Assembly: GCF_022818495.1 (NCBI RefSeq) | Contig: NZ_CP089291.1 | Coordinates: 3,303,501-3,367,500 of the forward strand | DNA length: 64,000 nt | Direction of reading: 5' to 3' | Source: Fodinisporobacter ferrooxydans | GTDB lineage: Bacteria; Bacillota; Bacilli; Tumebacillales; MYW30-H2 | Part shown: piece after piece, positions 1 to 64,000 of the stretch | Layout: each line of letters begins with the position of its first letter | Numbering within the stretch: position 1 is the stretch's first letter | Notes under the pieces: model-generated | Database searches by the model: none | What the model was told of the DNA's origin: nothing | What the model saw: the letters and a program-made list of their open reading frames with translations, nothing else | Program-made: the position numbers and the translations under genes

Positions 1-1322
1 AGCAGGAAGCAGCTCGAAAGTTGAATTTTCGGGCCGCAAAAACGATGCAAGTCGCCCAACAGTTGTACGAAGGTCTTGATATTGGGGCGCTTGGAACGGT
101 TGGTTTGATTACGTATATGCGTACAGATTCGACGCGGATTTCAACGCTTGCACAAGAAGAAGCAAAGGAATTTATCATCAGCGAGTACGGGCAGGATTTT
201 TATCCGGCGACTTTACGCCAATATTCTACGAAAAGTGGAGCGCAAGATGCCCATGAGGCGATTCGCCCGACATCTGTATTGCATACGCCGGAAACGGTGA
301 AGCCGTATTTAAGCCGCGATCAGCTTCGATTGTACAAACTGATTTGGGATCGGTTCGTAGCAAGTCAAATGGCTTCTGCTGTTCTTGATACGATGTCTGT
401 TGATATGCGGATTGGAGAAGCCTTATTCCGCGCTACCGGATCGAAAATCAAGTTTCCCGGATTTATGTCTCTATATATAGAAGGAACAGATGAAAGCGAA
501 GAGGAACAGGGATATTTACCCGATCTTCAGCCGCAACAACGATTAAAGCCGAATCAAATTGAGCCCAAGCAGCATTTTACGCAGCCGCCTCCGCGCTATA
601 CGGAAGCCCGCCTTGTGAAGACGATGGAAGAGTTGGGGATTGGCCGACCGAGCACGTATGCCCCCACGTTAGACACCATTCAGAAGCGCGGATATGCATT
701 AATGGAAGATAAAAAACTTGTGCCGACAGAGCTGGGCGAGATTGTTGTCGATATCTTAAAAGAATTTTTTCCGCAAATTATTGATGTGGAATTTACAGCC
801 AATATGGAGAAAAACCTGGATGGTGTGGAAGATGGCGACGTAGACTGGGTTGCCGTGCTCGACCATTTTTACAAAGACTTCCAAGATGACCTTGCAGTGG
901 CTGAGAAAGAAATGGAAAAAATTCAAGTGCAAGAAGAATTGGCAGACGAAGCATGTGAAAAATGCGGTCGGCAAATGGTATACAAGCACGGTCGCTTTGG
1001 AAAATTTTTGGCTTGCCCAGGTTTTCCGGAATGCAGAAATACCAAACCGATTTTGAAAGAAGTTGGAGTCCCTTGTCCGAAATGTGGCGGTGATCTTGTT
1101 GAGCGGAAGGGGAAACGGCGGAAAATATTTTATGGTTGTAAAAACTATCCGGAATGTGATTATATTCTGTGGGATCCGCCAGCCAATCGCAGTTGCCCGA
1201 CCTGTAAGTCCCCTCTTGTAAAAAAGAAGATTGCAAAAGGTGCGGACAAAGGCAAAACGTTAATCAAATGCTCCAACGAATCTTGCGAGTATACAGAATT
1301 GGAACCGACGGGGCAAGCGTGA
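1..1322 (+). CDS. topA: DNA topoisomerase I, 3' part (5' end outside window)
   Basis: Type IA topoisomerase that relaxes negatively supercoiled DNA through a 5'-phosphotyrosine intermediate. The reading frame is already open at the window edge, so only about the C-terminal 440 residues are present. The catalytic tyrosine lies in the motif ITYMRTDST (Tyr codon at 114-116). The C-terminus has three four-cysteine zinc ribbons: [20 protein letters not shown] region, [13 protein letters not shown] region and [12 protein letters not shown] region, as in B. subtilis TopA. It ends 34 bases before trmFO, the same neighbour as in B. subtilis. No break is seen in the visible part. An internal TTG at 21 is not a start; it is codon Leu of a continuous motif. 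Confidence 0.97.
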
Positions 1323-1356
1323 TGTTTGCCTCCTTTTCGATTGGAGGATACAGGTA

Positions 1357-2694
1357 GTGTGTAAGCAAAAAAACGTAATTGTGATCGGTGCCGGTCTGGC
1401 AGGTTCGGAAGCCGCTTGGCAGTTGGCAAAGCGGAACATTCCGGTGACTTTGTATGAAATGCGGCCGGAACGCAAGACGCCGGCACATCGATCGGATCAA
1501 TTTGCCGAGCTTGTCTGCAGCAATTCATTGCGTGCAGCCGGTATTACAAATGCAGTCGGTTTGTTAAAAGAGGAAATGCGCACATTGGATTCTCTCATTA
1601 TGAAGGCTGCCGATCGACATGCAGTCCCGGCAGGCGGTGCGCTTGCCGTCGACCGAGAAGCGTTTTCCGCGGCAGTCACGCAACTGTTGAGCGATCATCC
1701 GAATATACGGGTGGTGCGTTCGGAACTGCATGAAATTCCTGTTTCCGAAGACAATATTGTCGTTGTAGCCACTGGTCCGTTGACTTCCCCGGACCTGAGC
1801 CGATCGATTCAAGCGTTGACGGGCAGCGAATACTTTTATTTTTATGATGCCGCAGCGCCGATTGTCCTGAAAGAAACGATCGATTTTGACAAAGTGTATA
1901 TGGCGTCACGCTATGGAAAAGGAGAAGCGGCATATATCAATTGTCCCATGGACGAAAACCAATTTCAGGACTTTTACGAAGCGCTGACGACAGCAGAAAC
2001 CGTACCGCTGAAAGAATTTGAGAAGGAAATTTTCTTTGAAGGGTGTATGCCGATTGAAGTCATGGCAAAGCGCGGCAAGCAGACGATGTTGTTTGGACCG
2101 TTAAAGCCTGTGGGTTTGCCTGACCCGAAGACGGGAAAAATTCCTCATGCGGTGATTCAGTTGCGGCAAGATAACGCTGCTGCTACTTTATATAATATTG
2201 TAGGATTTCAAACACATTTAAAATGGGGCGACCAGGCGCGCGTGTTTCGGATGATTCCGGGACTCGAACAAGCGGAATTTGCCCGGTACGGTGTGATGCA
2301 TCGAAACACGTACATCAATTCGCCGAAAGTATTGCAACAGACCTATCAATTGAAGGCACAGCCGAATATTTTCTTTGCCGGACAAATTACCGGCGTAGAA
2401 GGGTATGTGGAATCGGCAGCGGCAGGGTTGATCGCCGGTTTGAATGCGGCGCGCCTTTACTATGGTCAAGACGTTTTGACATTCCCCAGAGATACGAGCA
2501 TTGGCTCATTGGCATACTACATAACGCATGCGTCGGTTGACAGTTTCCAGCCGATGAATGCAACATTTGGTTTGCTGCCGCCGCTCTCAGAAAGAATTCG
2601 CGACAAAAAACAAAAAAACGAACGAATTGCCAAGAACGCTCTAGATTCTTTGCAACAATTTATGAAACATGAGAGCGTTGAATCCTTCATATAG
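1357..2694 (+). CDS. trmFO: Methylenetetrahydrofolate--tRNA-(uracil-5-)-methyltransferase TrmFO
   Basis: FAD- and folate-dependent enzyme that makes ribothymidine (m5U54) in the T-loop of tRNA, using methylenetetrahydrofolate rather than SAM. The 445-residue length is typical. The N-terminus shows the FAD-binding glycine motif [15 protein letters not shown] (residues 8-22). Two cysteines needed for catalysis in the B. subtilis enzyme are conserved in context: Cys54 in [10 protein letters not shown] and the cysteine of [15 protein letters not shown]. Start is GTG 1357, placed after TTGGAGGA at 1341-1348. In B. subtilis the next gene is the recombinase xerC (codV); here hslV follows directly. 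Confidence 0.96.
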
Positions 2695-2705
2695 GTGTAT
2701 ATAGA
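2678..2705 (+). promoter_or_regulatory. Weak candidate sigma-A promoter before hslVU
   Basis: TTGAAT at 2678-2683 and TATAGA at 2700-2705 are separated by 16 bases, inside the end of trmFO and the start of the gap. It could supply hslVU with its own transcript, but the match is modest and read-through from trmFO is equally possible. Confidence 0.25.
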
Positions 2706-2760
2706 ATAGGTGTTAGCATGTAGTTGCGATTCATAACTGTGAAAATATAGGAGGTATACG

Positions 2761-3303
2761 ATGGAACAGGCATTTCACGCAACCACAATTTTTGCTGTTC
2801 GTCGCGATGGAGTTTGCGCGATGGCGGGTGATGGACAAGTGACGTTCGGCAATGCAATGGTCATGAAACACAATGCCAAAAAAGTTCGGCGCTTATATAA
2901 AGGGCAAGTGGTGGCCGGCTTTGCCGGGTCTGTTGCCGATGCATTTACGCTATTTGAAAAATTTGAAGCCCGTTTAGAGGAATATCATGGAAATTTACAA
3001 CGTTCAGCCGTTGAATTGGCGAAAGAATGGCGGATGGATAAAGTCTTGCGCAGGCTTGAAGCAATGCTGATCGTAATGAACAAAGATACGTTGCTATTGA
3101 TTTCCGGCAATGGAGAAGTGATTGAACCGGATGACGATGTTGTAGCAATCGGCTCGGGCGGCAGTTATGCTTTATCGGCAGGGCGTGCCCTTGTCAGGCA
3201 TTCGGATTTGAAAGCGCCGGAGATTGCCAAGGAAGCGTTGGCGATCGCGGCCGAAATCTGTGTCTATACGAATGATCATATCATAGTAGAAGTGATCGAA
3301 TAG
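2761..3303 (+). CDS. hslV: ATP-dependent protease subunit HslV (ClpQ)
   Basis: Peptidase subunit of the HslVU two-component protease, a bacterial proteasome relative. The 180-residue protein carries the N-terminal nucleophile-hydrolase signature [13 protein letters not shown] followed by [10 protein letters not shown]. As in other Bacillales there is a short N-terminal extension before the TT pair normally exposed in E. coli HslV; here it reads MEQAFHA. Glu at position 2 is expected to block removal of Met1, so the nucleophile would need exposure of Thr8 or another route. Start ATG 2761 is well supported by AGGAGG at 2749-2754. It is followed 11 bases later by its ATPase partner hslU. Confidence 0.96.
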
Positions 3304-3314
3304 GGGGGATTGGA

Positions 3315-4703
3315 ATGGAAAAGTCATTGGCACCGCGGCAAATTGTAGAGCAACTGGACAAATACATCGTAGGCCAAAAAGCGGCTAAAAAAGCGGTGGC
3401 TGTTGCATTGCGCAATCGTTACCGCCGCAGCAAGCTGTCGCCTGATATGCGGGATGAAGTGACACCGAAAAATATATTGATGATCGGGCCGACGGGTGTA
3501 GGGAAAACGGAAATTGCCAGGCGTCTGGCAAAACTCGTCGGAGCGCCGTTCGTAAAAGTGGAAGCGACAAAATTTACGGAAGTTGGATACGTAGGACGAG
3601 ATGTTGAAGCAATGGTTCGGGATTTGGTAGAGACGGCGATTCGAATCGTAAAGCTGGAACGGATGGAAGGCGTCCGGGCGAAAGCGGAAGCGTTGGCGGA
3701 AGAGCGATTGGTACAGCTTCTTGTCCCGAATCCTGTGCAGCCGAAAAGTTTTAAAAATCCGTTGGAAATGTTGTTTCAATCAGGCGGCAATCCCCAGCAA
3801 GAATCAGCGCCGGAAACGGATTCCCTGCGGGCAGAGCGGGCCTTGGCAAGAAAACAACTGGCAAACGGGGATTTTGAAGACAAAGTGATCGAAATCGAAG
3901 TGGAGGAAACGAGCTCAGCCGCACTTGATTTCTTGCCAGGCTTGAATCAAGGGGAAATGGGCATCAACTTGCAAGAAATGTTAGGCAACATGATGCCTAA
4001 AAAAACTCGCAAACGCAAACTCACCGTCGCGGAAGCAAGGCAAGTGTTGATTCAAGAGGAAGCTTCCAAATTGATCGACATGGATGAAGTAACAGCCGAA
4101 TCGGTACGGCGGGCAGAACAGTCGGGCATCATTTTTATCGATGAGATCGACAAAATTGCCGGTCGGGAACGGTCCGGTCCGGATGTATCGAGAGAAGGCG
4201 TACAAAGAGATATTCTTCCGATTGTCGAGGGATCGACTGTTATGACGAAATACGGCGCGGTAAAAACGGATCATATTTTATTTATTGCCGCTGGTGCATT
4301 CCACATTTCCAAACCGTCAGATTTGATCCCGGAATTGCAGGGCCGTTTTCCCATTCGTGTAGAACTGCAAAGCTTGACAGCCGATGATTTTGAACGGATC
4401 CTGACAGAACCAAAAAATGCGCTGCTCAAGCAATACTCCGCGCTGCTTGCAACAGAACAAGTCACATTGGAATTTACGCCGGACGCCATTCGGAAAATTG
4501 CCGAACTGGCAACACTTGTAAATGAAGAGACGGAAAATATCGGTGCACGCCGTCTCCATACGTTGTTGGAACGATTGATTGAGGATTTATCCTTCGAAGC
4601 TCCGGATATCGGCGAGACGCTCGTGACAATTACACCTGAGTACGTAACGGATAAGCTCGCGGGAATTGCAAAAAACAGAGACTTGAGCCAATTTATTTTA
4701 TAA
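3315..4703 (+). CDS. hslU: ATP-dependent protease ATPase subunit HslU (ClpY)
   Basis: AAA+ unfoldase that feeds substrates to HslV. The 462 residues contain Walker [15 protein letters not shown] (Gly58-Lys64-Thr65), Walker [15 protein letters not shown] near residue 272, and the C-terminal sensor region [16 protein letters not shown]. The intermediate (I) domain lies between residues about 110 and 250. The extreme C-terminus SQFIL is the tail that docks into HslV in this family. It sits 11 bases after hslV, with a GGGGGGATT ribosome-binding site. In B. subtilis the next gene is the regulator codY; here a terminator and then the flagellar operon follow. Confidence 0.97.
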
Positions 4704-4755
4704 TTGTGCGAATGTCAGCATGTGTTCGAATGCAGCATACAAAGAGCAGATTCGG

Positions 4756-4788
4756 CAGATCCTTGTCGATCTGTTTTTTTTTTTTTTT
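4756..4788 (+). terminator. Rho-independent terminator after hslU
   Basis: CAGATC (4756-4761) and GATCTG (4768-4773) form a 6-bp stem around a 6-base loop, followed at once by a run of 15 T (4774-4788). It separates the topA-hslU group from the fla/che operon. Confidence 0.85.
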
Positions 4789-4961
4789 GCAACATTTTGC
4801 CGTGATTTCCATTATACATCTCCTGATGGGCGGAAAAGAAAGGGATACGATGATGTGTGGAGTTGTAATTGAAAATCAAATGATTTACAAGCAGACACAT
4901 GCAGGAATTTGTCGTATTTTGCAGAATAATGTGTAGTGAAAATTTGAAAGCAGGTGAAAAC

Positions 4962-5384
4962 ATGTCGATCTTTGGTACACCTTTTTTCACCGTCATGGAA
5001 AAATCATTGGATGCGGCGACATTGCGGCAAAGAGTGTATGCGAACAATATCGCAAATATTGATACTCCGGGATTTAAACGTTCGGACGTGTCGTTTGAAC
5101 GACAATTGCAAACGTATTTGCAAGGCAATACAGCCGGACAACCGTTGACCGGTTTTCGGACAGATCCGCGCCATATACCGATTCCTGGCAGTGGAGCGAA
5201 TATGCTTCAGCCGACGGAATATGCAGATTCGAATACGACTGTTAACAATAACGGGAATAATGTGGACATCGATTCAGAGATGACGTTGATTGCCAAAAAT
5301 CAGATTCAATATAACGCACTGGTCGAACAGATGAATCAGCAATTTTCCATGCTGCGATCGGCGATCAATGGCGGAGGTGCATAA
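4962..5384 (+). CDS. flgB: Flagellar basal-body rod protein FlgB
   Basis: Proximal rod subunit of the flagellar axle. From ATG 4962 the protein has 140 residues and begins MSIFGTPFFTVMEKSL. It carries the conserved rod signature NNIANIDTPGFKRSDVSFE near residues 28-46. The frame is open upstream to 4899, but the AGCAGGTG site at 4949-4956 and the family N-terminus favour 4962. First gene of the long fla/che operon; flgC starts 3 bases after its stop. I could not identify a convincing sigma-A promoter in the 173 bases between the hslU terminator and this start. Confidence 0.95.
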   Translation: MSIFGTPFFTVMEKSLDAATLRQRVYANNIANIDTPGFKRSDVSFERQLQTYLQGNTAGQPLTGFRTDPRHIPIPGSGANMLQPTEYADSNTTVNNNGNNVDIDSEMTLIAKNQIQYNALVEQMNQQFSMLRSAINGGGA

Positions 5385-5386
5385 GT

Positions 5387-5842
5387 GTGAGTCTGTTTCA
5401 GGGGATCGATATTAGCGCCTCCGGTTTGACGGCGCAGCGATTGCGGATGGATGTCATCGCCAATAATATCGCCAATGCGAATACAACCCGCACACCGGGC
5501 GGGACAGGGCCGTATCGCCGGGAAGTCGTAGAGTTGTCGCAAAAGCCTGCGAGTGCGTTTGGAGCAATGTTGAACCAATCGCTGAATCCGACAGGCGACG
5601 GCGTGCAAGTCACGAAGATCGCCCAGGATCAATCGCCGTTCAAGCTGGTATATGACCCGGGGAATCCCGATGCCGTGAAAGATCCGAAGAGTCCGATGTA
5701 CGGATATGTACGGATGCCAAATGTCAATATCGTCACGGAAATGGTAGATTTGATATCCGCTTCCCGTTCCTATGAAGCGGATATTACGGCGCTCAATGCG
5801 TCGAAATCCATAGATATGAAAGCATTGCAAATCGGCAAATAG
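5387..5842 (+). CDS. flgC: Flagellar basal-body rod protein FlgC
   Basis: Second proximal-rod protein, exported by the flagellar type III system. 151 residues, with the rod signature GLTAQRLRMDVIANNIANAN at residues about 13-32 and the C-terminal motif LISASRSYEADITALNASKS that forms the coiled-coil of axial proteins. GTG start at 5387, with GGAGGTG at 5373-5379 inside the end of flgB, showing translational coupling. fliE follows after 15 bases. Confidence 0.95.
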   Translation: MSLFQGIDISASGLTAQRLRMDVIANNIANANTTRTPGGTGPYRREVVELSQKPASAFGAMLNQSLNPTGDGVQVTKIAQDQSPFKLVYDPGNPDAVKDPKSPMYGYVRMPNVNIVTEMVDLISASRSYEADITALNASKSIDMKALQIGK

Positions 5843-5857
5843 AAGGAGGCTTGATCT

Positions 5858-6160
5858 ATGATACAGTCTGTAAGTTCCATCTTGCCCCAAACGGGAATTG
5901 GTTTGCAGTCTGCAGGTTCCAATTCTTCCGCCTCCGGGCAACCGTCTTTCGGCAAGTATTTGAGCCAGGCGTTGAATGGAGTCAACGATTCGATTCTGCA
6001 ATCGCAAAAATTGGGGGAAGAGTTGGCCGCCGGACAAGTCAAGGATATACATACTGTCATGATCGCGGCGCAGAAAGCGACGCTGCAACTGCAATTGGCC
6101 GTGCAGGTGCGCAACAAGGCAATCGAAGCATATCAAGAGATCATGCGGATGCAAGTATAA
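5858..6160 (+). CDS. fliE: Flagellar hook-basal body protein FliE
   Basis: Small adaptor joining the MS ring (FliF) to the rod. 100 residues; the C-terminal half has the family pattern DIHTVMIAAQKATLQLQLAV followed by RNKAIEAYQEIMRMQV. Preceded by AGAAGGAGG just after the flgC stop. Position between flgC and fliF matches all Bacillales fla/che operons. Confidence 0.95.
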   Translation: MIQSVSSILPQTGIGLQSAGSNSSASGQPSFGKYLSQALNGVNDSILQSQKLGEELAAGQVKDIHTVMIAAQKATLQLQLAVQVRNKAIEAYQEIMRMQV

Positions 6161-6197
6161 GAGATGCAAGAGTGCTTGAAGTAACGGGGTGGAATGG

Positions 6198-7733
6198 TTG
6201 AATCAGCAGATTCGGCAGTTGATGGAGAAAATTACTGGTTGGTGGTCAAAATACGACGCCCGACAAAAACGGAATTTGATCATCATCGGCGCATTGGCAT
6301 TGGCGATTCTGGCGATGAGCAGTTGGTTTTTGTTGCGGACCACGTATGTCGTGGCGTTTACCAATCAGGATGCCAAAAGTGCCGGTGAAATCGTCAATAA
6401 ACTGACCGCTTTGAAAATTCCGTATAAAACGGAAGGGGGGAACATTTTGGTTCCTTCCCAGGATGCCGATCAGGTGAAAATGCAAATGGCGCTTGCCGGT
6501 CTTCCCAAAAGCGGATATATCACATATCAGGATATTTTTAACGCGAATAATTTAGGAATGACGCAAGGTCAGTTCGACCTGCAGAAGTTGGCGGCATTGG
6601 AGGGGAGCTTGTCACAGACCATCCAGTCCATCAACGGAATCGACGGCGCGGAAGTGCATATCGTGATGCCGCAGCAGCATTTGTTTGTAGACCAGGCTGT
6701 ACAGGATGCCAAGGCGTCCGTATTGATCAATGAGGCGCCGGGTACGCAGTTGATTCCTGCACAGGTTTCCGGAATTCAACAATTGGTGGCACATGCCGTC
6801 CAAGGTTTAAAAGCGTCAAACGTATCTGTTGTGGATCAAAATGGGGTTCGTTTGAATTCCATGGATGAAGGGAGTCTGCAAAACAGCGCAAGTACAGATG
6901 TGGTGCGCGAGCTTCAAATTAAAAACCAAGTGGAAGATTCCATGGCAGAACGAATTCGCGCAGGATTGGAGCATATGTTCGGGAACGGCAATGTTACTGT
7001 GAACGTCAATGCAGATATTAATTTTGACCAGGTAACGACGCAAAGCCACACCGTTCAGCCGGTCGGAAACGGGAATACCGGGATCGTAGTGAGTGAACAG
7101 AGTTCAACTACTTCGTCTACAGGTACACCGGCAACTGGCGGCGTGCCTGGCCCTCCTTCCACTGTTCCAGGGAGTAACGTGACAACGACTGCGGGTGCCG
7201 GGAATGCCAGTTCGAATTACAATCAAAAAAGCAACACGACAAACTATGATTACAACAAGGTCGATACGACAACGAAGCAGGATCCATTCAAGATCAACAA
7301 ATATACGGTAAGCGTGCTGGTCAATGCCAATCTGACGCCACAATCGATGCAACAAATTAAAGATTATATCGCAACTTCCATTGGAGCACAAAACAATGGT
7401 TCGAAAAATGCGGATATTACTGTAGCGAGTGCAAAATTCCAAGTGCCGGTCAATCCATTTACCGGAACGAAATCGATATGGTATCAAAACCCCTATGTGA
7501 TTGGCGGCGGATTGTTAGGGTTGGCATTAGCGGCAGGCGGTGGATTTTTACTTGCGAGGCGTCGGAAACAGGGGGATTCGGCTTCTGAATTTGATATGGA
7601 GCCGATTTTGCCGGATGCACCTGTTATCGAAGAGACGGCACAACAAAAGTTGAGGAAGGATTTAGATTCGTTTGCAAGCAAAAATCCGGAGGAATTTGCA
7701 AATTTGTTACGGACTTGGCTGGTGGAGGATTAG
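6198..7733 (+). CDS. fliF: Flagellar MS-ring protein FliF
   Basis: Forms the membrane-embedded MS ring on which the motor is built. About 511 residues from TTG 6198. Two transmembrane segments flank the ring-building domains: LIIIGALALAILAMSSWFLL near the N-terminus and PYVIGGGLLGLALAAGGGFL near residue 440. The C-terminal tail DSFASKNPEEFANLLRTWLV is the FliG-binding region. A Ser/Thr/Asn/Gly-rich stretch around residues 290-350 is the expected disordered periplasmic loop. GGGGTGG at 6186-6192 positions the TTG start; the frame can also begin at GTG 6189, which has no clear ribosome-binding site. Confidence 0.95.
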   Translation: MNQQIRQLMEKITGWWSKYDARQKRNLIIIGALALAILAMSSWFLLRTTYVVAFTNQDAKSAGEIVNKLTALKIPYKTEGGNILVPSQDADQVKMQMALAGLPKSGYITYQDIFNANNLGMTQGQFDLQKLAALEGSLSQTIQSINGIDGAEVHIVMPQQHLFVDQAVQDAKASVLINEAPGTQLIPAQVSGIQQLVAHAVQGLKASNVSVVDQNGVRLNSMDEGSLQNSASTDVVRELQIKNQVEDSMAERIRAGLEHMFGNGNVTVNVNADINFDQVTTQSHTVQPVGNGNTGIVVSEQSSTTSSTGTPATGGVPGPPSTVPGSNVTTTAGAGNASSNYNQKSNTTNYDYNKVDTTTKQDPFKINKYTVSVLVNANLTPQSMQQIKDYIATSIGAQNNGSKNADITVASAKFQVPVNPFTGTKSIWYQNPYVIGGGLLGLALAAGGGFLLARRRKQGDSASEFDMEPILPDAPVIEETAQQKLRKDLDSFASKNPEEFANLLRTWLVED

Positions 7734-7745
7734 AGGTGATATGAA

Positions 7746-8756
7746 GTGGCACGTACCCCGAAAATAACAGGGAAGCAAAAAGCCGCAATTCTCTTGATAT
7801 CTCTAGGACCTGACACAGCCGCAAGAGTGTATAAGCATTTGCGTGAAGATGAGATTGAACAGTTGACGCTGGAAATTGCCAATGTGCGCAAGGTGGACCT
7901 TGAACAGAAAGATGAAATCCTTGAAGAATTCCATCAGATCTGTCTTGCACAAGAATATATTACACAGGGCGGAATCGAGTATGCAAAAGATATTTTAGAG
8001 AAAGCGCTAGGGCATCAAAAAGCTTCTGATATTATCAATCGGCTGACAGCTTCCTTACAGGTTCGTCCATTTGATTTTGCCAGGAAAGCAGATCCGACCC
8101 AGATTTTGAATTTTATCCGAAGCGAACACCCGCAGACCATTGCTCTTGTATTGTCCTATCTGGAGCCGGCTCAAGCAGCTATCATCTTGTCGGCATTGCC
8201 ACAAGATATGCAATCGGATGTTGCGCGCAGAATCGCTTTGATGGAGAGCATTTCGCCTGAGATTATCACGCAAGTGGAGCGAATTCTCGAGAACAAGCTT
8301 TCGACGATGAGCGTGCATGACTCTTCCAAAGCCGGTGGTATTGACACGATTGTTGAAGTGTTGAACGGCGTGGATCGTTCAACAGAAAAGACGATTCTGG
8401 AATCGCTGGAATTACAAGATCCGGAGCTTGCTGAAGAAATCAAGAAACGTATGTTCGTATTTGAGGACATTGTCAATTTGGACAACCGCTCCATTCAACG
8501 TGTGATTCGCGATGTCGATACGAATGATCTCATGTTGTCATTGAAAGTATCCAGCGAAGATGTTCAGGAAGTGCTGTTCCAGAACATGTCGAAGCGCATG
8601 GCGGAAACCTTCAAGCAGGATATGGAATTTATGGGGCCGGTGCGGCTGCGTGATGTGGAAGAAGCGCAGCAGCGGATTGTCGGTATTATTCGGCGCCTGG
8701 AAGATGCAGGTGAAATTGTAGTATCACGCGGAGGCGGTGATGATGTCATTGTCTAG
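7746..8756 (+). CDS. fliG: Flagellar motor switch protein FliG
   Basis: Rotor protein that receives torque from the MotA stator and sits on FliF. 336 residues, GTG start 7746. The N-terminal domain opens with TGKQKAAILLISLGPDTAAR, the middle domain contains ILNFIRSEHPQTIALVLSYL, and the C-terminal torque domain includes FEDIVNLDNRSIQRVIRDVD with its conserved charged residues. Its stop lies inside the start of fliH, an overlap of about 17 bases. Confidence 0.97.
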   Translation: MARTPKITGKQKAAILLISLGPDTAARVYKHLREDEIEQLTLEIANVRKVDLEQKDEILEEFHQICLAQEYITQGGIEYAKDILEKALGHQKASDIINRLTASLQVRPFDFARKADPTQILNFIRSEHPQTIALVLSYLEPAQAAIILSALPQDMQSDVARRIALMESISPEIITQVERILENKLSTMSVHDSSKAGGIDTIVEVLNGVDRSTEKTILESLELQDPELAEEIKKRMFVFEDIVNLDNRSIQRVIRDVDTNDLMLSLKVSSEDVQEVLFQNMSKRMAETFKQDMEFMGPVRLRDVEEAQQRIVGIIRRLEDAGEIVVSRGGGDDVIV

Positions 8757-9534
8757 AATCATCAAGTCGACAGAAACTTCCTTAGCGCGGGCAAAAGTGA
8801 TTGAAATCATCCAGGTATCTTTTGATCCCGGCCACGAACGTGATTCCGTCGATCGCAGTGATCCCGGGAAACATGAGATCGTTGAAGAGACTGCCATGCA
8901 ACAAAAGTTGCTGGAGAGATTCGAGCAGGAAAAACTGCAGGCGTGGATTCAATTGGAACAGGAAAAACAGAGGTTGCAGGAAGAATATGAACAATTAAAA
9001 CATGCGTTGCTGTCAGAACAAAAACAAGCGATGGAAACGGCTCGCAAAGATGGATTTGCTTCCGGATATGATGAGGGTAAAAACAAAGCATTTGAAGAAT
9101 ATCGAACGACCATTGAAAAGTCGGAGCAAATCCTTAGATACACGCAGCAAGAACGTCTCGACTATCTGGCAGAAAATGAACCATTTATGATTGAACTGGT
9201 ATGTGAGATCGCCAGACGGGTGATTCATAGACAATTGCAAGTATCTCCCGACTTGTTGATTCCAATCATCAAGCAGGCATTGCAAGAAATTCAAGATTAT
9301 CAAAAAGTTGAGATTCGGGTACATCCGGACGATTATGAGCATGTCTTTCAATCGAAACATACGTTGGTAAACTCCATACCCGGTCAAAGCGAAATTTTGA
9401 TCATACCTGACAGCAATGTCGAGAATGGCGGTTGCGTCATTCAGTCGGAATTTGGAACAGTGGATGCCAGGATCGATACACAACTATCTGAAATCAAACG
9501 AGCCTTAACAAGTGTAGCCAGAGGAACAGACTAA
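8740..9534 (+). CDS. fliH: Flagellar assembly protein FliH
   Basis: Regulator of the export ATPase FliI; keeps it soluble and links it to the rotor C-ring. About 264 residues. Residues 45-115 form a Glu/Gln/Lys-rich coiled coil, and the C-terminal region LVCEIARRVIHRQLQVSPDL resembles the V-ATPase E-subunit fold of the family. The start is one of three adjacent codons (GTG 8737, ATG 8740, ATG 8743) behind GGAGG at 8730-8734, all within the end of fliG. It overlaps fliI by one base (TAATG). Confidence 0.9.
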   Translation: MMSLSRIIKSTETSLARAKVIEIIQVSFDPGHERDSVDRSDPGKHEIVEETAMQQKLLERFEQEKLQAWIQLEQEKQRLQEEYEQLKHALLSEQKQAMETARKDGFASGYDEGKNKAFEEYRTTIEKSEQILRYTQQERLDYLAENEPFMIELVCEIARRVIHRQLQVSPDLLIPIIKQALQEIQDYQKVEIRVHPDDYEHVFQSKHTLVNSIPGQSEILIIPDSNVENGGCVIQSEFGTVDARIDTQLSEIKRALTSVARGTD

Positions 9535-10862
9535 TGCGGTTGCCGAATGAGCGTTTGCAATTGTATAAAAACTATTTGCACCAAGTAAAACCGATCCGAG
9601 TCAATGGAAAAGTCACAAAGGTTATTGGCATAACCGTTGAATCACAAGGACCTGCAGCAAAAATTGGCGATATATGCAAAATTCATTCTTCCACGAGAGA
9701 AGCCACGCTTGCGGAGGTTGTCGGATTTCGGGATCATCGGGTTGTATTGATGCCATTTTCGGATATGAGCGCGATCGGACCAGGCAGTGAAATTGTCGGT
9801 ACAGGGGAATCCCTGCGTGTTCGTGTAGGCAGAGAACTCTTGGGCAGAATCGTAAACGGCCTTGGCGAACCGATTGATTCATATGGGGATTTGTTCACGC
9901 AAACGGTATATCCGGCACAGCAAAATCCTCCGAATCCGCTAACCAGACCTAGAATTACGGACGTACAAGAAGTAGGCGTTCGAGCCATTGATGCACTGCT
10001 GACAATTGGACGCGGCCAACGGGTCGGCGTATTTGCCGGCAGCGGTGTTGGGAAAAGCACGCTATTAGGCATGATTGCCCGCAATACTGCTGCGGATGTG
10101 AATGTCATCGCATTGATTGGCGAGCGGGGGAGAGAAGTACGGGAGTTTATTGATAAAGATCTAGGCTCTGAAGGTTTGCAAAGATCTGTTGTGGTAGTGG
10201 CAACGTCTGATCAGCCTCCATTGATGCGAATAAAAGGAGCATTCGTCGCAACTTCGATTGCCGAATACTTTCGCGATCAGGGGTATTCTGTCAATCTTAT
10301 GATGGATTCGGTCACGCGTGTGGCGATGGCCCAACGGGAAATTGGCCTGGCAATCGGAGAACCGCCGACGACAAAAGGGTATACACCGTCTGTATTTGCC
10401 CTTTTGCCCAAGTTGCTGGAAAGGGCCGGGACTTCCGAGAAAGGTACGATTACCGGTCTTTATACGGTGCTTGTCGATGGTGATGATCTGAATGAACCGA
10501 TTGCAGATGCAGTTCGAGGAATTTTGGATGGACATATTGTCCTCTCAAGAGATCTTGCGAACCGGGGGCATTTTCCAGCCATTGATGTACTAGGGAGCAT
10601 TTCCCGTTTGATGACAGATATTACAGACTTTGATCAAAGAGATGCAGCAAGAAAACTGCGGACGATCCTGGCGGTTTATCGGGATGCGGAAGATCTGATC
10701 AAGATCGGCGCGTATCAAAGCGGGACAAATGAAAGAGTGGATATCGCGATTCGTCATGTCGACCAAGCAGAAGATTTTTTGCGTCAGGATATGCATGAAC
10801 AAGCGACTTTTTCTGACAGTCGTTTACGCTTACTCGAGCATTTTGGAGGAATCAACATATGA
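9534..10862 (+). CDS. fliI: Flagellum-specific ATPase FliI
   Basis: ATPase of the flagellar type III export apparatus, related to F1-beta. 442 residues. Walker A is FAGSGVGKSTLLGMIAR around residues 165-181, followed by ALIGERGREVREF, and Walker B MMDSVTRVAMAQREI with GLAIGEPPTTKGYTPSVF as in all type III ATPases. ATG 9534 overlaps the stop of fliH (TAATG), and its own stop overlaps the start of fliJ (ATGA), so the three export genes are translationally coupled. Confidence 0.97.
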   Translation: MRLPNERLQLYKNYLHQVKPIRVNGKVTKVIGITVESQGPAAKIGDICKIHSSTREATLAEVVGFRDHRVVLMPFSDMSAIGPGSEIVGTGESLRVRVGRELLGRIVNGLGEPIDSYGDLFTQTVYPAQQNPPNPLTRPRITDVQEVGVRAIDALLTIGRGQRVGVFAGSGVGKSTLLGMIARNTAADVNVIALIGERGREVREFIDKDLGSEGLQRSVVVVATSDQPPLMRIKGAFVATSIAEYFRDQGYSVNLMMDSVTRVAMAQREIGLAIGEPPTTKGYTPSVFALLPKLLERAGTSEKGTITGLYTVLVDGDDLNEPIADAVRGILDGHIVLSRDLANRGHFPAIDVLGSISRLMTDITDFDQRDAARKLRTILAVYRDAEDLIKIGAYQSGTNERVDIAIRHVDQAEDFLRQDMHEQATFSDSRLRLLEHFGGINI

Positions 10863-11302
10863 ATCGTAAAGTTGCAACCTCAACAAAAATCGCCAATTTT
10901 AAAAAACATCTGCGCGGTACGGCAGAATTGGAGTATGAAGAAGCATGCAATCAATTGAATGCTTGGCAAAAAAAACTTGACGATAAGCAAAGGGAAGTTC
11001 ATGAGGCACAGTCAAGCGTATCGATTGCATTGGAAGCGCGCATGCACACTGCAGAAATTGTATCGTGGCAGCGTTTTATCGATGTATGTAAGCAGCAAAT
11101 GGCAGAATTATCGATGCACTGCCAGCGAACGGAAGCCCTCTGCAAAGAAAAGCGCGAGCGATTGATTGAAAGCTATCAGGAAGAACAAAAATGGATCGAA
11201 TATCGAAATCGTCAAATCATCCTGCAAAAAAAAGCGTTGGAATTTTCTGAACAAAAATTTTTGGATGAACTTGCGGTTCAAAGAAATTCACGTCCAGAAT
11301 AG
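10859..11302 (+). CDS. fliJ: Flagellar export protein FliJ
   Basis: Soluble coiled-coil partner of FliI that shuttles chaperones and activates the export gate. 147 residues, almost entirely predicted helical, rich in Glu, Gln, Lys and Arg, with no recognisable catalytic motif, as usual in the family. Identification relies on length, coiled-coil character and its fixed place directly after fliI (ATGA overlap). Confidence 0.85.
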   Translation: MNRKVATSTKIANFKKHLRGTAELEYEEACNQLNAWQKKLDDKQREVHEAQSSVSIALEARMHTAEIVSWQRFIDVCKQQMAELSMHCQRTEALCKEKRERLIESYQEEQKWIEYRNRQIILQKKALEFSEQKFLDELAVQRNSRPE

Positions 11303-11313
11303 AGGTGGCGTGA

Positions 11314-11877
11314 ATGGGAGCAAAGGAAAAGAAGAATCGGTTTCAATGGTTTCTATACATCGTATGTATTCCGGTGCTGTTTACACTTTTATTATCCATG
11401 GTCGTATTAAGCATGCTCGGTTTCCCGGTCATTGGGAAATTAAAAACAGTTTTTCATTCGATGTACACACATGGGAATGCAACGAATGTGCAAAAAACGG
11501 CCAATCAAAAGCAGACAACGGCCAATCAAAATTCGAATGGAAATTTGCAAGCTGCGATCCGCCAATTGCAATCGAAAAATCAGCAACTAAATCAATCGAA
11601 CAATAGCGACAATCAAGAAATTTCAGCATTGCAGCAGCAAGTCAAGCAGTTGCGGCAACAGTTGACAGCGGCCAACCAGGTTTCGCAAACATATGTTGAC
11701 CAAGCGAAGGTGTATGCCGCGATGCAACCGGATCAGGCTGCGAAAATCATTCAGCAATTGCCGGAAAATGTGGCGCTGCAAGTATTGTCACATTTGCAGC
11801 AAACGACAGAAGCTGCCATTTTCGACAAAATGGATCCGAAAACCGCTGCAAACTACCTGGCAAAACTTGCCCATTAA
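11314..11877 (+). CDS. ylxF: YlxF/MotE-like membrane protein of the flagellar operon
   Basis: 187-residue membrane protein of the MotE/MgtE-N family found between fliJ and fliK in Bacillales. It has one N-terminal transmembrane helix (residues about 14-36, LYIVCIPVLFTLLLSMVVLS), a Gln/Asn/Lys-rich linker with a coiled coil (QEISALQQQVKQLRQQL), and a C-terminal MgtE_N-like helical domain (YAAMQPDQAAKIIQQLPENV, then FDKMDPKTAANYLAKL). The family is thought to help stator or motor assembly, but its exact role in Bacillales is unsettled. The linker includes a repeated QTTANQ-like segment. Confidence 0.85.
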   Translation: MGAKEKKNRFQWFLYIVCIPVLFTLLLSMVVLSMLGFPVIGKLKTVFHSMYTHGNATNVQKTANQKQTTANQNSNGNLQAAIRQLQSKNQQLNQSNNSDNQEISALQQQVKQLRQQLTAANQVSQTYVDQAKVYAAMQPDQAAKIIQQLPENVALQVLSHLQQTTEAAIFDKMDPKTAANYLAKLAH

Positions 11878-11910
11878 CGGCAGGTGATTTTTTGAAAGGA
11901 GGTGATAACG

Positions 11911-13254
11911 ATGGGGTTCGGAGCAGCTTTTATACGATCGCAAACTCAACTTTTGACGCAAGGAGCCAAGGGGACATCTGCGAAAACCAGCCAGGACAGC
12001 GCGCAAGGACAAAGCAATACACAGGGCCAGGGAATATTTGCGGAATTTCTAAAATTCGAGCAGATTCTCCTGCCGGCAAAGAAGATGAATGCAGCGTTTC
12101 CGACTGTCGATGCAAAACACAAGACAAGTACAACGAAAGACATGTCAAATCCAGAGACGCTACAAATCGTATTGCAATCGCTGCAAGCGTCGATTTTGCA
12201 GTTGCAGCACGTCATGCAGGCAAATCAAAGTTTGCCTCGCGTTTTGGACCAGCAGCAGAAAAAAGCTGCAGATCAATTGCTCACGGACATCGAGTCGTTT
12301 CTCGGACAAATCAAAGCAAACGCAGCCGGATTAGGAGTTCAAAATGATGCAATCAAAACAAACCCCCTGTTCGACTCGTTGCAGACACAGTGGCAAACAG
12401 TTAAGCAAGATCTTCAATCTCTTGCAAAATTTCCCGCTCTGGATCCGAGAATTTCGAAGATTCTAGACTCTGTAAGGAATTTTCAATTGCTGCAAACAGC
12501 ATCCCAAAAACCATCCGGCGTTTCGCTGCAAAATCCGCTTATGGCAAGTCAAATTCATACGAGTCCTGCTGCAGATCAAGCAGTTGTTGATGCAATGACT
12601 CATAACAGCAGTGCCAAAGCGGAACCTGTCAAGAAAAACGCTCTCATGCAACAGGATGCGGGCAATGTCTTGCAAGGCATGGCGGGTTCGTCTGTTTCAA
12701 GCCATACAGTCAATGTCAATGTACCGGAAAAAGTGCCTGTAGCACGTTTTTCCACCGCATTTCAACAGATGTTGGATCAAAGTATGCACCAAGCCGGTAC
12801 AGGCATCATGCAAGACCAGAATGGAACGACACAATTCCGCATGAAGCTGGTCCCGGAAGGACTGGGTGAAGTGCATGTCGTCATAACGTCTGACAATTCT
12901 CAAGTATCTGTACAATTGACAACTGCGACAGATCAGGCAAGACAGTTGTTGGAAGCACAAACACAAAATTTGCGTGATATCTTGTCTGCGAAGGGACTCA
13001 CCTGCGATTCGGTTCAAGTGACAACCGGTGTTCCGGATCTGTCTTTCGCTTTTTCCCAATCGGGGGATCAATCCAATAAACAGTGGAGCGAACGTTCTTC
13101 CAAGAATGCCAAAGCTCTTGGGAATATTGCTGACATACAAGCGGATGAAGAGGGCAACAGCGCCGTATGGCAGAAGAGCATGCCGGAATCTGTGCGGCTG
13201 GATTCCCGTGACTACCAGCCAAAATACACGCCCGAATTTGATGCGACCGCATAA
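11911..13254 (+). CDS. fliK: Flagellar hook-length control protein FliK
   Basis: Molecular ruler that measures hook length and triggers the substrate switch in FlhB. 447 residues from ATG 11911, placed by AAGGAGGTGAT at 11896-11906. The N-terminal two thirds are Gln/Ser/Lys-rich and variable, as expected. The C-terminal Flg_hook domain is clear: FRMKLVPEGLGEVHVVITSD followed by VSVQLTTATDQARQLLEAQ and LRDILSAKGLTCDSVQV (residues about 305-370). In the usual place before flgD. Confidence 0.92.
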   Translation: MGFGAAFIRSQTQLLTQGAKGTSAKTSQDSAQGQSNTQGQGIFAEFLKFEQILLPAKKMNAAFPTVDAKHKTSTTKDMSNPETLQIVLQSLQASILQLQHVMQANQSLPRVLDQQQKKAADQLLTDIESFLGQIKANAAGLGVQNDAIKTNPLFDSLQTQWQTVKQDLQSLAKFPALDPRISKILDSVRNFQLLQTASQKPSGVSLQNPLMASQIHTSPAADQAVVDAMTHNSSAKAEPVKKNALMQQDAGNVLQGMAGSSVSSHTVNVNVPEKVPVARFSTAFQQMLDQSMHQAGTGIMQDQNGTTQFRMKLVPEGLGEVHVVITSDNSQVSVQLTTATDQARQLLEAQTQNLRDILSAKGLTCDSVQVTTGVPDLSFAFSQSGDQSNKQWSERSSKNAKALGNIADIQADEEGNSAVWQKSMPESVRLDSRDYQPKYTPEFDATA

Positions 13255-13298
13255 GCGATCTTGTTTCTTCAGATTTTTGCCGGATTGGAGTGATATGC

Positions 13299-13748
13299 AT
13301 GAGCAGTACAGGTGTAACAAGCACAACGGGTTCGCAACCAGCCAGTCAAAATGTTGCCCAAAGTATTACACAAGCGACGAACAACGCATTAGGCAAGGAT
13401 GCATTTTTGCAGTTGCTGGTCACGCAGATGAAGTACCAGGATCCGCTGCAGCCGATGAATAATACACAATTTGTGTCGCAGTTGGCGCAGTTTAGTTCAC
13501 TGGAACAAATGAGCAATGTGGCCAATGAGCAGCAAAGCATGATCACGCAAATCGAAGGTTTGCGACAATCGACGCAATTGGGGGTCGGATTTCAATTGCT
13601 CGGTACGAATGTGCAAGTGCAGACAACCGATTCGTCCGTTTCCGGGCAAGTGACTGCAGTCAAAAATGATCCGAATAACGGCACCGTATTGGTGATCGGC
13701 AATACGAACGTACCTCTTTCCACCATACAATCCATCGAGAAAGGGTGA
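13299..13748 (+). CDS. flgD: Flagellar hook-capping protein FlgD (short form)
   Basis: Cap protein required for hook polymerisation. 149 residues from ATG 13299, with TTGGAG at 13285-13290. The family core is present: LGKDAFLQLLVTQMKYQDPL then NNTQFVSQLAQFSSLEQMSN. The short form with a reduced C-terminal tail (VTAVKNDPNNGTVLVIGN) is typical of Bacillus-type FlgD. Followed by the small TIGR02530-type gene and flgE. Confidence 0.93.
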   Translation: MSSTGVTSTTGSQPASQNVAQSITQATNNALGKDAFLQLLVTQMKYQDPLQPMNNTQFVSQLAQFSSLEQMSNVANEQQSMITQIEGLRQSTQLGVGFQLLGTNVQVQTTDSSVSGQVTAVKNDPNNGTVLVIGNTNVPLSTIQSIEKG

Positions 13749-13755
13749 TAAAGAT

Positions 13756-14193
13756 ATGCCGTCAGACTGGATCTACGGTCAAAGTCTCTATCGTCCTGTT
13801 TCGAAGCCGGAACATGCGCCAGCGCACCAGCAGCAACGCAAATCCGTTCCAATTGGCCATTCGAAACACTCGTTTGCAGACGTTTTGCACACGAAGATCC
13901 AAGCGTCCGGAAATCAGTCGGAAATAGAGACAGACGATCGGCCGCTGCTCTTTTCAAAACACGCAGAAGAGCGATTGCGACTGCGCTCGATACAAATTAC
14001 ACCGGATCAAATGCGCAGAATTCAATCGGGGATTGAACAAGTGGCGCAAAAAGGCGGAAAAGATTCTTTGGTCATATGCGGAAATGTATCCCTTGTTGTG
14101 AATATACCAAAGCGTACTGTCATTACGGCATTGGATGGAACTGCACCCAACAATCATGTCTTTACAAACATCGACAGCGCCGTGATCGTATAA
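13756..14193 (+). CDS. Flagellar operon protein, TIGR02530 family
   Basis: 145-residue protein of the conserved but poorly characterised family found next to flgD in Firmicutes flagellar operons. The N-terminal 60 residues are polar and Gln/His-rich (probably disordered). The conserved part begins FSKHAEERLRLRSIQITPDQ (residues about 71-90) and ends in a beta-rich segment VICGNVSLVVNIPKRTVITA. Its role in hook assembly is inferred from position only. AAGGGTGAT precedes ATG 13756. Confidence 0.85.
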   Translation: MPSDWIYGQSLYRPVSKPEHAPAHQQQRKSVPIGHSKHSFADVLHTKIQASGNQSEIETDDRPLLFSKHAEERLRLRSIQITPDQMRRIQSGIEQVAQKGGKDSLVICGNVSLVVNIPKRTVITALDGTAPNNHVFTNIDSAVIV

Positions 14194-14276
14194 GCCGGAC
14201 CTCTTGGAGGAAGCTTGCGGGAAACGGAAGGACAGAAGTTTCCCCGGTACGCCAATACTTAAAGGAGGGTTTATTC

Positions 14277-15098
14277 ATGTTAAAATCGCTGTATTCAGGA
14301 ATTTCCGGCATGCATGCATTTCAAACAAAATTGGATGTGATCGGAAATAATATCGCAAACGTCAATACGGTAGGGTTTAAAACCGGCCGTGTCATGTTTA
14401 GCGACATTTTAAGCCAAACGGTGCAAGGCGCTTCAGCGGGCAACGGAAATGGAATCGCCGGCACAAATCCGCAGCAAATTGGACTTGGCACGCAAATCAG
14501 CAACATCGATACGATCTTTACAAATGGAAGTCCGGAGACGACAAACAATCCGCTTGATGTCGCGATCAGCGGCGACGGCTTTTTTACAGTATCCAATGAC
14601 GGCGGTACAACACAGTATTATACCCGGGCGGGAGACTTCTCCATTGACAACAATGGGTATTTGACACTCCCCAACGGATATCAGGTATTGGATTCCAACG
14701 GCTCACCCATTCAAATTCCCAGCGGCAGCAAATTTACGTCGATTGCGCCGGACGGGACGGTTACATATTCCGATCTGGCGACTGGAACACCGACAAAGGG
14801 ACCGCAAATCGGGTTGACTGTGTTTCCGAATCCGGCAGGTTTGACGAAAATCGGCGGCAACATGTACCAAGCGTCCGACAACTCCAATCCTGGCGGAGCG
14901 ACATCGCTTCCCACTCCAGTTGCTCCTGGGACGGGTGGCACAAATCAACTTCAAGTGGGCACGCTGGAAATGTCAAATGTCGATTTGACGAATGAGTTTG
15001 CCGAGATGATTGTTGCACAGCAAGGGTTTAATGCAAACTCCAAAATTATCACGACAGACAATCAAATTTTGCAGACTGTCGTGAATTTAAAGCAATAA
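14277..15098 (+). CDS. flgE: Flagellar hook protein FlgE
   Basis: Structural subunit of the hook, the universal joint between rod and filament. 273 residues from ATG 14277 behind AAAGGAGGG (14261-14269). N-terminal axial signature YSGISGMHAFQTKLDVIGNN and IANVNTVGFKTGRVMFSDI; central PLDVAISGDGFFTV and YTRAGDFSIDNNGYL; C-terminal DLTNEFAEMIVAQQGFNANS. It could be named FlgG from domain hits alone, but position after flgD favours FlgE. The frame is open upstream to 14076, which is not used. Confidence 0.92.
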   Translation: MLKSLYSGISGMHAFQTKLDVIGNNIANVNTVGFKTGRVMFSDILSQTVQGASAGNGNGIAGTNPQQIGLGTQISNIDTIFTNGSPETTNNPLDVAISGDGFFTVSNDGGTTQYYTRAGDFSIDNNGYLTLPNGYQVLDSNGSPIQIPSGSKFTSIAPDGTVTYSDLATGTPTKGPQIGLTVFPNPAGLTKIGGNMYQASDNSNPGGATSLPTPVAPGTGGTNQLQVGTLEMSNVDLTNEFAEMIVAQQGFNANSKIITTDNQILQTVVNLKQ

Positions 15099-15148
15099 TC
15101 GTTTTTAATAGTGCGCGTTCAAATTTTCATTTTGATTGGAAAAGCGTG

Positions 15149-15172
15149 GGCGAAGGCGTATCTACCTTCGCC
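15149..15172 (+). other. Hairpin between flgE and flbD
   Basis: GGCGAAGG (15149-15156) and CCTTCGCC (15165-15172) form a perfect 8-bp stem with an 8-base loop and no T tract. It may protect or mark an RNA processing point inside the long transcript; function is not shown. Confidence 0.5.
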
Positions 15173-15196
15173 AGGTTCCGGGGAGGATTGGGTTAT

Positions 15197-15430
15197 ATGA
15201 TACGCCTTACACGCTTGAATGGTTCGAAAATGGTTGTAAACGGTTTGTTTGTAGAGATGATTGAAGCGACGCCGGATACGGTAATTACATTGACTACCGG
15301 GAAGAAAATAGTCGTCAAAGAACCGGTCGATGCAGTGATCGATGCGGTCGTTCAATTTTATCGAACGGTCGGTTTCATCAAACAAACCGTGCTTGTCAAA
15401 GCGGAGGGTACCAATACCAATGAAGAATAA
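15197..15430 (+). CDS. flbD: Flagellar FlbD family protein (SwrD)
   Basis: 77-residue protein of the FlbD/SwrD family, beginning MIRLTRLNGSKMVVNGLFVE and containing TVITLTTGKKIVVKEPVDAV. In B. subtilis the homologue SwrD raises flagellar motor power and is needed for swarming; that role is taken from the family. Start ATG 15197 follows GGGGAGG at about 15180-15186. Its 3' end overlaps the start of fliL by 11 bases. Confidence 0.9.
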   Translation: MIRLTRLNGSKMVVNGLFVEMIEATPDTVITLTTGKKIVVKEPVDAVIDAVVQFYRTVGFIKQTVLVKAEGTNTNEE

Positions 15431-15854
15431 ATTAGTAAAAACGATGATCCTGATTTTGCTGATCATCACCGTACTCGCTGTTGGAATTGTATTTGGATAT
15501 GTTTATTTTTTCAAATCGCCGGGAGTGAACAAACCTCATGTACCAACAGCGGCTGAAATGTCGGCTGCCCAATATGCGCTGCCGCAAATTACCACGAATC
15601 TGCAAGGAGGCAGCATTATTCAGGTCACCATCACGCTGCAGGCAGATTCCAGCAAGGCAAAAGATGAGCTTGACAAACGCAAGGCGCAAGTCATGGACAC
15701 AATTAACGGTTTGCTGCATGACATGACCAAAGTGGATTTGGAAAAACCGGATGGATTGAATCTGCTGAAGAAAAAAATTATTCAAAGCATCAATTCCTAT
15801 ATGAGTGATGGTAAAGTGACGGATGTGTACTATGCAAATCCGATTATTCAATAA
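15420..15854 (+). CDS. fliL: Flagellar basal body-associated protein FliL
   Basis: Single-pass membrane protein located around the stator units. 144 residues from ATG 15420, which lies inside the end of flbD behind GCGGAGGG. One N-terminal transmembrane segment (KTMILILLIITVLAVGIVFG, residues about 7-26) and a periplasmic domain with the family pattern ITTNLQGGSIIQVTITLQAD and FliL-type end LLKKKIIQSINSYMSDGKVT. Confidence 0.92.
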   Translation: MKNKLVKTMILILLIITVLAVGIVFGYVYFFKSPGVNKPHVPTAAEMSAAQYALPQITTNLQGGSIIQVTITLQADSSKAKDELDKRKAQVMDTINGLLHDMTKVDLEKPDGLNLLKKKIIQSINSYMSDGKVTDVYYANPIIQ

Positions 15855-15922
15855 GCACAAGAGAGAAAGATATTCTGTCATCAAGAAGCAAAAGGTTGTA
15901 ACGAGGGAGAGGAGTGGTGGAA

Positions 15923-16921
15923 TTGGCTGAAGTTTTATCTCAAGCGGAAATTGACGCCCTTCTTTCTGCATTATCTTCTGGAGAATTGATTGCAGACGAC
16001 ATTCGAAAAGACGAAACGGAACGAAAAGTCAGGGTTTACGATTTCAAACGCGCCATGCGTTTCTCAAAAGATCAAGTACGCAGTATGACAAGGATTTTTG
16101 AAAACTATGGACGGTTTTTAACATCCTATTTTTCGGCGCAATTGCGTACGTATGTTGAAATAGACGTAGCTTCTGTCGATCAATTGCCCTATGAGGAATT
16201 TATCCGCTCGATCCCCAAAATGACAATTTTAAATATATTCAATATTCATCCTTTAGAAGGAAAATTTGTCATGGAAATTAATCCGAATGTCGCTTTTGCC
16301 ATGCTTGACCGGCTGATGGGGGGAACCGGAAATCTGATGGAAACGTCCCGCAGTTTGACAGAAATTGAAACGTCTGTCATGGAGCAGATTTTCCATCGGG
16401 CATTAGATAGTTTTCGTGATGCTTGGAAAGATATTATCGATTTTCTGCCGGAACTTGATGTAATTGAAGAAAACCCGCAATTTATGCAGTTGGTGTCGCC
16501 GAATGAAACGGTTGCCGTTGTAACGTTAAGTGTAAAAATAGGTGAAATTACCGGAATGATTAATTTTTGTATGCCGCATGTGGTGCTTGAACCGATTATT
16601 CCCAAACTTTCCGTTCATTATTTTGTCGATCAGCAAAAATCGAAACGGGAAAGGCCGGAAGATCAGGAAACCATCAAAAAACAGTTGAATCGGGCATTTG
16701 TAACTGTGAGCGCCGAGCTTGGGCATACCAGAATTCAAGTACGGGAACTCCTGGAATTAAGTGTCGGGGATGTAATTACATTGGATGATTCCATTGATGA
16801 TCGCATAAAGCTTTTCGTAGGCGGCAAACAGAAGTTTTTTGGGCAACCTGGCTTGTATAAAGGAAAGGTAGCTATGCAAATCACTTCCGTAATCGATGAA
16901 GAAGGAGGGCTGGACGAATGA
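15923..16921 (+). CDS. fliM: Flagellar motor switch protein FliM
   Basis: C-ring protein that binds phosphorylated CheY and switches rotation. About 332 residues. N-terminal CheY-P binding peptide [13 protein letters not shown]; middle CheC-like domain including [21 protein letters not shown]-terminal SpoA domain [23 protein letters not shown] 15923 gives the family start ([14 protein letters not shown]) and lies 9 bases after GAGAGGAG; GTG 15914 and 15917 are too close to that site. It overlaps fliY by ATGA. Confidence 0.95.
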
Positions 16922-18300
16922 ATAATAAAGATTTGTTGTCACAAGAGGAGATTGATGCGTTACTTCGTCAGGGTTCCCAAGACGAAGCGTCCACGACTCC
17001 CGCTTCTGATTTAATAGATCATGCCATGTATGTCAGGGACTATTTGACCGAATTCGAACAAGACACAATCGGTGAAATTGGCAACATTACATTTGGAACG
17101 GCTGCGACAACGTTATCCACATTACTGCGGCAAAAGGTCGATATTACAACACCCACTGTATCTGTCGTAAGGCGAGACGAAATTGCGGACGATGTACCGC
17201 TTCCGCATGTAACGATCCGCGTCGAGTATACGGATGGATTTGAGGGGGCCAACGTATTGGCCATTCGCACCGATGATGCAAAGATCATCGCTGACTTAAT
17301 GTTGGGCGGTGATGGAACAAATGTTGCAGATGAATTAAATGAACTGCATCTGAGTGCCGTCGCGGAAGCAATGAATCAAATGATGGGATCCGCTTCAACA
17401 TCCATGTCCACTTTATTCAATAAATTTGTCAACATCTCACCTCCGGCTGTCGAGGTCATTGATTTTACCGGATTTTCCATGGAAAGCTTATTTCCCAATG
17501 ACACGATACTGTTAAAAGTTTCATTCCGGCTGATCGTCGGTACATTGATCGATAGTCATATTATGCAATTGTTGCCAGTCACGTTTGCGAAGACTTTAAT
17601 CAGTGCTTTGACGGGTGGCATGATGGATGCGCCAGTGGATTCGGCGCCAAGTTCAACGCAATCGCAACGTTCACTGCAGCGAGAGGATGTTGTGGCGCCA
17701 CATGCACCAGTGCAACAGCCGATCGTGGATGCACTGCCGAACCGAAATGACGGAATTCCATATGCACCAAATCCTGCAGCAACTTCCAATCATATGCCGG
17801 AATATGCAGGACCGGGCGGTTCTGGCAATATGCCGGGAAATACAGGATATATGCCGCCATATGGGCAGCCCATGTATCCCTCCAATCCGTATCAGGGATA
17901 TGGCGGGTATCCGCCCAACCAAGCAGCATCGGCGTATGGTGCATATGCGACGGAACGGCCGAAAGTGATGTCGGAACCCAAAAATGTGCAGCCTGCACAG
18001 TTTAGCCCATTGGAAGGCAATATGCATTCATATGCAAGTATGGGGAATCTTGATTTATTGTTGGATATTCCGTTGTCTGTTACTGTAGAGTTGGGGCGCA
18101 CACGGAAATTGATACGTGAAATTCTCGAACTTGCTCCAGGGGCGATTGTGGAGCTTGATAAATTAGCTGGAGAGCCCGTTGACATTCTTATCAATAATAA
18201 GTTGATTGCAAAAGGAGAAGTAGTCGTCATCGACGAAAATTTTGGCGTGCGGGTCACCGATATTATTAGTCCGGCTGACCGTATACGCAAACTTCAATAG
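16918..18300 (+). CDS. fliY: Flagellar motor switch phosphatase FliY
   Basis: Bacillus-type switch protein that combines a CheY-P phosphatase (CheC-like) with a FliN domain. 460 residues. N-terminal CheY-P binding peptide [16 protein letters not shown]; two CheC active-site helices, one with [17 protein letters not shown] and one with [16 protein letters not shown]-terminal SpoA/FliN domain [20 protein letters not shown] to the end. Residues about 245-375 are an unusually long Pro/Met/Tyr/Gly/Asn-rich linker. Its stop codon is part of an 18-bp tandem duplication. Confidence 0.95.
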
Positions 18301-18333
18301 CAGCAGAAGTTACGTTAGCAGCAGAAGTTACGT
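18298..18333 (+). repeat. 18-bp perfect tandem duplication at fliY stop
   Basis: TAGCAGCAGAAGTTACGT occurs twice without gap, at 18298-18315 and 18316-18333. The first copy begins with the fliY stop codon TAG. It adds 18 bases to the fliY-cheY gap and looks like a recent slippage event. Confidence 0.95.
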
Positions 18334-18382
18334 TGCTATTTCCAAATATATAATTTTATTTCTTGAAGGAGAGATTGATAGC

Positions 18383-18745
18383 ATGCCAGCGAAAATTTTG
18401 ATTGTGGATGATGCTGCATTTATGAGAATGATGATTAAAGAGATCATTTCAAAAAATGGGTATGAGGTTGCAGGCGAAGCGAGCGATGGTGCTCAAGCCG
18501 TGCAAAAATATAAGGATTGCCATCCGGACTTGGTAACAATGGACATAACAATGCCGGAGATGGATGGTATTCAGGCGTTGCGGGAGATTCGCAAATTTGA
18601 TCCGGGTGCTAAAATTATTATGTGTTCTGCGATGGGGCAGCAGGCAATGGTTATCGATGCAATACAAGCAGGAGCCAAAGATTTCGTTGTCAAACCATTT
18701 CAAGCAGATCGTGTAATCGAAGCGATCAAAAAAACGTTAGGGTAA
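18383..18745 (+). CDS. cheY: Chemotaxis response regulator CheY
   Basis: Single-domain receiver phosphorylated by CheA; CheY-P binds FliM/FliY. 120 residues from ATG 18383 behind GAAGGAGAG. Acidic pocket Asp9-Asp10 (ILIVDDAAFMRMM), phospho-acceptor Asp54 in LVTMDITMPEMDGI, conserved Ser in MCSAMGQQ and Lys in FVVKPF. Location between fliY and fliO is the standard Bacillus arrangement. Confidence 0.96.
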   Translation: MPAKILIVDDAAFMRMMIKEIISKNGYEVAGEASDGAQAVQKYKDCHPDLVTMDITMPEMDGIQALREIRKFDPGAKIIMCSAMGQQAMVIDAIQAGAKDFVVKPFQADRVIEAIKKTLG

Positions 18746-18758
18746 TTACGGATTGATC

Positions 18759-19487
18759 ATGAAATACTCGTCATGTTCGTTTGTCATAACTGCCAAAAAA
18801 AACTTGGTAGGTATGCTTTTTGGTATATTGTATACATTTGTTCCGGTTTATGTTTTTGCTGCTCCACAGACTGTGCAAGGGTTCTATCATAAGGATACGG
18901 CCGGTTCGCAAACGAATGATATCACCGGACAAACGGCCGCTACATCCGGATGGATCACAGCATTCCAGACAATTCTTGCTTTATTGATTCTGGTGGCTAT
19001 CATTTATTTTGGCTTAAAACTATTAAATCGAAACATGTCTCGCCAGCGTTCCAGCTTGGTTGTTCAAGTTTTGGCGCAACAGCCGTTGACGACAAGTCGG
19101 AGTATTCATCTGGTAGAAATCGCAGGCCAATTGTATGTGTTGGGTGTTGGAGAATCGGTCACGTGTCTCGATAAAATTACGGATGAATCCACGATTCGGA
19201 ACATTATCGAAAAAGTGAACCAAACACAAGAGCCTGTCAACTCTTTTCAAAATCTGGGCAGTTGGCTATCTCCATACAAGAAACAGTTGGCAACGCTTGT
19301 GCGGCGAAAGAGACAACGATTCAACGATCCGAATACGGATGCCGAATCGATTGAGGCAAGCAATTTTCAAGAGGCGTTGGAACGTCAGTTGGAATCCTTG
19401 CGCACCGTGCGGGAATCCTTGGAGATGGATCGGCAAATATCAGAAAATGATCATGATCATCAGAAGGAAAACAGGGGGAACGGATGA
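18759..19487 (+). CDS. fliO: Flagellar biosynthesis protein FliO (FliZ)
   Basis: Membrane protein that helps assemble the FliP-FliQ-FliR export gate. About 242 residues from ATG 18759; no strong ribosome-binding site is visible. An N-terminal hydrophobic stretch (MLFGILYTFVPVYVFAAP, probable signal peptide) is followed by a transmembrane segment (TAFQTILALLILVAIIYFGL) and the FliO domain VVQVLAQQPLTTSRSIHLVE with LYVLGVGESVTCLDKI. The C-terminal 80 residues are charged. Stop overlaps the fliP start (ATGA). Confidence 0.88.
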   Translation: MKYSSCSFVITAKKNLVGMLFGILYTFVPVYVFAAPQTVQGFYHKDTAGSQTNDITGQTAATSGWITAFQTILALLILVAIIYFGLKLLNRNMSRQRSSLVVQVLAQQPLTTSRSIHLVEIAGQLYVLGVGESVTCLDKITDESTIRNIIEKVNQTQEPVNSFQNLGSWLSPYKKQLATLVRRKRQRFNDPNTDAESIEASNFQEALERQLESLRTVRESLEMDRQISENDHDHQKENRGNG

Positions 19488-20257
19488 AAACGCGCGTTAC
19501 GCTACTATTCGTGAGTTTGCTAATCGGTTTTATTTGGTTCTCGACTGCTTCCGGTCAAGTGTATGCAGCTACTTCAACACCTGTCATTCCGGGTGTCCAA
19601 TTTGGAATTAATACGTCAGATCAACCGCAAAATGTGGCAACTTCTTTACAGATTCTATTAGTATTGACTGTCTTGACATTGGCGCCGGCAATTTTGGTAT
19701 TGATGACATCCTTTACAAGGATCGTCGTTGTATTGTCTTTTGTGAAAAATGCGTTGGGAACTCCTCAAGCGCCGCCAAGTCAGGTTTTAATTAGTTTGGC
19801 ATTATTTCTGACGTTATTTATTATGACACCCACATTTTCACAGGTGAATCAGACCGCACTGCAGCCGTATTTGGCCGGAACGATTTCACAGTCGGAGGCG
19901 CTGCAAAAGGCGGAGATACCCTTTAAACACTTTATGGCAAAAGAGACGCGGGAGAAGGATTTGGAGTTGTTTTTGCAATACCGCCACGACCCGCAACCGA
20001 AGTCGATTGAAGACATTCCTTTGTCTGCATTGGTTCCCGCCTATACGATCAGCGAGTTGAAGACGGCTTTTCAAATCGGCTTTATGATTTATATTCCGTT
20101 TATTGTGATCGATATGGTTGTCGCTACGACGATCATGTCGATGGGCATGGTGATGTTGCCGCCTGCGATGATTTCCTTGCCATTTAAAATTTTATTGTTC
20201 GTCATGGTTGACGGATGGTATCTTGTCGTGAAATCCTTGTTGGCCGGCTATCAATAA
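19484..20257 (+). CDS. fliP: Flagellar export gate protein FliP
   Basis: Core subunit of the type III export gate. 257 residues. N-terminal signal peptide (MKTRVTLLFVSLLIGFIWFS), then transmembrane segments including LTVLTLAPAILVLMTSFTRI and SQVLISLALFLTLFIMTPTF. The FliP signature MVVATTIMSMGMVMLPPAMI and final GWYLVVKSLLAGYQ are intact. ATG 19484 overlaps the fliO stop. Confidence 0.96.
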   Translation: MKTRVTLLFVSLLIGFIWFSTASGQVYAATSTPVIPGVQFGINTSDQPQNVATSLQILLVLTVLTLAPAILVLMTSFTRIVVVLSFVKNALGTPQAPPSQVLISLALFLTLFIMTPTFSQVNQTALQPYLAGTISQSEALQKAEIPFKHFMAKETREKDLELFLQYRHDPQPKSIEDIPLSALVPAYTISELKTAFQIGFMIYIPFIVIDMVVATTIMSMGMVMLPPAMISLPFKILLFVMVDGWYLVVKSLLAGYQ

Positions 20258-20348
20258 TGTGAGCAGAAGTTGGATGGCGGATCAAGGAAAATTGCCCGGC
20301 AACAAAAGAGGGAATACCGTAAAATACATGGAATGGAAGGATGGAAAG

Positions 20349-20618
20349 ATGGGAGAAGAACTGATTTTTAAAATAGGGGAAGATACGTTGATGACTGTCC
20401 TTAAAGTTTCTGCTCCTATATTAGTGTTCGGACTTGTCGTTGGATTGCTCGTCAGTGTTTTTCAGGCAGCAACGCAAATTAATGAACAAACATTGTCTTT
20501 TATACCGAGAATTTTGGCCATATTTTTGGCAATGCTGCTATTCGGGCCATGGATGTTGCATGTGATGTTGGACTTTACTCGGGGAATTCTAAATAATTTA
20601 TCCAGCTTTATCTATTAA
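20349..20618 (+). CDS. fliQ: Flagellar export gate protein FliQ
   Basis: Small two-transmembrane gate subunit. From ATG 20349 it has 89 residues, the length of B. subtilis FliQ, and contains ILVFGLVVGLLVSVFQAATQ with INEQTLSFIPRILAIFLAML and FGPWML. The frame extends upstream to 20259, but that extension is not conserved-looking. AAGGATGG lies just before the start. The stop overlaps fliR (TAATG). Confidence 0.94.
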   Translation: MGEELIFKIGEDTLMTVLKVSAPILVFGLVVGLLVSVFQAATQINEQTLSFIPRILAIFLAMLLFGPWMLHVMLDFTRGILNNLSSFIY

Positions 20619-21421
20619 TGAACAGCATGTTCGATATTTTTGGGCATTTGGTCTTATTTTTACTTGTTCTTGGAAGAGTTGCGAGTATGGTCATGGTTAT
20701 GCCATTTTTCAGTGTTCGGTATATTCCGGCACAAGTTAAAATTGCGTTTGCGATGATTGTTGCGCTTTTGATTGTCGAGACAATCTATTCTGGTACTATG
20801 GGTCATGACCTATCGATACTTTCTTTTGGCCAGTTTTTATTTTTGTTCGTAAAAGAAGTGTTAGTGGGACTTTTATTAGGCTTTATTTCATCTTTGGCTT
20901 TTGCAGCGATTCAATTTTCAGGCCAATTAATTGATGTTCAGATTGGATTTTCCGCAATTACGATTCTCGACCCGCAAAGCAATCAACCTTTACCGGTCAT
21001 CGGTAATTTTGAATATATACTTGTGTTTTTTATTTTTTTATTAGAAGACGGACACCAGGCGTTAATTGAAGCGATGCTGCAAAGCTTCACGTTGATACCG
21101 GTAGAACATGGAGTATTTACGGCATCGATTTTGAACACGATAATTCAGTCGTTTTCCGTATTGTTTTTAATCTCTTTAAAACTTTCCATCCCGATCATTG
21201 GCGCTTTATTTTTAACGGATGTCGCATTAGCGGTGATTTCGAAGGCAGTTCCGCAAATTAACGTGTTTTCCTTGGGGTATCCCGTAAAAATATTCATTGG
21301 ATTGTTTTTGTTGGCAGTCATCATTCCGACACTTGCTATGCTGTTTCATGCACTATTCCAAACCATGTTTGCAGAAATTGATGACGCTTTGCATGCGTTG
21401 GGAGGTGTGGCACGCAAATGA
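20618..21421 (+). CDS. fliR: Flagellar export gate protein FliR
   Basis: Export gate subunit with about six transmembrane helices; 267 residues. Typical segments: MVMPFFSVRYIPAQVKIAFA, KEVLVGLLLGFISSLAFAAI followed by FSGQLIDVQIGFS, and LSIPIIGALFLTDVALAVIS with VPQINVFSLGYPVKIFIGL. It overlaps fliQ by one base and flhB by four (ATGA). Confidence 0.96.
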   Translation: MNSMFDIFGHLVLFLLVLGRVASMVMVMPFFSVRYIPAQVKIAFAMIVALLIVETIYSGTMGHDLSILSFGQFLFLFVKEVLVGLLLGFISSLAFAAIQFSGQLIDVQIGFSAITILDPQSNQPLPVIGNFEYILVFFIFLLEDGHQALIEAMLQSFTLIPVEHGVFTASILNTIIQSFSVLFLISLKLSIPIIGALFLTDVALAVISKAVPQINVFSLGYPVKIFIGLFLLAVIIPTLAMLFHALFQTMFAEIDDALHALGGVARK

Positions 21422-22488
21422 ATTGGCATCTGCAACAATTTGCCGGGGAAAAAACAGAAAAGGCAACGCCGAAGCGAAGACAAGAAGCCCGTGATAAAGG
21501 ACAAATCCCCCGCAGTCAAGATTTGAATCAAGCGGTTGGATTGCTGTTGGCTATCATTGGTTTGAAAATTTTTGCATTCGATATGTTCGGACATATCACC
21601 GAGTGGTTAAAAAATCGTTTGGGATATGTGTATCACACGGACTTGACTGCTTTGGATTTGCAAAATCTTTTTATTCAGTCCAGCAAAGCAATGGCGGTTG
21701 TGGTTCTGCCAATCCTCGCCATATTATTCATCGGCGGCATGGCTGTTTCGTATTATCAGCTCCGTGGTTTTTTTTCATTGCAATTGCTGGTTCCGGATTT
21801 CAATCGTTTAAATCCCATCAGCGGGATTCGTAAATTTTTTTCACTTCGTTCCACATTGGAAGCTGTAAAAGCTTTATTAAAAATCGTCATTATTGCAGGA
21901 ATTCCTTACAGTTCGTTTCAGAGTGCCGCGTCCCATTTCAGTGAATGGGCTGATATATCGCCGATCGACATGATTTCTGTCATCGGGAATTTAACGTATC
22001 AAATCGTTTTGAAAATTGCAGTTGTGTTACTGATATTGTCAATCTTTGATTATATCTATCAAAAATATGAATTTGAAAAAAGCATTCGGATGTCGAAACA
22101 GGACATAAAAGACGAACGAAAAAATGCAGAGGGAGATCCGGCAATCAAGCAAAAAATTCGCCAGCGAGGATATCAGCTCGTATTGAGACGGATGATGCAG
22201 GAAGTGCCGAAAGCAGATGTTGTGATTACAAACCCGACGCACTTTGCGGTAGCGCTGCAATATGAAGCAGGCATGCATGCGCCCGTTGTATTGGCGAAGG
22301 GCGTTGACGAGTTGGCACAACGGATGAAGCAAATTGCCCGCGATCACGATGTCGCAATTGTGGAAAATCGCTTGTTAGCCCGTACAATTTATCACACAGT
22401 TGAGCTTGGGCAGGAGATTCCAGGAGAATTGTTCCAAGCAGTTGCTGAAGTATTGGCATATGTCTACCGTTTGCGTAAAAAGGCGTAA
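21418..22488 (+). CDS. flhB: Flagellar export switch protein FlhB
   Basis: Export apparatus protein that switches substrate class from hook to filament. 356 residues: N-terminal EKTEKATPKRRQEARDKGQI, four transmembrane helices, a charged linker, and the cytoplasmic autocleavage motif NPTH at residues 272-275 (VVITNPTHFAVALQYE). Conserved KGVDELAQRMKQIARDHD follows. All expected parts are intact. Confidence 0.97.
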   Translation: MNWHLQQFAGEKTEKATPKRRQEARDKGQIPRSQDLNQAVGLLLAIIGLKIFAFDMFGHITEWLKNRLGYVYHTDLTALDLQNLFIQSSKAMAVVVLPILAILFIGGMAVSYYQLRGFFSLQLLVPDFNRLNPISGIRKFFSLRSTLEAVKALLKIVIIAGIPYSSFQSAASHFSEWADISPIDMISVIGNLTYQIVLKIAVVLLILSIFDYIYQKYEFEKSIRMSKQDIKDERKNAEGDPAIKQKIRQRGYQLVLRRMMQEVPKADVVITNPTHFAVALQYEAGMHAPVVLAKGVDELAQRMKQIARDHDVAIVENRLLARTIYHTVELGQEIPGELFQAVAEVLAYVYRLRKKA

Positions 22489-22600
22489 TCGAACTGGAAA
22501 ATGTGTGGATATGGAATTCTTGTTTGCCGTTTGTCATGAAGCTGTTTGAATATACTGTTGTAATTTATCAAAAGGATGGAATTTAATTGAGGGAATCAAT

Positions 22601-24640
22601 ATGAAATCTCGTTCTGCCGAATTGACCATTATACTTGCAGTGCTAAGCATTATTTCTATGATGGTTATTCCCATTCCAACGCCTTTGCTTGATGTGTTGT
22701 TGATTGTGAATATCGGTGTTTCTTTTATGATTTTGCTTGTCGCGATGAACACGACGGAAGCGTTGCACTTCTCTGTGTTTCCGTCTTTATTGCTATTGAC
22801 TACGTTGTTTCGGCTTGCGCTAAATGTGTCGTCCACGCGGGCGATTTTGTCTACGGGCAACGCAGGCACAGTGATTCATACGTTTGGAAGTTTTGTCATA
22901 GGAGATAACGCTGTCGTCGGGTTCGTCGTCTTTTTGATTCTTGCCATTATACAGTATCTGATTATTACACGGGGAGCGGAGCGGGTGGCGGAAGTTGCCG
23001 CACGATTCACTTTGGATGCGATGCCCGGGAAGCAGATCAGTATTGATGCAGATCTGAACGCAGGTCTGATTAATGAAAAAGAAGCAAGAGAACGGCGGGA
23101 AACGATTGAAAAAGAAGCGGATTTCTTTGGCGCCATGGATGGTGCGATGAAATTTGTCAAAGGTGACGCCGTTGCATCGATGATTATTGTCGCCATTAAT
23201 ATTATCGGCGGCTTTATTATCGGCATGGCGATGAATGGAGATTCTTTGACAACCGCTTTGCAAAATTACACGATCCTCTCTGTTGGCGACGGTTTGGTCA
23301 GTCAGCTTCCAGCTCTGTTGATTTCTACGTCATCCGGTTTAATTGTGACTCGCTCTGCCTCAGGTGGTACGCTTGGCGATGAACTGACGCGCCAATTGTT
23401 CAGTTTTCCCAGGTTCATGTATATTGTAGCCGGTGTGTTGACATTGTTTGGGATCCTGACGCCAATCGGCCCGATCCGAACATTGCCTGTTGCAGCACTT
23501 TTGGCATATGGCGGCTATCGCATGACGCAAAATTTAAAAACGACGGAAATGCAAGCGTCTAAAAAAGAAGTTGCTGCAGAAGAAGCGGAAGTGCGTTCTC
23601 CAGAAAGTGTCATGTCGTTCATTCAGGTTGATCCCATTGAATTTGAATTTGGGTATGCGTTAATCCCGTTAGCCGATTCCAAACAAGGTGGCGACTTGCT
23701 TGACCGTGTGATCATGATTCGCCGACAATGCGCGCTGGAATTGGGAATTGTCGTGCCAGTGATTCGAATCCGTGATAATATTCAATTAAAGCCGAATCAG
23801 TATTCGATCAAGATTCGGGGAAATGAAGTATCGAACGGTGAATTGCTTCTCGATCATTATTTGGCGATGAGTCCGGGTATAGATGACCCGGCAGTAACAG
23901 GGATTCCTACAACGGAGCCTGCATTCGGTCTGCCTGCTCTCTGGATTCATGGAAATGTTCGTGAACGAGCGGAATTGGCAGGGTATACAGTTGTGGATCC
24001 ACCTTCTGTTGTTGCCACGCATTTGACGGAAGTCATCAAGCGGCATGCACATGAATTGCTTGGAAGACAAGAGACAAAAGCTTTGGTCGACTCGATCAAG
24101 CCGACACATCCGACATTATTGGACGAGCTTATACCTGGTTTGCTAAGTATTGGAGATATTCAGAAAGTGTTAGGCAATTTATTGCGGGAAAAAGTATCCA
24201 TTCGCGATCTTGTTACCATTTTAGAAACACTTGCAGACTATGCAGCGATTACGAAAGATCATGCGTTATTGACAGAATATGTCCGACAATCCCTGGCTAG
24301 GCAGATCAGTCAGCAGTATTGCGTAAAAGGCCAGGTATTACCGGTCATTACGTTATCTGCCGCCGTTGAAAAACGGTTGGCCGATGCCATTCAACATAGT
24401 GAGCAGGGTGCTTACCTCGCCCTTGATCCAAGAGTTTCCCAACAAGTGTATCATGCCTTGAATGAGCAAATCGGGCGGCTTACGACACTTGGCCAACAAC
24501 CTGTTGTGATTACTTCGCCAGCCGTTCGTCTGCATTTCCGGCGAATGATTGAACGGGTTTTGCCAGATGTACCTGTCTTGTCCTATAACGAATTAGATGC
24601 GGCGATTGAAATCCAGTCTTCCGGGATGGTGAGTATTTAA
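22601..24640 (+). CDS. flhA: Flagellar export protein FlhA
   Basis: Largest export gate component, forming a cytoplasmic nonameric ring. 679 residues: about eight transmembrane helices in the first 310 residues, the FHIPEP signature RLALNVSSTRAILSTG, then the conserved loop RFTLDAMPGKQISIDADLNA. The C-terminal half is the cytoplasmic domain (ALWIHGNVRERAELAGYTVV, PTHPTLLDELIPGLLSIGDI). The 112-base gap after flhB shows no clear promoter. The ribosome-binding site is GAGGGAAT; the stop overlaps flhF. Confidence 0.97.
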   Translation: MKSRSAELTIILAVLSIISMMVIPIPTPLLDVLLIVNIGVSFMILLVAMNTTEALHFSVFPSLLLLTTLFRLALNVSSTRAILSTGNAGTVIHTFGSFVIGDNAVVGFVVFLILAIIQYLIITRGAERVAEVAARFTLDAMPGKQISIDADLNAGLINEKEARERRETIEKEADFFGAMDGAMKFVKGDAVASMIIVAINIIGGFIIGMAMNGDSLTTALQNYTILSVGDGLVSQLPALLISTSSGLIVTRSASGGTLGDELTRQLFSFPRFMYIVAGVLTLFGILTPIGPIRTLPVAALLAYGGYRMTQNLKTTEMQASKKEVAAEEAEVRSPESVMSFIQVDPIEFEFGYALIPLADSKQGGDLLDRVIMIRRQCALELGIVVPVIRIRDNIQLKPNQYSIKIRGNEVSNGELLLDHYLAMSPGIDDPAVTGIPTTEPAFGLPALWIHGNVRERAELAGYTVVDPPSVVATHLTEVIKRHAHELLGRQETKALVDSIKPTHPTLLDELIPGLLSIGDIQKVLGNLLREKVSIRDLVTILETLADYAAITKDHALLTEYVRQSLARQISQQYCVKGQVLPVITLSAAVEKRLADAIQHSEQGAYLALDPRVSQQVYHALNEQIGRLTTLGQQPVVITSPAVRLHFRRMIERVLPDVPVLSYNELDAAIEIQSSGMVSI

Positions 24641-25911
24641 TGTTAGTGAAACGATATATTGTAAAAGAGGTTCCAGAAGCGTTATCCCAGATTCGTCAAG
24701 ATCTTGGAGCAGACGCGATGATACTAAGTACAAAAAAAATTCAAACAAAAGGTTTTTTGGGCCTGTTTAGCCGTATTAAAATTGAAGTGATTGCCGCGGC
24801 ATCCGATTCATTCGAACGAGCCACGCCCAAACAATCGCCACAGTCCGTTCGCGTCCGGGAAGATCAGGCAGCATCTCCATTGAAAACACAAGGGATTGGT
24901 ACAACAACATTGCTGGCAGACAAATCGGATGATCTGCCGAATGTGGGAATTCGTACATATTCCCGTGAAACCCTCCATGAAAACCGGATGAAAATGGAAG
25001 AAAAAAAACAGCAGCACACTTCGATTTCTTTACAGCAAACACATGAACAAGATGTGATGGGGGAACTGAAAGCATTAAAAAAACTTGTCAGCCGCATTAC
25101 GGAAACCAATCAAAGCCAACTCCCGAAACCTTTGCTTGCGATTCGCCAAATCTTGCTGCAGCAAGAGATTCTTGCAGAACGGGTCAATGAAATGATTGCA
25201 AACGTATTGGAAGAGGCAGACCAAACATGGGATTTGAAAACATACCGCTGGAAAACAGAGCAAATATTGCTCGATGAGATGAGCGTGTGGACAAAAGATG
25301 CGACAATTGAAGCAAGTACACGGGTTGCCGCTTTCGCTGGCGCCACAGGCGTCGGTAAAACGACGACAATTGCGAAAATCGCAGCAGAACAAGTTCTCAA
25401 ATATCGGAAAAAAATTGCGCTCATAACGACAGATACGTATCGAATCGCTGCTGTCGAGCAATTGCGAACGTATGCCAATATATTAAATATTCCAATTGAA
25501 GTCGCGTATACGCCGGACGATTATAAGAAAGCGTTGCAAACGTTTCAAACATGCGATTTGATTTTAGTCGATACAGCAGGCCGAAATTATCATGAACAAA
25601 AATTCATAAAAGAAATTCAGGATTTTTTTGCAGTGGAACGTCCGCAAGAACTTTATCTCGTGTTATCGTCTACCAGTAAAATGGCAGATGTTCAAAAAAT
25701 GATACAAAATTTTTCGGATTTGGAAATTGATAAATATCTGTTTACAAAACTTGATGAAACGACAAGTTACGGCGCCATCTACAATGTGTTGCGATCGCAG
25801 AAAAAACCGTTTACATATGTGACAGACGGCCAAAATGTTCCAGATGATTTGTCCGTTTTGACACATGCAAAACTTGCAAATTTGTTGATAGGTGAGAATT
25901 CCTATGTTTGA
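24640..25911 (+). CDS. flhF: Flagellar biosynthesis GTPase FlhF
   Basis: SRP-family GTPase that sets flagellar number and place, working with FlhG. 423 residues. The N-terminal B domain starts MLVKRYIVKEVPEALSQIRQ and is followed by a Gln-rich linker. The NG domain has the P-loop AGATGVGKTTTIAKIAAEQ (about residues 231-249), then ITTDTYRIAAVEQLRTYA, VDTAGRN and FTKLDETTSYG. ATG 24640 overlaps the flhA stop (TAATG). Confidence 0.96.
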   Translation: MLVKRYIVKEVPEALSQIRQDLGADAMILSTKKIQTKGFLGLFSRIKIEVIAAASDSFERATPKQSPQSVRVREDQAASPLKTQGIGTTTLLADKSDDLPNVGIRTYSRETLHENRMKMEEKKQQHTSISLQQTHEQDVMGELKALKKLVSRITETNQSQLPKPLLAIRQILLQQEILAERVNEMIANVLEEADQTWDLKTYRWKTEQILLDEMSVWTKDATIEASTRVAAFAGATGVGKTTTIAKIAAEQVLKYRKKIALITTDTYRIAAVEQLRTYANILNIPIEVAYTPDDYKKALQTFQTCDLILVDTAGRNYHEQKFIKEIQDFFAVERPQELYLVLSSTSKMADVQKMIQNFSDLEIDKYLFTKLDETTSYGAIYNVLRSQKKPFTYVTDGQNVPDDLSVLTHAKLANLLIGENSYV

Positions 25912-26776
25912 TCAGGCAGAGCATCTTCGATTGTTAACCAAACAAGAACAAAAACTACCGTTGCAAGCCCCAAAGCTTCTGATGATATCAAGTGGAAAAG
26001 GGGGCGTTGGGAAATCGAATCTGTCTTTAAATTTTGCTTTGGCATTACAACAGATCGGCCATCGAGTATTATTGATCGATGCTGATATTGGATTTGCGAA
26101 TATTGATGTGTTGATGGGAATTCGCAGCACACATCATTTTTTACAAATGGCACAGTCGGATTTATCCATTTTCGATGTGATGAACACAGGACCGCTTGGC
26201 TTGAAGTTTATCGCAGGAGGTTCCGGTTTTTCTGAGATATCGTATTTAACGGCTGATCAGATTCAAGTGTTGATCAACCAAATGTCAATGTTGGAAAACC
26301 AATTTGATTATATTGTCATCGACACGGGTGCAGGTATTCAGGAGTATACGTTAAAGATGGCTTCCATCGCAGATGATTTGTTGATTGTGACGACTCCGGA
26401 ACCGACGGCGATTACGGATGCCTATGCATTGATTAAAGTACTCGTAGGGCGAATTCAAGCGCCTGCGATCCGATTGGTGGTCAATCGGGTGGCAAGTTTG
26501 GTAGAAGGCAAGGAAGCTGCCGATAAAGTTGTATTGGTTGCGAAAAAATTTTTAAATACACAAATCCAGGTATTGGGTTATATTTATGATGACCCGAACG
26601 TTCAACGGGCAGTCATGAAGCAACAGCCTTTATTGCTTTTTCAACCGAACTCGACGGCCGCCAAATGTATGCAGCAGTTGATTCGGAATTATGCGACAGG
26701 AGAGCCTAAAGAGCCTATCAGAAGGATGTCAGGCAATAGTTTCATAAATAAAATGATGCGATTGTTTAGTAAATAA
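25904..26776 (+). CDS. flhG: MinD/ParA-family ATPase FlhG (YlxH)
   Basis: ATPase that counteracts FlhF and limits flagellar number. About 290 residues from ATG 25904, which lies inside the flhF end behind AGGTGA. Deviant Walker A SSGKGGVGKSNLSLNFA (residues 29-45), switch motif LLIDADIGFANIDVLMG and IVIDTGAGIQEYTLKMASI. Longer frame start GTG 25892 is less likely. Stop touches the downstream cheB frame. Confidence 0.95.
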   Translation: MFDQAEHLRLLTKQEQKLPLQAPKLLMISSGKGGVGKSNLSLNFALALQQIGHRVLLIDADIGFANIDVLMGIRSTHHFLQMAQSDLSIFDVMNTGPLGLKFIAGGSGFSEISYLTADQIQVLINQMSMLENQFDYIVIDTGAGIQEYTLKMASIADDLLIVTTPEPTAITDAYALIKVLVGRIQAPAIRLVVNRVASLVEGKEAADKVVLVAKKFLNTQIQVLGYIYDDPNVQRAVMKQQPLLLFQPNSTAAKCMQQLIRNYATGEPKEPIRRMSGNSFINKMMRLFSK

Positions 26777-26790
26777 TGGGGAGTGAATCA

Positions 26791-27858
26791 ATGATGCAAC
26801 CCATACGAGTACTTGTCGTTGATGATTCTGCTTTTATGAGAAAGTACATTACAGATATTTTACAGCAAGATCCGGGTATACAAGTTGCAAGAACTGCCAG
26901 AAACGGCAAGGAAGCTTTGGCTTTCATTTCTGCGATCCAACCGGATGTGATCACATTAGATATTGAGATGCCGGTCATGGATGGTATTTCTACATTAAAG
27001 CAGCTTGTGCAAACAAGCAAAATTCCTGTCATCATGTTAAGTTCGCTTACTCAGGATGGCGCTGATAAAACAATAGAATCGCTGGAAATCGGCGCTTTTG
27101 ATTTTGTCGGAAAACCGTCCGGTACGATCTCGCTGGATTTGGATAAAGTTGGTGAACATTTACGGGCAAGAGTAAAGGCGGCCGTTTCCAGCAAACGCAT
27201 AAAAGTACAAACCGGGTACATAGATGCTGCACAAGCTGCACCGCTTCAGCAACAAAAGAAAGAAGCAAAAACAACTGCACAAAAAAACCCGGATATCATC
27301 GCTATCGGCGCTTCGACTGGCGGACCGCGGGCGCTTCAAGTCGTGCTGACGCATTTACCGGCGGATGTGCCGCCTGTTGTGATCGTTCAACATATGCCTC
27401 CTGGTTTTACCAAATCATTGGCGACCCGCTTAAATCAGTTATGCAAAGTACGCGTTTCGGAAGTTGTGGATGGGGAACTGTTGCGTTCCGGTCATGCGTA
27501 TATTGCGCCAGGCGGGTATCAATTTCGCGTTGAGCATCGAGCTGGCCAGATGTTTGCGAAAGTGAATGCAGATGCTCCTGTCAACGGCCACCGGCCATCT
27601 GTAGACGTATTGTTTGAATCGTTGGCAGGGATCCCTTCGATTTGTGTATATGCGGCAATTTTAACGGGTATGGGAAGTGATGGAGCAATCGGCATCGCGA
27701 ATATCAAGCGCCGAGGAGGATTTACCATCGCAGAGGCAGAAGAAAGTTGCATCGTCTTCGGAATGCCTCGAGCAGCAATCGCAAAAGGCGGTATCGATGT
27801 GGTTGTGCCATTGTCGAGAGTTGCTGCAGAATTGATCAATTACCGGGAACCATTATAG
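26791..27858 (+). CDS. cheB: Chemotaxis protein-glutamate methylesterase/deamidase CheB
   Basis: Removes methyl groups from, and deamidates, chemoreceptors when phosphorylated. About 355 residues from ATG 26791 (GGGGAG at 26778-26783). Receiver domain with VLVVDDSAFMRKYI and phospho-acceptor Asp57 in VITLDIEMPVMDGI. Esterase domain with catalytic Ser175 (IGASTGGPRALQ), His201 (VIVQHMPPGFTKS) and Asp297 (LTGMGSDGAIG). Complete. First chemotaxis enzyme after flhG, as in B. subtilis. Confidence 0.96.
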   Translation: MMQPIRVLVVDDSAFMRKYITDILQQDPGIQVARTARNGKEALAFISAIQPDVITLDIEMPVMDGISTLKQLVQTSKIPVIMLSSLTQDGADKTIESLEIGAFDFVGKPSGTISLDLDKVGEHLRARVKAAVSSKRIKVQTGYIDAAQAAPLQQQKKEAKTTAQKNPDIIAIGASTGGPRALQVVLTHLPADVPPVVIVQHMPPGFTKSLATRLNQLCKVRVSEVVDGELLRSGHAYIAPGGYQFRVEHRAGQMFAKVNADAPVNGHRPSVDVLFESLAGIPSICVYAAILTGMGSDGAIGIANIKRRGGFTIAEAEESCIVFGMPRAAIAKGGIDVVVPLSRVAAELINYREPL

Positions 27859-27870
27859 GAGGCAATTGTC

Positions 27871-30033
27871 ATGGACATGAATCAGTATTTATCAATGTTT
27901 ATCGACGAATCAAGAGAGCATTTGCAGTCATTGAATGATGAGCTATTGAACCTTGAACAGTCGCCGGATTCGCTCGATACGATTCAGGTGATTTTCCGAT
28001 CGGCCCATACTCTTAAGGGAATGGCTGCAACGATGGGATTTGAACAAATGGCGCATTTGACTCACGAAATGGAAAACGCTCTTGATTTGATGCGAAACGA
28101 AAAACTCAACGTGACCACAGGAGTTATGGATATTTTATTTACATGTGTCGATTTATTGGAAGCCCAGTTGTCGTCGATTATTGAACGAGGCAGCGATACG
28201 GATATCGATATTTCACAACAGGTCGAGCTGTTGCGGGCGCTGGTAGCTGGAAAACCGATGACGGAAGCACAGCAACTGGCGGCAGCAGAGGCAGCAGCGG
28301 CAACCGCAACGGTTGCGCCAGTTGCAGGAAGTGCGGACGCAGCAGATCAAACCGATTTTTTATTGAATCAATATGAACAAGCCGTGATTGGGCAGGCCGT
28401 TGAAAAAGGTTTTACAGCATACATCGTTACAGTAACATTATCTCCGCAATGCATGCTGCGCGCTGCGCGGGCGTATATGGTCGTAGATGCGTATGAACAA
28501 ATTGGCGAACTTTTGCGTGCTGAGCCATCCGTTGAAGATTTGGAACAGGAAAATTTTGAATTTGATTTTCGTTTGCTGCTGATGACTACAGAATCTTCTG
28601 AGTCGATACAAGCGGTTGGATTGCGCATTTCGGAAGTTGCTTCCATCGATGTTGCGGAATTGACGAATATAGGTACTGCAACTTCCCAGTTGACGCCGTC
28701 AAAACAGGGGGAACAACCCGGTCCAAATCCAACAGAATATGCAAAAAGCACAGATGCAAATTCCACTTTTGTGCAAAGTCCTGGTGCTAATCAGGGAAAC
28801 GCTGCAGATGATGTACCGGAGACAGGGAAATCCGCAAAGCCAAATTCGGGCACGAATGTTGTCCAACATGGGCACAAAACGGCGAGCAAATCGGTGCGTG
28901 TCGATACAGAGCGTTTGGACACACTCTTAAATTTATTTAGTGAATTAGTCATTGATCGGACTCGTCTGGAGAAAATTTCTCGCGATATGAATCATCCGGA
29001 ATTAATTGAAACAGTCGAACATATGAGCCGAATCAGCAGCGATTTGCAAAACCTTGTCATGACCATTCGAATGGTTCCCGTAGAGACTGTCTTTAATCGA
29101 TTTCCGCGCATGGTTCGCGATTTGGCAAAAGAACTTGGCAAAAAGGTTGATTTTAACATCACAGGTGCAGAGACGGAACTTGATCGTACGGTTGTTGACG
29201 AAATCGGAGATCCATTGGTTCATATGCTGCGCAATGCACTGGATCACGGTTTGGAAGCGCCGGAAAAACGCATGCAAAACGGCAAGCCGGAAACAGGTAC
29301 GATTCATTTGCATGCATACCAATCAGGCAATCACGTGTTTATTGAAATTACGGACGATGGAAATGGCATTGACCGCTCGAAAATCGTAAAAAAAGCTGTG
29401 GAACGTGGTCTCGTGACACAAGTAAAAGCAGATAGTTTGAGTGATGAAGAAGTATTCTTGTTTATGTTTCAGTCCGGATTTAGTACTGCCGAGAAAATTT
29501 CGGATGTTTCAGGGCGTGGTGTCGGGCTTGATGTCGTAAAAAATAAAATTGAATCACTCGGTGGACGAGTCATTGTAAAATCTCAGCTTGGCAAAGGGAC
29601 AAGCTTTATCATCCAACTGCCATTGACATTATCGATCATTCAAGCAATGCTTGTGAAAATTTATGATGAAACATATGCCATCCCGCTAAGTTCGATTATC
29701 GAAACGGCAATGATTAAAAAATCGGATATTAAAACCGTTCACCGTCAAGCTGTCATTGACTTCCGCGGACACGTAGTGCCATTGATTTCGCTCAGTCGGT
29801 TTTTCCAGATCTCGGAGACGGAACAATGGTCGGAGCAAGAACGGAACGTTGTCGTGGTTCGCAAAGGAGAAAGGCTGGCAGCACTTGAGGTTCACCAATT
29901 TATCGGTCAACAGGAGATTGTGTTAAAATCTCTTGGAAAATATTTGTCACATGTTTTCGCGATTTCCGGAGCGACCATTTTGGGTGATGGACAAGTGGCT
30001 TTGATTATTGACTGCAACGCAATTATTTCTTGA
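27871..30033 (+). CDS. cheA: Chemotaxis histidine kinase CheA
   Basis: Receptor-coupled kinase that phosphorylates CheY and CheB. 720 residues. P1 HPt domain with His46 in FRSAHTLKGMAATMGF; P2 region after an Ala-rich linker (residues about 130-150); P3 dimerisation helices (SVRVDTERLDTLLNLFSELV); P4 ATPase with N box VHMLRNALDHGLEAPEKR, G1 EITDDGNGID and G2 SGRGVGLDVVKNKI; P5 CheW-like domain to the end. A Gln/Asn/Pro-rich linker (residues about 275-340) precedes P3. AGGAGG at 27857-27862 sets the start. Confidence 0.97.
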   Translation: MDMNQYLSMFIDESREHLQSLNDELLNLEQSPDSLDTIQVIFRSAHTLKGMAATMGFEQMAHLTHEMENALDLMRNEKLNVTTGVMDILFTCVDLLEAQLSSIIERGSDTDIDISQQVELLRALVAGKPMTEAQQLAAAEAAAATATVAPVAGSADAADQTDFLLNQYEQAVIGQAVEKGFTAYIVTVTLSPQCMLRAARAYMVVDAYEQIGELLRAEPSVEDLEQENFEFDFRLLLMTTESSESIQAVGLRISEVASIDVAELTNIGTATSQLTPSKQGEQPGPNPTEYAKSTDANSTFVQSPGANQGNAADDVPETGKSAKPNSGTNVVQHGHKTASKSVRVDTERLDTLLNLFSELVIDRTRLEKISRDMNHPELIETVEHMSRISSDLQNLVMTIRMVPVETVFNRFPRMVRDLAKELGKKVDFNITGAETELDRTVVDEIGDPLVHMLRNALDHGLEAPEKRMQNGKPETGTIHLHAYQSGNHVFIEITDDGNGIDRSKIVKKAVERGLVTQVKADSLSDEEVFLFMFQSGFSTAEKISDVSGRGVGLDVVKNKIESLGGRVIVKSQLGKGTSFIIQLPLTLSIIQAMLVKIYDETYAIPLSSIIETAMIKKSDIKTVHRQAVIDFRGHVVPLISLSRFFQISETEQWSEQERNVVVVRKGERLAALEVHQFIGQQEIVLKSLGKYLSHVFAISGATILGDGQVALIIDCNAIIS

Positions 30034-30083
30034 TAACAATGATTTTTTATAATTTTTTACTATGAACAAAGGGGCGAAATGGA

Positions 30084-30563
30084 ATGGCTGTTGAAATGAC
30101 GCAAGGAAGCATGGAGCGGAAAGTAATTGTTTTTCGTTTGAAAGATGAAGAGTATGGAGTGGATGTCAATCAAGTCCGCTCGATTGAACGCATGCAAAAA
30201 ATTACCAGAGTTCCGCGTACAGCGAATTTTGTCAAAGGTGTGATTAATCTTCGCGGTGTCGTCACGCCGATTATCGATTTGCGTGAGCGCTTCGGGTTGG
30301 CGCAGGAAGAGCATTCCGAGAATACCAGAATTATCATCGTTGCGGTCGATTCGATGGAAGTAGGATTAATCGTCGATGCCGCCAATGATGTTGTCGATAT
30401 TCAGGAATCTTCCATTGAGCCGCCGCCGGCAGTTGTTGGCGGCATCCAAGCGGCCTATTTGTCAGGTGTCGCCAAGCTGGCTGACCGTTTGTTAATCTTA
30501 TTGAATTTGACCAAAGTATTAAGCGCGGAAGAAATTCAACAGTTGAACCATCTGGAGAAATAG
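30084..30563 (+). CDS. cheW: Chemotaxis coupling protein CheW
   Basis: Scaffold linking receptors to CheA. 159 residues with the standard beta-barrel pattern: KVIVFRLKDEEYGVDVNQV, VPRTANFVKGVINLRGVVTP, IIDLRERFGL and VGLIVDAANDVVDIQESSI. ATG 30084 follows AAAGGGGCG. cheC begins 3 bases after the stop. Confidence 0.96.
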   Translation: MAVEMTQGSMERKVIVFRLKDEEYGVDVNQVRSIERMQKITRVPRTANFVKGVINLRGVVTPIIDLRERFGLAQEEHSENTRIIIVAVDSMEVGLIVDAANDVVDIQESSIEPPPAVVGGIQAAYLSGVAKLADRLLILLNLTKVLSAEEIQQLNHLEK

Positions 30564-30565
30564 GC

Positions 30566-31201
30566 ATGATGGACGAATTTCTTAAATTAGGCGAATTTCA
30601 ATATGATGTCATTCGTGAAATAGGCAACATTGGAGCAGGTCATGCTGCGACAGCATTATCAGAGATTCTGCACACAGAAGTCGATATGTTCGTACCAAGC
30701 GTCCAATTGATTTCTTTTGATCAAATTGCCGATGTTCTCGGTGGCAGTGAACAACTCGTCGTCGGCGTGTTTTTGCGGATGAGCGGAGATATACCCGGCA
30801 ATATGTTTTTTCTGTTGCAAATTGAAAGCGCCAAGAAATTGGTCCGGGCATTTATGAATAATGCAAAGATTGCGCCGCCCGAAGACCAAGATGACTTTTC
30901 GGAAATGGAACTCTCTGCATTATCGGAAGTCGGCAATATTCTGGCCGGTTCCTATTTGTCATCGTTGGCGGAGTTTACAAAAAAACGCATGACGCCATCT
31001 GTCCCGGCAATTGCAATCGATATGGCAGGAGCCATATTAAGTGCAGGTCTGATGCAATTAGGTGAGGCCGGGGAATATGCGCTAGTTGTCGATACTACGT
31101 TTTTACAAGGAAAAGCGGATATCGAAGGCCATTTTTTCCTGTTGCCTGATCCAGGTGCGGTTAGCCAATTGCTTGCTGCTTTAGGAGTGGACTCGATATG
31201 A
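30566..31201 (+). CDS. cheC: CheY-P phosphatase CheC
   Basis: CheY-P phosphatase that adapts the Bacillus-type chemotaxis pathway and is stimulated by CheD. 211 residues with both active-site helices: REIGNIGAGHAATALSEI (residues about 14-31) and ALSEVGNILAGSYLSSLAEF (about 115-134), each with the Glu/Asn pair. The start is ATG 30566 or 30569. The last codons overlap cheD (ATGA), consistent with complex formation. Confidence 0.95.
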   Translation: MMDEFLKLGEFQYDVIREIGNIGAGHAATALSEILHTEVDMFVPSVQLISFDQIADVLGGSEQLVVGVFLRMSGDIPGNMFFLLQIESAKKLVRAFMNNAKIAPPEDQDDFSEMELSALSEVGNILAGSYLSSLAEFTKKRMTPSVPAIAIDMAGAILSAGLMQLGEAGEYALVVDTTFLQGKADIEGHFFLLPDPGAVSQLLAALGVDSI

Positions 31202-31674
31202 ATGTAGTCAAAGTTGCGATGGCTGATCTTAATATTTCGGAATCGCCGGATTCCTTGCGAACCACCGGATTAGGCTCTTGTGTAGGCGTTGCCATCTATG
31301 ATCCGCTGAAAAAAATCGCCGGACTTGCACATGTCATGCTGCCAGAAGCAAAAGGGAGCCCTGAAACCCCGGCAAAGTATGCCAATACGGCGATTCCGCT
31401 TTTAATTCGAAAAATGTTGGATCGTGGGGCAGCAACAAATCGATTGGTTGCCAAATTGGCCGGTGGCGCCCAGATGTTTTCGTTTGCAGGCGCGAATGAC
31501 TTAATGCGAATTGGTCCTAGAAATGTGGAGGCAGTTAAACTGTCGTTGCGAGCATACAAAATCCCTGTTTTGATCGAGGACACTGGCGGAAATTGCGGCC
31601 GTACCATTGAATTTTTTGCGACGGATGGCAGTCTTATTATTCGGACGGCCAAAAATGGTTTAAAAACCATATGA
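31198..31674 (+). CDS. cheD: Chemoreceptor glutamine deamidase CheD
   Basis: Deamidates chemoreceptor glutamines and binds CheC. 158 residues. Catalytic Cys28 lies in LGSCVGVAIYDP and His45 in AGLAHVMLPEAKG; the third conserved region KLAGGAQMFSFAG is present. Complete and coupled to cheC by a 4-base overlap. Confidence 0.96.
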   Translation: MNVVKVAMADLNISESPDSLRTTGLGSCVGVAIYDPLKKIAGLAHVMLPEAKGSPETPAKYANTAIPLLIRKMLDRGAATNRLVAKLAGGAQMFSFAGANDLMRIGPRNVEAVKLSLRAYKIPVLIEDTGGNCGRTIEFFATDGSLIIRTAKNGLKTI

Positions 31675-31708
31675 TTGTTATTAGCTGGTTTGGGGCTGAA
31701 TCGAACTG

Positions 31709-32476
31709 ATGGATGCAAATGCATTGCAAAATTTTTGGCACAATTGGAAACAACAGAAATGCATGTTGTCTATGGATGAGCTTTTCAGGGAATTCCGTCC
31801 TTTCGTTATTCGCATTGTACATGCATTGCATATTCAGGAAACTGCCGTTTTAAGCCGCGAAGATTTAATAAGTGCAGGATTTATTGGTTTACTGAACGCA
31901 TTTGACCGGTATGACACCACAATGGCAGTTCGATTTGAAACGTATGCGTATTTTCGAGTGCGCGGGGCGATTCTGGATGAACTGCGCAAGTTAGACCCTG
32001 CGCCCCGATCGCTGCGGCGTAAATTACGAAGCATACAAGATGCTTATGAAATCGTGGAAAAAGAATTGGGAAGATCAGCCTCAGATGATGAGATTGCATC
32101 TTTTTTAGATATGACAGTAGGGGAATTGCACAGGACTTTGCAGGAGTCCCAAGCGTTGCAAATCAGTTCGCTGGATGCTTCCGTTGCGGAAGATGAGAAT
32201 GACGTTCGTTCTGATTTGGTATCAGATCCGGATAGTCCGAATCCTCTTGAAATTATTACACGATCTGAGGCGGAGCAAGCGTTGCTGCAAGTAATCGAAC
32301 GCTTGCCGGAAAAAGAGCGCTTAGTGGTCACTTTGTACTATTATGAAGAATTAACGTTTAAAGAAATTTCGGAGATACTGGATGTAACCGTCTCTCGAAT
32401 TTCACAACTTCATACAAAAGCAACATATCGATTGCGTGGGGCATTGAGTCGGAAAAAGAAAGAATGGTTCAATTAG
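31709..32476 (+). CDS. sigD: Motility sigma factor SigD (FliA/WhiG family)
   Basis: Sigma factor for late flagellar, chemoreceptor and autolysin genes. 255 residues. Region 2 includes EDLISAGFIGLLNAFDRYD and FETYAYFRVRGAILDELRKL; region 3 LRSIQDAYEIVEKELGRSAS; region 4 IERLPEKERLVVTLYYYEEL and the helix-turn-helix EISEILDVTVSRISQLHTKA. The ribosome-binding site is weak. Last regulatory gene of the operon before three accessory genes, as in B. subtilis where sigD precedes swrB. Confidence 0.95.
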   Translation: MDANALQNFWHNWKQQKCMLSMDELFREFRPFVIRIVHALHIQETAVLSREDLISAGFIGLLNAFDRYDTTMAVRFETYAYFRVRGAILDELRKLDPAPRSLRRKLRSIQDAYEIVEKELGRSASDDEIASFLDMTVGELHRTLQESQALQISSLDASVAEDENDVRSDLVSDPDSPNPLEIITRSEAEQALLQVIERLPEKERLVVTLYYYEELTFKEISEILDVTVSRISQLHTKATYRLRGALSRKKKEWFN

Positions 32477-32522
32477 CTGTATGACCCAAGAAAGCATGTT
32501 GCGCTGGAGGAGGTTGCGGGGT

Positions 32523-33983
32523 ATGGAACAAAATGAACAAAAATGGTGGACAGATCATTTGCATGTAACCATTTCCGATGATCGGATGCATGCATATATA
32601 CAGATACATATAAATGATTCTGAATCCGGGTCAATCCCTCTGCTGACAGCTCGCGGAATGGAACATTGGCTCGAAAATAAAGGGATTCGATTTGGCTTGC
32701 AGACGGTTGTGATATCCGCAATCGCAACGACCCCCTTTCAATACAGGGGGCAAAGTGTTGAAATTGCAACGGGAATTCCGCCTGTTTTAGGTAAGGATGC
32801 AGTGGTAGAAGTTCTTTCTGGTGATGCCAGAACTGTCCGTCCAAGATTGTTGGCGGATGACCGGGTCGATTTTTTTCATATAACAGATATCTGCAGTGTA
32901 CGTGCAGGAACGACAATTGCCAAAAAAATTCCACCGATACCAGGCAGAGATGGACAAGATGTATTTGGCCGAATATTGCCGCATCCACACCCGAAGGATG
33001 CGCAGTTGCCATTTGGAGAAAATGTGAAAATTGCCGATGATGGCCAGTCTATATTGGCAGCTGCAGATGGACATCTGGTATATATACCGACAAAAAATCA
33101 GCTCCATGTGTTTTCGACGTATACCGTTGAAGGAAATGTGGATTTTTCTATAGGCAATATAAAGTTTTTGGGCAATGTGCATATCAAAGGCAGTGTATTA
33201 GACGGTTTTCGTATCGAAGCAGAAGGGGATATACAGATTGACGGTTCCGTAGCAGCGGCATCTGTTCATGCCGGTCGGGACGTGCATATTCTCGGAGGCA
33301 TTCAATCGCGCGGGAAAGGCGTCGTTCAGGCAGGCAGGAATGTCAGAACACGGTTTGTTCAAACAGGGAAAGTCATCGCCGGCATGGATTGTTTGATACA
33401 GGACAGCATTATGCATAGCGATGTAACTGCAATGCGGGATGTCATCGTCTTTGAAAAAAAAGGCGTAATCGTTGGAGGAAGCGTCAACGCCGGTGAACGA
33501 ATTGTGGCGGGAACGCTCGGTTCCCCAATGGCAACTGTTACCCAATTAACGGTGGGCGTTCGGCCGGATTTGCGGGCGGAACGTTTGCAGATTGAACGAG
33601 AATTGAAAGAATTGCAGAATACACGGGTAAAATCGTTGCAGGCCATCTCCATATTCCATGCAAGTGTGCAAATGGGCAAGCCCTTATCACCGGAAAAGGA
33701 ACAATTGAAACATTCCGTTGAGAAAACCTTGGAATTTGTTGAACAACAAATTGTAATAAAGCAGGAACGACAAACGGAAATCGACCGACAACTCGTTCTG
33801 TCCGGCAAATCGTACGTAGTAGGAGAAGAAAGAACGCATCCGGGTGTAAAGATCGGAATCGACAACTATCTCTATCATGTGCAGGATGAACGAACACAAC
33901 CGACTCGCTATTTTGTCAAAAATGAAACAATTACCCCTGAGACGTATGATGTTTCAACGATAAATCATAGACAGCGATTGTGA
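32523..33983 (+). CDS. DUF342/FapA-type protein after sigD
   Basis: 486-residue protein from ATG 32523 behind GGAGGAGG (32507-32514). The N-terminal 150 residues contain the DUF342 pattern GTTIAKKIPPIPGRDGQDVF and FGRILP. The middle (residues about 190-340) is a repeated beta-strand region with alternating Gly/Val (IKGSVLDGFRIEAEGDIQID and AGRDVHILGGIQSRGKG), suggesting a beta-helix similar to bactofilin or MinC. The C-terminal 120 residues are a coiled coil (LQIERELKELQNTRVKSLQA). Function is unknown; position suggests a link to motility or cell-surface assembly. Confidence 0.8.
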   Translation: MEQNEQKWWTDHLHVTISDDRMHAYIQIHINDSESGSIPLLTARGMEHWLENKGIRFGLQTVVISAIATTPFQYRGQSVEIATGIPPVLGKDAVVEVLSGDARTVRPRLLADDRVDFFHITDICSVRAGTTIAKKIPPIPGRDGQDVFGRILPHPHPKDAQLPFGENVKIADDGQSILAAADGHLVYIPTKNQLHVFSTYTVEGNVDFSIGNIKFLGNVHIKGSVLDGFRIEAEGDIQIDGSVAAASVHAGRDVHILGGIQSRGKGVVQAGRNVRTRFVQTGKVIAGMDCLIQDSIMHSDVTAMRDVIVFEKKGVIVGGSVNAGERIVAGTLGSPMATVTQLTVGVRPDLRAERLQIERELKELQNTRVKSLQAISIFHASVQMGKPLSPEKEQLKHSVEKTLEFVEQQIVIKQERQTEIDRQLVLSGKSYVVGEERTHPGVKIGIDNYLYHVQDERTQPTRYFVKNETITPETYDVSTINHRQRL

Positions 33984-34034
33984 ATGGACAATGGTAAATC
34001 ATAGAAAACGACAACAATCATGAAGGGAATGCAC

Positions 34035-34502
34035 ATGGCGCATATCATACTTTATCTGGCATTGGTTGGTGTAGCGATATTTTTGTATGCATTGGCACGA
34101 CCTGGGCAAAAACAGTCCGGCGGCGCAGCGGAATTGCAAATGCAGCAGCGCTTTGAACACGTGATTCAAAAAATGAGCGCCGAACAGTCGGCAATCGCCG
34201 AAACGCTGCACGGCAAAATCATGGCAATGCAGACTGCGATTGACTCATTAAGCGAAATCGTGAAACAGCAGGAAGAACGGATAAAACACCTCTCCCACAC
34301 GGAAAGGAATTTTGAATCAGAGCAAACGGCAGGCGCAAATGTGACGGAAGGTCTTGCCTATTCGCCAAGACATTTGCAAGTAGTGACGCTGTTGAAGAAT
34401 GGCAAGGATGTTCAAACAATCGCTCGTGAAACAGGAGTCGGTATCGGTGAAATCCAACTTCTGCAAAGGCTTATGCGGCAAAACCAAGGAGATGCCAGGT
34501 AA
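34035..34502 (+). CDS. SwrB-like membrane/coiled-coil protein
   Basis: About 155 residues from ATG 34035 (AAGGGA at 34023-34028). One N-terminal transmembrane helix (HIILYLALVGVAIFLYAL), a long coiled coil (residues about 35-90), and a small C-terminal helix-turn-helix-like segment VVTLLKNGKDVQTIARETGV with EIQLLQRLMRQ. This layout matches the swrB-type gene that follows sigD in Bacillales; SwrB promotes flagellar basal-body completion in B. subtilis. Sequence similarity is only in architecture and C-terminus, so the name is tentative. Confidence 0.65.
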   Translation: MAHIILYLALVGVAIFLYALARPGQKQSGGAAELQMQQRFEHVIQKMSAEQSAIAETLHGKIMAMQTAIDSLSEIVKQQEERIKHLSHTERNFESEQTAGANVTEGLAYSPRHLQVVTLLKNGKDVQTIARETGVGIGEIQLLQRLMRQNQGDAR

Positions 34503-35002
34503 TGTGGAGAGAACGTACGTTTTATATCGGCTGCAGTATCGGCATATGGAGTGCATGCATTCTTGGCGCTATTTTATTTTTTACTCAGTATCAAGGAGAT
34601 ACGGGGAATCAGTCTGCGAGTCCTGATAAAAATCCGGCATATACCACGCAACAAATTCAACAACTTGCCGCCAGTCGGCATTTAGTCGTCTTGACACAAG
34701 ACGCGTATGCTGCACAAAAAAAACAACTCACGCAATTGCAAGGCCAATTGAAACAACTTCAGCAAACCATTGCTGCATCTTCGTCCCGCTCAAATGTGGG
34801 CAAAAACCAGGTGTATGTAGCGATTCAGCCGGGACTGACCGTATCGGAAACGGGTGAATTGTTAAACAAGGCCGGCGTCATCGATGATGTTTCGTCGTTC
34901 GTGCAGGCAACGAATCAACTGCATTCGTTTATCAAAGCTGGTGTATATGCATTTCCTATGCATACAGACAATCAAACAGTTTTAACAATCATCACAAAGT
35001 AA
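34502..35002 (+). CDS. Membrane protein with MltG/LysM-like C-terminal domain
   Basis: 166-residue protein whose start overlaps the previous stop (TAATG). One N-terminal transmembrane helix (FYIGCSIGIWSACILGAILF), a Gln-rich coiled coil (KKQLTQLQGQLKQLQQTI), and an extracytoplasmic domain VYVAIQPGLTVSETGELLNK with AGVIDDVSSFVQATNQLHSF, resembling the LysM-like dimerisation region found before the catalytic domain of MltG (YceG). No lytic transglycosylase domain is present. Role unknown; probably envelope-associated. Confidence 0.7.
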   Translation: MWRERTFYIGCSIGIWSACILGAILFFTQYQGDTGNQSASPDKNPAYTTQQIQQLAASRHLVVLTQDAYAAQKKQLTQLQGQLKQLQQTIAASSSRSNVGKNQVYVAIQPGLTVSETGELLNKAGVIDDVSSFVQATNQLHSFIKAGVYAFPMHTDNQTVLTIITK

Positions 35003-35111
35003 TAGAAAGCCCGGGTAAACGAATTTGCAAATTGTCAATCACATTTGTTTCCATATGGAAATTATGATAGATGGAACACAGGGAACTTCTTCACAAATAA
35101 AGAGACTTTGC

Positions 35112-35140
35112 TTGCATTGAAGCAAAAAATTTGGTATATT
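35112..35140 (+). promoter_or_regulatory. Promoter of rpsB (extended -10)
   Basis: TTGCAT (35112-35117), 17-base spacer, TATATT (35135-35140) with a TGG extended -10 element just before it. It lies 119 bases upstream of rpsB and ends the sigD operon region. Confidence 0.75.
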
Positions 35141-35148
35141 ATTTCACG

Positions 35149-35202
35149 GTGTGAATACACACGCATTCCGATGTGCATATCGGTGCTGAAGCAACAGCTC
35201 AG
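35149..35202 (+). promoter_or_regulatory. Structured leader of rpsB (three hairpins)
   Basis: Three successive inverted repeats start just after the predicted transcription start: GTGTG/CACAC (35149-35162), GCA..CCGAT/ATCGG..TGC (35163-35186), and CTG.AGC/GCT.CAG (35186-35202). They lie before the GGAGGAGG ribosome-binding site. Autoregulation by S2 is a plausible inference, not shown. Confidence 0.5.
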
Positions 35203-35258
35203 TTATATGTATGGATGAAGAATGCGGAGGCAAAAAAACCATGGGAGGAGGTGTGAAG

Positions 35259-35954
35259 ATGGCGATTATCTCAATGAAGCAACTGCTTGAAGCAGGGGTT
35301 CACTTCGGACACCAGACACGTCGTTGGAATCCAAAAATGGGACGCTATATCTTCACCGAACGTAACGGAATTTACATTATTGATTTACAAAAAACTGTCA
35401 AGAAAATTGAGGAAGCGTATAACTTTGTGCGCGATCTTGCTGTGGAAGGCAAGACGATGCTGTTCGTCGGAACCAAAAAGCAAGCGCAAGAATCTGTGCA
35501 TGAAGAAGCGGAACGTTGCGGCATGTATTTCGTCAACCAACGCTGGTTGGGTGGTACATTGACCAACTTTAACACGATTCAAAAACGAATTGAGCGCCTT
35601 CGTCAATTGGAGCGCATGGAGGAAGACGGAACGTTCGCTGTCCTTCCGAAAAAAGAAGTAATTCTTCTTCGGAAAGAACAAGAGCGTTTGGAAAAATTCT
35701 TGGGCGGAATTAAAGGCATGAATGAGCTTCCAGGCGCATTATTTGTCATTGATCCGCGCAAAGAGCGTATTGCTGTTGCGGAAGCGCGTAAATTGGGAAT
35801 TCCGATCGTTGCAATTGTCGATACGAACTGTGATCCGGATGAAGTGGATTATGTGATTCCTGGTAATGATGATGCGATTCGTGCAGTCAAATTAATTACC
35901 GCGAAGATTGCAGATGCGATTCTCGAAGGGAATCAAGGCGAGCAAACCGCGTAA
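35259..35954 (+). CDS. rpsB: 30S ribosomal protein S2
   Basis: Primary rRNA-associated protein of the small subunit, needed for S1 binding where present. 231 residues from ATG 35259 (GGGAGGAGGTG at 35243-35253). Signatures [39 protein letters not shown] and [19 protein letters not shown] are intact. An in-frame upstream ATG at 35211 would add 16 residues rich in Gly and is not used in the family. tsf follows. Confidence 0.97.
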
Positions 35955-35969
35955 TAATACTGTATGATG

Positions 35970-36008
35970 GGGTGGTTGCGGGGGTTGGCACCCGTCATCA
36001 CCCTTTTT
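35970..36008 (+). terminator. Hairpin with T run between rpsB and tsf
   Basis: GGGTG (35970-35974) pairs with CACCC (35999-36003), with an inner CGGG/CCCG pair, followed by TTTTT (36004-36008). It is a weak or partial terminator that may lower tsf expression relative to rpsB or separate two transcripts. Confidence 0.55.
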
Positions 36009-36096
36009 CTATATGAAAACATACGTCACAGATGGACGGATTCGATTTGCATCCATACATAAAAACAGCATACAACTACATTGTGGAGGGATACCA

Positions 36097-36747
36097 ATGA
36101 GTATTTCTGCTAGTCTTGTGAAAGAACTGCGTGAAAAGACAGGCGCAGGGATGATGGATTGTAAAAAGGCATTAACGGAAACAAACGGCGACATGGAAAA
36201 AGCAATTGAGTTTTTGCGTGAAAAAGGCCTTGCTGCTGCAGCGAAGAAATCCGGTCGGATCACGGCGGAGGGACTTGTCGAATCGTATATTCATGCCGGT
36301 GGACGGATTGGAGTTCTTGTTGAAGTAAACTGCGAAACCGATTTTGTTGCCAAAAATGAAGCGTTCCGTACATTAGTAAAAGATATCGCGATGCAAATTG
36401 CCGCCGCAAAGCCGGAATTTGTACGCCGTGAAGAAGTATCGCAAGAAACACTCGAAAAAGAAAAAGAAATTTTGCGTGCACAAGCCTTGAATGAAGGCAA
36501 GCCTGCGAATATTGTAGATAAAATGGTGGAAGGCCGTATTGAAAAGTATTATAAAGAATTCTGCTTGTTGGAGCAGCCTTTTGTTAAAAATCCGGATTTG
36601 ACCGTTCAACAATTAGTCAATGAAACGATTGCTAAAATTGGCGAAAACATTTCCGTACGTCGTTTTGTTCGCTTTGAAATGGGTGAAGGCTTGGAAAAGC
36701 GGCAAGACGATTTTGCCGCAGAAGTATTGGCTCAAGCGAAACTGTAA
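36097..36747 (+). CDS. tsf: Elongation factor Ts (short form)
   Basis: Guanine-nucleotide exchange factor for EF-Tu. 216 residues from ATG 36097 behind GGAGGG. N-terminal UBA-like domain [20 protein letters not shown] with the TDFVAKN exchange motif ([16 protein letters not shown]). The protein is about 75 residues shorter than B. subtilis EF-Ts, having a single core subdomain followed by the end [20 protein letters not shown]. This short form is known in several Firmicutes and in Thermus. Confidence 0.96.
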
Positions 36748-36762
36748 GAAAAACTGAAAGGG

Positions 36763-36790
36763 AAGGGAACACTGTAGGTGTTCCCTTTTT
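36763..36790 (+). terminator. Rho-independent terminator after tsf
   Basis: AAGGGAACAC (36763-36772) and GTGTTCCCTT (36778-36787) form a perfect 10-bp stem with a 5-base loop, and the T run continues to 36790. Confidence 0.9.
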
Positions 36791-36799
36791 AATGAATAG

Positions 36800-37575
<776 letters not shown>

Positions 37576-37576
<1 letters not shown>

Positions 37577-38133
37577 TGGTTCAGGATATTTTGAAAAAAG
37601 TAGAGGAGCGGATGGATAAATCGATTCAAGCGCTGCGCAAGGAATTTGCTACAGTTCGTGCAGGGCGTGCGACTCCGAACTTGCTGGATAAGATTGTCGT
37701 CGAATATTATGGAAGCACCATGCCGATTCATCAATTGGCGAATATTTCAGCTCCAGAGCCGCGGCTTTTGGTTATTCAACCTTGGGACAAAGGAAGCTTG
37801 GGTGCCATTGAAAAAGCAATCAGCAAATCGGATCTTGGATTGGTGCCGACAAATGATGGTGGCGTGATTCGAATTGTCATTCCACAATTGACGGAGCAAC
37901 GCCGCCAGGAACTTGTCAAACAAATTCGGAAAATGGCGGAAGAAGGCCGTGTAGCCGTGAGAAACGTGCGCAGAGATTTGAATGATGAAGTGAAGAAAGT
38001 CGAAAAGAATGGCGATATTAGCGAGGATGAAAGCAGACGCGCGCAAGAAAAGATTCAACATGCGACAGATAAATATATCGGCGAAATTGATAAAATTCTG
38101 GCAACAAAAGAGAAAGAATTGTTGGAAGTTTAA
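37576..38133 (+). CDS. frr: Ribosome recycling factor
   Basis: Splits post-termination ribosomes together with EF-G. 185 residues, the standard length. Motifs IQALRKEFATVRAGRATPNL, YYGSTMPIHQLANISAPEPR and RRQELVKQIRKMAEEGRVAV with DEVKKVEKNGDISEDESRR at the end. ATG 37576 is coupled to the pyrH stop. Confidence 0.97.
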
Positions 38134-38137
38134 TGGT

Positions 38138-38160
38138 TCCCCCTTCCGAAAGAAGGGGGA
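38138..38160 (+). terminator. G/C-rich hairpin after frr, no T tract
   Basis: TCCCCCTT (38138-38145) and AAGGGGGA (38153-38160) form an 8-bp stem with a 7-base loop. No T run follows, so it may act as an mRNA 3' stabiliser or a weak terminator. Confidence 0.5.
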
Positions 38161-38263
38161 TGCTTGCTTCATATAATAGAAACGTTTCTATGTTTTTTGA
38201 TCGTTGAAAGATCCGGCCTGACAAAGGATTGCAATTCTTTTTGCAGTTGTAGCTTGATTTCAT

Positions 38264-38291
38264 TTGCATAAGTATAAATCAATTGTATAAT
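38264..38291 (+). promoter_or_regulatory. Promoter of uppS-cdsA-dxr
   Basis: TTGCAT (38264-38269), a 16-base spacer and a perfect TATAAT (38286-38291), 38 bases upstream of the uppS start. It separates the lipid/isoprenoid genes from pyrH-frr. Confidence 0.75.
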
Positions 38292-38328
38292 ATCGTAAGG
38301 AATTGAATGTTTTGGGGAGATGTCCTAT

Positions 38329-39102
38329 ATGCTGCAACGAATACGAGGGTTTTTCGGCTCGTCCCTGGAGTCTACACAAGATCAATCGCTCGACCACAAT
38401 GCGGTGGTACCCTATCATGTTGCGGTAGTCATGGACGGGAACGGACGATGGGCCAAGAAACGTGGGTTGCCTCGTACTGCCGGTCATCGTGCGGGTATGA
38501 AAGTTGTCAAAAATATTGCAATCGCCGCTGATGAGATCGGCATTAAAGTGTTGACGATGTACGCTTTTTCTACAGAAAATTGGAAGCGTCCACGTCAGGA
38601 AGTCGATTTTTTAATGCGGTTGCCGGAAGAATTTTTACGTCTTGAATTGCATGATTTGATGAAACATAACGTGCAGATGCGGTTTATGGGGGCGCTTGAT
38701 CGATTGCCGGCATATACACAAGAAACCGTGCGGGAAGCGATTGAGCAGACCCGTTCAAATACAGGCATTATTTTAAATTTTGCATTAAATTATGGCGGTC
38801 GCCGGGAAATAACGGATGCGATTCGAAAACTTGCAGAAGATGTGAAAGAGGGGATCTTGCTGCCAGAGGAAATTACGGAAGAATCGATTCGCTCGTATTT
38901 ATTGACACATGATTTGCCGGATCCGGATTTGCTGATTCGGACAAGCGGAGAAATTCGCATCAGCAACTTCTTGCTTTGGCAGTTGGCATATTCTGAATTG
39001 TGGTTTACAGATGTGTATTGGCCGGATTTTACAAGGGAACACTTTTATGAAGCGATTCGTTCGTTTCAATTGCGGGGTCGCAGGTTTGGTGGGTTGAAGT
39101 AG
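38329..39102 (+). CDS. uppS: Undecaprenyl pyrophosphate synthase
   Basis: cis-Prenyltransferase that makes the C55 lipid carrier for peptidoglycan. About 257 residues from ATG 38329 (GGGGAG at 38314-38319; ATG 38320 is too close to it). Catalytic Asp36 in VVMDGNGRWAKKRGLPR, then AGMKVVKNIA, YAFSTENWKRP and the C-terminal DLPDPDLLIRTSGEIRISNF and LLWQLAYSELWFTDVYWPDF. Complete; cdsA follows after 14 bases. Confidence 0.96.
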   Translation: MLQRIRGFFGSSLESTQDQSLDHNAVVPYHVAVVMDGNGRWAKKRGLPRTAGHRAGMKVVKNIAIAADEIGIKVLTMYAFSTENWKRPRQEVDFLMRLPEEFLRLELHDLMKHNVQMRFMGALDRLPAYTQETVREAIEQTRSNTGIILNFALNYGGRREITDAIRKLAEDVKEGILLPEEITEESIRSYLLTHDLPDPDLLIRTSGEIRISNFLLWQLAYSELWFTDVYWPDFTREHFYEAIRSFQLRGRRFGGLK

Positions 39103-39116
39103 GAGGTGTACACGGC

Positions 39117-39917
39117 GTGAGACAACGAATGATAACAGGCATATTGGGTGCAGCCGTGTTTCTTTTCTTTTTTTGGCGTGGTGGACTGGCTTTTTCCTTG
39201 TTTATCACATTGCTTTCGATCGTTTCGTTTCACGAACTGCTTTCTATGAAACGCATTCACTTTCTTACATTTCCGGCTCTCCTCGGCTTTTTGCTTCTGG
39301 CTTTTTTTATCCCTGGTCAACAACTATTGTTCTTGCCGTCCATCGGATATGGCGTTTTGGTCTATATATACGGATGCGTGACGCTCGCTTGGTCTGTCAT
39401 ACGAAAGAATGCATTTACATTCCTGGATGCCGCATTTTGTACATTTAGTTTTTCCTATCTGTCCTTTGGTTTTGAACGTGCATTGGCGATACGGTCAGGA
39501 GCGTTTGGAACCGAGTTTTTTGTTTTGTTTCTGCTTGTGATTTGGGCCACTGATACAGGAGCGTACTTTGTTGGACGAACCGTTGGCGGGAGGAAGTTAT
39601 GGCCGGAAATTAGTCCGAATAAAACAATTTCCGGTTCCCTTGGCGGGATTGTAACAGCTGTTCTTATTAGTATTCTTTACGTCTCTTTCGTTTTACAATC
39701 CCTTTCCATTCCTGTAATTTCTGTTGCTTTGTTCGCATGCATGGTTTCCATTTGCGGTCAAATGGGAGATTTGGTGGAGTCGGCCGTGAAACGGTATTTT
39801 GGTGTGAAAGATTCTGGAAATATCCTGCCCGGACATGGCGGCGCCCTCGATCGTTTTGACAGTTTTGTTTATGCTGCTCCTTTAGCATTCTGGTATATCC
39901 ATACCTTTTGGCTATAG
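39117..39917 (+). CDS. cdsA: Phosphatidate cytidylyltransferase
   Basis: Makes CDP-diacylglycerol, the precursor of all membrane phospholipids. 266 residues, GTG start 39117 behind AGGAGGTG. Seven to eight hydrophobic segments, with the family signature near the C-terminus: VKRYFGVKDSGNILPGHGGA followed by LDRFDSFVYAAPLAF. The N-terminus RQRMITGILGAAVFLFFFWR is standard. Neighbours uppS and dxr as in other Bacillales. Confidence 0.96.
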   Translation: MRQRMITGILGAAVFLFFFWRGGLAFSLFITLLSIVSFHELLSMKRIHFLTFPALLGFLLLAFFIPGQQLLFLPSIGYGVLVYIYGCVTLAWSVIRKNAFTFLDAAFCTFSFSYLSFGFERALAIRSGAFGTEFFVLFLLVIWATDTGAYFVGRTVGGRKLWPEISPNKTISGSLGGIVTAVLISILYVSFVLQSLSIPVISVALFACMVSICGQMGDLVESAVKRYFGVKDSGNILPGHGGALDRFDSFVYAAPLAFWYIHTFWL

Positions 39918-39983
39918 GCAGCAGATAGAATTTTTTTGAGATATCGTTTTGCATGAAGCTTAGAAAATGAGGTGGGATACCGT

Positions 39984-41147
39984 ATGAATCGATCCATTAC
40001 GATCCTTGGCTCTACGGGATCCATTGGGACACAGACGTTAGACGTGATACGACATTTGGAATACCGCGTCAGTGGATTGGCAGCAGGGACAAATGTGGAA
40101 CGCTTAGCTCAACAAATCAAGGAATTTCATCCGCAAATCGTTTGTGTTGCGGATGAGGTACATGCGCAAGCGCTCAGGAAATTGATTGGAACTGAAAATG
40201 TGGAAATCGTTTACGGAGAAGAAGGACTTTGTGATGTGGCTGCAGAGTCTTCCGCCGATACGGTAGTGACAGCCGTTGTCGGGGCCATGGGGATTAAGCC
40301 GACATTGCGGGCCATACAGGCAAAGAAAAATATAGCTCTTGCCAATAAAGAAACATTAGTAAGTGCCGGAGAAATTGTAATGGCAGAAGCGTCCAAACAC
40401 AATGTGAAAATTCTTCCTGTAGACAGTGAACACAGTGCGATCTTTCAATGTTTGCAAGAGCGGTCGCTATCCCAAGTAAAGCGGCTTTTGCTGACGGCAT
40501 CCGGCGGTTCTTTTCGAACGTTGACCCGCGAGCAGTTGCATGATGTCACGATTGAAAGTGCCTTGCAGCACCCGAATTGGGTCATGGGCCCGAAAATTAC
40601 GATTGATTCGGCGACACTTATGAATAAAGGCTTGGAGGTTATGGAAGCAAAATGGCTGTTTTCCATGCCTGTAGATGCGATCGATGTTGTCATTCATCCG
40701 CAAAGTGTTGTCCACTCGATGGTGGAATTTGTTGACCATTCCATTCTGGCGCAGCTTGGAACTGCGGATATGCGGATTCCCATTCAATTTGCGCTTGCCT
40801 ATCCGGAGCGAATGCAGGCGGATTGGCCAAGGCTTGCTTTTCATACATACATGCAGCTCGATTTTTATCCGCCGGATCTGAAACGGTTTCCGGCGCTGTC
40901 GTTGGCTTATGATGCACTGCGGATCGGCGGATCACTGCCTGCGGTATTAAATGCTGCAAATGAACGCGTCGTAGAGCATGTACTGCAAGGGCGCGTGCCG
41001 TTTTCCAAAATTGAGCTGCATGTGGAAGATGTAATGCAACAGCATCATACGTTATCACATCCAAGCTTGGACGAGATCCTGGAGTCGGACCGCTGGGCGC
41101 GCAAGAAGATAGATGAAGCGATTCACAAGCATACACCATCGATGTAA
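39984..41147 (+). CDS. dxr: 1-deoxy-D-xylulose 5-phosphate reductoisomerase
   Basis: Second step of the non-mevalonate (MEP) isoprenoid pathway, NADPH and metal dependent. About 387 residues from ATG 39984. NADPH-binding ITILGSTGSIGTQTLDVIR, then ALANKETLVSAGEIVM, metal-binding LPVDSEHSAIFQCLQ, TASGGSF and HPNWVMGPKITIDSATLMNK are all intact. In B. subtilis rseP (rasP), proS and polC come next; here they are absent and a promoter and rimP follow. Confidence 0.97.
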   Translation: MNRSITILGSTGSIGTQTLDVIRHLEYRVSGLAAGTNVERLAQQIKEFHPQIVCVADEVHAQALRKLIGTENVEIVYGEEGLCDVAAESSADTVVTAVVGAMGIKPTLRAIQAKKNIALANKETLVSAGEIVMAEASKHNVKILPVDSEHSAIFQCLQERSLSQVKRLLLTASGGSFRTLTREQLHDVTIESALQHPNWVMGPKITIDSATLMNKGLEVMEAKWLFSMPVDAIDVVIHPQSVVHSMVEFVDHSILAQLGTADMRIPIQFALAYPERMQADWPRLAFHTYMQLDFYPPDLKRFPALSLAYDALRIGGSLPAVLNAANERVVEHVLQGRVPFSKIELHVEDVMQQHHTLSHPSLDEILESDRWARKKIDEAIHKHTPSM

Positions 41148-41167
41148 CCTGAATGCTTCCCTATTGC

Positions 41168-41196
41168 TTGCGGTTGCAGCATGTATATGCTATAAT
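41168..41196 (+). promoter_or_regulatory. Promoter of rimP-nusA-infB operon
   Basis: TTGCGG (41168-41173), 17-base spacer, perfect TATAAT (41191-41196). About 170 bases upstream of rimP, with a strong hairpin in between. Confidence 0.8.
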
Positions 41197-41229
41197 TTTC
41201 ATTGTCTGAGAGAATACTTTAGATGAGTA

Positions 41230-41264
41230 AAAGAGTGGGGGAACCCACTCTTTGCATTTTATTT
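41230..41264 (+). terminator. Strong hairpin in the rimP-nusA leader (possible attenuator)
   Basis: AAAGAGTGGG (41230-41239), GGAA tetraloop, CCCACTCTTT (41244-41253): a perfect 10-bp stem followed by GCATTTTATTT. It lies roughly 30 bases after the expected transcription start, so it could terminate or attenuate the operon from the promoter just upstream. Confidence 0.65.
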
Positions 41265-41365
41265 ACGCCTTTTTCAACTGGGATTTTGGTATTGAATCAT
41301 GTTTCATGTCGATGATGTGAGTTACACTGCCTGTATACATAGATTTTGTTTAAAGGAGGGTGCAC

Positions 41366-41830
41366 ATGGCGAAACGCAAAGTTACGGAAGTCGTTGAAGA
41401 ACTGGTTCAACCGATCATTGATGAATTTTCTTTGGAATTGGTTGAGATCGAGTACAAAAAAGAGGGAACCCATTGGTTTTTGCGTGTTTTTATTGACCGC
41501 CCTGACGGAAATGTCGATATTGAAGATTGCGGGCGTGTCAGTGAACGTTTATCCGAGAAGCTGGATGAAGTCGATCCCATTCCTAATTCGTATTTTTTGG
41601 AAGTTTCCTCACCGGGTGCAGAGCGCCCCTTAAAGAAGTTGAAGGATTTTGAGCGGGCCATAGAAAAACATGCATGGATCACTACGTATGAACCGATCAA
41701 TGGCATGAAATCATTCGATGGGACGATTGCAGAAGTAATGGACGGAACGGTTGCGATACATACAGGGAAAGATACAGTTGCGATACCGTTTGATAAAATC
41801 GCCTCGGCTCGTCTCGTTGTCGATTTTTAA
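41366..41830 (+). CDS. rimP: Ribosome maturation factor RimP
   Basis: Needed for 30S subunit maturation. 154 residues from ATG 41366, AAAGGAGGG at 41352-41360. The N-terminal domain has [20 protein letters not shown] and [20 protein letters not shown]; then [18 protein letters not shown], typical of the family; the C-terminal SH3-like domain ends [15 protein letters not shown]. First gene of the nusA-infB operon in most bacteria. Confidence 0.96.
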
Positions 41831-41891
41831 CATGTTTCAAAGCGGAAATTTCGTTCGCTTGTAAGTAAATGAAAGGGGGAGAAACCAGTTC

Positions 41892-42977
41892 ATGAATACG
41901 GATTTCATGGATGCGTTAGAGCAGTTAGAAAAAGAAAAGGGTATTAGTAAAGAGATTTTGATTGAAGCGATTGAAGCCGCATTGATTTCCGGGTACAAAC
42001 GGAATTTCAACTCCGCACAAAACGTACGTGTCGATATCAATCGCATCAGCGGCAATGTGCGAGTATTTGCGAGGAAAACGGTTGTTGAAGAAGTCGCCGA
42101 TTCACGCTTGGAGATCTCTCTGGATGCTGCGAAGCAAATCAGCCCTGCGTATCAACTGCAAGATATTGTGGAAATTGAAGTAACACCGCGGGATTTTGGC
42201 AGAATCGCCGCCCAAACGGCAAAACAAGTAGTAACGCAAAGAATTCGGGAAGCGGAACGCGGATTGATCTATGAAGCGTTTGTCGATCGGGAAGAAGATA
42301 TTGTGACTGGTGTTGTGCAACGGCATGATGCATCGAAATATTTTGTTGATTTGGGGAAGGTTGAAGCTTTGTTGCCCTTTCATGAAGTCATGCCAACAGA
42401 GCATTTCAAACACAACGATCGAATCAAAGCATATATTACAAAGGTCGAACGCACGACAAAGGGGCCGCAAATCGTTCTGTCCCGCACACATCCCGGGCTT
42501 TTAAAGCGATTGTTTGAATTGGAAGTGCCGGAGATCTATGATGGGGTCGTAGAAATCAAGTCGGTTGCCCGTGAAGCGGGGTATCGCTCCAAAATTGCAG
42601 TATACGCAAAAAATCCGGATGTGGATCCTGTCGGCGCCTGCGTGGGGCCGAAAGGTGTGCGTGTACAGACCATCGTCAATGAGTTGCGCGGTGAAAAAAT
42701 CGACATTGTAAAATGGAATGACGAAATTGAAATGTTTGTAGCAAATGCATTAAGTCCGGCAAAAGTGGTCAAAGTGGAAATTTTGGAAGATGAAAAAGTT
42801 GCGCGTGTCATCGTGCCGGATTATCAACTGTCTCTTGCCATTGGGAAAGAAGGACAAAATGCCCGTTTGGCTGCCAAACTGACAAATTGGAAAATTGACA
42901 TTAAAAGTGAGTCGCAAGCAGGTCTTGAACCGAGCACCCGGCTGGACGATGTCGCAGATGATCAGTTCGAACTGTAG
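41892..42977 (+). CDS. nusA: Transcription termination/antitermination protein NusA
   Basis: RNA-polymerase-binding elongation factor. 361 residues: N-terminal domain MDALEQLEKEKGISKEILIE, S1 domain around residues 135-200 (YFVDLGKVEALLPFHEVMPT), then KH1 with VGACVGPKGVRVQTIVNELR and KH2 with LSLAIGKEGQNARLAAKLT. No C-terminal acidic repeats, as usual in Gram-positives. Ribosome-binding site GGGGGAG precedes ATG 41892. Confidence 0.97.
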   Translation: MNTDFMDALEQLEKEKGISKEILIEAIEAALISGYKRNFNSAQNVRVDINRISGNVRVFARKTVVEEVADSRLEISLDAAKQISPAYQLQDIVEIEVTPRDFGRIAAQTAKQVVTQRIREAERGLIYEAFVDREEDIVTGVVQRHDASKYFVDLGKVEALLPFHEVMPTEHFKHNDRIKAYITKVERTTKGPQIVLSRTHPGLLKRLFELEVPEIYDGVVEIKSVAREAGYRSKIAVYAKNPDVDPVGACVGPKGVRVQTIVNELRGEKIDIVKWNDEIEMFVANALSPAKVVKVEILEDEKVARVIVPDYQLSLAIGKEGQNARLAAKLTNWKIDIKSESQAGLEPSTRLDDVADDQFEL

Positions 42978-42998
42978 GATAACGGACGGTGGTTCAAA

Positions 42999-43283
42999 AT
43001 GGTACAAAAACGAATCTCTTTACGAAAATGTGTCGGTTGTCAGGAGATGAAACCGAAACGCAGCCTCATTCGGGTTGTACATACGCCAGCTGATACGATT
43101 GAATTGGATCCGACGGGGCGTAAAACGGGACGAGGCGCGTATGTTTGCAGAACTGCGCAATGTTTTCTGGCGGCAAAGAAGAAAAAAGCGTTGGATCGAT
43201 CGTTAAAAGTTTCCGTTCCGGATCAAGTATACGATGAATTGAGTGCGAATGTACCGCCGGAAGAGGAAGAGAATGAATCATAA
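42999..43283 (+). CDS. rnpM: RNase P modulator RnpM (YlxR)
   Basis: Small RNA-binding protein of the YlxR family, recently linked to RNase P in B. subtilis. 94 residues, with the cysteine motif RKCVGCQEMKPKRSLIRVV and the signature DPTGRKTGRGAYVCRTAQCF. Conserved position between nusA and ylxQ. The stop lies within the start of the next gene. Confidence 0.92.
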   Translation: MVQKRISLRKCVGCQEMKPKRSLIRVVHTPADTIELDPTGRKTGRGAYVCRTAQCFLAAKKKKALDRSLKVSVPDQVYDELSANVPPEEEENES

Positions 43284-43629
43284 TTCAAATCAACAAAAGT
43301 TTTTTCAATTGTTGGGATTGGCTATGCGTGCCCGATCGATTCTAACGGGAGATGGGACATGTCTGCAAGCCATTCGTCAGGGACAGGCGAAGGCAGCCAT
43401 TCTCGCAGAAGATGCCGGTCCGAATACGTTTAAAAAATATCATGATAAATGCAGATCGTATCAGGTACCGTTAGTAGTAATGGGGGACAAGGATACGCTC
43501 GGCCAGGCGCTTGGCAAAGAACAGCGGGCGGTAATTGTCGTAACACAGGATGGTTTTGCAAACCGTTTGTTAGAATTGGCAAGGGAAAACAACGGGGGTG
43601 ACGGATTTGACGAAAATGCGAGTCTATGA
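43273..43629 (+). CDS. ylxQ: L7Ae-family RNA-binding protein YlxQ
   Basis: 118-residue L7Ae/L30e-like protein, a probable kink-turn RNA binder. Contains [20 protein letters not shown] and [20 protein letters not shown] with [23 protein letters not shown] 43273 overlaps the end of ylxR by 11 bases; the C-terminus overlaps the start of infB. No essential function is known for the family. Confidence 0.9.
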
Positions 43630-46108
43630 GTACGCGAAACAACATGAAATAACAAGCAAAGAGCTGATCACAATTTTAAGTCGAATGAATCTTTCTGTGA
43701 GCAATCACATGAGTGTGATGGATGATGAAATGATCACAAAAGTGGATCAATTTTTCCGGGATATGAAAGCAAAGCATTCGACAAAGCCAGGGGACCAAGG
43801 AAAGCCGCAAGCAACGGGGCACCAAGAAAAACCCAAACAGGCACACCGAGATAACGGAAGTCGACAGGAACAACAGCATCAGCGGAAACAAACTCATCCG
43901 CAACAAAGAAACCAATCCCATTCCCGCGGGAATGAACATATGAATGGGAAACAACCGAATGCCAATGCGCGAAAGCACACGGATCGTCCTTTTGCAAACA
44001 CTTCAAACAATCAGGGGAAACCAATGCAGCAGCAAGGGAAGCAACAAGGTCAATCAGGTCAATCAGGTCAATCAGGTCAATCGAAACCGCCTGTTGTCAA
44101 CCAGAATATCGTCATGAATTATCAGCCGGACGCATTTGAACTCGACGATGATAAAAAACAGGTGCGGGGAGAAAAAATCAAGAAACAAAAGCCTGGTGTA
44201 CGTGGACCTGCGGATGGGAAAGAAGCGAATCGCAGCGGTTCCTTTAATAAAGGCGGCAATAACAGGAACAACATGCCAAAAGGAAAGCAAGATCCAAGAC
44301 GAAGAGATCGCCAGCAGCCGACTGCACCGCAAACTCGACCGGCAGTTCCGGAAGGACCGAAAAAGGTTTCGATTGATTCGCCAATGACTGTTGCTGAAGT
44401 CGCAAAATTATTTAAAAAAGAAACGGCAGATGTGATTAAAAAACTGTTGTTCCTTGGCATGATGGCGACGATTAACCAGGAAATCGATACGGATGCGATC
44501 GAGTTGCTGGGCGGCGAGTACAACATTGAAGTCGAAGTGCGAGCGCCTCGTGACGAAGAAGCGGAAGACATGCTGGTGGAAGAAGAGGATCCGAGCATCC
44601 TCGTGAATCGCCCGCCGGTTGTTACTATTATGGGACATGTGGATCATGGAAAAACTACATTGTTGGATGCGATTCGTGAAACGAAAGTCACAGCCACGGA
44701 AGCTGGCGGTATTACCCAACATATCGGGGCATACCAAGTAGAAATCAACAATCGGAAAATTACATTTCTCGATACGCCCGGTCACGCCGCATTTACGACG
44801 ATGCGTGCACGTGGCGCACAAGTAACGGACATTACGATTTTGGTCGTTGCGGCGGATGATGGCGTCATGCCACAGACCGTTGAAGCGATCAACCATGCGA
44901 AAGCGGCCAATGTCCCAATTATCGTTGCTGTCAATAAAATCGATAAACCGGATGCCAATCTGGACCGGATTAAGCAAGAATTGACAGAGCATGGTTTGGT
45001 AGCGGAAGAGTGGGGCGGCGAAACGATTTTCGTACCGATCTCGGCGTTAAAGAAACAAGGGATTGAAGAATTGCTGGAAATGATTTTGCTGGTGTCTGAA
45101 ATGGCAGAACTCAGGGCCAATCCGGATGGTCGTCCGCGTGGTACGATTATCGAAGCGCAATTGGATAAAGCTCGCGGACCTGCAGCAACGGTGCTCGTTC
45201 AGAACGGTACATTGAAAGTCGGCGATATTGTTGTTGCCGGTATGACATATGGACGTGTGCGCGCGATGGTCAACGATCGCGGTCGTCGTGTGAAAGAAGC
45301 AGGCCCATCTGCGCCAGTGGAGATTATTGGGCTTTCCGATGTGCCGCATGCGGGAGACCAATTTGTCGTATATGACGATGAGCGTAAAGCAAGAGCTTTG
45401 ACTGAAAAACGTTCCAATAAACTGCGGGCTGCCGAGATGGGTGCACAGACCCGTGTCACGCTGGATGATTTGTATAAACAAATCCAAGAGGGCCAAGTAA
45501 AAGATTTGAACGTCATCTTAAAAGCAGACGTTCAAGGATCTGTCGAGGCGTTGCGGGGAGCTTTGGAAAAAATTGATATCGCAGGTGTTCGCGTCCGTGT
45601 GATACACCAAGGCGTCGGTGCCATTACCGAGTCGGATATCATTTTGGCAACTGCATCAAACGGGATTGTCCTCGGTTTTAACGTTCGCCCGGAACCGAAT
45701 GCCGGAAAGATGGCAGAATCGGAAAAAGTGGATGTACGCTTGTATCGGGTCATTTATACGGCGATTGAAGAACTTGAAGCAGCAATGAAAGGGATGTTGG
45801 ATCCCGAGTACAAAGAAGTGATTATCGGCCATGCGGAGATTCGCCAGACATTCAAGGTATCCAAGGTCGGAACGATTGCCGGTTGTTATGTAACGGAAGG
45901 AAAATTGGAGCGCAATGGCGATTGCCGCTTGATCCGGAACGGAATTGTCATTTATGAAGGAAAAGTGGAGACCCTCAAGCGGTTCAAAGACGATGCGCGG
46001 GAAGTATTGACAGGTTTTGAGTGTGGATTGACCCTTGAACGTTTCAATGACCTGAAAGAAGGGGACATGATTGAAATGTTTGCAATGGAGGCAGTTAAGG
46101 CACACTAA
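43607..46108 (+). CDS. infB: Translation initiation factor IF-2
   Basis: GTPase that places initiator tRNA on the 30S subunit and promotes subunit joining. About 833 residues from TTG 43607 (GGGGG at 43594-43598), giving the family start [21 protein letters not shown] Gln/Asn/Lys/Gly-rich linker (residues about 65-250) includes [13 protein letters not shown] second IF2-N helix bundle [20 protein letters not shown] precedes the G domain: G1 GHVDHGKTT (Gly343), G2 [10 protein letters not shown]3 DTPGH, G4 NKID. Domains II-IV follow, ending with [20 protein letters not shown]. Confidence 0.97.
44048..44083 (+). repeat. 9-bp tandem repeat inside infB
   Basis: The unit GGTCAATCA occurs almost four times (44048-44083; the last copy ends G instead of A), coding for repeated Gly-Gln-Ser in the disordered IF-2 linker. 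Length changes here would stay in frame. Confidence 0.9.
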
Positions 46109-46116
46109 GAGAGACT

Positions 46117-46154
46117 GGAACATTCAACAATTGGTATTTGTTGCTCTGTGTTCC
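46117..46154 (+). other. Bipartite hairpin between infB and rbfA
   Basis: GGAACA (46117-46122) pairs with TGTTCC (46149-46154) and CAACAA (46125-46130) with TTGTTG (46138-46143). No T tract follows. It may be an RNA processing or stability element between infB and rbfA; ylxP, which lies here in B. subtilis, is absent. Confidence 0.45.
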
Positions 46155-46226
46155 GAAAAGACAACACTTGGGATGTTCAAAAGGAGTCATTCATGTTTTG
46201 AACAGCCTTTATAAGGGGCGAACTTG

Positions 46227-46571
46227 ATGGCGAAGGTACGAGTCAGTCGAGTGGGAGAGCAAATCAAAAAAGAAATCAACGATATCGTCCGTTATGAATT
46301 AAAAGACCCACGGATCGGATTTTTGACAATTACTGATGTGGAAGTGTCAGGTGATCTTTCCTACGCAAAAGTATTTATCAGTGTGTTAGGCAAGGAAGAA
46401 GAACGGGATCATACCTTGCAGGCATTGGTGCGGGCGAGCGGCTTTATCCGTTCGGAATTGGGGAAACGGCTGCGCATTCGGCATACACCGGAACTCAGCT
46501 TCTCATTAGATCGATCTTTGGATTACAGTGAACGAATTCATGATGTATTGCGCAGTTTGGATACCGAATAG
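46227..46571 (+). CDS. rbfA: Ribosome-binding factor A
   Basis: KH-fold factor for late 30S maturation. 114 residues from ATG 46227 (AAGGGGCG upstream). Signatures RVGEQIKKEINDIVRYELKD, GFLTITDVEVSGDLSYAKVF and LGKRLRIRHTPELSFSLDRS are all intact. Followed 20 bases later by nrnA. Confidence 0.96.
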   Translation: MAKVRVSRVGEQIKKEINDIVRYELKDPRIGFLTITDVEVSGDLSYAKVFISVLGKEEERDHTLQALVRASGFIRSELGKRLRIRHTPELSFSLDRSLDYSERIHDVLRSLDTE

Positions 46572-46591
46572 AAAACAGGTGATGCGTGTTG

Positions 46592-47560
46592 ATGGCCTCG
46601 GAATTGGCAGCAGCTGCACAGTTCATTCAGATTCATGATTCCTTTATGATCCTTGTTCACGTACGCCCCGATGGGGACGCGATCGGCGCTGCATTAGCAT
46701 GTGCACACATGTTGAGTCATCTTGGAAAATCCTGTCGCTTGGTACATGAGTCGGCAATTCCTGTAAAGTATCAGTTTTTGCCGCTGTCGGATCGGTTTGA
46801 AGTATTTGAAGCCATATCCCCTGTTGAGGCGGTGATTGCAGTTGACTGTGGCGACCGGAAACAGATGGGCAAAGGGATTCAGGCGATTGGAGTGGACACA
46901 CAGTTGTTAAATATCGATCATCATCGTACAAATGATCGATTTGGGACTGTAAATCTAGTCGATATGGAAGCGGCTGCTACTTGCCAAATTCTCTATCATT
47001 TGGCAAAAACACTGGATGTTCCGTTCTTTCCGGAGTTGGCAGTATGTATTTATACCGGTATTTTGTTCGATACAGGCGGTTTTCGATACAGCAACACAAC
47101 ACAAGAAATCCATGCGATCGGTGCTGAGATGATCGCCGCCGGCGTATCGCCGTATGATGTTTCCGATCGCGTATTGGAAACTTTTACATGGCCCCAATTA
47201 CAATTGTTGAAAGAATGTCTTCCTACGATTCAAAGGGATGACAGCGGAAAGCTTGCATGGATCGTAACCACCCGCCATGTGTTGGAGTTGACGAAGGCAC
47301 GGGAAGATGAGTGTGAAGGACTTGTCGATTTTGCCAGAAACATTGAAGGCGTGGAAGTGGGAGTGGCATTCCGTGAATCTGGGGATGGACGGATTAAAGT
47401 GAGCTTACGCAGCAAATATTATGTAGACGTTAGTGAAATTGCGGTGGAATTTAGCGGCGGCGGTCATGCCCGGGCTGCCGGATGCATGGTTGAGGGGTCA
47501 TTAAAAGAAGTGATGGAAAAGGTCTTAACGGCTGTTCAAACTCGTTTGACTGAGGCTTAA
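46592..47560 (+). CDS. nrnA: Bifunctional oligoribonuclease/PAP phosphatase NrnA
   Basis: DHH/DHHA1 phosphoesterase that degrades nanoRNA and 3'-phosphoadenosine 5'-phosphate. About 322 residues. Metal-binding motifs: VRPDGDAIGAALACAHM, VIAVDCGD, and NIDHHRTNDRFG (the DHH), with LFDTGGFRYSNTT; the DHHA1 domain has VEFSGGGHARAAGCMVEG. ATG 46592 or TTG 46589 follows AGGTGA. In B. subtilis nrnA is elsewhere; its position between rbfA and truB is common in Clostridia and other Firmicutes. Confidence 0.94.
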   Translation: MASELAAAAQFIQIHDSFMILVHVRPDGDAIGAALACAHMLSHLGKSCRLVHESAIPVKYQFLPLSDRFEVFEAISPVEAVIAVDCGDRKQMGKGIQAIGVDTQLLNIDHHRTNDRFGTVNLVDMEAAATCQILYHLAKTLDVPFFPELAVCIYTGILFDTGGFRYSNTTQEIHAIGAEMIAAGVSPYDVSDRVLETFTWPQLQLLKECLPTIQRDDSGKLAWIVTTRHVLELTKAREDECEGLVDFARNIEGVEVGVAFRESGDGRIKVSLRSKYYVDVSEIAVEFSGGGHARAAGCMVEGSLKEVMEKVLTAVQTRLTEA

Positions 47561-47564
47561 TACG

Positions 47565-48485
47565 ATGAGATCAGGAATTGTTATCATTCATAAAGAAAAA
47601 GGGATGACGTCACATCAAGTGGTAGGTCAAGTCCGGCGGATTTTGCACGAGCGTAAAATTGGTCATTCTGGAACACTGGATCCGGATGTGACAGGAGTTC
47701 TACCTTTATGTATCGGACAAGCCACTAGACTGATAGAATACATTCAAGATCAGGACAAATCCTATCGTGCGGAAATGACGCTTGGGTACTCTACGGCCAC
47801 ACAAGATGCAAGCGGTGAATTGGTTGCGCAAGGGTCACCTGACGGAATCACAGAAGAGCATGTGCAGCATGCATTCGAACATTTTCAAGGATGGATTTGG
47901 CAAACGCCGCCCGCGTATTCTGCGTTAAAAGTACAGGGAAAGCGGGCGTATGAGTTGGCTCGCGCTGGCGAAGAAGTGCATTTGCAGAAACGTCGAGTTC
48001 ACATTTACGAGATCAAGCTTGTATCATTCCAGACAAGCAACGATGAAGTGAAAGTACTATTTGATGTGACGTGTTCCAAAGGCACATATATTCGGACGAT
48101 TTGCCACGACATCGGCGCATGGCTAGGCTGTCCGGCGCATATGTCAGGCTTGGTACGGACGCGCTCGGGACCTTTTTCATTGGGAGAAGCATATACTCTT
48201 GCAGAAGTTCAGAGCGCGATGAATGAGGGGGATATCGGACGGGTCATTCGTGCGCCTCGTGCGGCTGTTGCACATTTACCCGTATGGCAGGTAAGTGAGG
48301 GACTCGAGAAGCGGATGCGATCCGGACAATCGATTTCATTAGCGCCGCTGCAATTGCATAGACGATGGCCACAGGATTGTTTGATCCAGGTCGTCAGCCA
48401 TACGGATGATTTGATTGCCATTTATCGCATCGCGCATAATGAGCATGGGTCAGATGTTGCCAAGCCCGAAAAAGTGTTTTCGTAA
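47565..48485 (+). CDS. truB: tRNA pseudouridine(55) synthase TruB
   Basis: Makes pseudouridine 55 in the T-loop of tRNA. 306 residues. N-terminal GIVIIHKEKGMTSHQVVGQV, catalytic Asp39 in HSGTLDPDVTGVLPLCIGQA, then DKSYRAEMTLGYSTATQDAS and the C-terminal PUA-like part. Starts 4 bases after the nrnA stop. Confidence 0.96.
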   Translation: MRSGIVIIHKEKGMTSHQVVGQVRRILHERKIGHSGTLDPDVTGVLPLCIGQATRLIEYIQDQDKSYRAEMTLGYSTATQDASGELVAQGSPDGITEEHVQHAFEHFQGWIWQTPPAYSALKVQGKRAYELARAGEEVHLQKRRVHIYEIKLVSFQTSNDEVKVLFDVTCSKGTYIRTICHDIGAWLGCPAHMSGLVRTRSGPFSLGEAYTLAEVQSAMNEGDIGRVIRAPRAAVAHLPVWQVSEGLEKRMRSGQSISLAPLQLHRRWPQDCLIQVVSHTDDLIAIYRIAHNEHGSDVAKPEKVFS

Positions 48486-48500
48486 ACGAGGAGGAGAATC

Positions 48501-49445
48501 ATGGACATCCTGCACATCGATCATGGAACACAGGTACGGGTTCTCCCGTCTGTAGTGACAATCGGTAATTTCGACGGAGTACATATAGGACATCAACAAC
48601 TGTTAAAGCGTGCTGTTGAATTGGCAAATCAAAAAGGAATCCGTGCATCTGTCATGACGTTTTCTCCTCATCCGCGGCAAGTTTTGGGGCATGGTACGCA
48701 ATACGACCATTCCCTGACACCCCGATCACAAAAATTGTCACTGTTTTCGAGTATGGGGATTGACTATGTATTTCTGATTAGTTTTACAAAAGAGTTTGCC
48801 AATGTTCCAGCAGAGCAATTTGTGAAGTCGTTTATTTTTGAAAATGAAATCCAGCACGTAATTGTCGGATTTGATTTTACTTTTGGTCCAGGCGGCAAGG
48901 CAAATGCACAAATGCTAAAAGAGATGTGCGCCCCCCGAAACATTCCGGTAGAGATTCTCCCGCCTGTCAATCTGTATGGCGAGAAAGTAAGCAGTTCACT
49001 GGTGCGGGAAAAATTGCAATATGGCGATATCCGTCTGGTTCGGGAATTGCTCGGGCGTCCGTATATGATTTCCGGAAAAGTGGTTCATGGAGAAGGACGG
49101 GGCAGGACGATTGGCTTTCCTACAGCCAATATCGTATTGGAAGATAAATATGTGGAGCCTCGTACCGGCGTGTATGCCGTCAAAGTTGAGTACGATGGTG
49201 CGATTCATAATGGAGTTATGAATATCGGTTTTAAGCCGACGTTTGTTCAGAACAGCAAGCAACTCTCTTTGGAAGTGCATCTTTTTGACTTTCAGGAAGA
49301 TTTATATGATATAAGCATTGAAGTTTACTTCATCGATTTTATCCGACCGGAGCAACGTTTCTCATCTGCGGATGAATTGATATGCCAGATTGGGAAAGAT
49401 TGCAAAGCTGCTTTGGTTGCATTGGAAGAACAGGATTTTCTGTGA
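48501..49445 (+). CDS. ribF: Bifunctional riboflavin kinase/FAD synthetase RibF
   Basis: Makes FMN and FAD from riboflavin. 314 residues: N-terminal nucleotidyltransferase domain with VVTIGNFDGVHIGHQQLLK, GFDFTFGPGGKANAQML and SSLVREKLQYGDI; C-terminal riboflavin kinase domain with GEGRGRTIGFPTANIVLEDK and GVYAVKVEYDG. Preceded by GAGGAGAATC. Last gene of the group before the small two-gene module. Confidence 0.96.
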   Translation: MDILHIDHGTQVRVLPSVVTIGNFDGVHIGHQQLLKRAVELANQKGIRASVMTFSPHPRQVLGHGTQYDHSLTPRSQKLSLFSSMGIDYVFLISFTKEFANVPAEQFVKSFIFENEIQHVIVGFDFTFGPGGKANAQMLKEMCAPRNIPVEILPPVNLYGEKVSSSLVREKLQYGDIRLVRELLGRPYMISGKVVHGEGRGRTIGFPTANIVLEDKYVEPRTGVYAVKVEYDGAIHNGVMNIGFKPTFVQNSKQLSLEVHLFDFQEDLYDISIEVYFIDFIRPEQRFSSADELICQIGKDCKAALVALEEQDFL

Positions 49446-49527
49446 AATCATGTGATTCTAGGACATTCCTCGATGTGAATAGATATTAATGATATGAATG
49501 ATATGACGAATGCTTGCATGTGTTGCT

Positions 49528-49555
49528 TTACTAATGATTCTATGTTTGCTATACT
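49528..49555 (+). promoter_or_regulatory. Promoter of the small two-gene module
   Basis: TTACTA (49528-49533), 16-base spacer, TATACT (49550-49555) with a TGC extended -10. A palindrome TACTAGTA (49552-49559) covers the end of the -10 box, and a second palindrome GTACATGTAC lies at 49594-49603 before the ribosome-binding site. Confidence 0.6.
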
Positions 49556-49624
49556 AGTACACATTGCTAGGCTTCGGACGTTTTCCTGCAACCGTACATG
49601 TACTGTGTGAAGGAGGATGCACCT

Positions 49625-49855
49625 ATGGGCCCGGGCGTTACGAATCATCAAGATGAGCAATTGTTGAATATTTGTCGGGAAGTTGCAAAAATCTGTTGCA
49701 GTTCCGAGTTCAAAAAGTTGTACCGCGAAATGTCGCGCTACTACCGCAAATCGGGAATCATGCATGCAAAACGGATTGCCTATCAAGATGCGCTTTTTTC
49801 GATGGTTATCGAGTATCAACAAGAGTCGAATCATCTCAGGCTGAACTTGATGTGA
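49625..49855 (+). CDS. Small helical protein of unknown function (module gene 1)
   Basis: 76 residues from ATG 49625, with a strong AAGGAGGATG ribosome-binding site at 49610-49619. Predicted helical and basic-acidic mixed (EQLLNICREVAKICCSSEFK, then KLYREMSRYYRKSGIMHAKR), with a Cys-Cys pair near residue 27. No family recognised. The stop is 5 bases before the next gene, so the two are co-translated. Size, order and promoter arrangement resemble an antitoxin gene ahead of a toxin gene, but this is inference only. Confidence 0.7.
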   Translation: MGPGVTNHQDEQLLNICREVAKICCSSEFKKLYREMSRYYRKSGIMHAKRIAYQDALFSMVIEYQQESNHLRLNLM

Positions 49856-49860
49856 TCGCT

Positions 49861-50082
49861 ATGCGGGTCATCGTATCCGGTCATGCTCGCAGACGTTTGC
49901 AAGAAGATCGTCAACGAGGTATTTCTGTCAACGATATTGTCAAAGCTGTTAAGGGGATTCCAGGAACGATCCCGATTGCTACAAGATTTCGCGGATTTGT
50001 CTCGACAAATGGACGCGGATTTGATATTGTTGCTAAGGATATCTTGCAAGGTCGCCTGGTCATTACAGTGATTGGCAAGTAA
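49861..50082 (+). CDS. Small protein resembling DUF4258/RelE-type family (module gene 2)
   Basis: 73 residues from ATG 49861, which follows the previous stop by 5 bases with only a weak ribosome-binding site (translational coupling likely). The pattern MRVIVSGHARRRLQEDRQRG, ISVNDIVKAVKG, a beta-hairpin FRGFVSTNGRGFDIVAKDI and the end GRLVITVIGK follow the layout of DUF4258 proteins, small relatives of RelE/ParE toxins (HAxxRL near the start, final T/V-rich strand). Basic overall. Catalytic activity cannot be judged. The stop codon lies inside the rpsO leader structure. Confidence 0.7.
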   Translation: MRVIVSGHARRRLQEDRQRGISVNDIVKAVKGIPGTIPIATRFRGFVSTNGRGFDIVAKDILQGRLVITVIGK

Positions 50083-50132
50083 CCCAAGCGCGGTGGAGCG
50101 ACGACTCCGACGTCTACTTTGCTTGGGGGGTT
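50081..50132 (+). promoter_or_regulatory. Structured leader of rpsO (candidate S15 autoregulatory element)
   Basis: CCCAAGC (50083-50089) pairs with GCTTGGG (50121-50127), enclosing a GGAG/CTCC hairpin (50095-50108) and further G/C-rich sequence, just before the AAGGAGGTGA site of rpsO. S15 represses its own mRNA through structured leaders in several bacteria; this element fits that position but its class is not proven. Confidence 0.55.
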
Positions 50133-50158
50133 ACAGGTGAAAAGGAGGTGAAGATGTC

Positions 50159-50428
50159 GTGGCATTGACGACAGATCGTAAACAAAACTTAATTGGCGAA
50201 TTTAAAGTTCACGACACAGATACAGGATCCCCGGAAGTGCAAATCGCGATCCTGACTGAAAAGATCAATTATTTGAACGAACATTTGCGCGTTCACAAAA
50301 AAGATCACCATTCCCGTCGCGGTCTTTTAAAAATGGTTGGTCATCGTCGTAACTTGTTGAATTATCTTCGGAAAAAAGATGTAACTCGTTATCGTGTGTT
50401 GATCGATAAGCTTGGACTTCGTAAATAA
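50159..50428 (+). CDS. rpsO: 30S ribosomal protein S15
   Basis: Binds 16S rRNA helices 20-22 and nucleates the central domain. 89 residues, standard length, GTG start 50159 with AAGGAGGTGA at 50142-50151. Signatures [40 protein letters not shown] and [16 protein letters not shown] are intact. A strong terminator follows, before pnp. Confidence 0.97.
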
Positions 50429-50455
50429 GAAGCGGGTTTCCCGCTTCTTATTTTT
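50427..50455 (+). terminator. Rho-independent terminator after rpsO
   Basis: AAGAAGCGGG (50427-50436) and CCCGCTTCTT (50440-50449) form a perfect 10-bp stem with a TTT loop, then ATTTTT. The stem begins within the rpsO stop codon. Confidence 0.92.
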
Positions 50456-50644
50456 ACATGGAGGGTTTGGTAAGCCTTTCAAAGATATTTAAAAATTTCC
50501 ACTGAAGGAAACCAACTGAATGATGCAGAATAAAAGCTGTAACATCAGATTTTCGAAAGCAGTCGATATTTGCAATTTTGCGGAATGCTTCAAGAACGCA
50601 AATTCAGACAGATGGAACTTATGAAAGGAGGATTTTGTATACAT

Positions 50645-52726
50645 ATGCATCGTTTTGAGATGGAATTTGCCGGCAGACCGTTGGTTTTGGAAACCGGAAA
50701 ACTGGCAAAACAAGCAAATGGCGCCGTATTGTGCAAATACGGGGATACTGCCGTACTTTGTACGGTGACAGCATCAAAAGAACCGAAAGATCTTGATTTT
50801 TTCCCATTGACAGTGAATTATGAAGAACGTTTGTATGCAGTTGGAAAAATTCCCGGAGGATTTATTAAAAGGGAAGGAAGGCCGAGTGAAAAAGCCATTT
50901 TGGCAAGTCGTCTGATCGACCGCCCGATTCGTCCGCTGTTTCCGGAAGGATTTCGAAACGAGGTGCAAGTGGTTTCGATCGTCATGTCTGTCGATCAGGA
51001 CTGTGCGCCGGAGATTGCGGCAATGGTTGGATCATCTGCTGCGTTATCGATTTCCAATATTCCTTTTGACGGGCCGATTGCCGGTGTGATCGTAGGAAGG
51101 ATCGATGGACAGTTTATCATCAATCCTACTGTGAAAGAAGCGGAGAAAAGCGATCTGCATCTTGTCGTTGCAGGTTCCAAGGATGCAATCGTGATGGTCG
51201 AAGCAGGCGCGCAAGAAGTGCCGGAAGAAGTGATGTTGGAAGCAATCATGTATGGGCATGAACATATCAAGAAAGTAGTTGCATTTCAGGAACAGATGGC
51301 CGCTGAGGCTGGACAAGCCAAAATGGATGTCGTGCTGCATGCAGTCGATCAGGATATCAATACAGTGGTTCGGGAAATGGCAACGGAGCAGCTGAAGCAA
51401 GCGATCAAGACAGTGGAGAAGCATGCGCGGGAAGATGCGATTGATGCTGTCAAGGCGGAAGTCCATGCGGCATTGGATGAGCAATATCCCGATCTGGTGG
51501 ACGATATTTCGGAAGTTCTCTATGATATTGTGAAAGAGCAGGTCCGCCATGCGATCGTATTTGAACATTCCCGTCCGGATGGCCGGGGGTTGGACGAAAT
51601 TCGTCCGATTTCCAGTGAAGTTTCACTGCTGGCCCGAACACACGGAAGCGGATTGTTTACGCGGGGACAAACGCAAGCACTGTCGATTTGCACACTTGGC
51701 GCCCTCGGTGATGTACAAGTGTTGGATGGATTGGACTTGGAAGAATCCAAACGTTTCATGCATCATTACAATTTTCCGCCTTTCAGCGTGGGAGAAGCCC
51801 GTGCGCCCCGTGCGCCGAGCCGCCGCGATATCGGGCATGGTGCATTAGGGGAAAGGGCGCTCGAAGCTGTCATTCCTTCGGAAGATGTGTTTCCATATAC
51901 GATCCGTCTGGTGTCTGAAGTGCTGGAATCCAATGGATCGACGTCACAGGCGAGCATCTGTGCCAGTACATTGGCGATGATGGATGCAGGCGTTCCCATC
52001 AAAGCGCCTGTTGCCGGCGTAGCGATGGGTTTGGTAAAAGAAGGCGACCATGTCGCTGTATTAACGGATATTCAAGGCATGGAAGACCATTTGGGCGACA
52101 TGGATTTTAAAGTGGCAGGTACGGCTGAAGGCGTTACTGCATTGCAAATGGATATAAAAATTAAAGGCATCAATCGCGAGATTTTAAAGCAGGCATTGGA
52201 GAAAGCACATGCGGGCCGGATGTTTATTCTTGGCAAGATGCTGGAAGCTCTCAATCAGCCCCGCGAGGAATTGTCCCGCTTTGCGCCGCGTATTATCACG
52301 CTGCGGATCAACCCTGATAAAATTCGCGAAGTCATTGGCCCGGGCGGGCGTGTCATCAATAAAATTATCGAGGAAACCGGCGTCAAAATCGACATCGAAC
52401 AAGATGGCCGCATTTTTATCGCTGCACAGGAAATGGAGTCCGGCGAAAAAGCGCGCAACATGATTGAAGGCATTGTGCGCGAGGTGGAAGCCGGTCAGAC
52501 GTACACAGGACGAGTGACGCGGGTGGAGAAATACGGTGCATTTGTTGAAGTTCTTCCCGGCAAGGAAGGATTGGTGCATATATCCCAATTGGCGGAAGAG
52601 CGTGTAGGAAAAGTAGAGGATGTCGTATCCGTCGGCGATCAAATCCTTGTAAAAGTTACGGAAATCGATTCGCAAGGACGAATCAATTTGTCCCGCAAAG
52701 AAGCTTTAAAAGAAATGAAGCAATAA
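50645..52726 (+). CDS. pnp: Polyribonucleotide nucleotidyltransferase (PNPase)
   Basis: 3'-5' phosphorolytic exoribonuclease of mRNA decay. 693 residues from ATG 50645; AAAGGAGG lies 13 bases upstream, a long but acceptable spacing. Two RNase PH cores: [20 protein letters not shown] and [20 protein letters not shown] in the first, [16 protein letters not shown] and ETHGSG-type [18 protein letters not shown] in the second. KH domain with [20 protein letters not shown] and S1 domain [20 protein letters not shown] at the end. Neighbour of rpsO in most bacteria. Confidence 0.97.
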
Positions 52727-52766
52727 ATCAAACTCGAAATGCAAACTCAATATTGAACATGTAAAC

Positions 52767-52794
52767 AAGAGACAGAGGAATCTGCCTCTTATTT
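52767..52794 (+). terminator. Probable terminator after pnp
   Basis: AAGAG.CAGA (52767-52776) and TCTG.CTCTT (52781-52790) form an interrupted stem with a GGAA loop, then ATTTCATTT. The T run is weak. Confidence 0.55.
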
Positions 52795-52867
52795 CATTTG
52801 TATGAACCAACCGCTTCTTGCGCACGTTAACAAATGGCGAGAAGAAGGAAGTTTGGGAGGTTCAAGA

Positions 52868-53872
52868 ATGAAATATATAAATGTATCAAAACAGTTGCAT
52901 ATTCTACGGTTGCATATTCACACGCATAGCAAGTATTGGAAGTCGATTTGGTGTTGCATGATTGTTTTTCCGCTGCTGTGCCATTCGTCAGTTTTCGCCA
53001 ATACGCTGCAAGAGCAGGATGGAATCCAACATACCGTTCATCAGCTGGCGCAACAGTTGAAAAAAGAGCCGATCGATGCAAAGATGGATCCGGTTTGGAA
53101 AGCGATTCCTGGTTTAAATGGGCTGGAAGTAGAGGAAACTGCGACAATTGAGCGCCTTAAGCTCCATAAAGATCGCTCCAAACCGTTTTCCCCTGTCTTT
53201 AAACAAATTCCGCCCAACCGCACGCTGCAAGATTTGATGCCTGCACCCATCTATCGCGGAAATCCTGAAAAGAAACAAATGGCGTTGATGATCAATGTCG
53301 CATGGGGTGAGGAATATTTGCCTTCCATCCTTGAAACATTGGGAAACGAGCATGTGAAAGCGACATTCTTTTTTGACGGATCGTGGTTGTCGAAACACCC
53401 GGACCTGGCCAAGGAAATTGTGCGAAACGGGCATGATTTCGGGAATCATGGCTATCATCATTTGGACATGGATCGAATATCAATAGCCAAAATGAATCAG
53501 GAAATTACGGATACGAATGAGCAAATCAAACGCGCCATTGGTCAGTCTACACGCCTGTTCGCACCGCCTTCCGGAGCGTTTAATCAAACACTCGTAAAAC
53601 AGGCTTTCAAGCATCAGATGCACACCATTCTTTGGACATTGGATACGGTGGATTGGAAACGGCCGCCTGCTCGTGTGATTGTGCAAAGAATCGTCCCGCG
53701 CGCCCAAAATGGCGCAATGGTCTTGATGCATCCGACTGCACCGACAGCAGCGGCGTTAAAAACCATGATACCCGCATTAAAAGCAAAAGGATACCAACTG
53801 GTTACTGTATCGGAACTTTTGAGTCCGCATCGTCCGGAGCCTTTAGTAAATATAGCAAATGTACATCCCTAG
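52868..53872 (+). CDS. ylxY: YlxY-type polysaccharide deacetylase-like protein
   Basis: 334 residues from ATG 52868 (GGGAGG at 52856-52861), with an N-terminal membrane/signal segment (SIWCCMIVFPLLCHSSVFAN). The NodB-type deacetylase domain spans residues about 145-330: MALMINVAWGEEYLPSILET, VKATFFFDGSWLSKHPDLAK, GHDFGNHGYHHLDMDRIS and LFAPPSGAFNQTLVKQAF. The usual TFDDG metal-binding motif is replaced by INVAWGEE, so classical activity is doubtful; this seems to be a feature of the YlxY group. Located between pnp and the M16 peptidase as in B. subtilis. Confidence 0.88.
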   Translation: MKYINVSKQLHILRLHIHTHSKYWKSIWCCMIVFPLLCHSSVFANTLQEQDGIQHTVHQLAQQLKKEPIDAKMDPVWKAIPGLNGLEVEETATIERLKLHKDRSKPFSPVFKQIPPNRTLQDLMPAPIYRGNPEKKQMALMINVAWGEEYLPSILETLGNEHVKATFFFDGSWLSKHPDLAKEIVRNGHDFGNHGYHHLDMDRISIAKMNQEITDTNEQIKRAIGQSTRLFAPPSGAFNQTLVKQAFKHQMHTILWTLDTVDWKRPPARVIVQRIVPRAQNGAMVLMHPTAPTAAALKTMIPALKAKGYQLVTVSELLSPHRPEPLVNIANVHP

Positions 53873-53910
53873 ACAAGCATGCGAATCCAAACAATGCGAT
53901 TCCAAATATG

Positions 53911-53947
53911 TTGTAGTTCCAACATCCTTTTGTTATACTAACAAAAG
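53911..53947 (+). promoter_or_regulatory. Promoter of mlpA-dut with overlapping palindrome
   Basis: TTGTAG (53911-53916), 17-base spacer, TATACT (53934-53939), with a TGT extended -10. A perfect 9-bp inverted repeat, CTTTTGTTA-TAC-TAACAAAAG (53927-53947), covers the -10 box, a layout typical of a repressor operator. Confidence 0.65.
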
Positions 53948-54038
53948 TTACTAAAAACTACCGTTTTCAAGAGGATGTTGCAAATGAAAACAGCCTCTTA
54001 GCGACTATATTTGACATGCTTGTTTAAGGAGGATTCTC

Positions 54039-55283
54039 TTGATTCATCGAGAGTTATTACCAAACGGTTTGCGGGTTGTCGTCGAGGAAATTCCATCGAT
54101 GCGATCTGTTTCATTAGGTGTATGGGTGGGAACCGGGTCCCGCTTTGAAAATGAAAAGAATAACGGCATATCGCATTTTATCGAACATATGTTTTTTAAA
54201 GGCACCAAAAATAAAACAGCCCGGCAATTGGCGGAAGTTTTTGACAGCATTGGCGGTCAGGTGAATGCGATGACCTCAAAGGAATATACCTGCTATTATG
54301 CCCGTGTACTGGATGAACATTTTGAGGTGGCTTTGTCGACATTGGCGGATATGTTTTTTCAATCGATATTTGCCGCAGAAGAAGTGGAAAAAGAGAAAAA
54401 AGTTGTCATTGAAGAAATCAACATGTACGAAGATACGCCAGATGAACTGGTACATGATCTTTTGTCATCTGTCGTGTTTCAAGGACATTCCCTCGGGTAT
54501 ACAATTTTGGGCCCGGAAGAAAATTTAAAGAGTTTCACTCGCAATGATATTCTGGAATATATGTCCAATCATTATACGCCGGACAATACGGTGATTGCAA
54601 TTGCCGGCAACGTATCGTCAAAAGATGCGATTGCACAGGTTTTGAAACTGTTTGGCCACTTTAGCGGCAAGCGTATGATCAAGGGAGGGCTTGCACAGCC
54701 TGTATTCCATGTAGATCGGGTATTGCGGCAAAAAGACACGGAGCAAGCGCATATCTGTCTGGCCACAAAGGGGTACCCTTTGGATGACAAACATGCCTAT
54801 CCGCTGATTCTGTTGAACAATGCGCTCGGCAGCAGTTCCAGTTCCCGTCTCTTTCAGGAAATTCGGGAAGAGCGGGGTATGGCGTATTCTGTCTATTCCT
54901 ATCATTCCAGCTATCAGGATATCGGGATGTTTGGCGTCTATGTCGGGACGAATCCGGAGCAGATGGATGAAGTCGTCGCATTGACAACATCCATTCTTCA
55001 TGATGTGCAAACAAACGGAATCTTTGACGAAGAATTGAAGAAGGCCAAGGATCAGGTGAAAGGTTCTTTGATGCTAAGTCTCGAAAGCACGAGCAGCCGG
55101 ATGAGCCGAATCGGGAAAAATGAATTATTGCTGCAGCGGCAGATTTCTTTGGATGAAACGGTTGAACAGATAAACGCAGTGACACCCGAACAAATTCAAC
55201 AAGTCGCGCATGAATTGTTTAGCCAGCCGATCGCCATTACTGCAGTAGGGCCTTTGCAGCAGTTGCCGGGAGTAAAGAAATAG
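54039..55283 (+). CDS. mlpA: M16-family zinc peptidase (MlpA/YmxG)
   Basis: Insulinase/mitochondrial processing peptidase-like metalloprotease. 414 residues, TTG start 54039 with AAGGAGGA. Zinc-binding [11 protein letters not shown] (His46, Glu49, His50) and a downstream Glu in [18 protein letters not shown] complete the HxxEH...E site. [20 protein letters not shown] is the R/Y-type substrate-binding region. In B. subtilis the homologue lies between ylxY and dut-like neighbours. Own promoter at 53911-53939. Confidence 0.94.
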
Positions 55284-55296
55284 GAGCAAAGAAATT

Positions 55297-55749
55297 ATGG
55301 AAACGTTACAGGTCGACATTGTGAAAGTGCCGGGCAATGAAGATTTGCCGTTGCCTGTCTATATGACCGAGCAGGCAGCGGGCATGGATTTGCTGGCTGC
55401 GGTTCGAGAACCGACCGTTATCCCGCCTGGTCAATCGATGATGATTCCCACGGGCATCTCCATTGCACTGCCGGTCGGCTATGAAGCGCAAATACGTCCA
55501 CGCAGCGGTTTGGCATTCAAGCATGGGATCACCACATTAAACAGTCCGGGTACAATTGATGCGGATTACCGCGGTGAAATCGGCGTGATTCTGATCAATC
55601 ACGGTCACACTGCGTTCGTTGTGGAGCGAGGCATGCGCATTGCCCAAATGGTTGTCACATCCTATACAAAAGTTGCATGGAATTCAATTTCCAGCCACAC
55701 AGATATGACAGACCGAGGTTCCGGCGGTTTTGGGCATACAGGTTTGTAA
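55297..55749 (+). CDS. dut: dUTP diphosphatase (dUTPase)
   Basis: Hydrolyses dUTP to dUMP, preventing uracil incorporation into DNA. 150 residues; all five trimeric dUTPase motifs are present: [50 protein letters not shown] and the C-terminal [17 protein letters not shown] precedes ATG 55297. In operon with mlpA. Confidence 0.96.
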
Positions 55750-55775
55750 GCATCCACATTTGTGGGTGCTTTTTT
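55748..55775 (+). terminator. Rho-independent terminator after dut
   Basis: AAGCATCCAC (55748-55757) and GTGGGTGCTT (55762-55771) form a 10-bp stem with one G.T pair and ATTT loop, followed by T to 55775. It starts within the dut stop codon. Confidence 0.9.
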
Positions 55776-55780
55776 CGTTC

Positions 55781-55808
55781 ACCGCCCAGAACCCATTTGC
55801 ATACTATG
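55781..55808 (+). promoter_or_regulatory. Weak candidate sporulation (sigma-K-like) promoter of dpaAB
   Basis: AC at 55781-55782 and CATACTATG at 55800-55808 are separated by 17 bases, close to the sigma-K pattern (AC, then CATAnnnTA). In B. subtilis dpaAB (spoVF) is sigma-K dependent. The match is imperfect and about 100 bases from the start. Confidence 0.3.
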
Positions 55809-55906
55809 TGGTAGCCCATGATCCTAGGCAATATTGGTGCAAATTGATCTTGAGTATTGAAAAATCGTATGTATCGCGTAAAATGTTTTGAAAGGGGTTG
55901 CCCACT

Positions 55907-56809
55907 GTGTTAACAGGAATCAAGGTGGCGTTCGTCGGTGGAGATGCGCGTATCATCGAAGTCATTCGCTATATGATCGACAAAGATGCGACGGTTGCCC
56001 TGATCGGCTTTGACGAGATTGTCAAGCAATTCCAAGGCGTTGATCACATAAAAGCGGTGACGCCTGAATCATTTGCAGATGCAGATGTGGTGGTTTTGCC
56101 GGTAGCAGGCACGGATGAACGCGGTGTAATCGAAGCAAACTATTCACCCCATCCGATCGTCTTGACGGATGAACACTTTGCGGCAATGCCAAAGCATTGT
56201 AAAATTGTAACTGGTATCGCCCGCAAATATTTAGAAGATGCGTGTGAGAAATATCAGCTTTCGTTGATCAAATTAATGGAATTGGATGAAGTGGCGATTC
56301 TCAATTCGATTCCTACGGCAGAAGGAGCGATACAGTTAGCCATCCAGCATACAGATATAACCATTCATGGTTCGAATTCGATCGTGCTTGGATTTGGGAG
56401 GTGTGGTATCACATTAAGTCGCATGCTTGCTGCACTTGGCTCCCATGTGAAAGTGGGTGCACGCAAGCCTGCCGATTTGGCGCGTATTCAGGAGATGAAC
56501 CTTGAAGCGTTTGGCGTGGGAGATTTGGCTCTGCATATCGGGGAAGCGGATATGATTTTTAACACCATTCCGGCATTGATTTTAAATGCCGATATGCTCT
56601 CCCGGATGCCGCGCAGTTGTGTTGTTATCGATATCGCATCGAAACCGGGAGGAACGGATTTTCGATTCGCCGAAAGACGGGGGATCAAAGCAATTTTGGC
56701 ACCAAGTTTGCCTGGGATTGTGGCACCGAAAACGGCAGGTCAAATCATTGCAAAAACACTTGGCCGCCTGCTTCGGAAACAAGAATCGTCCTGGGGGAAT
56801 GAAGCATGA
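55907..56809 (+). CDS. dpaA: Dipicolinate synthase subunit A
   Basis: Makes dipicolinic acid in the mother cell during sporulation, from the dihydrodipicolinate-pathway intermediate. About 300 residues; GTG 55907 gives the family start MLTGIKVAFVGGDARIIEVI. Contains a Rossmann domain SNSIVLGFGRCGITLSRMLA and VIDIASKPGGTDFRFAE with LAPSLPGIVAPKTAGQII. AAAGGGG precedes the start; TTG 55898 is an alternative. Direct evidence that the organism makes endospores. Confidence 0.95.
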   Translation: MLTGIKVAFVGGDARIIEVIRYMIDKDATVALIGFDEIVKQFQGVDHIKAVTPESFADADVVVLPVAGTDERGVIEANYSPHPIVLTDEHFAAMPKHCKIVTGIARKYLEDACEKYQLSLIKLMELDEVAILNSIPTAEGAIQLAIQHTDITIHGSNSIVLGFGRCGITLSRMLAALGSHVKVGARKPADLARIQEMNLEAFGVGDLALHIGEADMIFNTIPALILNADMLSRMPRSCVVIDIASKPGGTDFRFAERRGIKAILAPSLPGIVAPKTAGQIIAKTLGRLLRKQESSWGNEA

Positions 56810-57408
56810 ATATCGCTGGAAAAACCATCGGTTTTGGGATTACAGGAAGCCATTGCACCTATGCGGAGGTATTTCCGGAAATTGAACGTTTGGTCAATGC
56901 GGGAGCAACGGTTGTTCCAATACTTTCCTATACAATGATCCATACATCCACACGTTTCGGTGAAGCAGGGGAATGGGCAGAGAAGATCGAAAAAGTAACT
57001 GGACAAAAACCGATCGCTACTATCCCGGATGCGGAGCCTTTGGGGCCCTCGAAACGGTTGGACTGTTTGGTGATTGCTCCTTGCACCGGTTCCACACTTG
57101 CCCGTTTGGCAAATGCAATTACCGACTCGGCGATTCTAATGGCAGCCAAAGCGACGATCCGCAATGACCGCCCCGTTGTCATCGGGATTTCTACAAATGA
57201 CGGATTGGGTTTGAATGCGGCGAATCTCGCAAAACTTCTGGCAGCAAAGAATTTTTATTTTGTACCTTTTGGTCAAGATGATCCGGATAAAAAAATGAAT
57301 TCTTTGGTGGCGCGTATGAATATGATTTTACCAGCCTGTGAAAGCGCGTTGGAAAAGAAACAAATTCAACCGCTGCTGGTTGAAAAATTTCGAGATTTGG
57401 CAAAGTAA
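56806..57408 (+). CDS. dpaB: Dipicolinate synthase subunit B (flavoprotein)
   Basis: Flavin-dependent partner of DpaA. 200 residues with the flavoprotein/HFCD pattern KTIGFGITGSHCTYAEVFPE, SYTMIHTSTRFGEAGEW, LDCLVIAPCTGSTLARLANA and NDGLGLNAANLAKLLAAKNF. Overlaps dpaA by 4 bases (ATGA). asd follows after 46 bases. Confidence 0.96.
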   Translation: MNIAGKTIGFGITGSHCTYAEVFPEIERLVNAGATVVPILSYTMIHTSTRFGEAGEWAEKIEKVTGQKPIATIPDAEPLGPSKRLDCLVIAPCTGSTLARLANAITDSAILMAAKATIRNDRPVVIGISTNDGLGLNAANLAKLLAAKNFYFVPFGQDDPDKKMNSLVARMNMILPACESALEKKQIQPLLVEKFRDLAK

Positions 57409-57454
57409 ATGCAACAGGGCAAAACAGATAAAAAGAAGATTGGAGTTGTACTGA

Positions 57455-58495
57455 ATGGAGAGAAAAGAGCGGTATAATGTGGCTGTAGTTGGAGCAACGG
57501 GAGCAGTCGGACAGAAGATGATTCAAACATTGGAAGATCGCAATTTTCCTGTAGAAATCTTAAAACCGCTTGCATCTGCCCGTTCTGTCGGACAATTCGT
57601 TTCGTTTCATGGGCAGCAGATTGCAGTAGAAGAAGCGACTCCGGAAGCATTTGAAGGCATCGATTTCGCCTTATTCAGCGCCGGCGGCAGCGTAAGCCTG
57701 CGATTGGCGCCGGAAGCGGCAAAACGCGGGGCGATTGTGATCGACAACACCAGCGCATTCCGGATGGATCCGAACGTTCCGCTGGTGGTGCCGGAAGTCA
57801 ATGCGGAGGCGATTGCCGCGCATAATGGAATCATTGCAAATCCGAATTGCTCGACAATTCAAATGGTCGTAGCACTCAAACCGATTTACGACGCATTTGG
57901 CATCGACAAAATTGTCGTTTCCACATACCAGGCCGTTTCCGGAGCGGGTCAAAAAGCGATCGACGAATTGGAGCAGCAAGTTCGCGGATATGCCACAGGC
58001 GAGCTATTGCAGGCAAACGTGCTGCCGGTGTCTTCGCTGCCTGTGCATCATCAAATCGCGTTTAATGCCATACCGCAAATCGATGTATTTGAAGAGAATG
58101 GATACACCAAGGAAGAAATGAAAATGGTCAACGAGACGAAGAAAATCTTTAATGATCCAACCATACAAGTCACGCCGACAGCAGTTCGGATTCCGGTTGT
58201 TTTCGGCCATTCGGAAAGTGTTTTTGTGAAGACAAAGCGTCCGTTTACCATGGATGCGGTTCGGGAGTTGCTTGAGCAAGGGGAAGGTATTGTCGTGGTC
58301 GACGATCCGGCCAGCCAAAAGTATCCGTTGGCGACAGAGGCTGCTGGCAAAAGAGAAGTATTTGTCGGCCGTTTGCGAAAAGATCTTTGGGATGAGAATG
58401 CATTCAATATGTGGGTCGTTTCCGATAATGTATTAAAAGGCGCAGCTTGGAACGCAGTACAAATTGCAGAAACCATCATCAGCGACTTGGCTTGA
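57455..58495 (+). CDS. asd: Aspartate-semialdehyde dehydrogenase
   Basis: Reduces aspartyl phosphate to aspartate semialdehyde for lysine, DAP, threonine and methionine. 346 residues. NADP-binding VAVVGATGAVGQKMIQTLED, catalytic Cys132 in NPNCSTIQMVVALKPI, and TYQAVSGAGQKAIDEL with VFGHSESVFVKTKRPFT. TTGGAG precedes ATG 57455. Grouped with dapG and dapA for DAP and dipicolinate supply. Confidence 0.97.
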   Translation: MERKERYNVAVVGATGAVGQKMIQTLEDRNFPVEILKPLASARSVGQFVSFHGQQIAVEEATPEAFEGIDFALFSAGGSVSLRLAPEAAKRGAIVIDNTSAFRMDPNVPLVVPEVNAEAIAAHNGIIANPNCSTIQMVVALKPIYDAFGIDKIVVSTYQAVSGAGQKAIDELEQQVRGYATGELLQANVLPVSSLPVHHQIAFNAIPQIDVFEENGYTKEEMKMVNETKKIFNDPTIQVTPTAVRIPVVFGHSESVFVKTKRPFTMDAVRELLEQGEGIVVVDDPASQKYPLATEAAGKREVFVGRLRKDLWDENAFNMWVVSDNVLKGAAWNAVQIAETIISDLA

Positions 58496-58509
58496 GGTGG
58501 GAAAATACC

Positions 58510-59724
58510 ATGCGGATTTTAGTGCAAAAATTTGGCGGTACTTCATTGGCAACTGAAGAAATGCGTTTGAAAGCAGTTGAACATGTGGAAGCTGCCATTG
58601 CGGAAGGATATCGTGTCGTTGTCGTAGTTTCTGCGATGGGGCGGCGGGGAGATCCTTACGCGACAGATACGTTATTAAGTCTTGTTTCCCATTCGGACGC
58701 GTTGGCGAAACGTGAACTGGATTTGCTCATGTCCTGTGGCGAGTTGATTTCCGGCGTGGTTTTTGCCGGCATGTTGAGAAAGCGCGGAAGAGAAACGTCT
58801 GTATTGACAGGTGAGCAGGCGGGAATCGTGACAAGTGATGATTTTTCCAATGCACAAATCCAAACCATTCGTACCGCTCGCATTTTGCAGGAGATGGAAA
58901 AAGGCAGGATCGTTGTCGTTACAGGTTTTCAGGGGGCGACTGCCGATGGCGAGACGACGACTCTGGGCCGCGGCGGTAGCGATACGACAGCGACTGCCTT
59001 GGGTGTTGCATTAGACGCTGAGTATGTGGACATTTTTACAGATGTGGAAGGAATTATGACGGCTGATCCGCGAATTGTGGATGAAGCAAGGCAATTAAAG
59101 CGTGTCACGTATACGGAGATTTGCAATCTGGCATATCTTGGCGCAAAAGTCATTCATCCGCGGGCTGTTGAAATTGCCATGCAGAAAAACATACCGATCC
59201 GTGTGCGATCGACAGCTTCACAGGATGCGGGGACGCTTGTGACGAGCGCCACAGATGTGATGGAAGGAAGCAGGTTGACGGATCGCGTTTTGACAGGTGT
59301 GACACAAACTGCGAACGTGACCCAAATCAGAATCTCGCGTACGCCCGACAGCCCGTTTGATCTGCCGTTGCGCGTATTTGACGCCATGGCAAACAACGAG
59401 ATCAGCGTCGATTTTATTAATGTAACCCCAAATGAAATTTTATATACGGTTACTGACATGGAAGCAGAGAAAGCAATACGGCTGTTGAAGCAATCTGACA
59501 TTGCGGCGGAAATTCGGCCCGGATGCGCCAAAATCGCTGCCGTTGGCGCCGGTATTCACGGCGTACCGGGCGTTTTGGCAAAAATTGTCGAAGCGCTTAC
59601 GGAGCAGGAAATCGAAATTCTGCAAACGGCAGATTCCCATACGACCATTTGGTGTCTGGTGCGCGGGGAAGATATGGTAGCAGCTGTTCGTGCTTTGCAT
59701 CAAAAGTTTGCATTGCATAAATAG
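58510..59724 (+). CDS. dapG: Aspartate kinase I (DapG)
   Basis: First step of the aspartate pathway. 404 residues from ATG 58510. Kinase motif VQKFGGTSLATEEMRLKAVE, VVVVSAMGRRGDPYATDTLL, FQGATADGETTTLGRGGSDT and TDVEGIMTADPRIVDEARQL; two C-terminal ACT domains (VTQTANVTQIRISRTPDSPF and AAVGAGIHGVPGVLAKIVEA). In B. subtilis this isoform is the DAP-feedback-inhibited one; the operon position supports that name. Confidence 0.95.
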   Translation: MRILVQKFGGTSLATEEMRLKAVEHVEAAIAEGYRVVVVVSAMGRRGDPYATDTLLSLVSHSDALAKRELDLLMSCGELISGVVFAGMLRKRGRETSVLTGEQAGIVTSDDFSNAQIQTIRTARILQEMEKGRIVVVTGFQGATADGETTTLGRGGSDTTATALGVALDAEYVDIFTDVEGIMTADPRIVDEARQLKRVTYTEICNLAYLGAKVIHPRAVEIAMQKNIPIRVRSTASQDAGTLVTSATDVMEGSRLTDRVLTGVTQTANVTQIRISRTPDSPFDLPLRVFDAMANNEISVDFINVTPNEILYTVTDMEAEKAIRLLKQSDIAAEIRPGCAKIAAVGAGIHGVPGVLAKIVEALTEQEIEILQTADSHTTIWCLVRGEDMVAAVRALHQKFALHK

Positions 59725-59776
59725 CGAATGAATGGTACAAAAAGTGTATCTGATATTTATACGGTGGTGACTCAGG

Positions 59777-60655
59777 ATGGATTTTGGTCGGGTAGTTACC
59801 GCGATGGTAACACCGTTCAACGAACAGGGGATCGATGAGGAAAATTTGCCACTTCTCATCGAACATCTGATTTCTAACGGTACAGACAGTGTTGTAGTGG
59901 CAGGTACGACGGGTGAATCCCCTACACTTACACACGATGAAAAATTGCGCTTGTTCGAACGTGTCGTAACGTTGGCAAATGGTCGTATTCGAGTAATTGC
60001 AGGAACAGGAACAAATGATACGGCAAGCAGCATCCGGTTGGCAAAAGAAGCGGAAGCATGCGGCGTGGATGGTTTGTTATTGGTTGCCCCATATTACAAC
60101 AAACCGTCGCAAGAAGGATTGTACCAGCATTTTCGTGCGATTGCCGCAAGTACGGCGATTCCGATCATGTTATACAATATTCCCGGCCGCACATCGATCA
60201 ATATTAACGCTGAGACCATATTGCGCCTGGCGGAGATCGACAACATTGTAGCAGTGAAAGAATCCAGCGGGAATCTCTCGCAAGTATCGAATATTATCCG
60301 CCGGAAACCACGGGATTTCCGCGTGTATTCCGGCGATGACTATTTATTGCTGCCGATCTTGGCAATCGGCGGGCATGGAATTGTCAGCGTCGCTTCACAT
60401 GTGGCGGGAAAACCGATTGCCGATATGATTTCAAACTATTTGGAGGGGCGTACAGATCAGGCAACAGAACTGCACAATCGGTTGCTGCCGCTGTTTGAGG
60501 GATTGTTTATCACGTCAAATCCCGTTATGGTCAAGTTTGCATTAAATGATTCAGGGATTCCTGTCGGCGGCGTCCGGCTGCCGCTTGTTCGAGAGACAGA
60601 CGAACAAAGAGACTATATGCGCAACATTCTGCAAGATATCCAAGATCTTATATAA
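59777..60655 (+). CDS. dapA: 4-hydroxy-tetrahydrodipicolinate synthase
   Basis: Condenses aspartate semialdehyde with pyruvate; committed step of DAP, lysine and dipicolinate synthesis. 292 residues. GTTGESPTLTHDEKLRLFE, Tyr133 in IMLYNIPGRTSININ, Schiff-base Lys161 in VAVKESSGNLSQ and GHGIVSVASHVAGKPIAD. GGTGGTGA precedes ATG 59777. The stop codon TAA lies inside the first copy of a short repeat. Confidence 0.97.
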   Translation: MDFGRVVTAMVTPFNEQGIDEENLPLLIEHLISNGTDSVVVAGTTGESPTLTHDEKLRLFERVVTLANGRIRVIAGTGTNDTASSIRLAKEAEACGVDGLLLVAPYYNKPSQEGLYQHFRAIAASTAIPIMLYNIPGRTSININAETILRLAEIDNIVAVKESSGNLSQVSNIIRRKPRDFRVYSGDDYLLLPILAIGGHGIVSVASHVAGKPIADMISNYLEGRTDQATELHNRLLPLFEGLFITSNPVMVKFALNDSGIPVGGVRLPLVRETDEQRDYMRNILQDIQDLI

Positions 60656-60772
60656 AGCCGAACTTGGCGCTTCAGCGCCTAGTGAGACTTATCCTGTGGG
60701 TAAAGCCGAACTTGGCGCTTCAGCGCTTGAGTCGAGACTTATCCTTTGGGTAAAGCCGAACTTGGCGCTTCA
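60653..60772 (+). repeat. Short tandem repeats after dapA (two full, one partial copy)
   Basis: Copies at 60653-60700 (48 bp), 60701-60750 (50 bp) and 60751-60772 (partial) share the start TAAAGCCGAACTTGGCGCTT and, in the two full copies, GAGACTTATCCT near the end. Copy 1 has a GGCGC-TTCA-GCGCC hairpin; copy 2 has one G.T change in it. The first TAA is the dapA stop. This is the main content of the 345-base gap 60656-61000, together with the terminator and promoter that follow; no gene is seen there. Confidence 0.92.
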
Positions 60773-60784
60773 TGATAAAGTGCG

Positions 60785-60816
60785 AACTGTCAGAATTGAT
60801 TCTGGCAGTTTTTTTA
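60785..60816 (+). terminator. Rho-independent terminator after the dapA repeats
   Basis: AACTG.CAGAA (60785-60795) and TTCTG.CAGTT (60800-60810) form an interrupted 10-bp stem with a TTGA loop and run of T to about 60816. It closes the dpa-asd-dap group. Confidence 0.88.
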
Positions 60817-60900
60817 TGATTGAAAACGACAATCCGTGAAAATGCGTATCGTAGGATGAATGATTCAGAACAAGGCATACTATTCCTTAAGTAGGTTCGC

Positions 60901-60929
60901 TTGTTTCGTTGTGCGGTATGATGTATAAT
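60901..60929 (+). promoter_or_regulatory. Promoter of rnjB
   Basis: TTGTTT (60901-60906), 17-base spacer, perfect TATAAT (60924-60929), about 70 bases before the RNase J start. Confidence 0.8.
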
Positions 60930-61000
60930 TTTCTCAAGTGACTGGTACGGGTTTGGTTACACGTTTCCTAAGTCAGCGGAATAGATTCGGAGGTGTTGAA

Positions 61001-62668
61001 TTGAGTAAGACCAACAACAAATTGTCGATCATTCCACTGGGCGGTGTTGGAGAGATCGGCAAAAATATGACCGCGTATTGCTATGGCAACGATATTATTG
61101 TCGTAGATGCCGGGTTGAAATTCCCTGAAGAAGAAATGTTAGGAATTGATATGGTAATTTCTGATATTACATATTTGATTGAAAACAGATCAAAGGTGCG
61201 GGGATTATTTTTAACACACGGGCATGAAGATCATATTGGCGGACTTGCCTACTTTCTCAAGCATTTAAATATTCCGGTATACGGAACTCGCCTGACGCTT
61301 GGTTTGGTTGAAGGGAAATTAAGGGAGCACGGATTAACGGAATCCACCAAATTGATTACAATTACAAACCGCAGCAATATCAAACTCGGTGCATTTCAAG
61401 TATCCTGTTTTCATGTCAATCATAGCATTCCTGATTCGGTTGGATTCGCCATTGAATGCCCTGAAGGGATTATTGTGCACACAGGTGATTTCAAATTCGA
61501 CTATACACCGGTAGATGGTCGGTTGGCAGATTATTACAAACTCGCTGAACTGGGAGAACGCGGAGTTCTCGTTTTATTATCGGACAGCACGAACGCAGAG
61601 CGGCCAGGCTATACGATGTCGGAACGGACGGTTGGTTCAACAATCGATGATACATTCCGTGAAGCGACGAGCCGAATTATATTGGCTACTTTCGCCTCCA
61701 ATATCCATCGGATCCAACAAGTGTTCGAAGCGGCAGAACGGTATGGCAGGAAAGTGGCTGTCGTCGGCAGAAGTATGGTGAACAATATTTCCATAGCGAT
61801 GGATCTTGGTTACCTTCGTGTAGCGAAAGGAACATTGATTGATGCGGATGATATCAATCGGATTCCGCCGGAAAAACTTATGATTTTGACTACGGGCAGC
61901 CAGGGAGAGCCGATGGCTGCATTGACTCGCATGGCGCGTGCAACACATCGGAAAGCGGAAATTTTACCGGGAGATACGGTCATTATCGCTTCAAATCCGA
62001 TTCCCGGGAATGAAAAATACATCTCGCGTACGATTGACCAATTGTTCCGAATTGGCGCCAATGTTATTTATCAGTCCATTTCTGGTGTGCATGTGTCCGG
62101 TCACGGCAGCCAAGAAGAATTGAAATTGATGCTGAATTTAATCAAGCCCAAATATTTTATACCTGTTCACGGCGAATTCCGCATGTTGAAGCGCCATAGT
62201 GAGCTGGCAGTATCCACCGGCGTCAGTGAAGAGAATATATTTATTACAGACATCGGCGATGTCATCGAATTCCAAAATGGCCGTGGCCGTTTGGCGGCAA
62301 AAGTGACTGCCGGAACCGTTTTAATTGACGGATTGGGAGTTGGCGATGTCGGCAATATCGTATTGCGAGATCGAAAATTGCTGTCACAAGACGGTATTTT
62401 GGTTGTCGTGGTAACACTTGCCAAGCAAGACGGCACGATTCTCTCCGGTCCTGATATTATTTCACGCGGTTTTGTGTATGTTCGTGAATCGGAAGAATTA
62501 TTGGAAGAAGCGAATCGAATTGTAACATCTACATTACATCGATTGGTGGCAGAAAATGTAAATGAGTGGTCATCTTTAAAAACGGGCGTTCGTGATGCAT
62601 TGGGCAGATTTTTGTTCGAACAGACACGTAGGCGTCCGATGATTCTGCCGATTATTATGGAAGTGTAA
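61001..62668 (+). CDS. rnjB: Ribonuclease J (RnjB position)
   Basis: Metallo-beta-lactamase/beta-CASP RNase with 5'-3' exo- and endonuclease activity. 555 residues from TTG 61001 (CGGAGGTG at 60988-60995). Metal motif [11 protein letters not shown] (His73, His75, Asp77, His78), later [19 protein letters not shown] and the beta-CASP parts [13 protein letters not shown] and [13 protein letters not shown] with [11 protein letters not shown]. Located after dapA, the position of rnjB in B. subtilis; J1 and J2 cannot be separated by motif alone. Confidence 0.93.
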
Positions 62669-62703
62669 ATCCGGAACATATAAACCCGTATAAGCATCTT
62701 TTT

Positions 62704-62744
62704 ACAAACCCAACGTACTTTTGTACGTTGGGTTTGTATGTTTT
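62704..62744 (+). terminator. Strong terminator after rnjB
   Basis: ACAAACCCAACGTAC (62704-62718) and its exact complement (62723-62737) form a 15-bp stem with a TTTT loop, then ATGTTTT. Confidence 0.85.
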
Positions 62745-62811
62745 GGGGACTCTTCCCTCATACTATGCGTATGCATGTGAGTACATATCAAGTGTAGGGA
62801 GTGTGTCCGAT

Positions 62812-63564
62812 ATGCCGAAGCAAGACAATATCCCGGAGGAATCTCCAATGGAACCAGCACAGCCAGACACAAATGAAGCTGCCGCGATTAAAAACAATAT
62901 TGAGAGTCTCGGACAAACAAACGTTGCCGGCAGCGCAGAGTCCAATATATATTCGATTTCCGTGATTGGACAAATTGAGGGTCATGTAGTTTTGCCTCCA
63001 CAAAATAAAACAACAAAATACGAACACATTATTCCGCAATTGATTGCAGCCGAGCAAAATGACAAGATTGAAGGCGTGCTTATTATTTTAAATACGGTTG
63101 GCGGGGATGTGGAAGCCGGACTTGCCATTGCGGAAATGATCGCATCCATTACAAAACCGACCGTTACCCTTGTATTGGGAGGCGGCCACAGTATCGGCGT
63201 GCCCATTGCCGTTGCATCCGACTATTCGTTTATTGCGGAAACAGCGACAATGACCATACACCCCATTCGTTTGACCGGATTGGTCATCGGTGTACCCCAA
63301 TCCTTTGAATACCTGGAAAAAATGCAGGAACGAGTGATTCGTTTTGTCACAACGCATTCCAAAATCAACGAACAAAAATTCCGGGAATTGATGCTGACGA
63401 CCGGTGAATTGGCCCGTGATATCGGTACTACCGTCGTTGGCAAAGATGCAGTCCAATATGGTTTGATCGATGCCATTGGCGGTGTCGGCCCATCGATCCG
63501 CAAGTTAAACGAGCTTATCGAACAATATCGAATGGAACGGACAAAAGTAGGTGTTGTCATGTGA
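62812..63564 (+). CDS. tepA: ClpP-superfamily protease TepA (YmfB)
   Basis: Serine protease of the ClpP/crotonase superfamily; the B. subtilis homologue TepA was described as a translocation-enhancing protein and is linked to spore protein degradation. 250 residues from ATG 62812 (AGGGAG upstream). N-terminal 50 residues polar. [20 protein letters not shown], candidate nucleophile Ser127 in [14 protein letters not shown], and His150 in [12 protein letters not shown]. The frame is open to 62728 but that part lies in the terminator. Confidence 0.92.
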
Positions 63565-63770
63565 TTTTGTGGACGATCATTCCTACGGAAGATGTATTCA
63601 GCGGATACGGTGCAACAAAACCAACCTACAAAGAGATTCGGCAAGGGCATATGACCATGATTGTCGAACCGGATGCAGAAGGGTATGGGACACTCGTACG
63701 ACTCATCAGCCCCGATTGCAATGATTATTTAAATCCCGCCTTGGCGCCGGGCGCAAAAATTCGTTTGTAA
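63561..63770 (+). CDS. ylzJ: YlzJ-like small protein
   Basis: 69 residues, GTG 63561 overlapping the tepA stop by four bases. Starts [16 protein letters not shown] and ends [20 protein letters not shown], matching the YlzJ family, which is always found next to tepA and spoIIIE in Bacillales. Function unknown. Confidence 0.9.
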
Positions 63771-63862
63771 ACGGGGGAACAAAAAGACGTCAAGACTTCT
63801 TGATGCTTTACAAGCAGGATTTTAAGGTTTGTTAGAGAAAGATATCAATACAACTTCGTGCA

Positions 63863-63887
63863 GGCACCCATGGGGTGCCCTTTTCTT
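63863..63887 (+). terminator. Rho-independent terminator after ylzJ
   Basis: GGCACCC (63863-63869) and GGGTGCC (63873-63879) form a perfect 7-bp stem with an ATG loop, then CTTTTCTT. Confidence 0.75.
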
Positions 63888-63934
63888 GCTCATTTGCTCT
63901 AGCAATCATTGGCCTGCTTGAAAGGAACTGGAAT

Positions 63935-64000
63935 ATGGCAAAAAAGAAAATTCGGGCGAAAAAACAAATCGCAAAAGGGTCTTTTATTAAATACGAAACG
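63935..64000 (+). CDS. DNA translocase SpoIIIE/FtsK, first 22 codons
   Basis: ATG 63935 follows AAAGGAAC. The visible N-terminus MAKKKIRAKKQIAKGSFIKY is Lys-rich, like the start of SpoIIIE/FtsK in Bacillales, and this gene follows ylzJ there. The rest is outside the window, so identification rests on context and the basic N-terminus. Confidence 0.7.
   Translation, partial: MAKKKIRAKKQIAKGSFIKYET

What the first reader, a model, noticed from the sequence alone, without database searches (positions are those of the whole stretch)
49498..50082. Candidate two-gene toxin-antitoxin-like module between ribF and rpsO
Seen: two small genes (76 and 73 residues) separated by 5 bases, a strong ribosome-binding site for the first only, an extended -10 promoter (TTACTA-16-TATACT) and two palindromes, TACTAGTA over the -10 end and GTACATGTAC before the ribosome-binding site. 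The second protein has the HAxxRL...GI...final TVI strand layout of DUF4258, a family related to RelE/ParE. The first is a helical protein I do not recognise. Known: toxin-antitoxin pairs are autoregulated, two-gene, and tightly coupled. Inference: this is a TA-like or RNA-interacting module embedded between housekeeping genes. The ribosomal neighbour rpsO and the S15 leader overlapping its stop make a role in translation also possible.
Basis: partly seen in the sequence, partly recalled or inferred. Interest (0 to 1): 0.6.

Follow-up and report, generated by a model that had tools for sequence, protein, structure and literature searches.

The report
Toxin-fold protein locked into ribosomal operon
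Two tiny genes that look like a toxin-antitoxin pair are instead an old, inherited part of a ribosomal-protein operon in many Gram-positive bacteria, and one of them is a relative of RelE-type toxins that appears to have settled into an unknown housekeeping job.

Summary
The two genes are real: g1 49625-49855 (76 aa) and g2 49861-50082 (73 aa), behind an extended -10 promoter. They do not behave as a toxin-antitoxin module. In 398 Bacillota genomes g2 occurs in 97 and g1 in 77; all 70 genomes with both have them adjacent. In every bacterial locus I inspected, with both genes or only one, they lie directly upstream of rpsO. g2 is found without g1 in 27 genomes (3 of these copies broken or partial) and g1 without g2 in 7; intact g1-less g2 keeps its invariant residues. 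Distances follow those of the neighbouring genes, so inheritance looks vertical. The promoter and the S15-type leader belong to rpsO: a genome lacking both genes has the same promoter straight before rpsO. The two palindromes occur only in this window. g2 is a sister of DUF4258 (profile-profile 90%; below Pfam's cut-off), and its predicted fold matches RelE/ParE-type (BECR) domains best. g1 is a predicted three-helix protein without known family. Best reading: a housekeeping, RNA- or ribosome-directed BECR-fold protein plus accessory subunit, made from the rpsO-pnp unit. Molecular function is untested. A Moorella phage carries a stray g2 copy. I found no description in print.

The parts
49527..49555 (+). 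Extended -10 sigma-A-type promoter TTTACT-17-TGCTATACT of the g1-g2-rpsO-pnp unit
   Evidence: conserved upstream of g1 in relatives; the same boxes stand before rpsO in G016, which lacks g1 and g2
49610..49616 (+). Shine-Dalgarno of g1 (AAGGAGG)
   Evidence: Sequence
49625..49855 (+). g1: 76-aa protein, predicted three-helix bundle, no known family
49861..50082 (+). g2: 73-aa DUF4258-like protein, predicted BECR (RelE/ParE-type) fold
50083..50127 (+). S15-type leader hairpin before rpsO (outer stem CCCAAGCG/UGCUUGGG)
50159..50428 (+). rpsO, ribosomal protein S15 (GTG start)
   Evidence: PF00312, E 3.7e-38

Best explanation
g1-g2 is an old, vertically inherited pair of small genes placed between the rpsO promoter and the S15 leader, so they are transcribed with rpsO and pnp. 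Shown by sequence: fixed location, co-linearity, strong constraint on g2, occurrence of either gene without the other, homology of g2 to DUF4258. Predicted: BECR fold for g2, three-helix bundle for g1. Inferred: g2 has been taken over from a toxin-like RelE/ParE-superfamily ancestor into a housekeeping role in which its invariant basic/polar residues (H8, R12, R17, Q18, R42, R44, D55, K59, D60, R65, T69, K73) bind, and perhaps cut, RNA on or near the ribosome; g1 is a helical accessory or adaptor, useful but not obligatory; expression is matched to ribosome synthesis through the shared promoter.
For: Location: 80 of 80 g2 loci from the genome-contig scan (86 relatives found, best 80 kept) have rpsO next downstream, 77 of 80 have g1; 20 of 20 further loci, namely 7 of 7 g1-only, 12 of the 27 g2-only and one with both, have the gene(s) between ribF and rpsO. 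Single copy: of 398 genomes each carrier has one match, except one weak second g1 hit, E 2.9e-4. Vertical: distance correlations over 64 loci g2-pnp 0.77, g1-ribF 0.91, g1-g2 0.80, 0 of 500 permutations as high. Selection: 14 of 14 g1-less g2 proteins examined keep H8, R12, R17, Q18, ATRFR, D55, K59, D60, R65 (13 of 14 keep K73). Homology: hhalign to 24 DUF4258 proteins prob 89.9, E 1.7e-6 for that single comparison; reversed control prob 0.3. Fold: pLDDT 96.8; VIA best rows TrmO C-terminal domain Z 7.0 (rmsd 2.7, 66 aligned) and RelE Z 6.4 (3.2, 67), followed mostly by RelE/ParE/HigB/YoeB-type toxin chains. No plasmid hit.
Against: No result shows RNA binding, nuclease activity or ribosome association. 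Z values under 8 can reflect a common arrangement; Foldseek gave no match at E <= 0.001. g2 misses Pfam's DUF4258 cut-off (18.0 vs 25 bits). 301 of 398 sampled genomes lack g2, so it is dispensable in many lineages. One phage carries g2, so it can move. Loci in the distance test were found through g2, which inflates g2 identity.
Confidence: 0.6

Rival explanations
1. A type II toxin-antitoxin module: g2 a RelE/ParE-type toxin, g1 its antitoxin, autoregulated through the palindromes.
For: Two short adjacent genes; g2 related to DUF4258, which Gerdes 2025 lists among 13 BECR toxin families with antitoxin-toxin gene order (PMC11980606, passages read); g1 directly precedes g2 in all 70 of 70 genomes that have both; one phage copy of g2.
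Against: g2 without g1 in 27 of 97 genomes, and no g1 elsewhere in three further genomes without adjacent g1, one of them a small draft; g2 residues stay intact without g1 in 14 of 14 examined; g1 without g2 in 7; fixed chromosomal slot; no plasmid copies; no PADLOC hit; palindromes not conserved; g1 has no known antitoxin family.
Confidence: 0.07
2. g2 is a dedicated regulator of the rpsO-pnp transcript that binds the leader RNA next to its own gene.
For: The leader lies directly behind g2; in the 7 g1-only loci (no g2) it is intact in 1, has lost the inner arm in 3 and is not seen in 3, whereas of 6 g2-only loci looked at 5 keep the motif and one (L206) a variant (by eye and pattern).
Against: Three of four genomes lacking both g1 and g2 keep the inner-arm motif, the fourth a degenerate one; a Firmicutes rpsO leader is known to bind S15 in Geobacillus (PMC4684408, passages). 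Three of the 7 g1-only genomes are one genus, so the correlation may be clade-specific.
Confidence: 0.12
3. g2 is a catalytically dead BECR domain that serves as a protein-protein scaffold (for example in ribosome assembly), with g1 as its partner; no RNA cleavage.
For: Read-through model of g1-g2 from Ammoniphilus resinae gives pTM 0.73 at 151 residues, more than I would expect of two unrelated 70-residue domains (my estimate). Many DUF4258 rows have His in the third strand (IHVVC/LHVVC) where g2 has invariant Asp55 (read by eye).
Against: The many invariant polar and basic residues look like an RNA surface; pTM without an error map does not show an interface; the short linker forces nearness.
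Confidence: 0.2

Closest known systems
DUF4258 (PF14076), BECR-fold family of the RelE/ParE superfamily
   Same: Profile-profile homology over 61 columns: HAxxR, GI/DI helix, closing ITV strand; 52 of 79 g2 members match PF14076 at E <= 0.1
   Different: Below the gathering score; family-specific blocks RQ, PG, ATRFRGF, FD-V-KD, GRLVIT-IGK; fixed at rpsO, whereas genuine DUF4258 genes occur in 17 of 119 genomes (16 over the cut-off), with 7 matches in one
RelE/ParE/HigB type II toxins
   Same: Predicted fold
   Different: Behaves as a vertically inherited operon gene, not as a toxin needing an antitoxin
C-terminal domain of the tRNA methyltransferase TrmO
   Same: Best structural row, Z 7.0, 21% identity over 66 residues; this domain has been proposed to bind tRNA (PMC4132733, passages): precedent for a housekeeping RNA-binding domain of this shape
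   Different: g2 stands alone; it has no DPRxxY motif, which E. coli TrmO needs; no PDB chain matches the g2 profile beyond chance-level rows
S15 (rpsO) leader of Firmicutes
   Same: The RNA between g2 and rpsO; outer stem covaries; S15 leaders of Firmicutes are published (PMC4137082, PMC4684408, passages)
   Different: I did not compare it base by base with the published structure; no Rfam family matches it in the window even at E <= 1

Membership tests
DUF4258 (PF14076) | Score above Pfam gathering cut-off (25 bits) | tested here: not met
   18.0 bits, E 0.0037 for window g2; best of 79 members E 7.5e-4
DUF4258 (PF14076) | Homology by profile-profile comparison | tested here: met
   prob 89.9, E 1.7e-6 against 24 genuine members; controls prob 0.1-0.3. 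Supports a sister family, not membership
BECR fold (RelE/ParE superfamily) | Beta-alpha-alpha-beta-beta-beta fold matching solved BECR domains | tested here: inconclusive
   pLDDT 96.8, right element order; most top rows are RelE/ParE-type chains but Z is at most 7.0 and Foldseek E at best 0.066
Type II toxin-antitoxin module | Two adjacent small genes in one transcription unit | tested here: met
   Adjacency; 70 of 70 genomes with both. Co-transcription is inferred from the layout
Type II toxin-antitoxin module | Toxin gene kept only together with its antitoxin | tested here: not met
   27 of 97 g2 genomes lack a g1 match; residues intact in 14 of 14 g1-less proteins examined
Type II toxin-antitoxin module | Antitoxin from a known DNA-binding/antitoxin family | tested here: not met
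   g1: no NCBIfam or PADLOC hit, only sub-threshold Pfam rows; a new type cannot be excluded
Type II toxin-antitoxin module | Autoregulatory operator palindromes | tested here: not met
   These palindromes in 1 of 90 upstream regions and of a kind expected by chance; promoter shared with rpsO
Type II toxin-antitoxin module | g2 toxic, g1 neutralises | not testable with these tools
   Needs expression experiments
S15 leader | Conserved, covarying RNA structure upstream of rpsO | tested here: met
   14 leaders chosen for a shared register: covariation score 0.299 vs shuffled 0.146 (sd 0.027) and 0.052-0.171 when slid; the count of pairs with double changes (5) was reached by 121 of 500 shuffles. 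RNAalifold on a mixed alignment of 26 found no structure
S15 leader | Binds S15 | not testable with these tools
   Known for Geobacillus from the literature only

The most novel reading that the evidence does not exclude
g2 is a domesticated RelE-type, ribosome-directed ribonuclease or RNA-binding factor that became a core, S15-co-expressed translation or RNA-quality-control protein in early Bacillota, with g1 as its helical cofactor, and phages sometimes pick it up to manipulate host translation.
Probability: 0.3. Interest if true: 0.82.

Novelty: new variant of a known kind. Interest (0 to 1): 0.58.

Why it matters
BECR-fold proteins are known mainly as toxins and effectors (from my own knowledge). 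A relative that is single-copy, vertically inherited and, in the loci compared, about as conserved as S15 and PNPase, inside the rpsO-pnp unit, would be a rare case of such a fold turned into a housekeeping protein, and would give DUF4258, whose function is listed as unknown, a tractable non-toxic relative. It also cautions against calling every small RelE-like gene pair a toxin-antitoxin system.

Tried and rejected
Toxin-antitoxin: rejected as above. Replacement of the A-site RNase Rae1/YacP by g2: tested by co-occurrence in 179 genomes; g2 genomes have YacP more often (41 of 51) than others (58 of 128), so no complementarity (phylogeny not corrected; that YacP is Rae1 is recalled). Link to sporulation: 54 of 56 genomes with g1 or g2 are not among the listed Spo0A-negatives, against 105 of 123 others, but 2 of the 22 negatives were not listed and the test is confounded by phylogeny. 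Leader binding by g2: weak, see rivals. Sequence relatives of g2 or g1 in PDB: only chance-level rows. DUF4895 hit for g1 (17.3 bits, cut-off 25): in 2 of 36 members, treated as noise. Viral contigs: no relative with A4 or with the phage protein. PHROGs: only a chance-level row for g2 (E 0.26). Viral fold library: no match at E <= 0.001. Rfam gave two sub-threshold rows at the 3' end of rpsO. RNAalifold found no consensus on the mixed leader alignment. The window's g1 5' region shows no special fold (z 0.30), and the window's leader alone folds only slightly better than shuffles (z -1.29). Literature: DUF4258, ribF+rpsO combinations, a taxon combination and MTATph1 gave nothing on this pair; of the 8 DUF4258 papers I saw the listing and, for one, passages.

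Full report
What is there. Between ribF (48501-49445) and rpsO (50159-50428) lie two intact genes on the + strand: g1, 49625-49855, 76 aa, and g2, 49861-50082, 73 aa, five bases apart; pnp follows rpsO. The window is base 3,303,501-3,367,500 of a single-contig 4.86-Mb genome.

Distribution and context. g1 was found in 16 of 61 genomes (own and relatives); in all 16 g2 follows and then rpsO; ribF was recognised upstream in 15 of 16 (L016 has an unmatched ORF there). In 299 class-level genomes the same 20 carry both. A scan of genome contigs with the g2 profile found 86 relatives and kept 80, from Tumebacillus, Ammoniphilus, Caldalkalibacillus, Desulfotomaculum, Pelotomaculum, Thermincola, Moorella, Ammonifex and others (two MAGs are labelled Actinobacteria and Deltaproteobacteria, probably mislabelled). 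rpsO follows in 80 of 80; g1 precedes in 77 of 80; pnp is seen in 78 of 80 and ribF in 75 of 80 (in four of the five misses the contig ends too early). In 398 phylum-level genomes g2 is in 97, g1 in 77, both in 70, and all 70 pairs are adjacent on one strand; 27 have only g2, 7 only g1. I fetched all 7 g1-only loci, 12 of the 27 g2-only loci and one with both: in 20 of 20 the gene sits between ribF and rpsO. One of the 12, G366, holds a broken g2 (two stops), and two further g2-only matches (G560, G645) are partial. I read the ribF-g2 gap in 8 of the 12 (63 to 331 bases): the g1 profile finds nothing, though a far-diverged short gene in the longer gaps cannot be excluded. Three other genomes with g2 but no adjacent g1 (L112, a 1.4-Mb draft; L115; L116) have no g1 elsewhere apart from one chance row, E 1.62.

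Inheritance and constraint. Over 64 loci with all five genes complete, pairwise distances correlate: g2-pnp 0.77, g2-ribF 0.78, g1-ribF 0.91, g1-g2 0.80, each with 0 of 500 permutations as high; mean identity g2 74%, S15 72%, PNPase 68%, RibF 49%, g1 47%. The loci were found through g2, so its figure is biased upward; from the window alone the means are g2 64.5%, S15 69.5%, PNPase 64.4%, RibF 40.7%, g1 28.5% (same call). Of 14 g2 proteins from g1-less loci (11 of the 12 fetched, without the broken G366 copy, plus L112, L115, L116), all keep H8, R12, R17, Q18, P34, G35, A40, T41, R42, R44, D55, K59, D60 and R65, and 13 keep K73. A toxin without its antitoxin would be expected to lose such residues.

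Mobility. No plasmid record matches g1 or g2. One of 50,697 phage records does: Moorella phage MTATph1 carries a 47.9%-identical g2 (E 2e-11); its neighbours do not look like g1 by eye. A clostridial g1 finds no phage.

What g2 is. Window g2 scores 18.0 bits against DUF4258 (cut-off 25); 52 of 79 relatives match at E <= 0.1. Against 24 genuine DUF4258 proteins from Bacillota, hhalign gives probability 89.9 and E 1.7e-6 for this single comparison; the reversed g2 profile gives 0.3 and g1 0.1. Searches had given 32 DUF4258 matches; I left out 7 that were short, interrupted or weak, and one more gave no usable frame. The predicted structure (pLDDT 96.8, pTM 0.83) is beta-alpha-alpha-beta-beta-beta. 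VIA rows: TrmO C-terminal domain Z 7.0, RelE 6.4, M. tuberculosis RelE1 6.3 and RelE2 6.2, ParE2 6.0, a CDI toxin 5.8, then YoeB, HigB2, BrnT, the MqsA-MqsR entry and a sequence-specific ribonuclease. All are under Z 8, and Foldseek's best is E 0.066, so the fold call rests on the profile homology and the consistency of the list together. Gerdes 2025 places DUF4258 among BECR toxin families with unknown target (PMC11980606, passages).

What g1 is. No Pfam, NCBIfam, PADLOC or PDB relative above noise. In a read-through model of the Ammoniphilus resinae pair (22 sequences, pLDDT 84.1, pTM 0.73) it forms three helices (5-24, 27-42, 48-68); the linker 67-77 is not predicted. The pTM hints at contact with g2 but no error map was available.

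Regulation. The promoter before g1 is the promoter of the whole unit: conserved upstream of g1 (66 of 83 distinct regions, 6.7% in shuffles; mean best score 10.9 versus 8.1 in shuffles), and found with identical boxes and spacing before rpsO in G016, which has neither g1 nor g2. Between g2 and rpsO lies an S15-type leader: 88 of 99 leaders (80 of 90 distinct) hold its inner loop motif, in 88 of 88 enclosed by at least 8 pairs against 52% with shuffled flanks; in 14 leaders chosen for a shared register the outer stem covaries. Three of four genomes without g1 and g2 keep the motif. So g1 and g2 were inserted or lost between the rpsO promoter and its leader. In 20 clostridial loci picked by eye a hairpin covers the g1 Shine-Dalgarno with some covariation: score 0.214 versus 0.152 (sd 0.018) shuffled, but two of five measures do not exceed shuffles. 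The window does not show it.

Mechanism. Shown: an inherited operon pair whose g2 is under strong constraint and does not depend on g1. Inferred: g2 contacts RNA through its invariant basic/polar residues, most likely on or near the ribosome, because its fold relatives are ribosome-dependent RNases or RNA-binding domains and its synthesis is tied to S15 and PNPase; g1 assists. I put about 0.6 on this and under 0.1 on a working toxin-antitoxin pair. Absence from 301 of 398 sampled genomes shows it is not essential across the phylum.

Novelty. DUF4258-like and BECR relatives are known; a vertically fixed, operon-locked, apparently non-toxic one at rpsO was not found in print by searches, in an open-licence library only.

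Noticed in passing
L250:3995-4222 (OR602862.1 122353-122580, minus strand): Moorella phage MTATph1 encodes a g2 homologue (47.9% identity) away from any rpsO; it keeps H8, R12, R17, Q18, T41, R42, D55, R65 and G72 but changes A40, R44, D60 and the final Lys.
   Followed up: partly
L064, L067, L069, L071, L078, L102 and similar, within about 45 bases before g1: Hairpin AACGTCCC...GGAGACGTT over the g1 Shine-Dalgarno in Desulfotomaculum/Pelotomaculum-type genomes, with compensatory changes: a possible translational switch.
   Followed up: partly
L199, L200, L201 (g1-only, one genus): The rpsO leader keeps its outer stem but its inner arm has shrunk to a short loop; L202-L204 show no leader.
   Followed up: no
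49527-49532 and relatives: The -35 box is mostly TTTAC(T/A) rather than TTGACA across Bacillota (60 of 83 distinct regions), at 17-18 spacing: unusual constancy for a non-consensus hexamer.
   Followed up: no
G406: One genome holds seven DUF4258 matches besides its single rpsO-linked g2: genuine DUF4258 can be multicopy where g2 is not.
   Followed up: no
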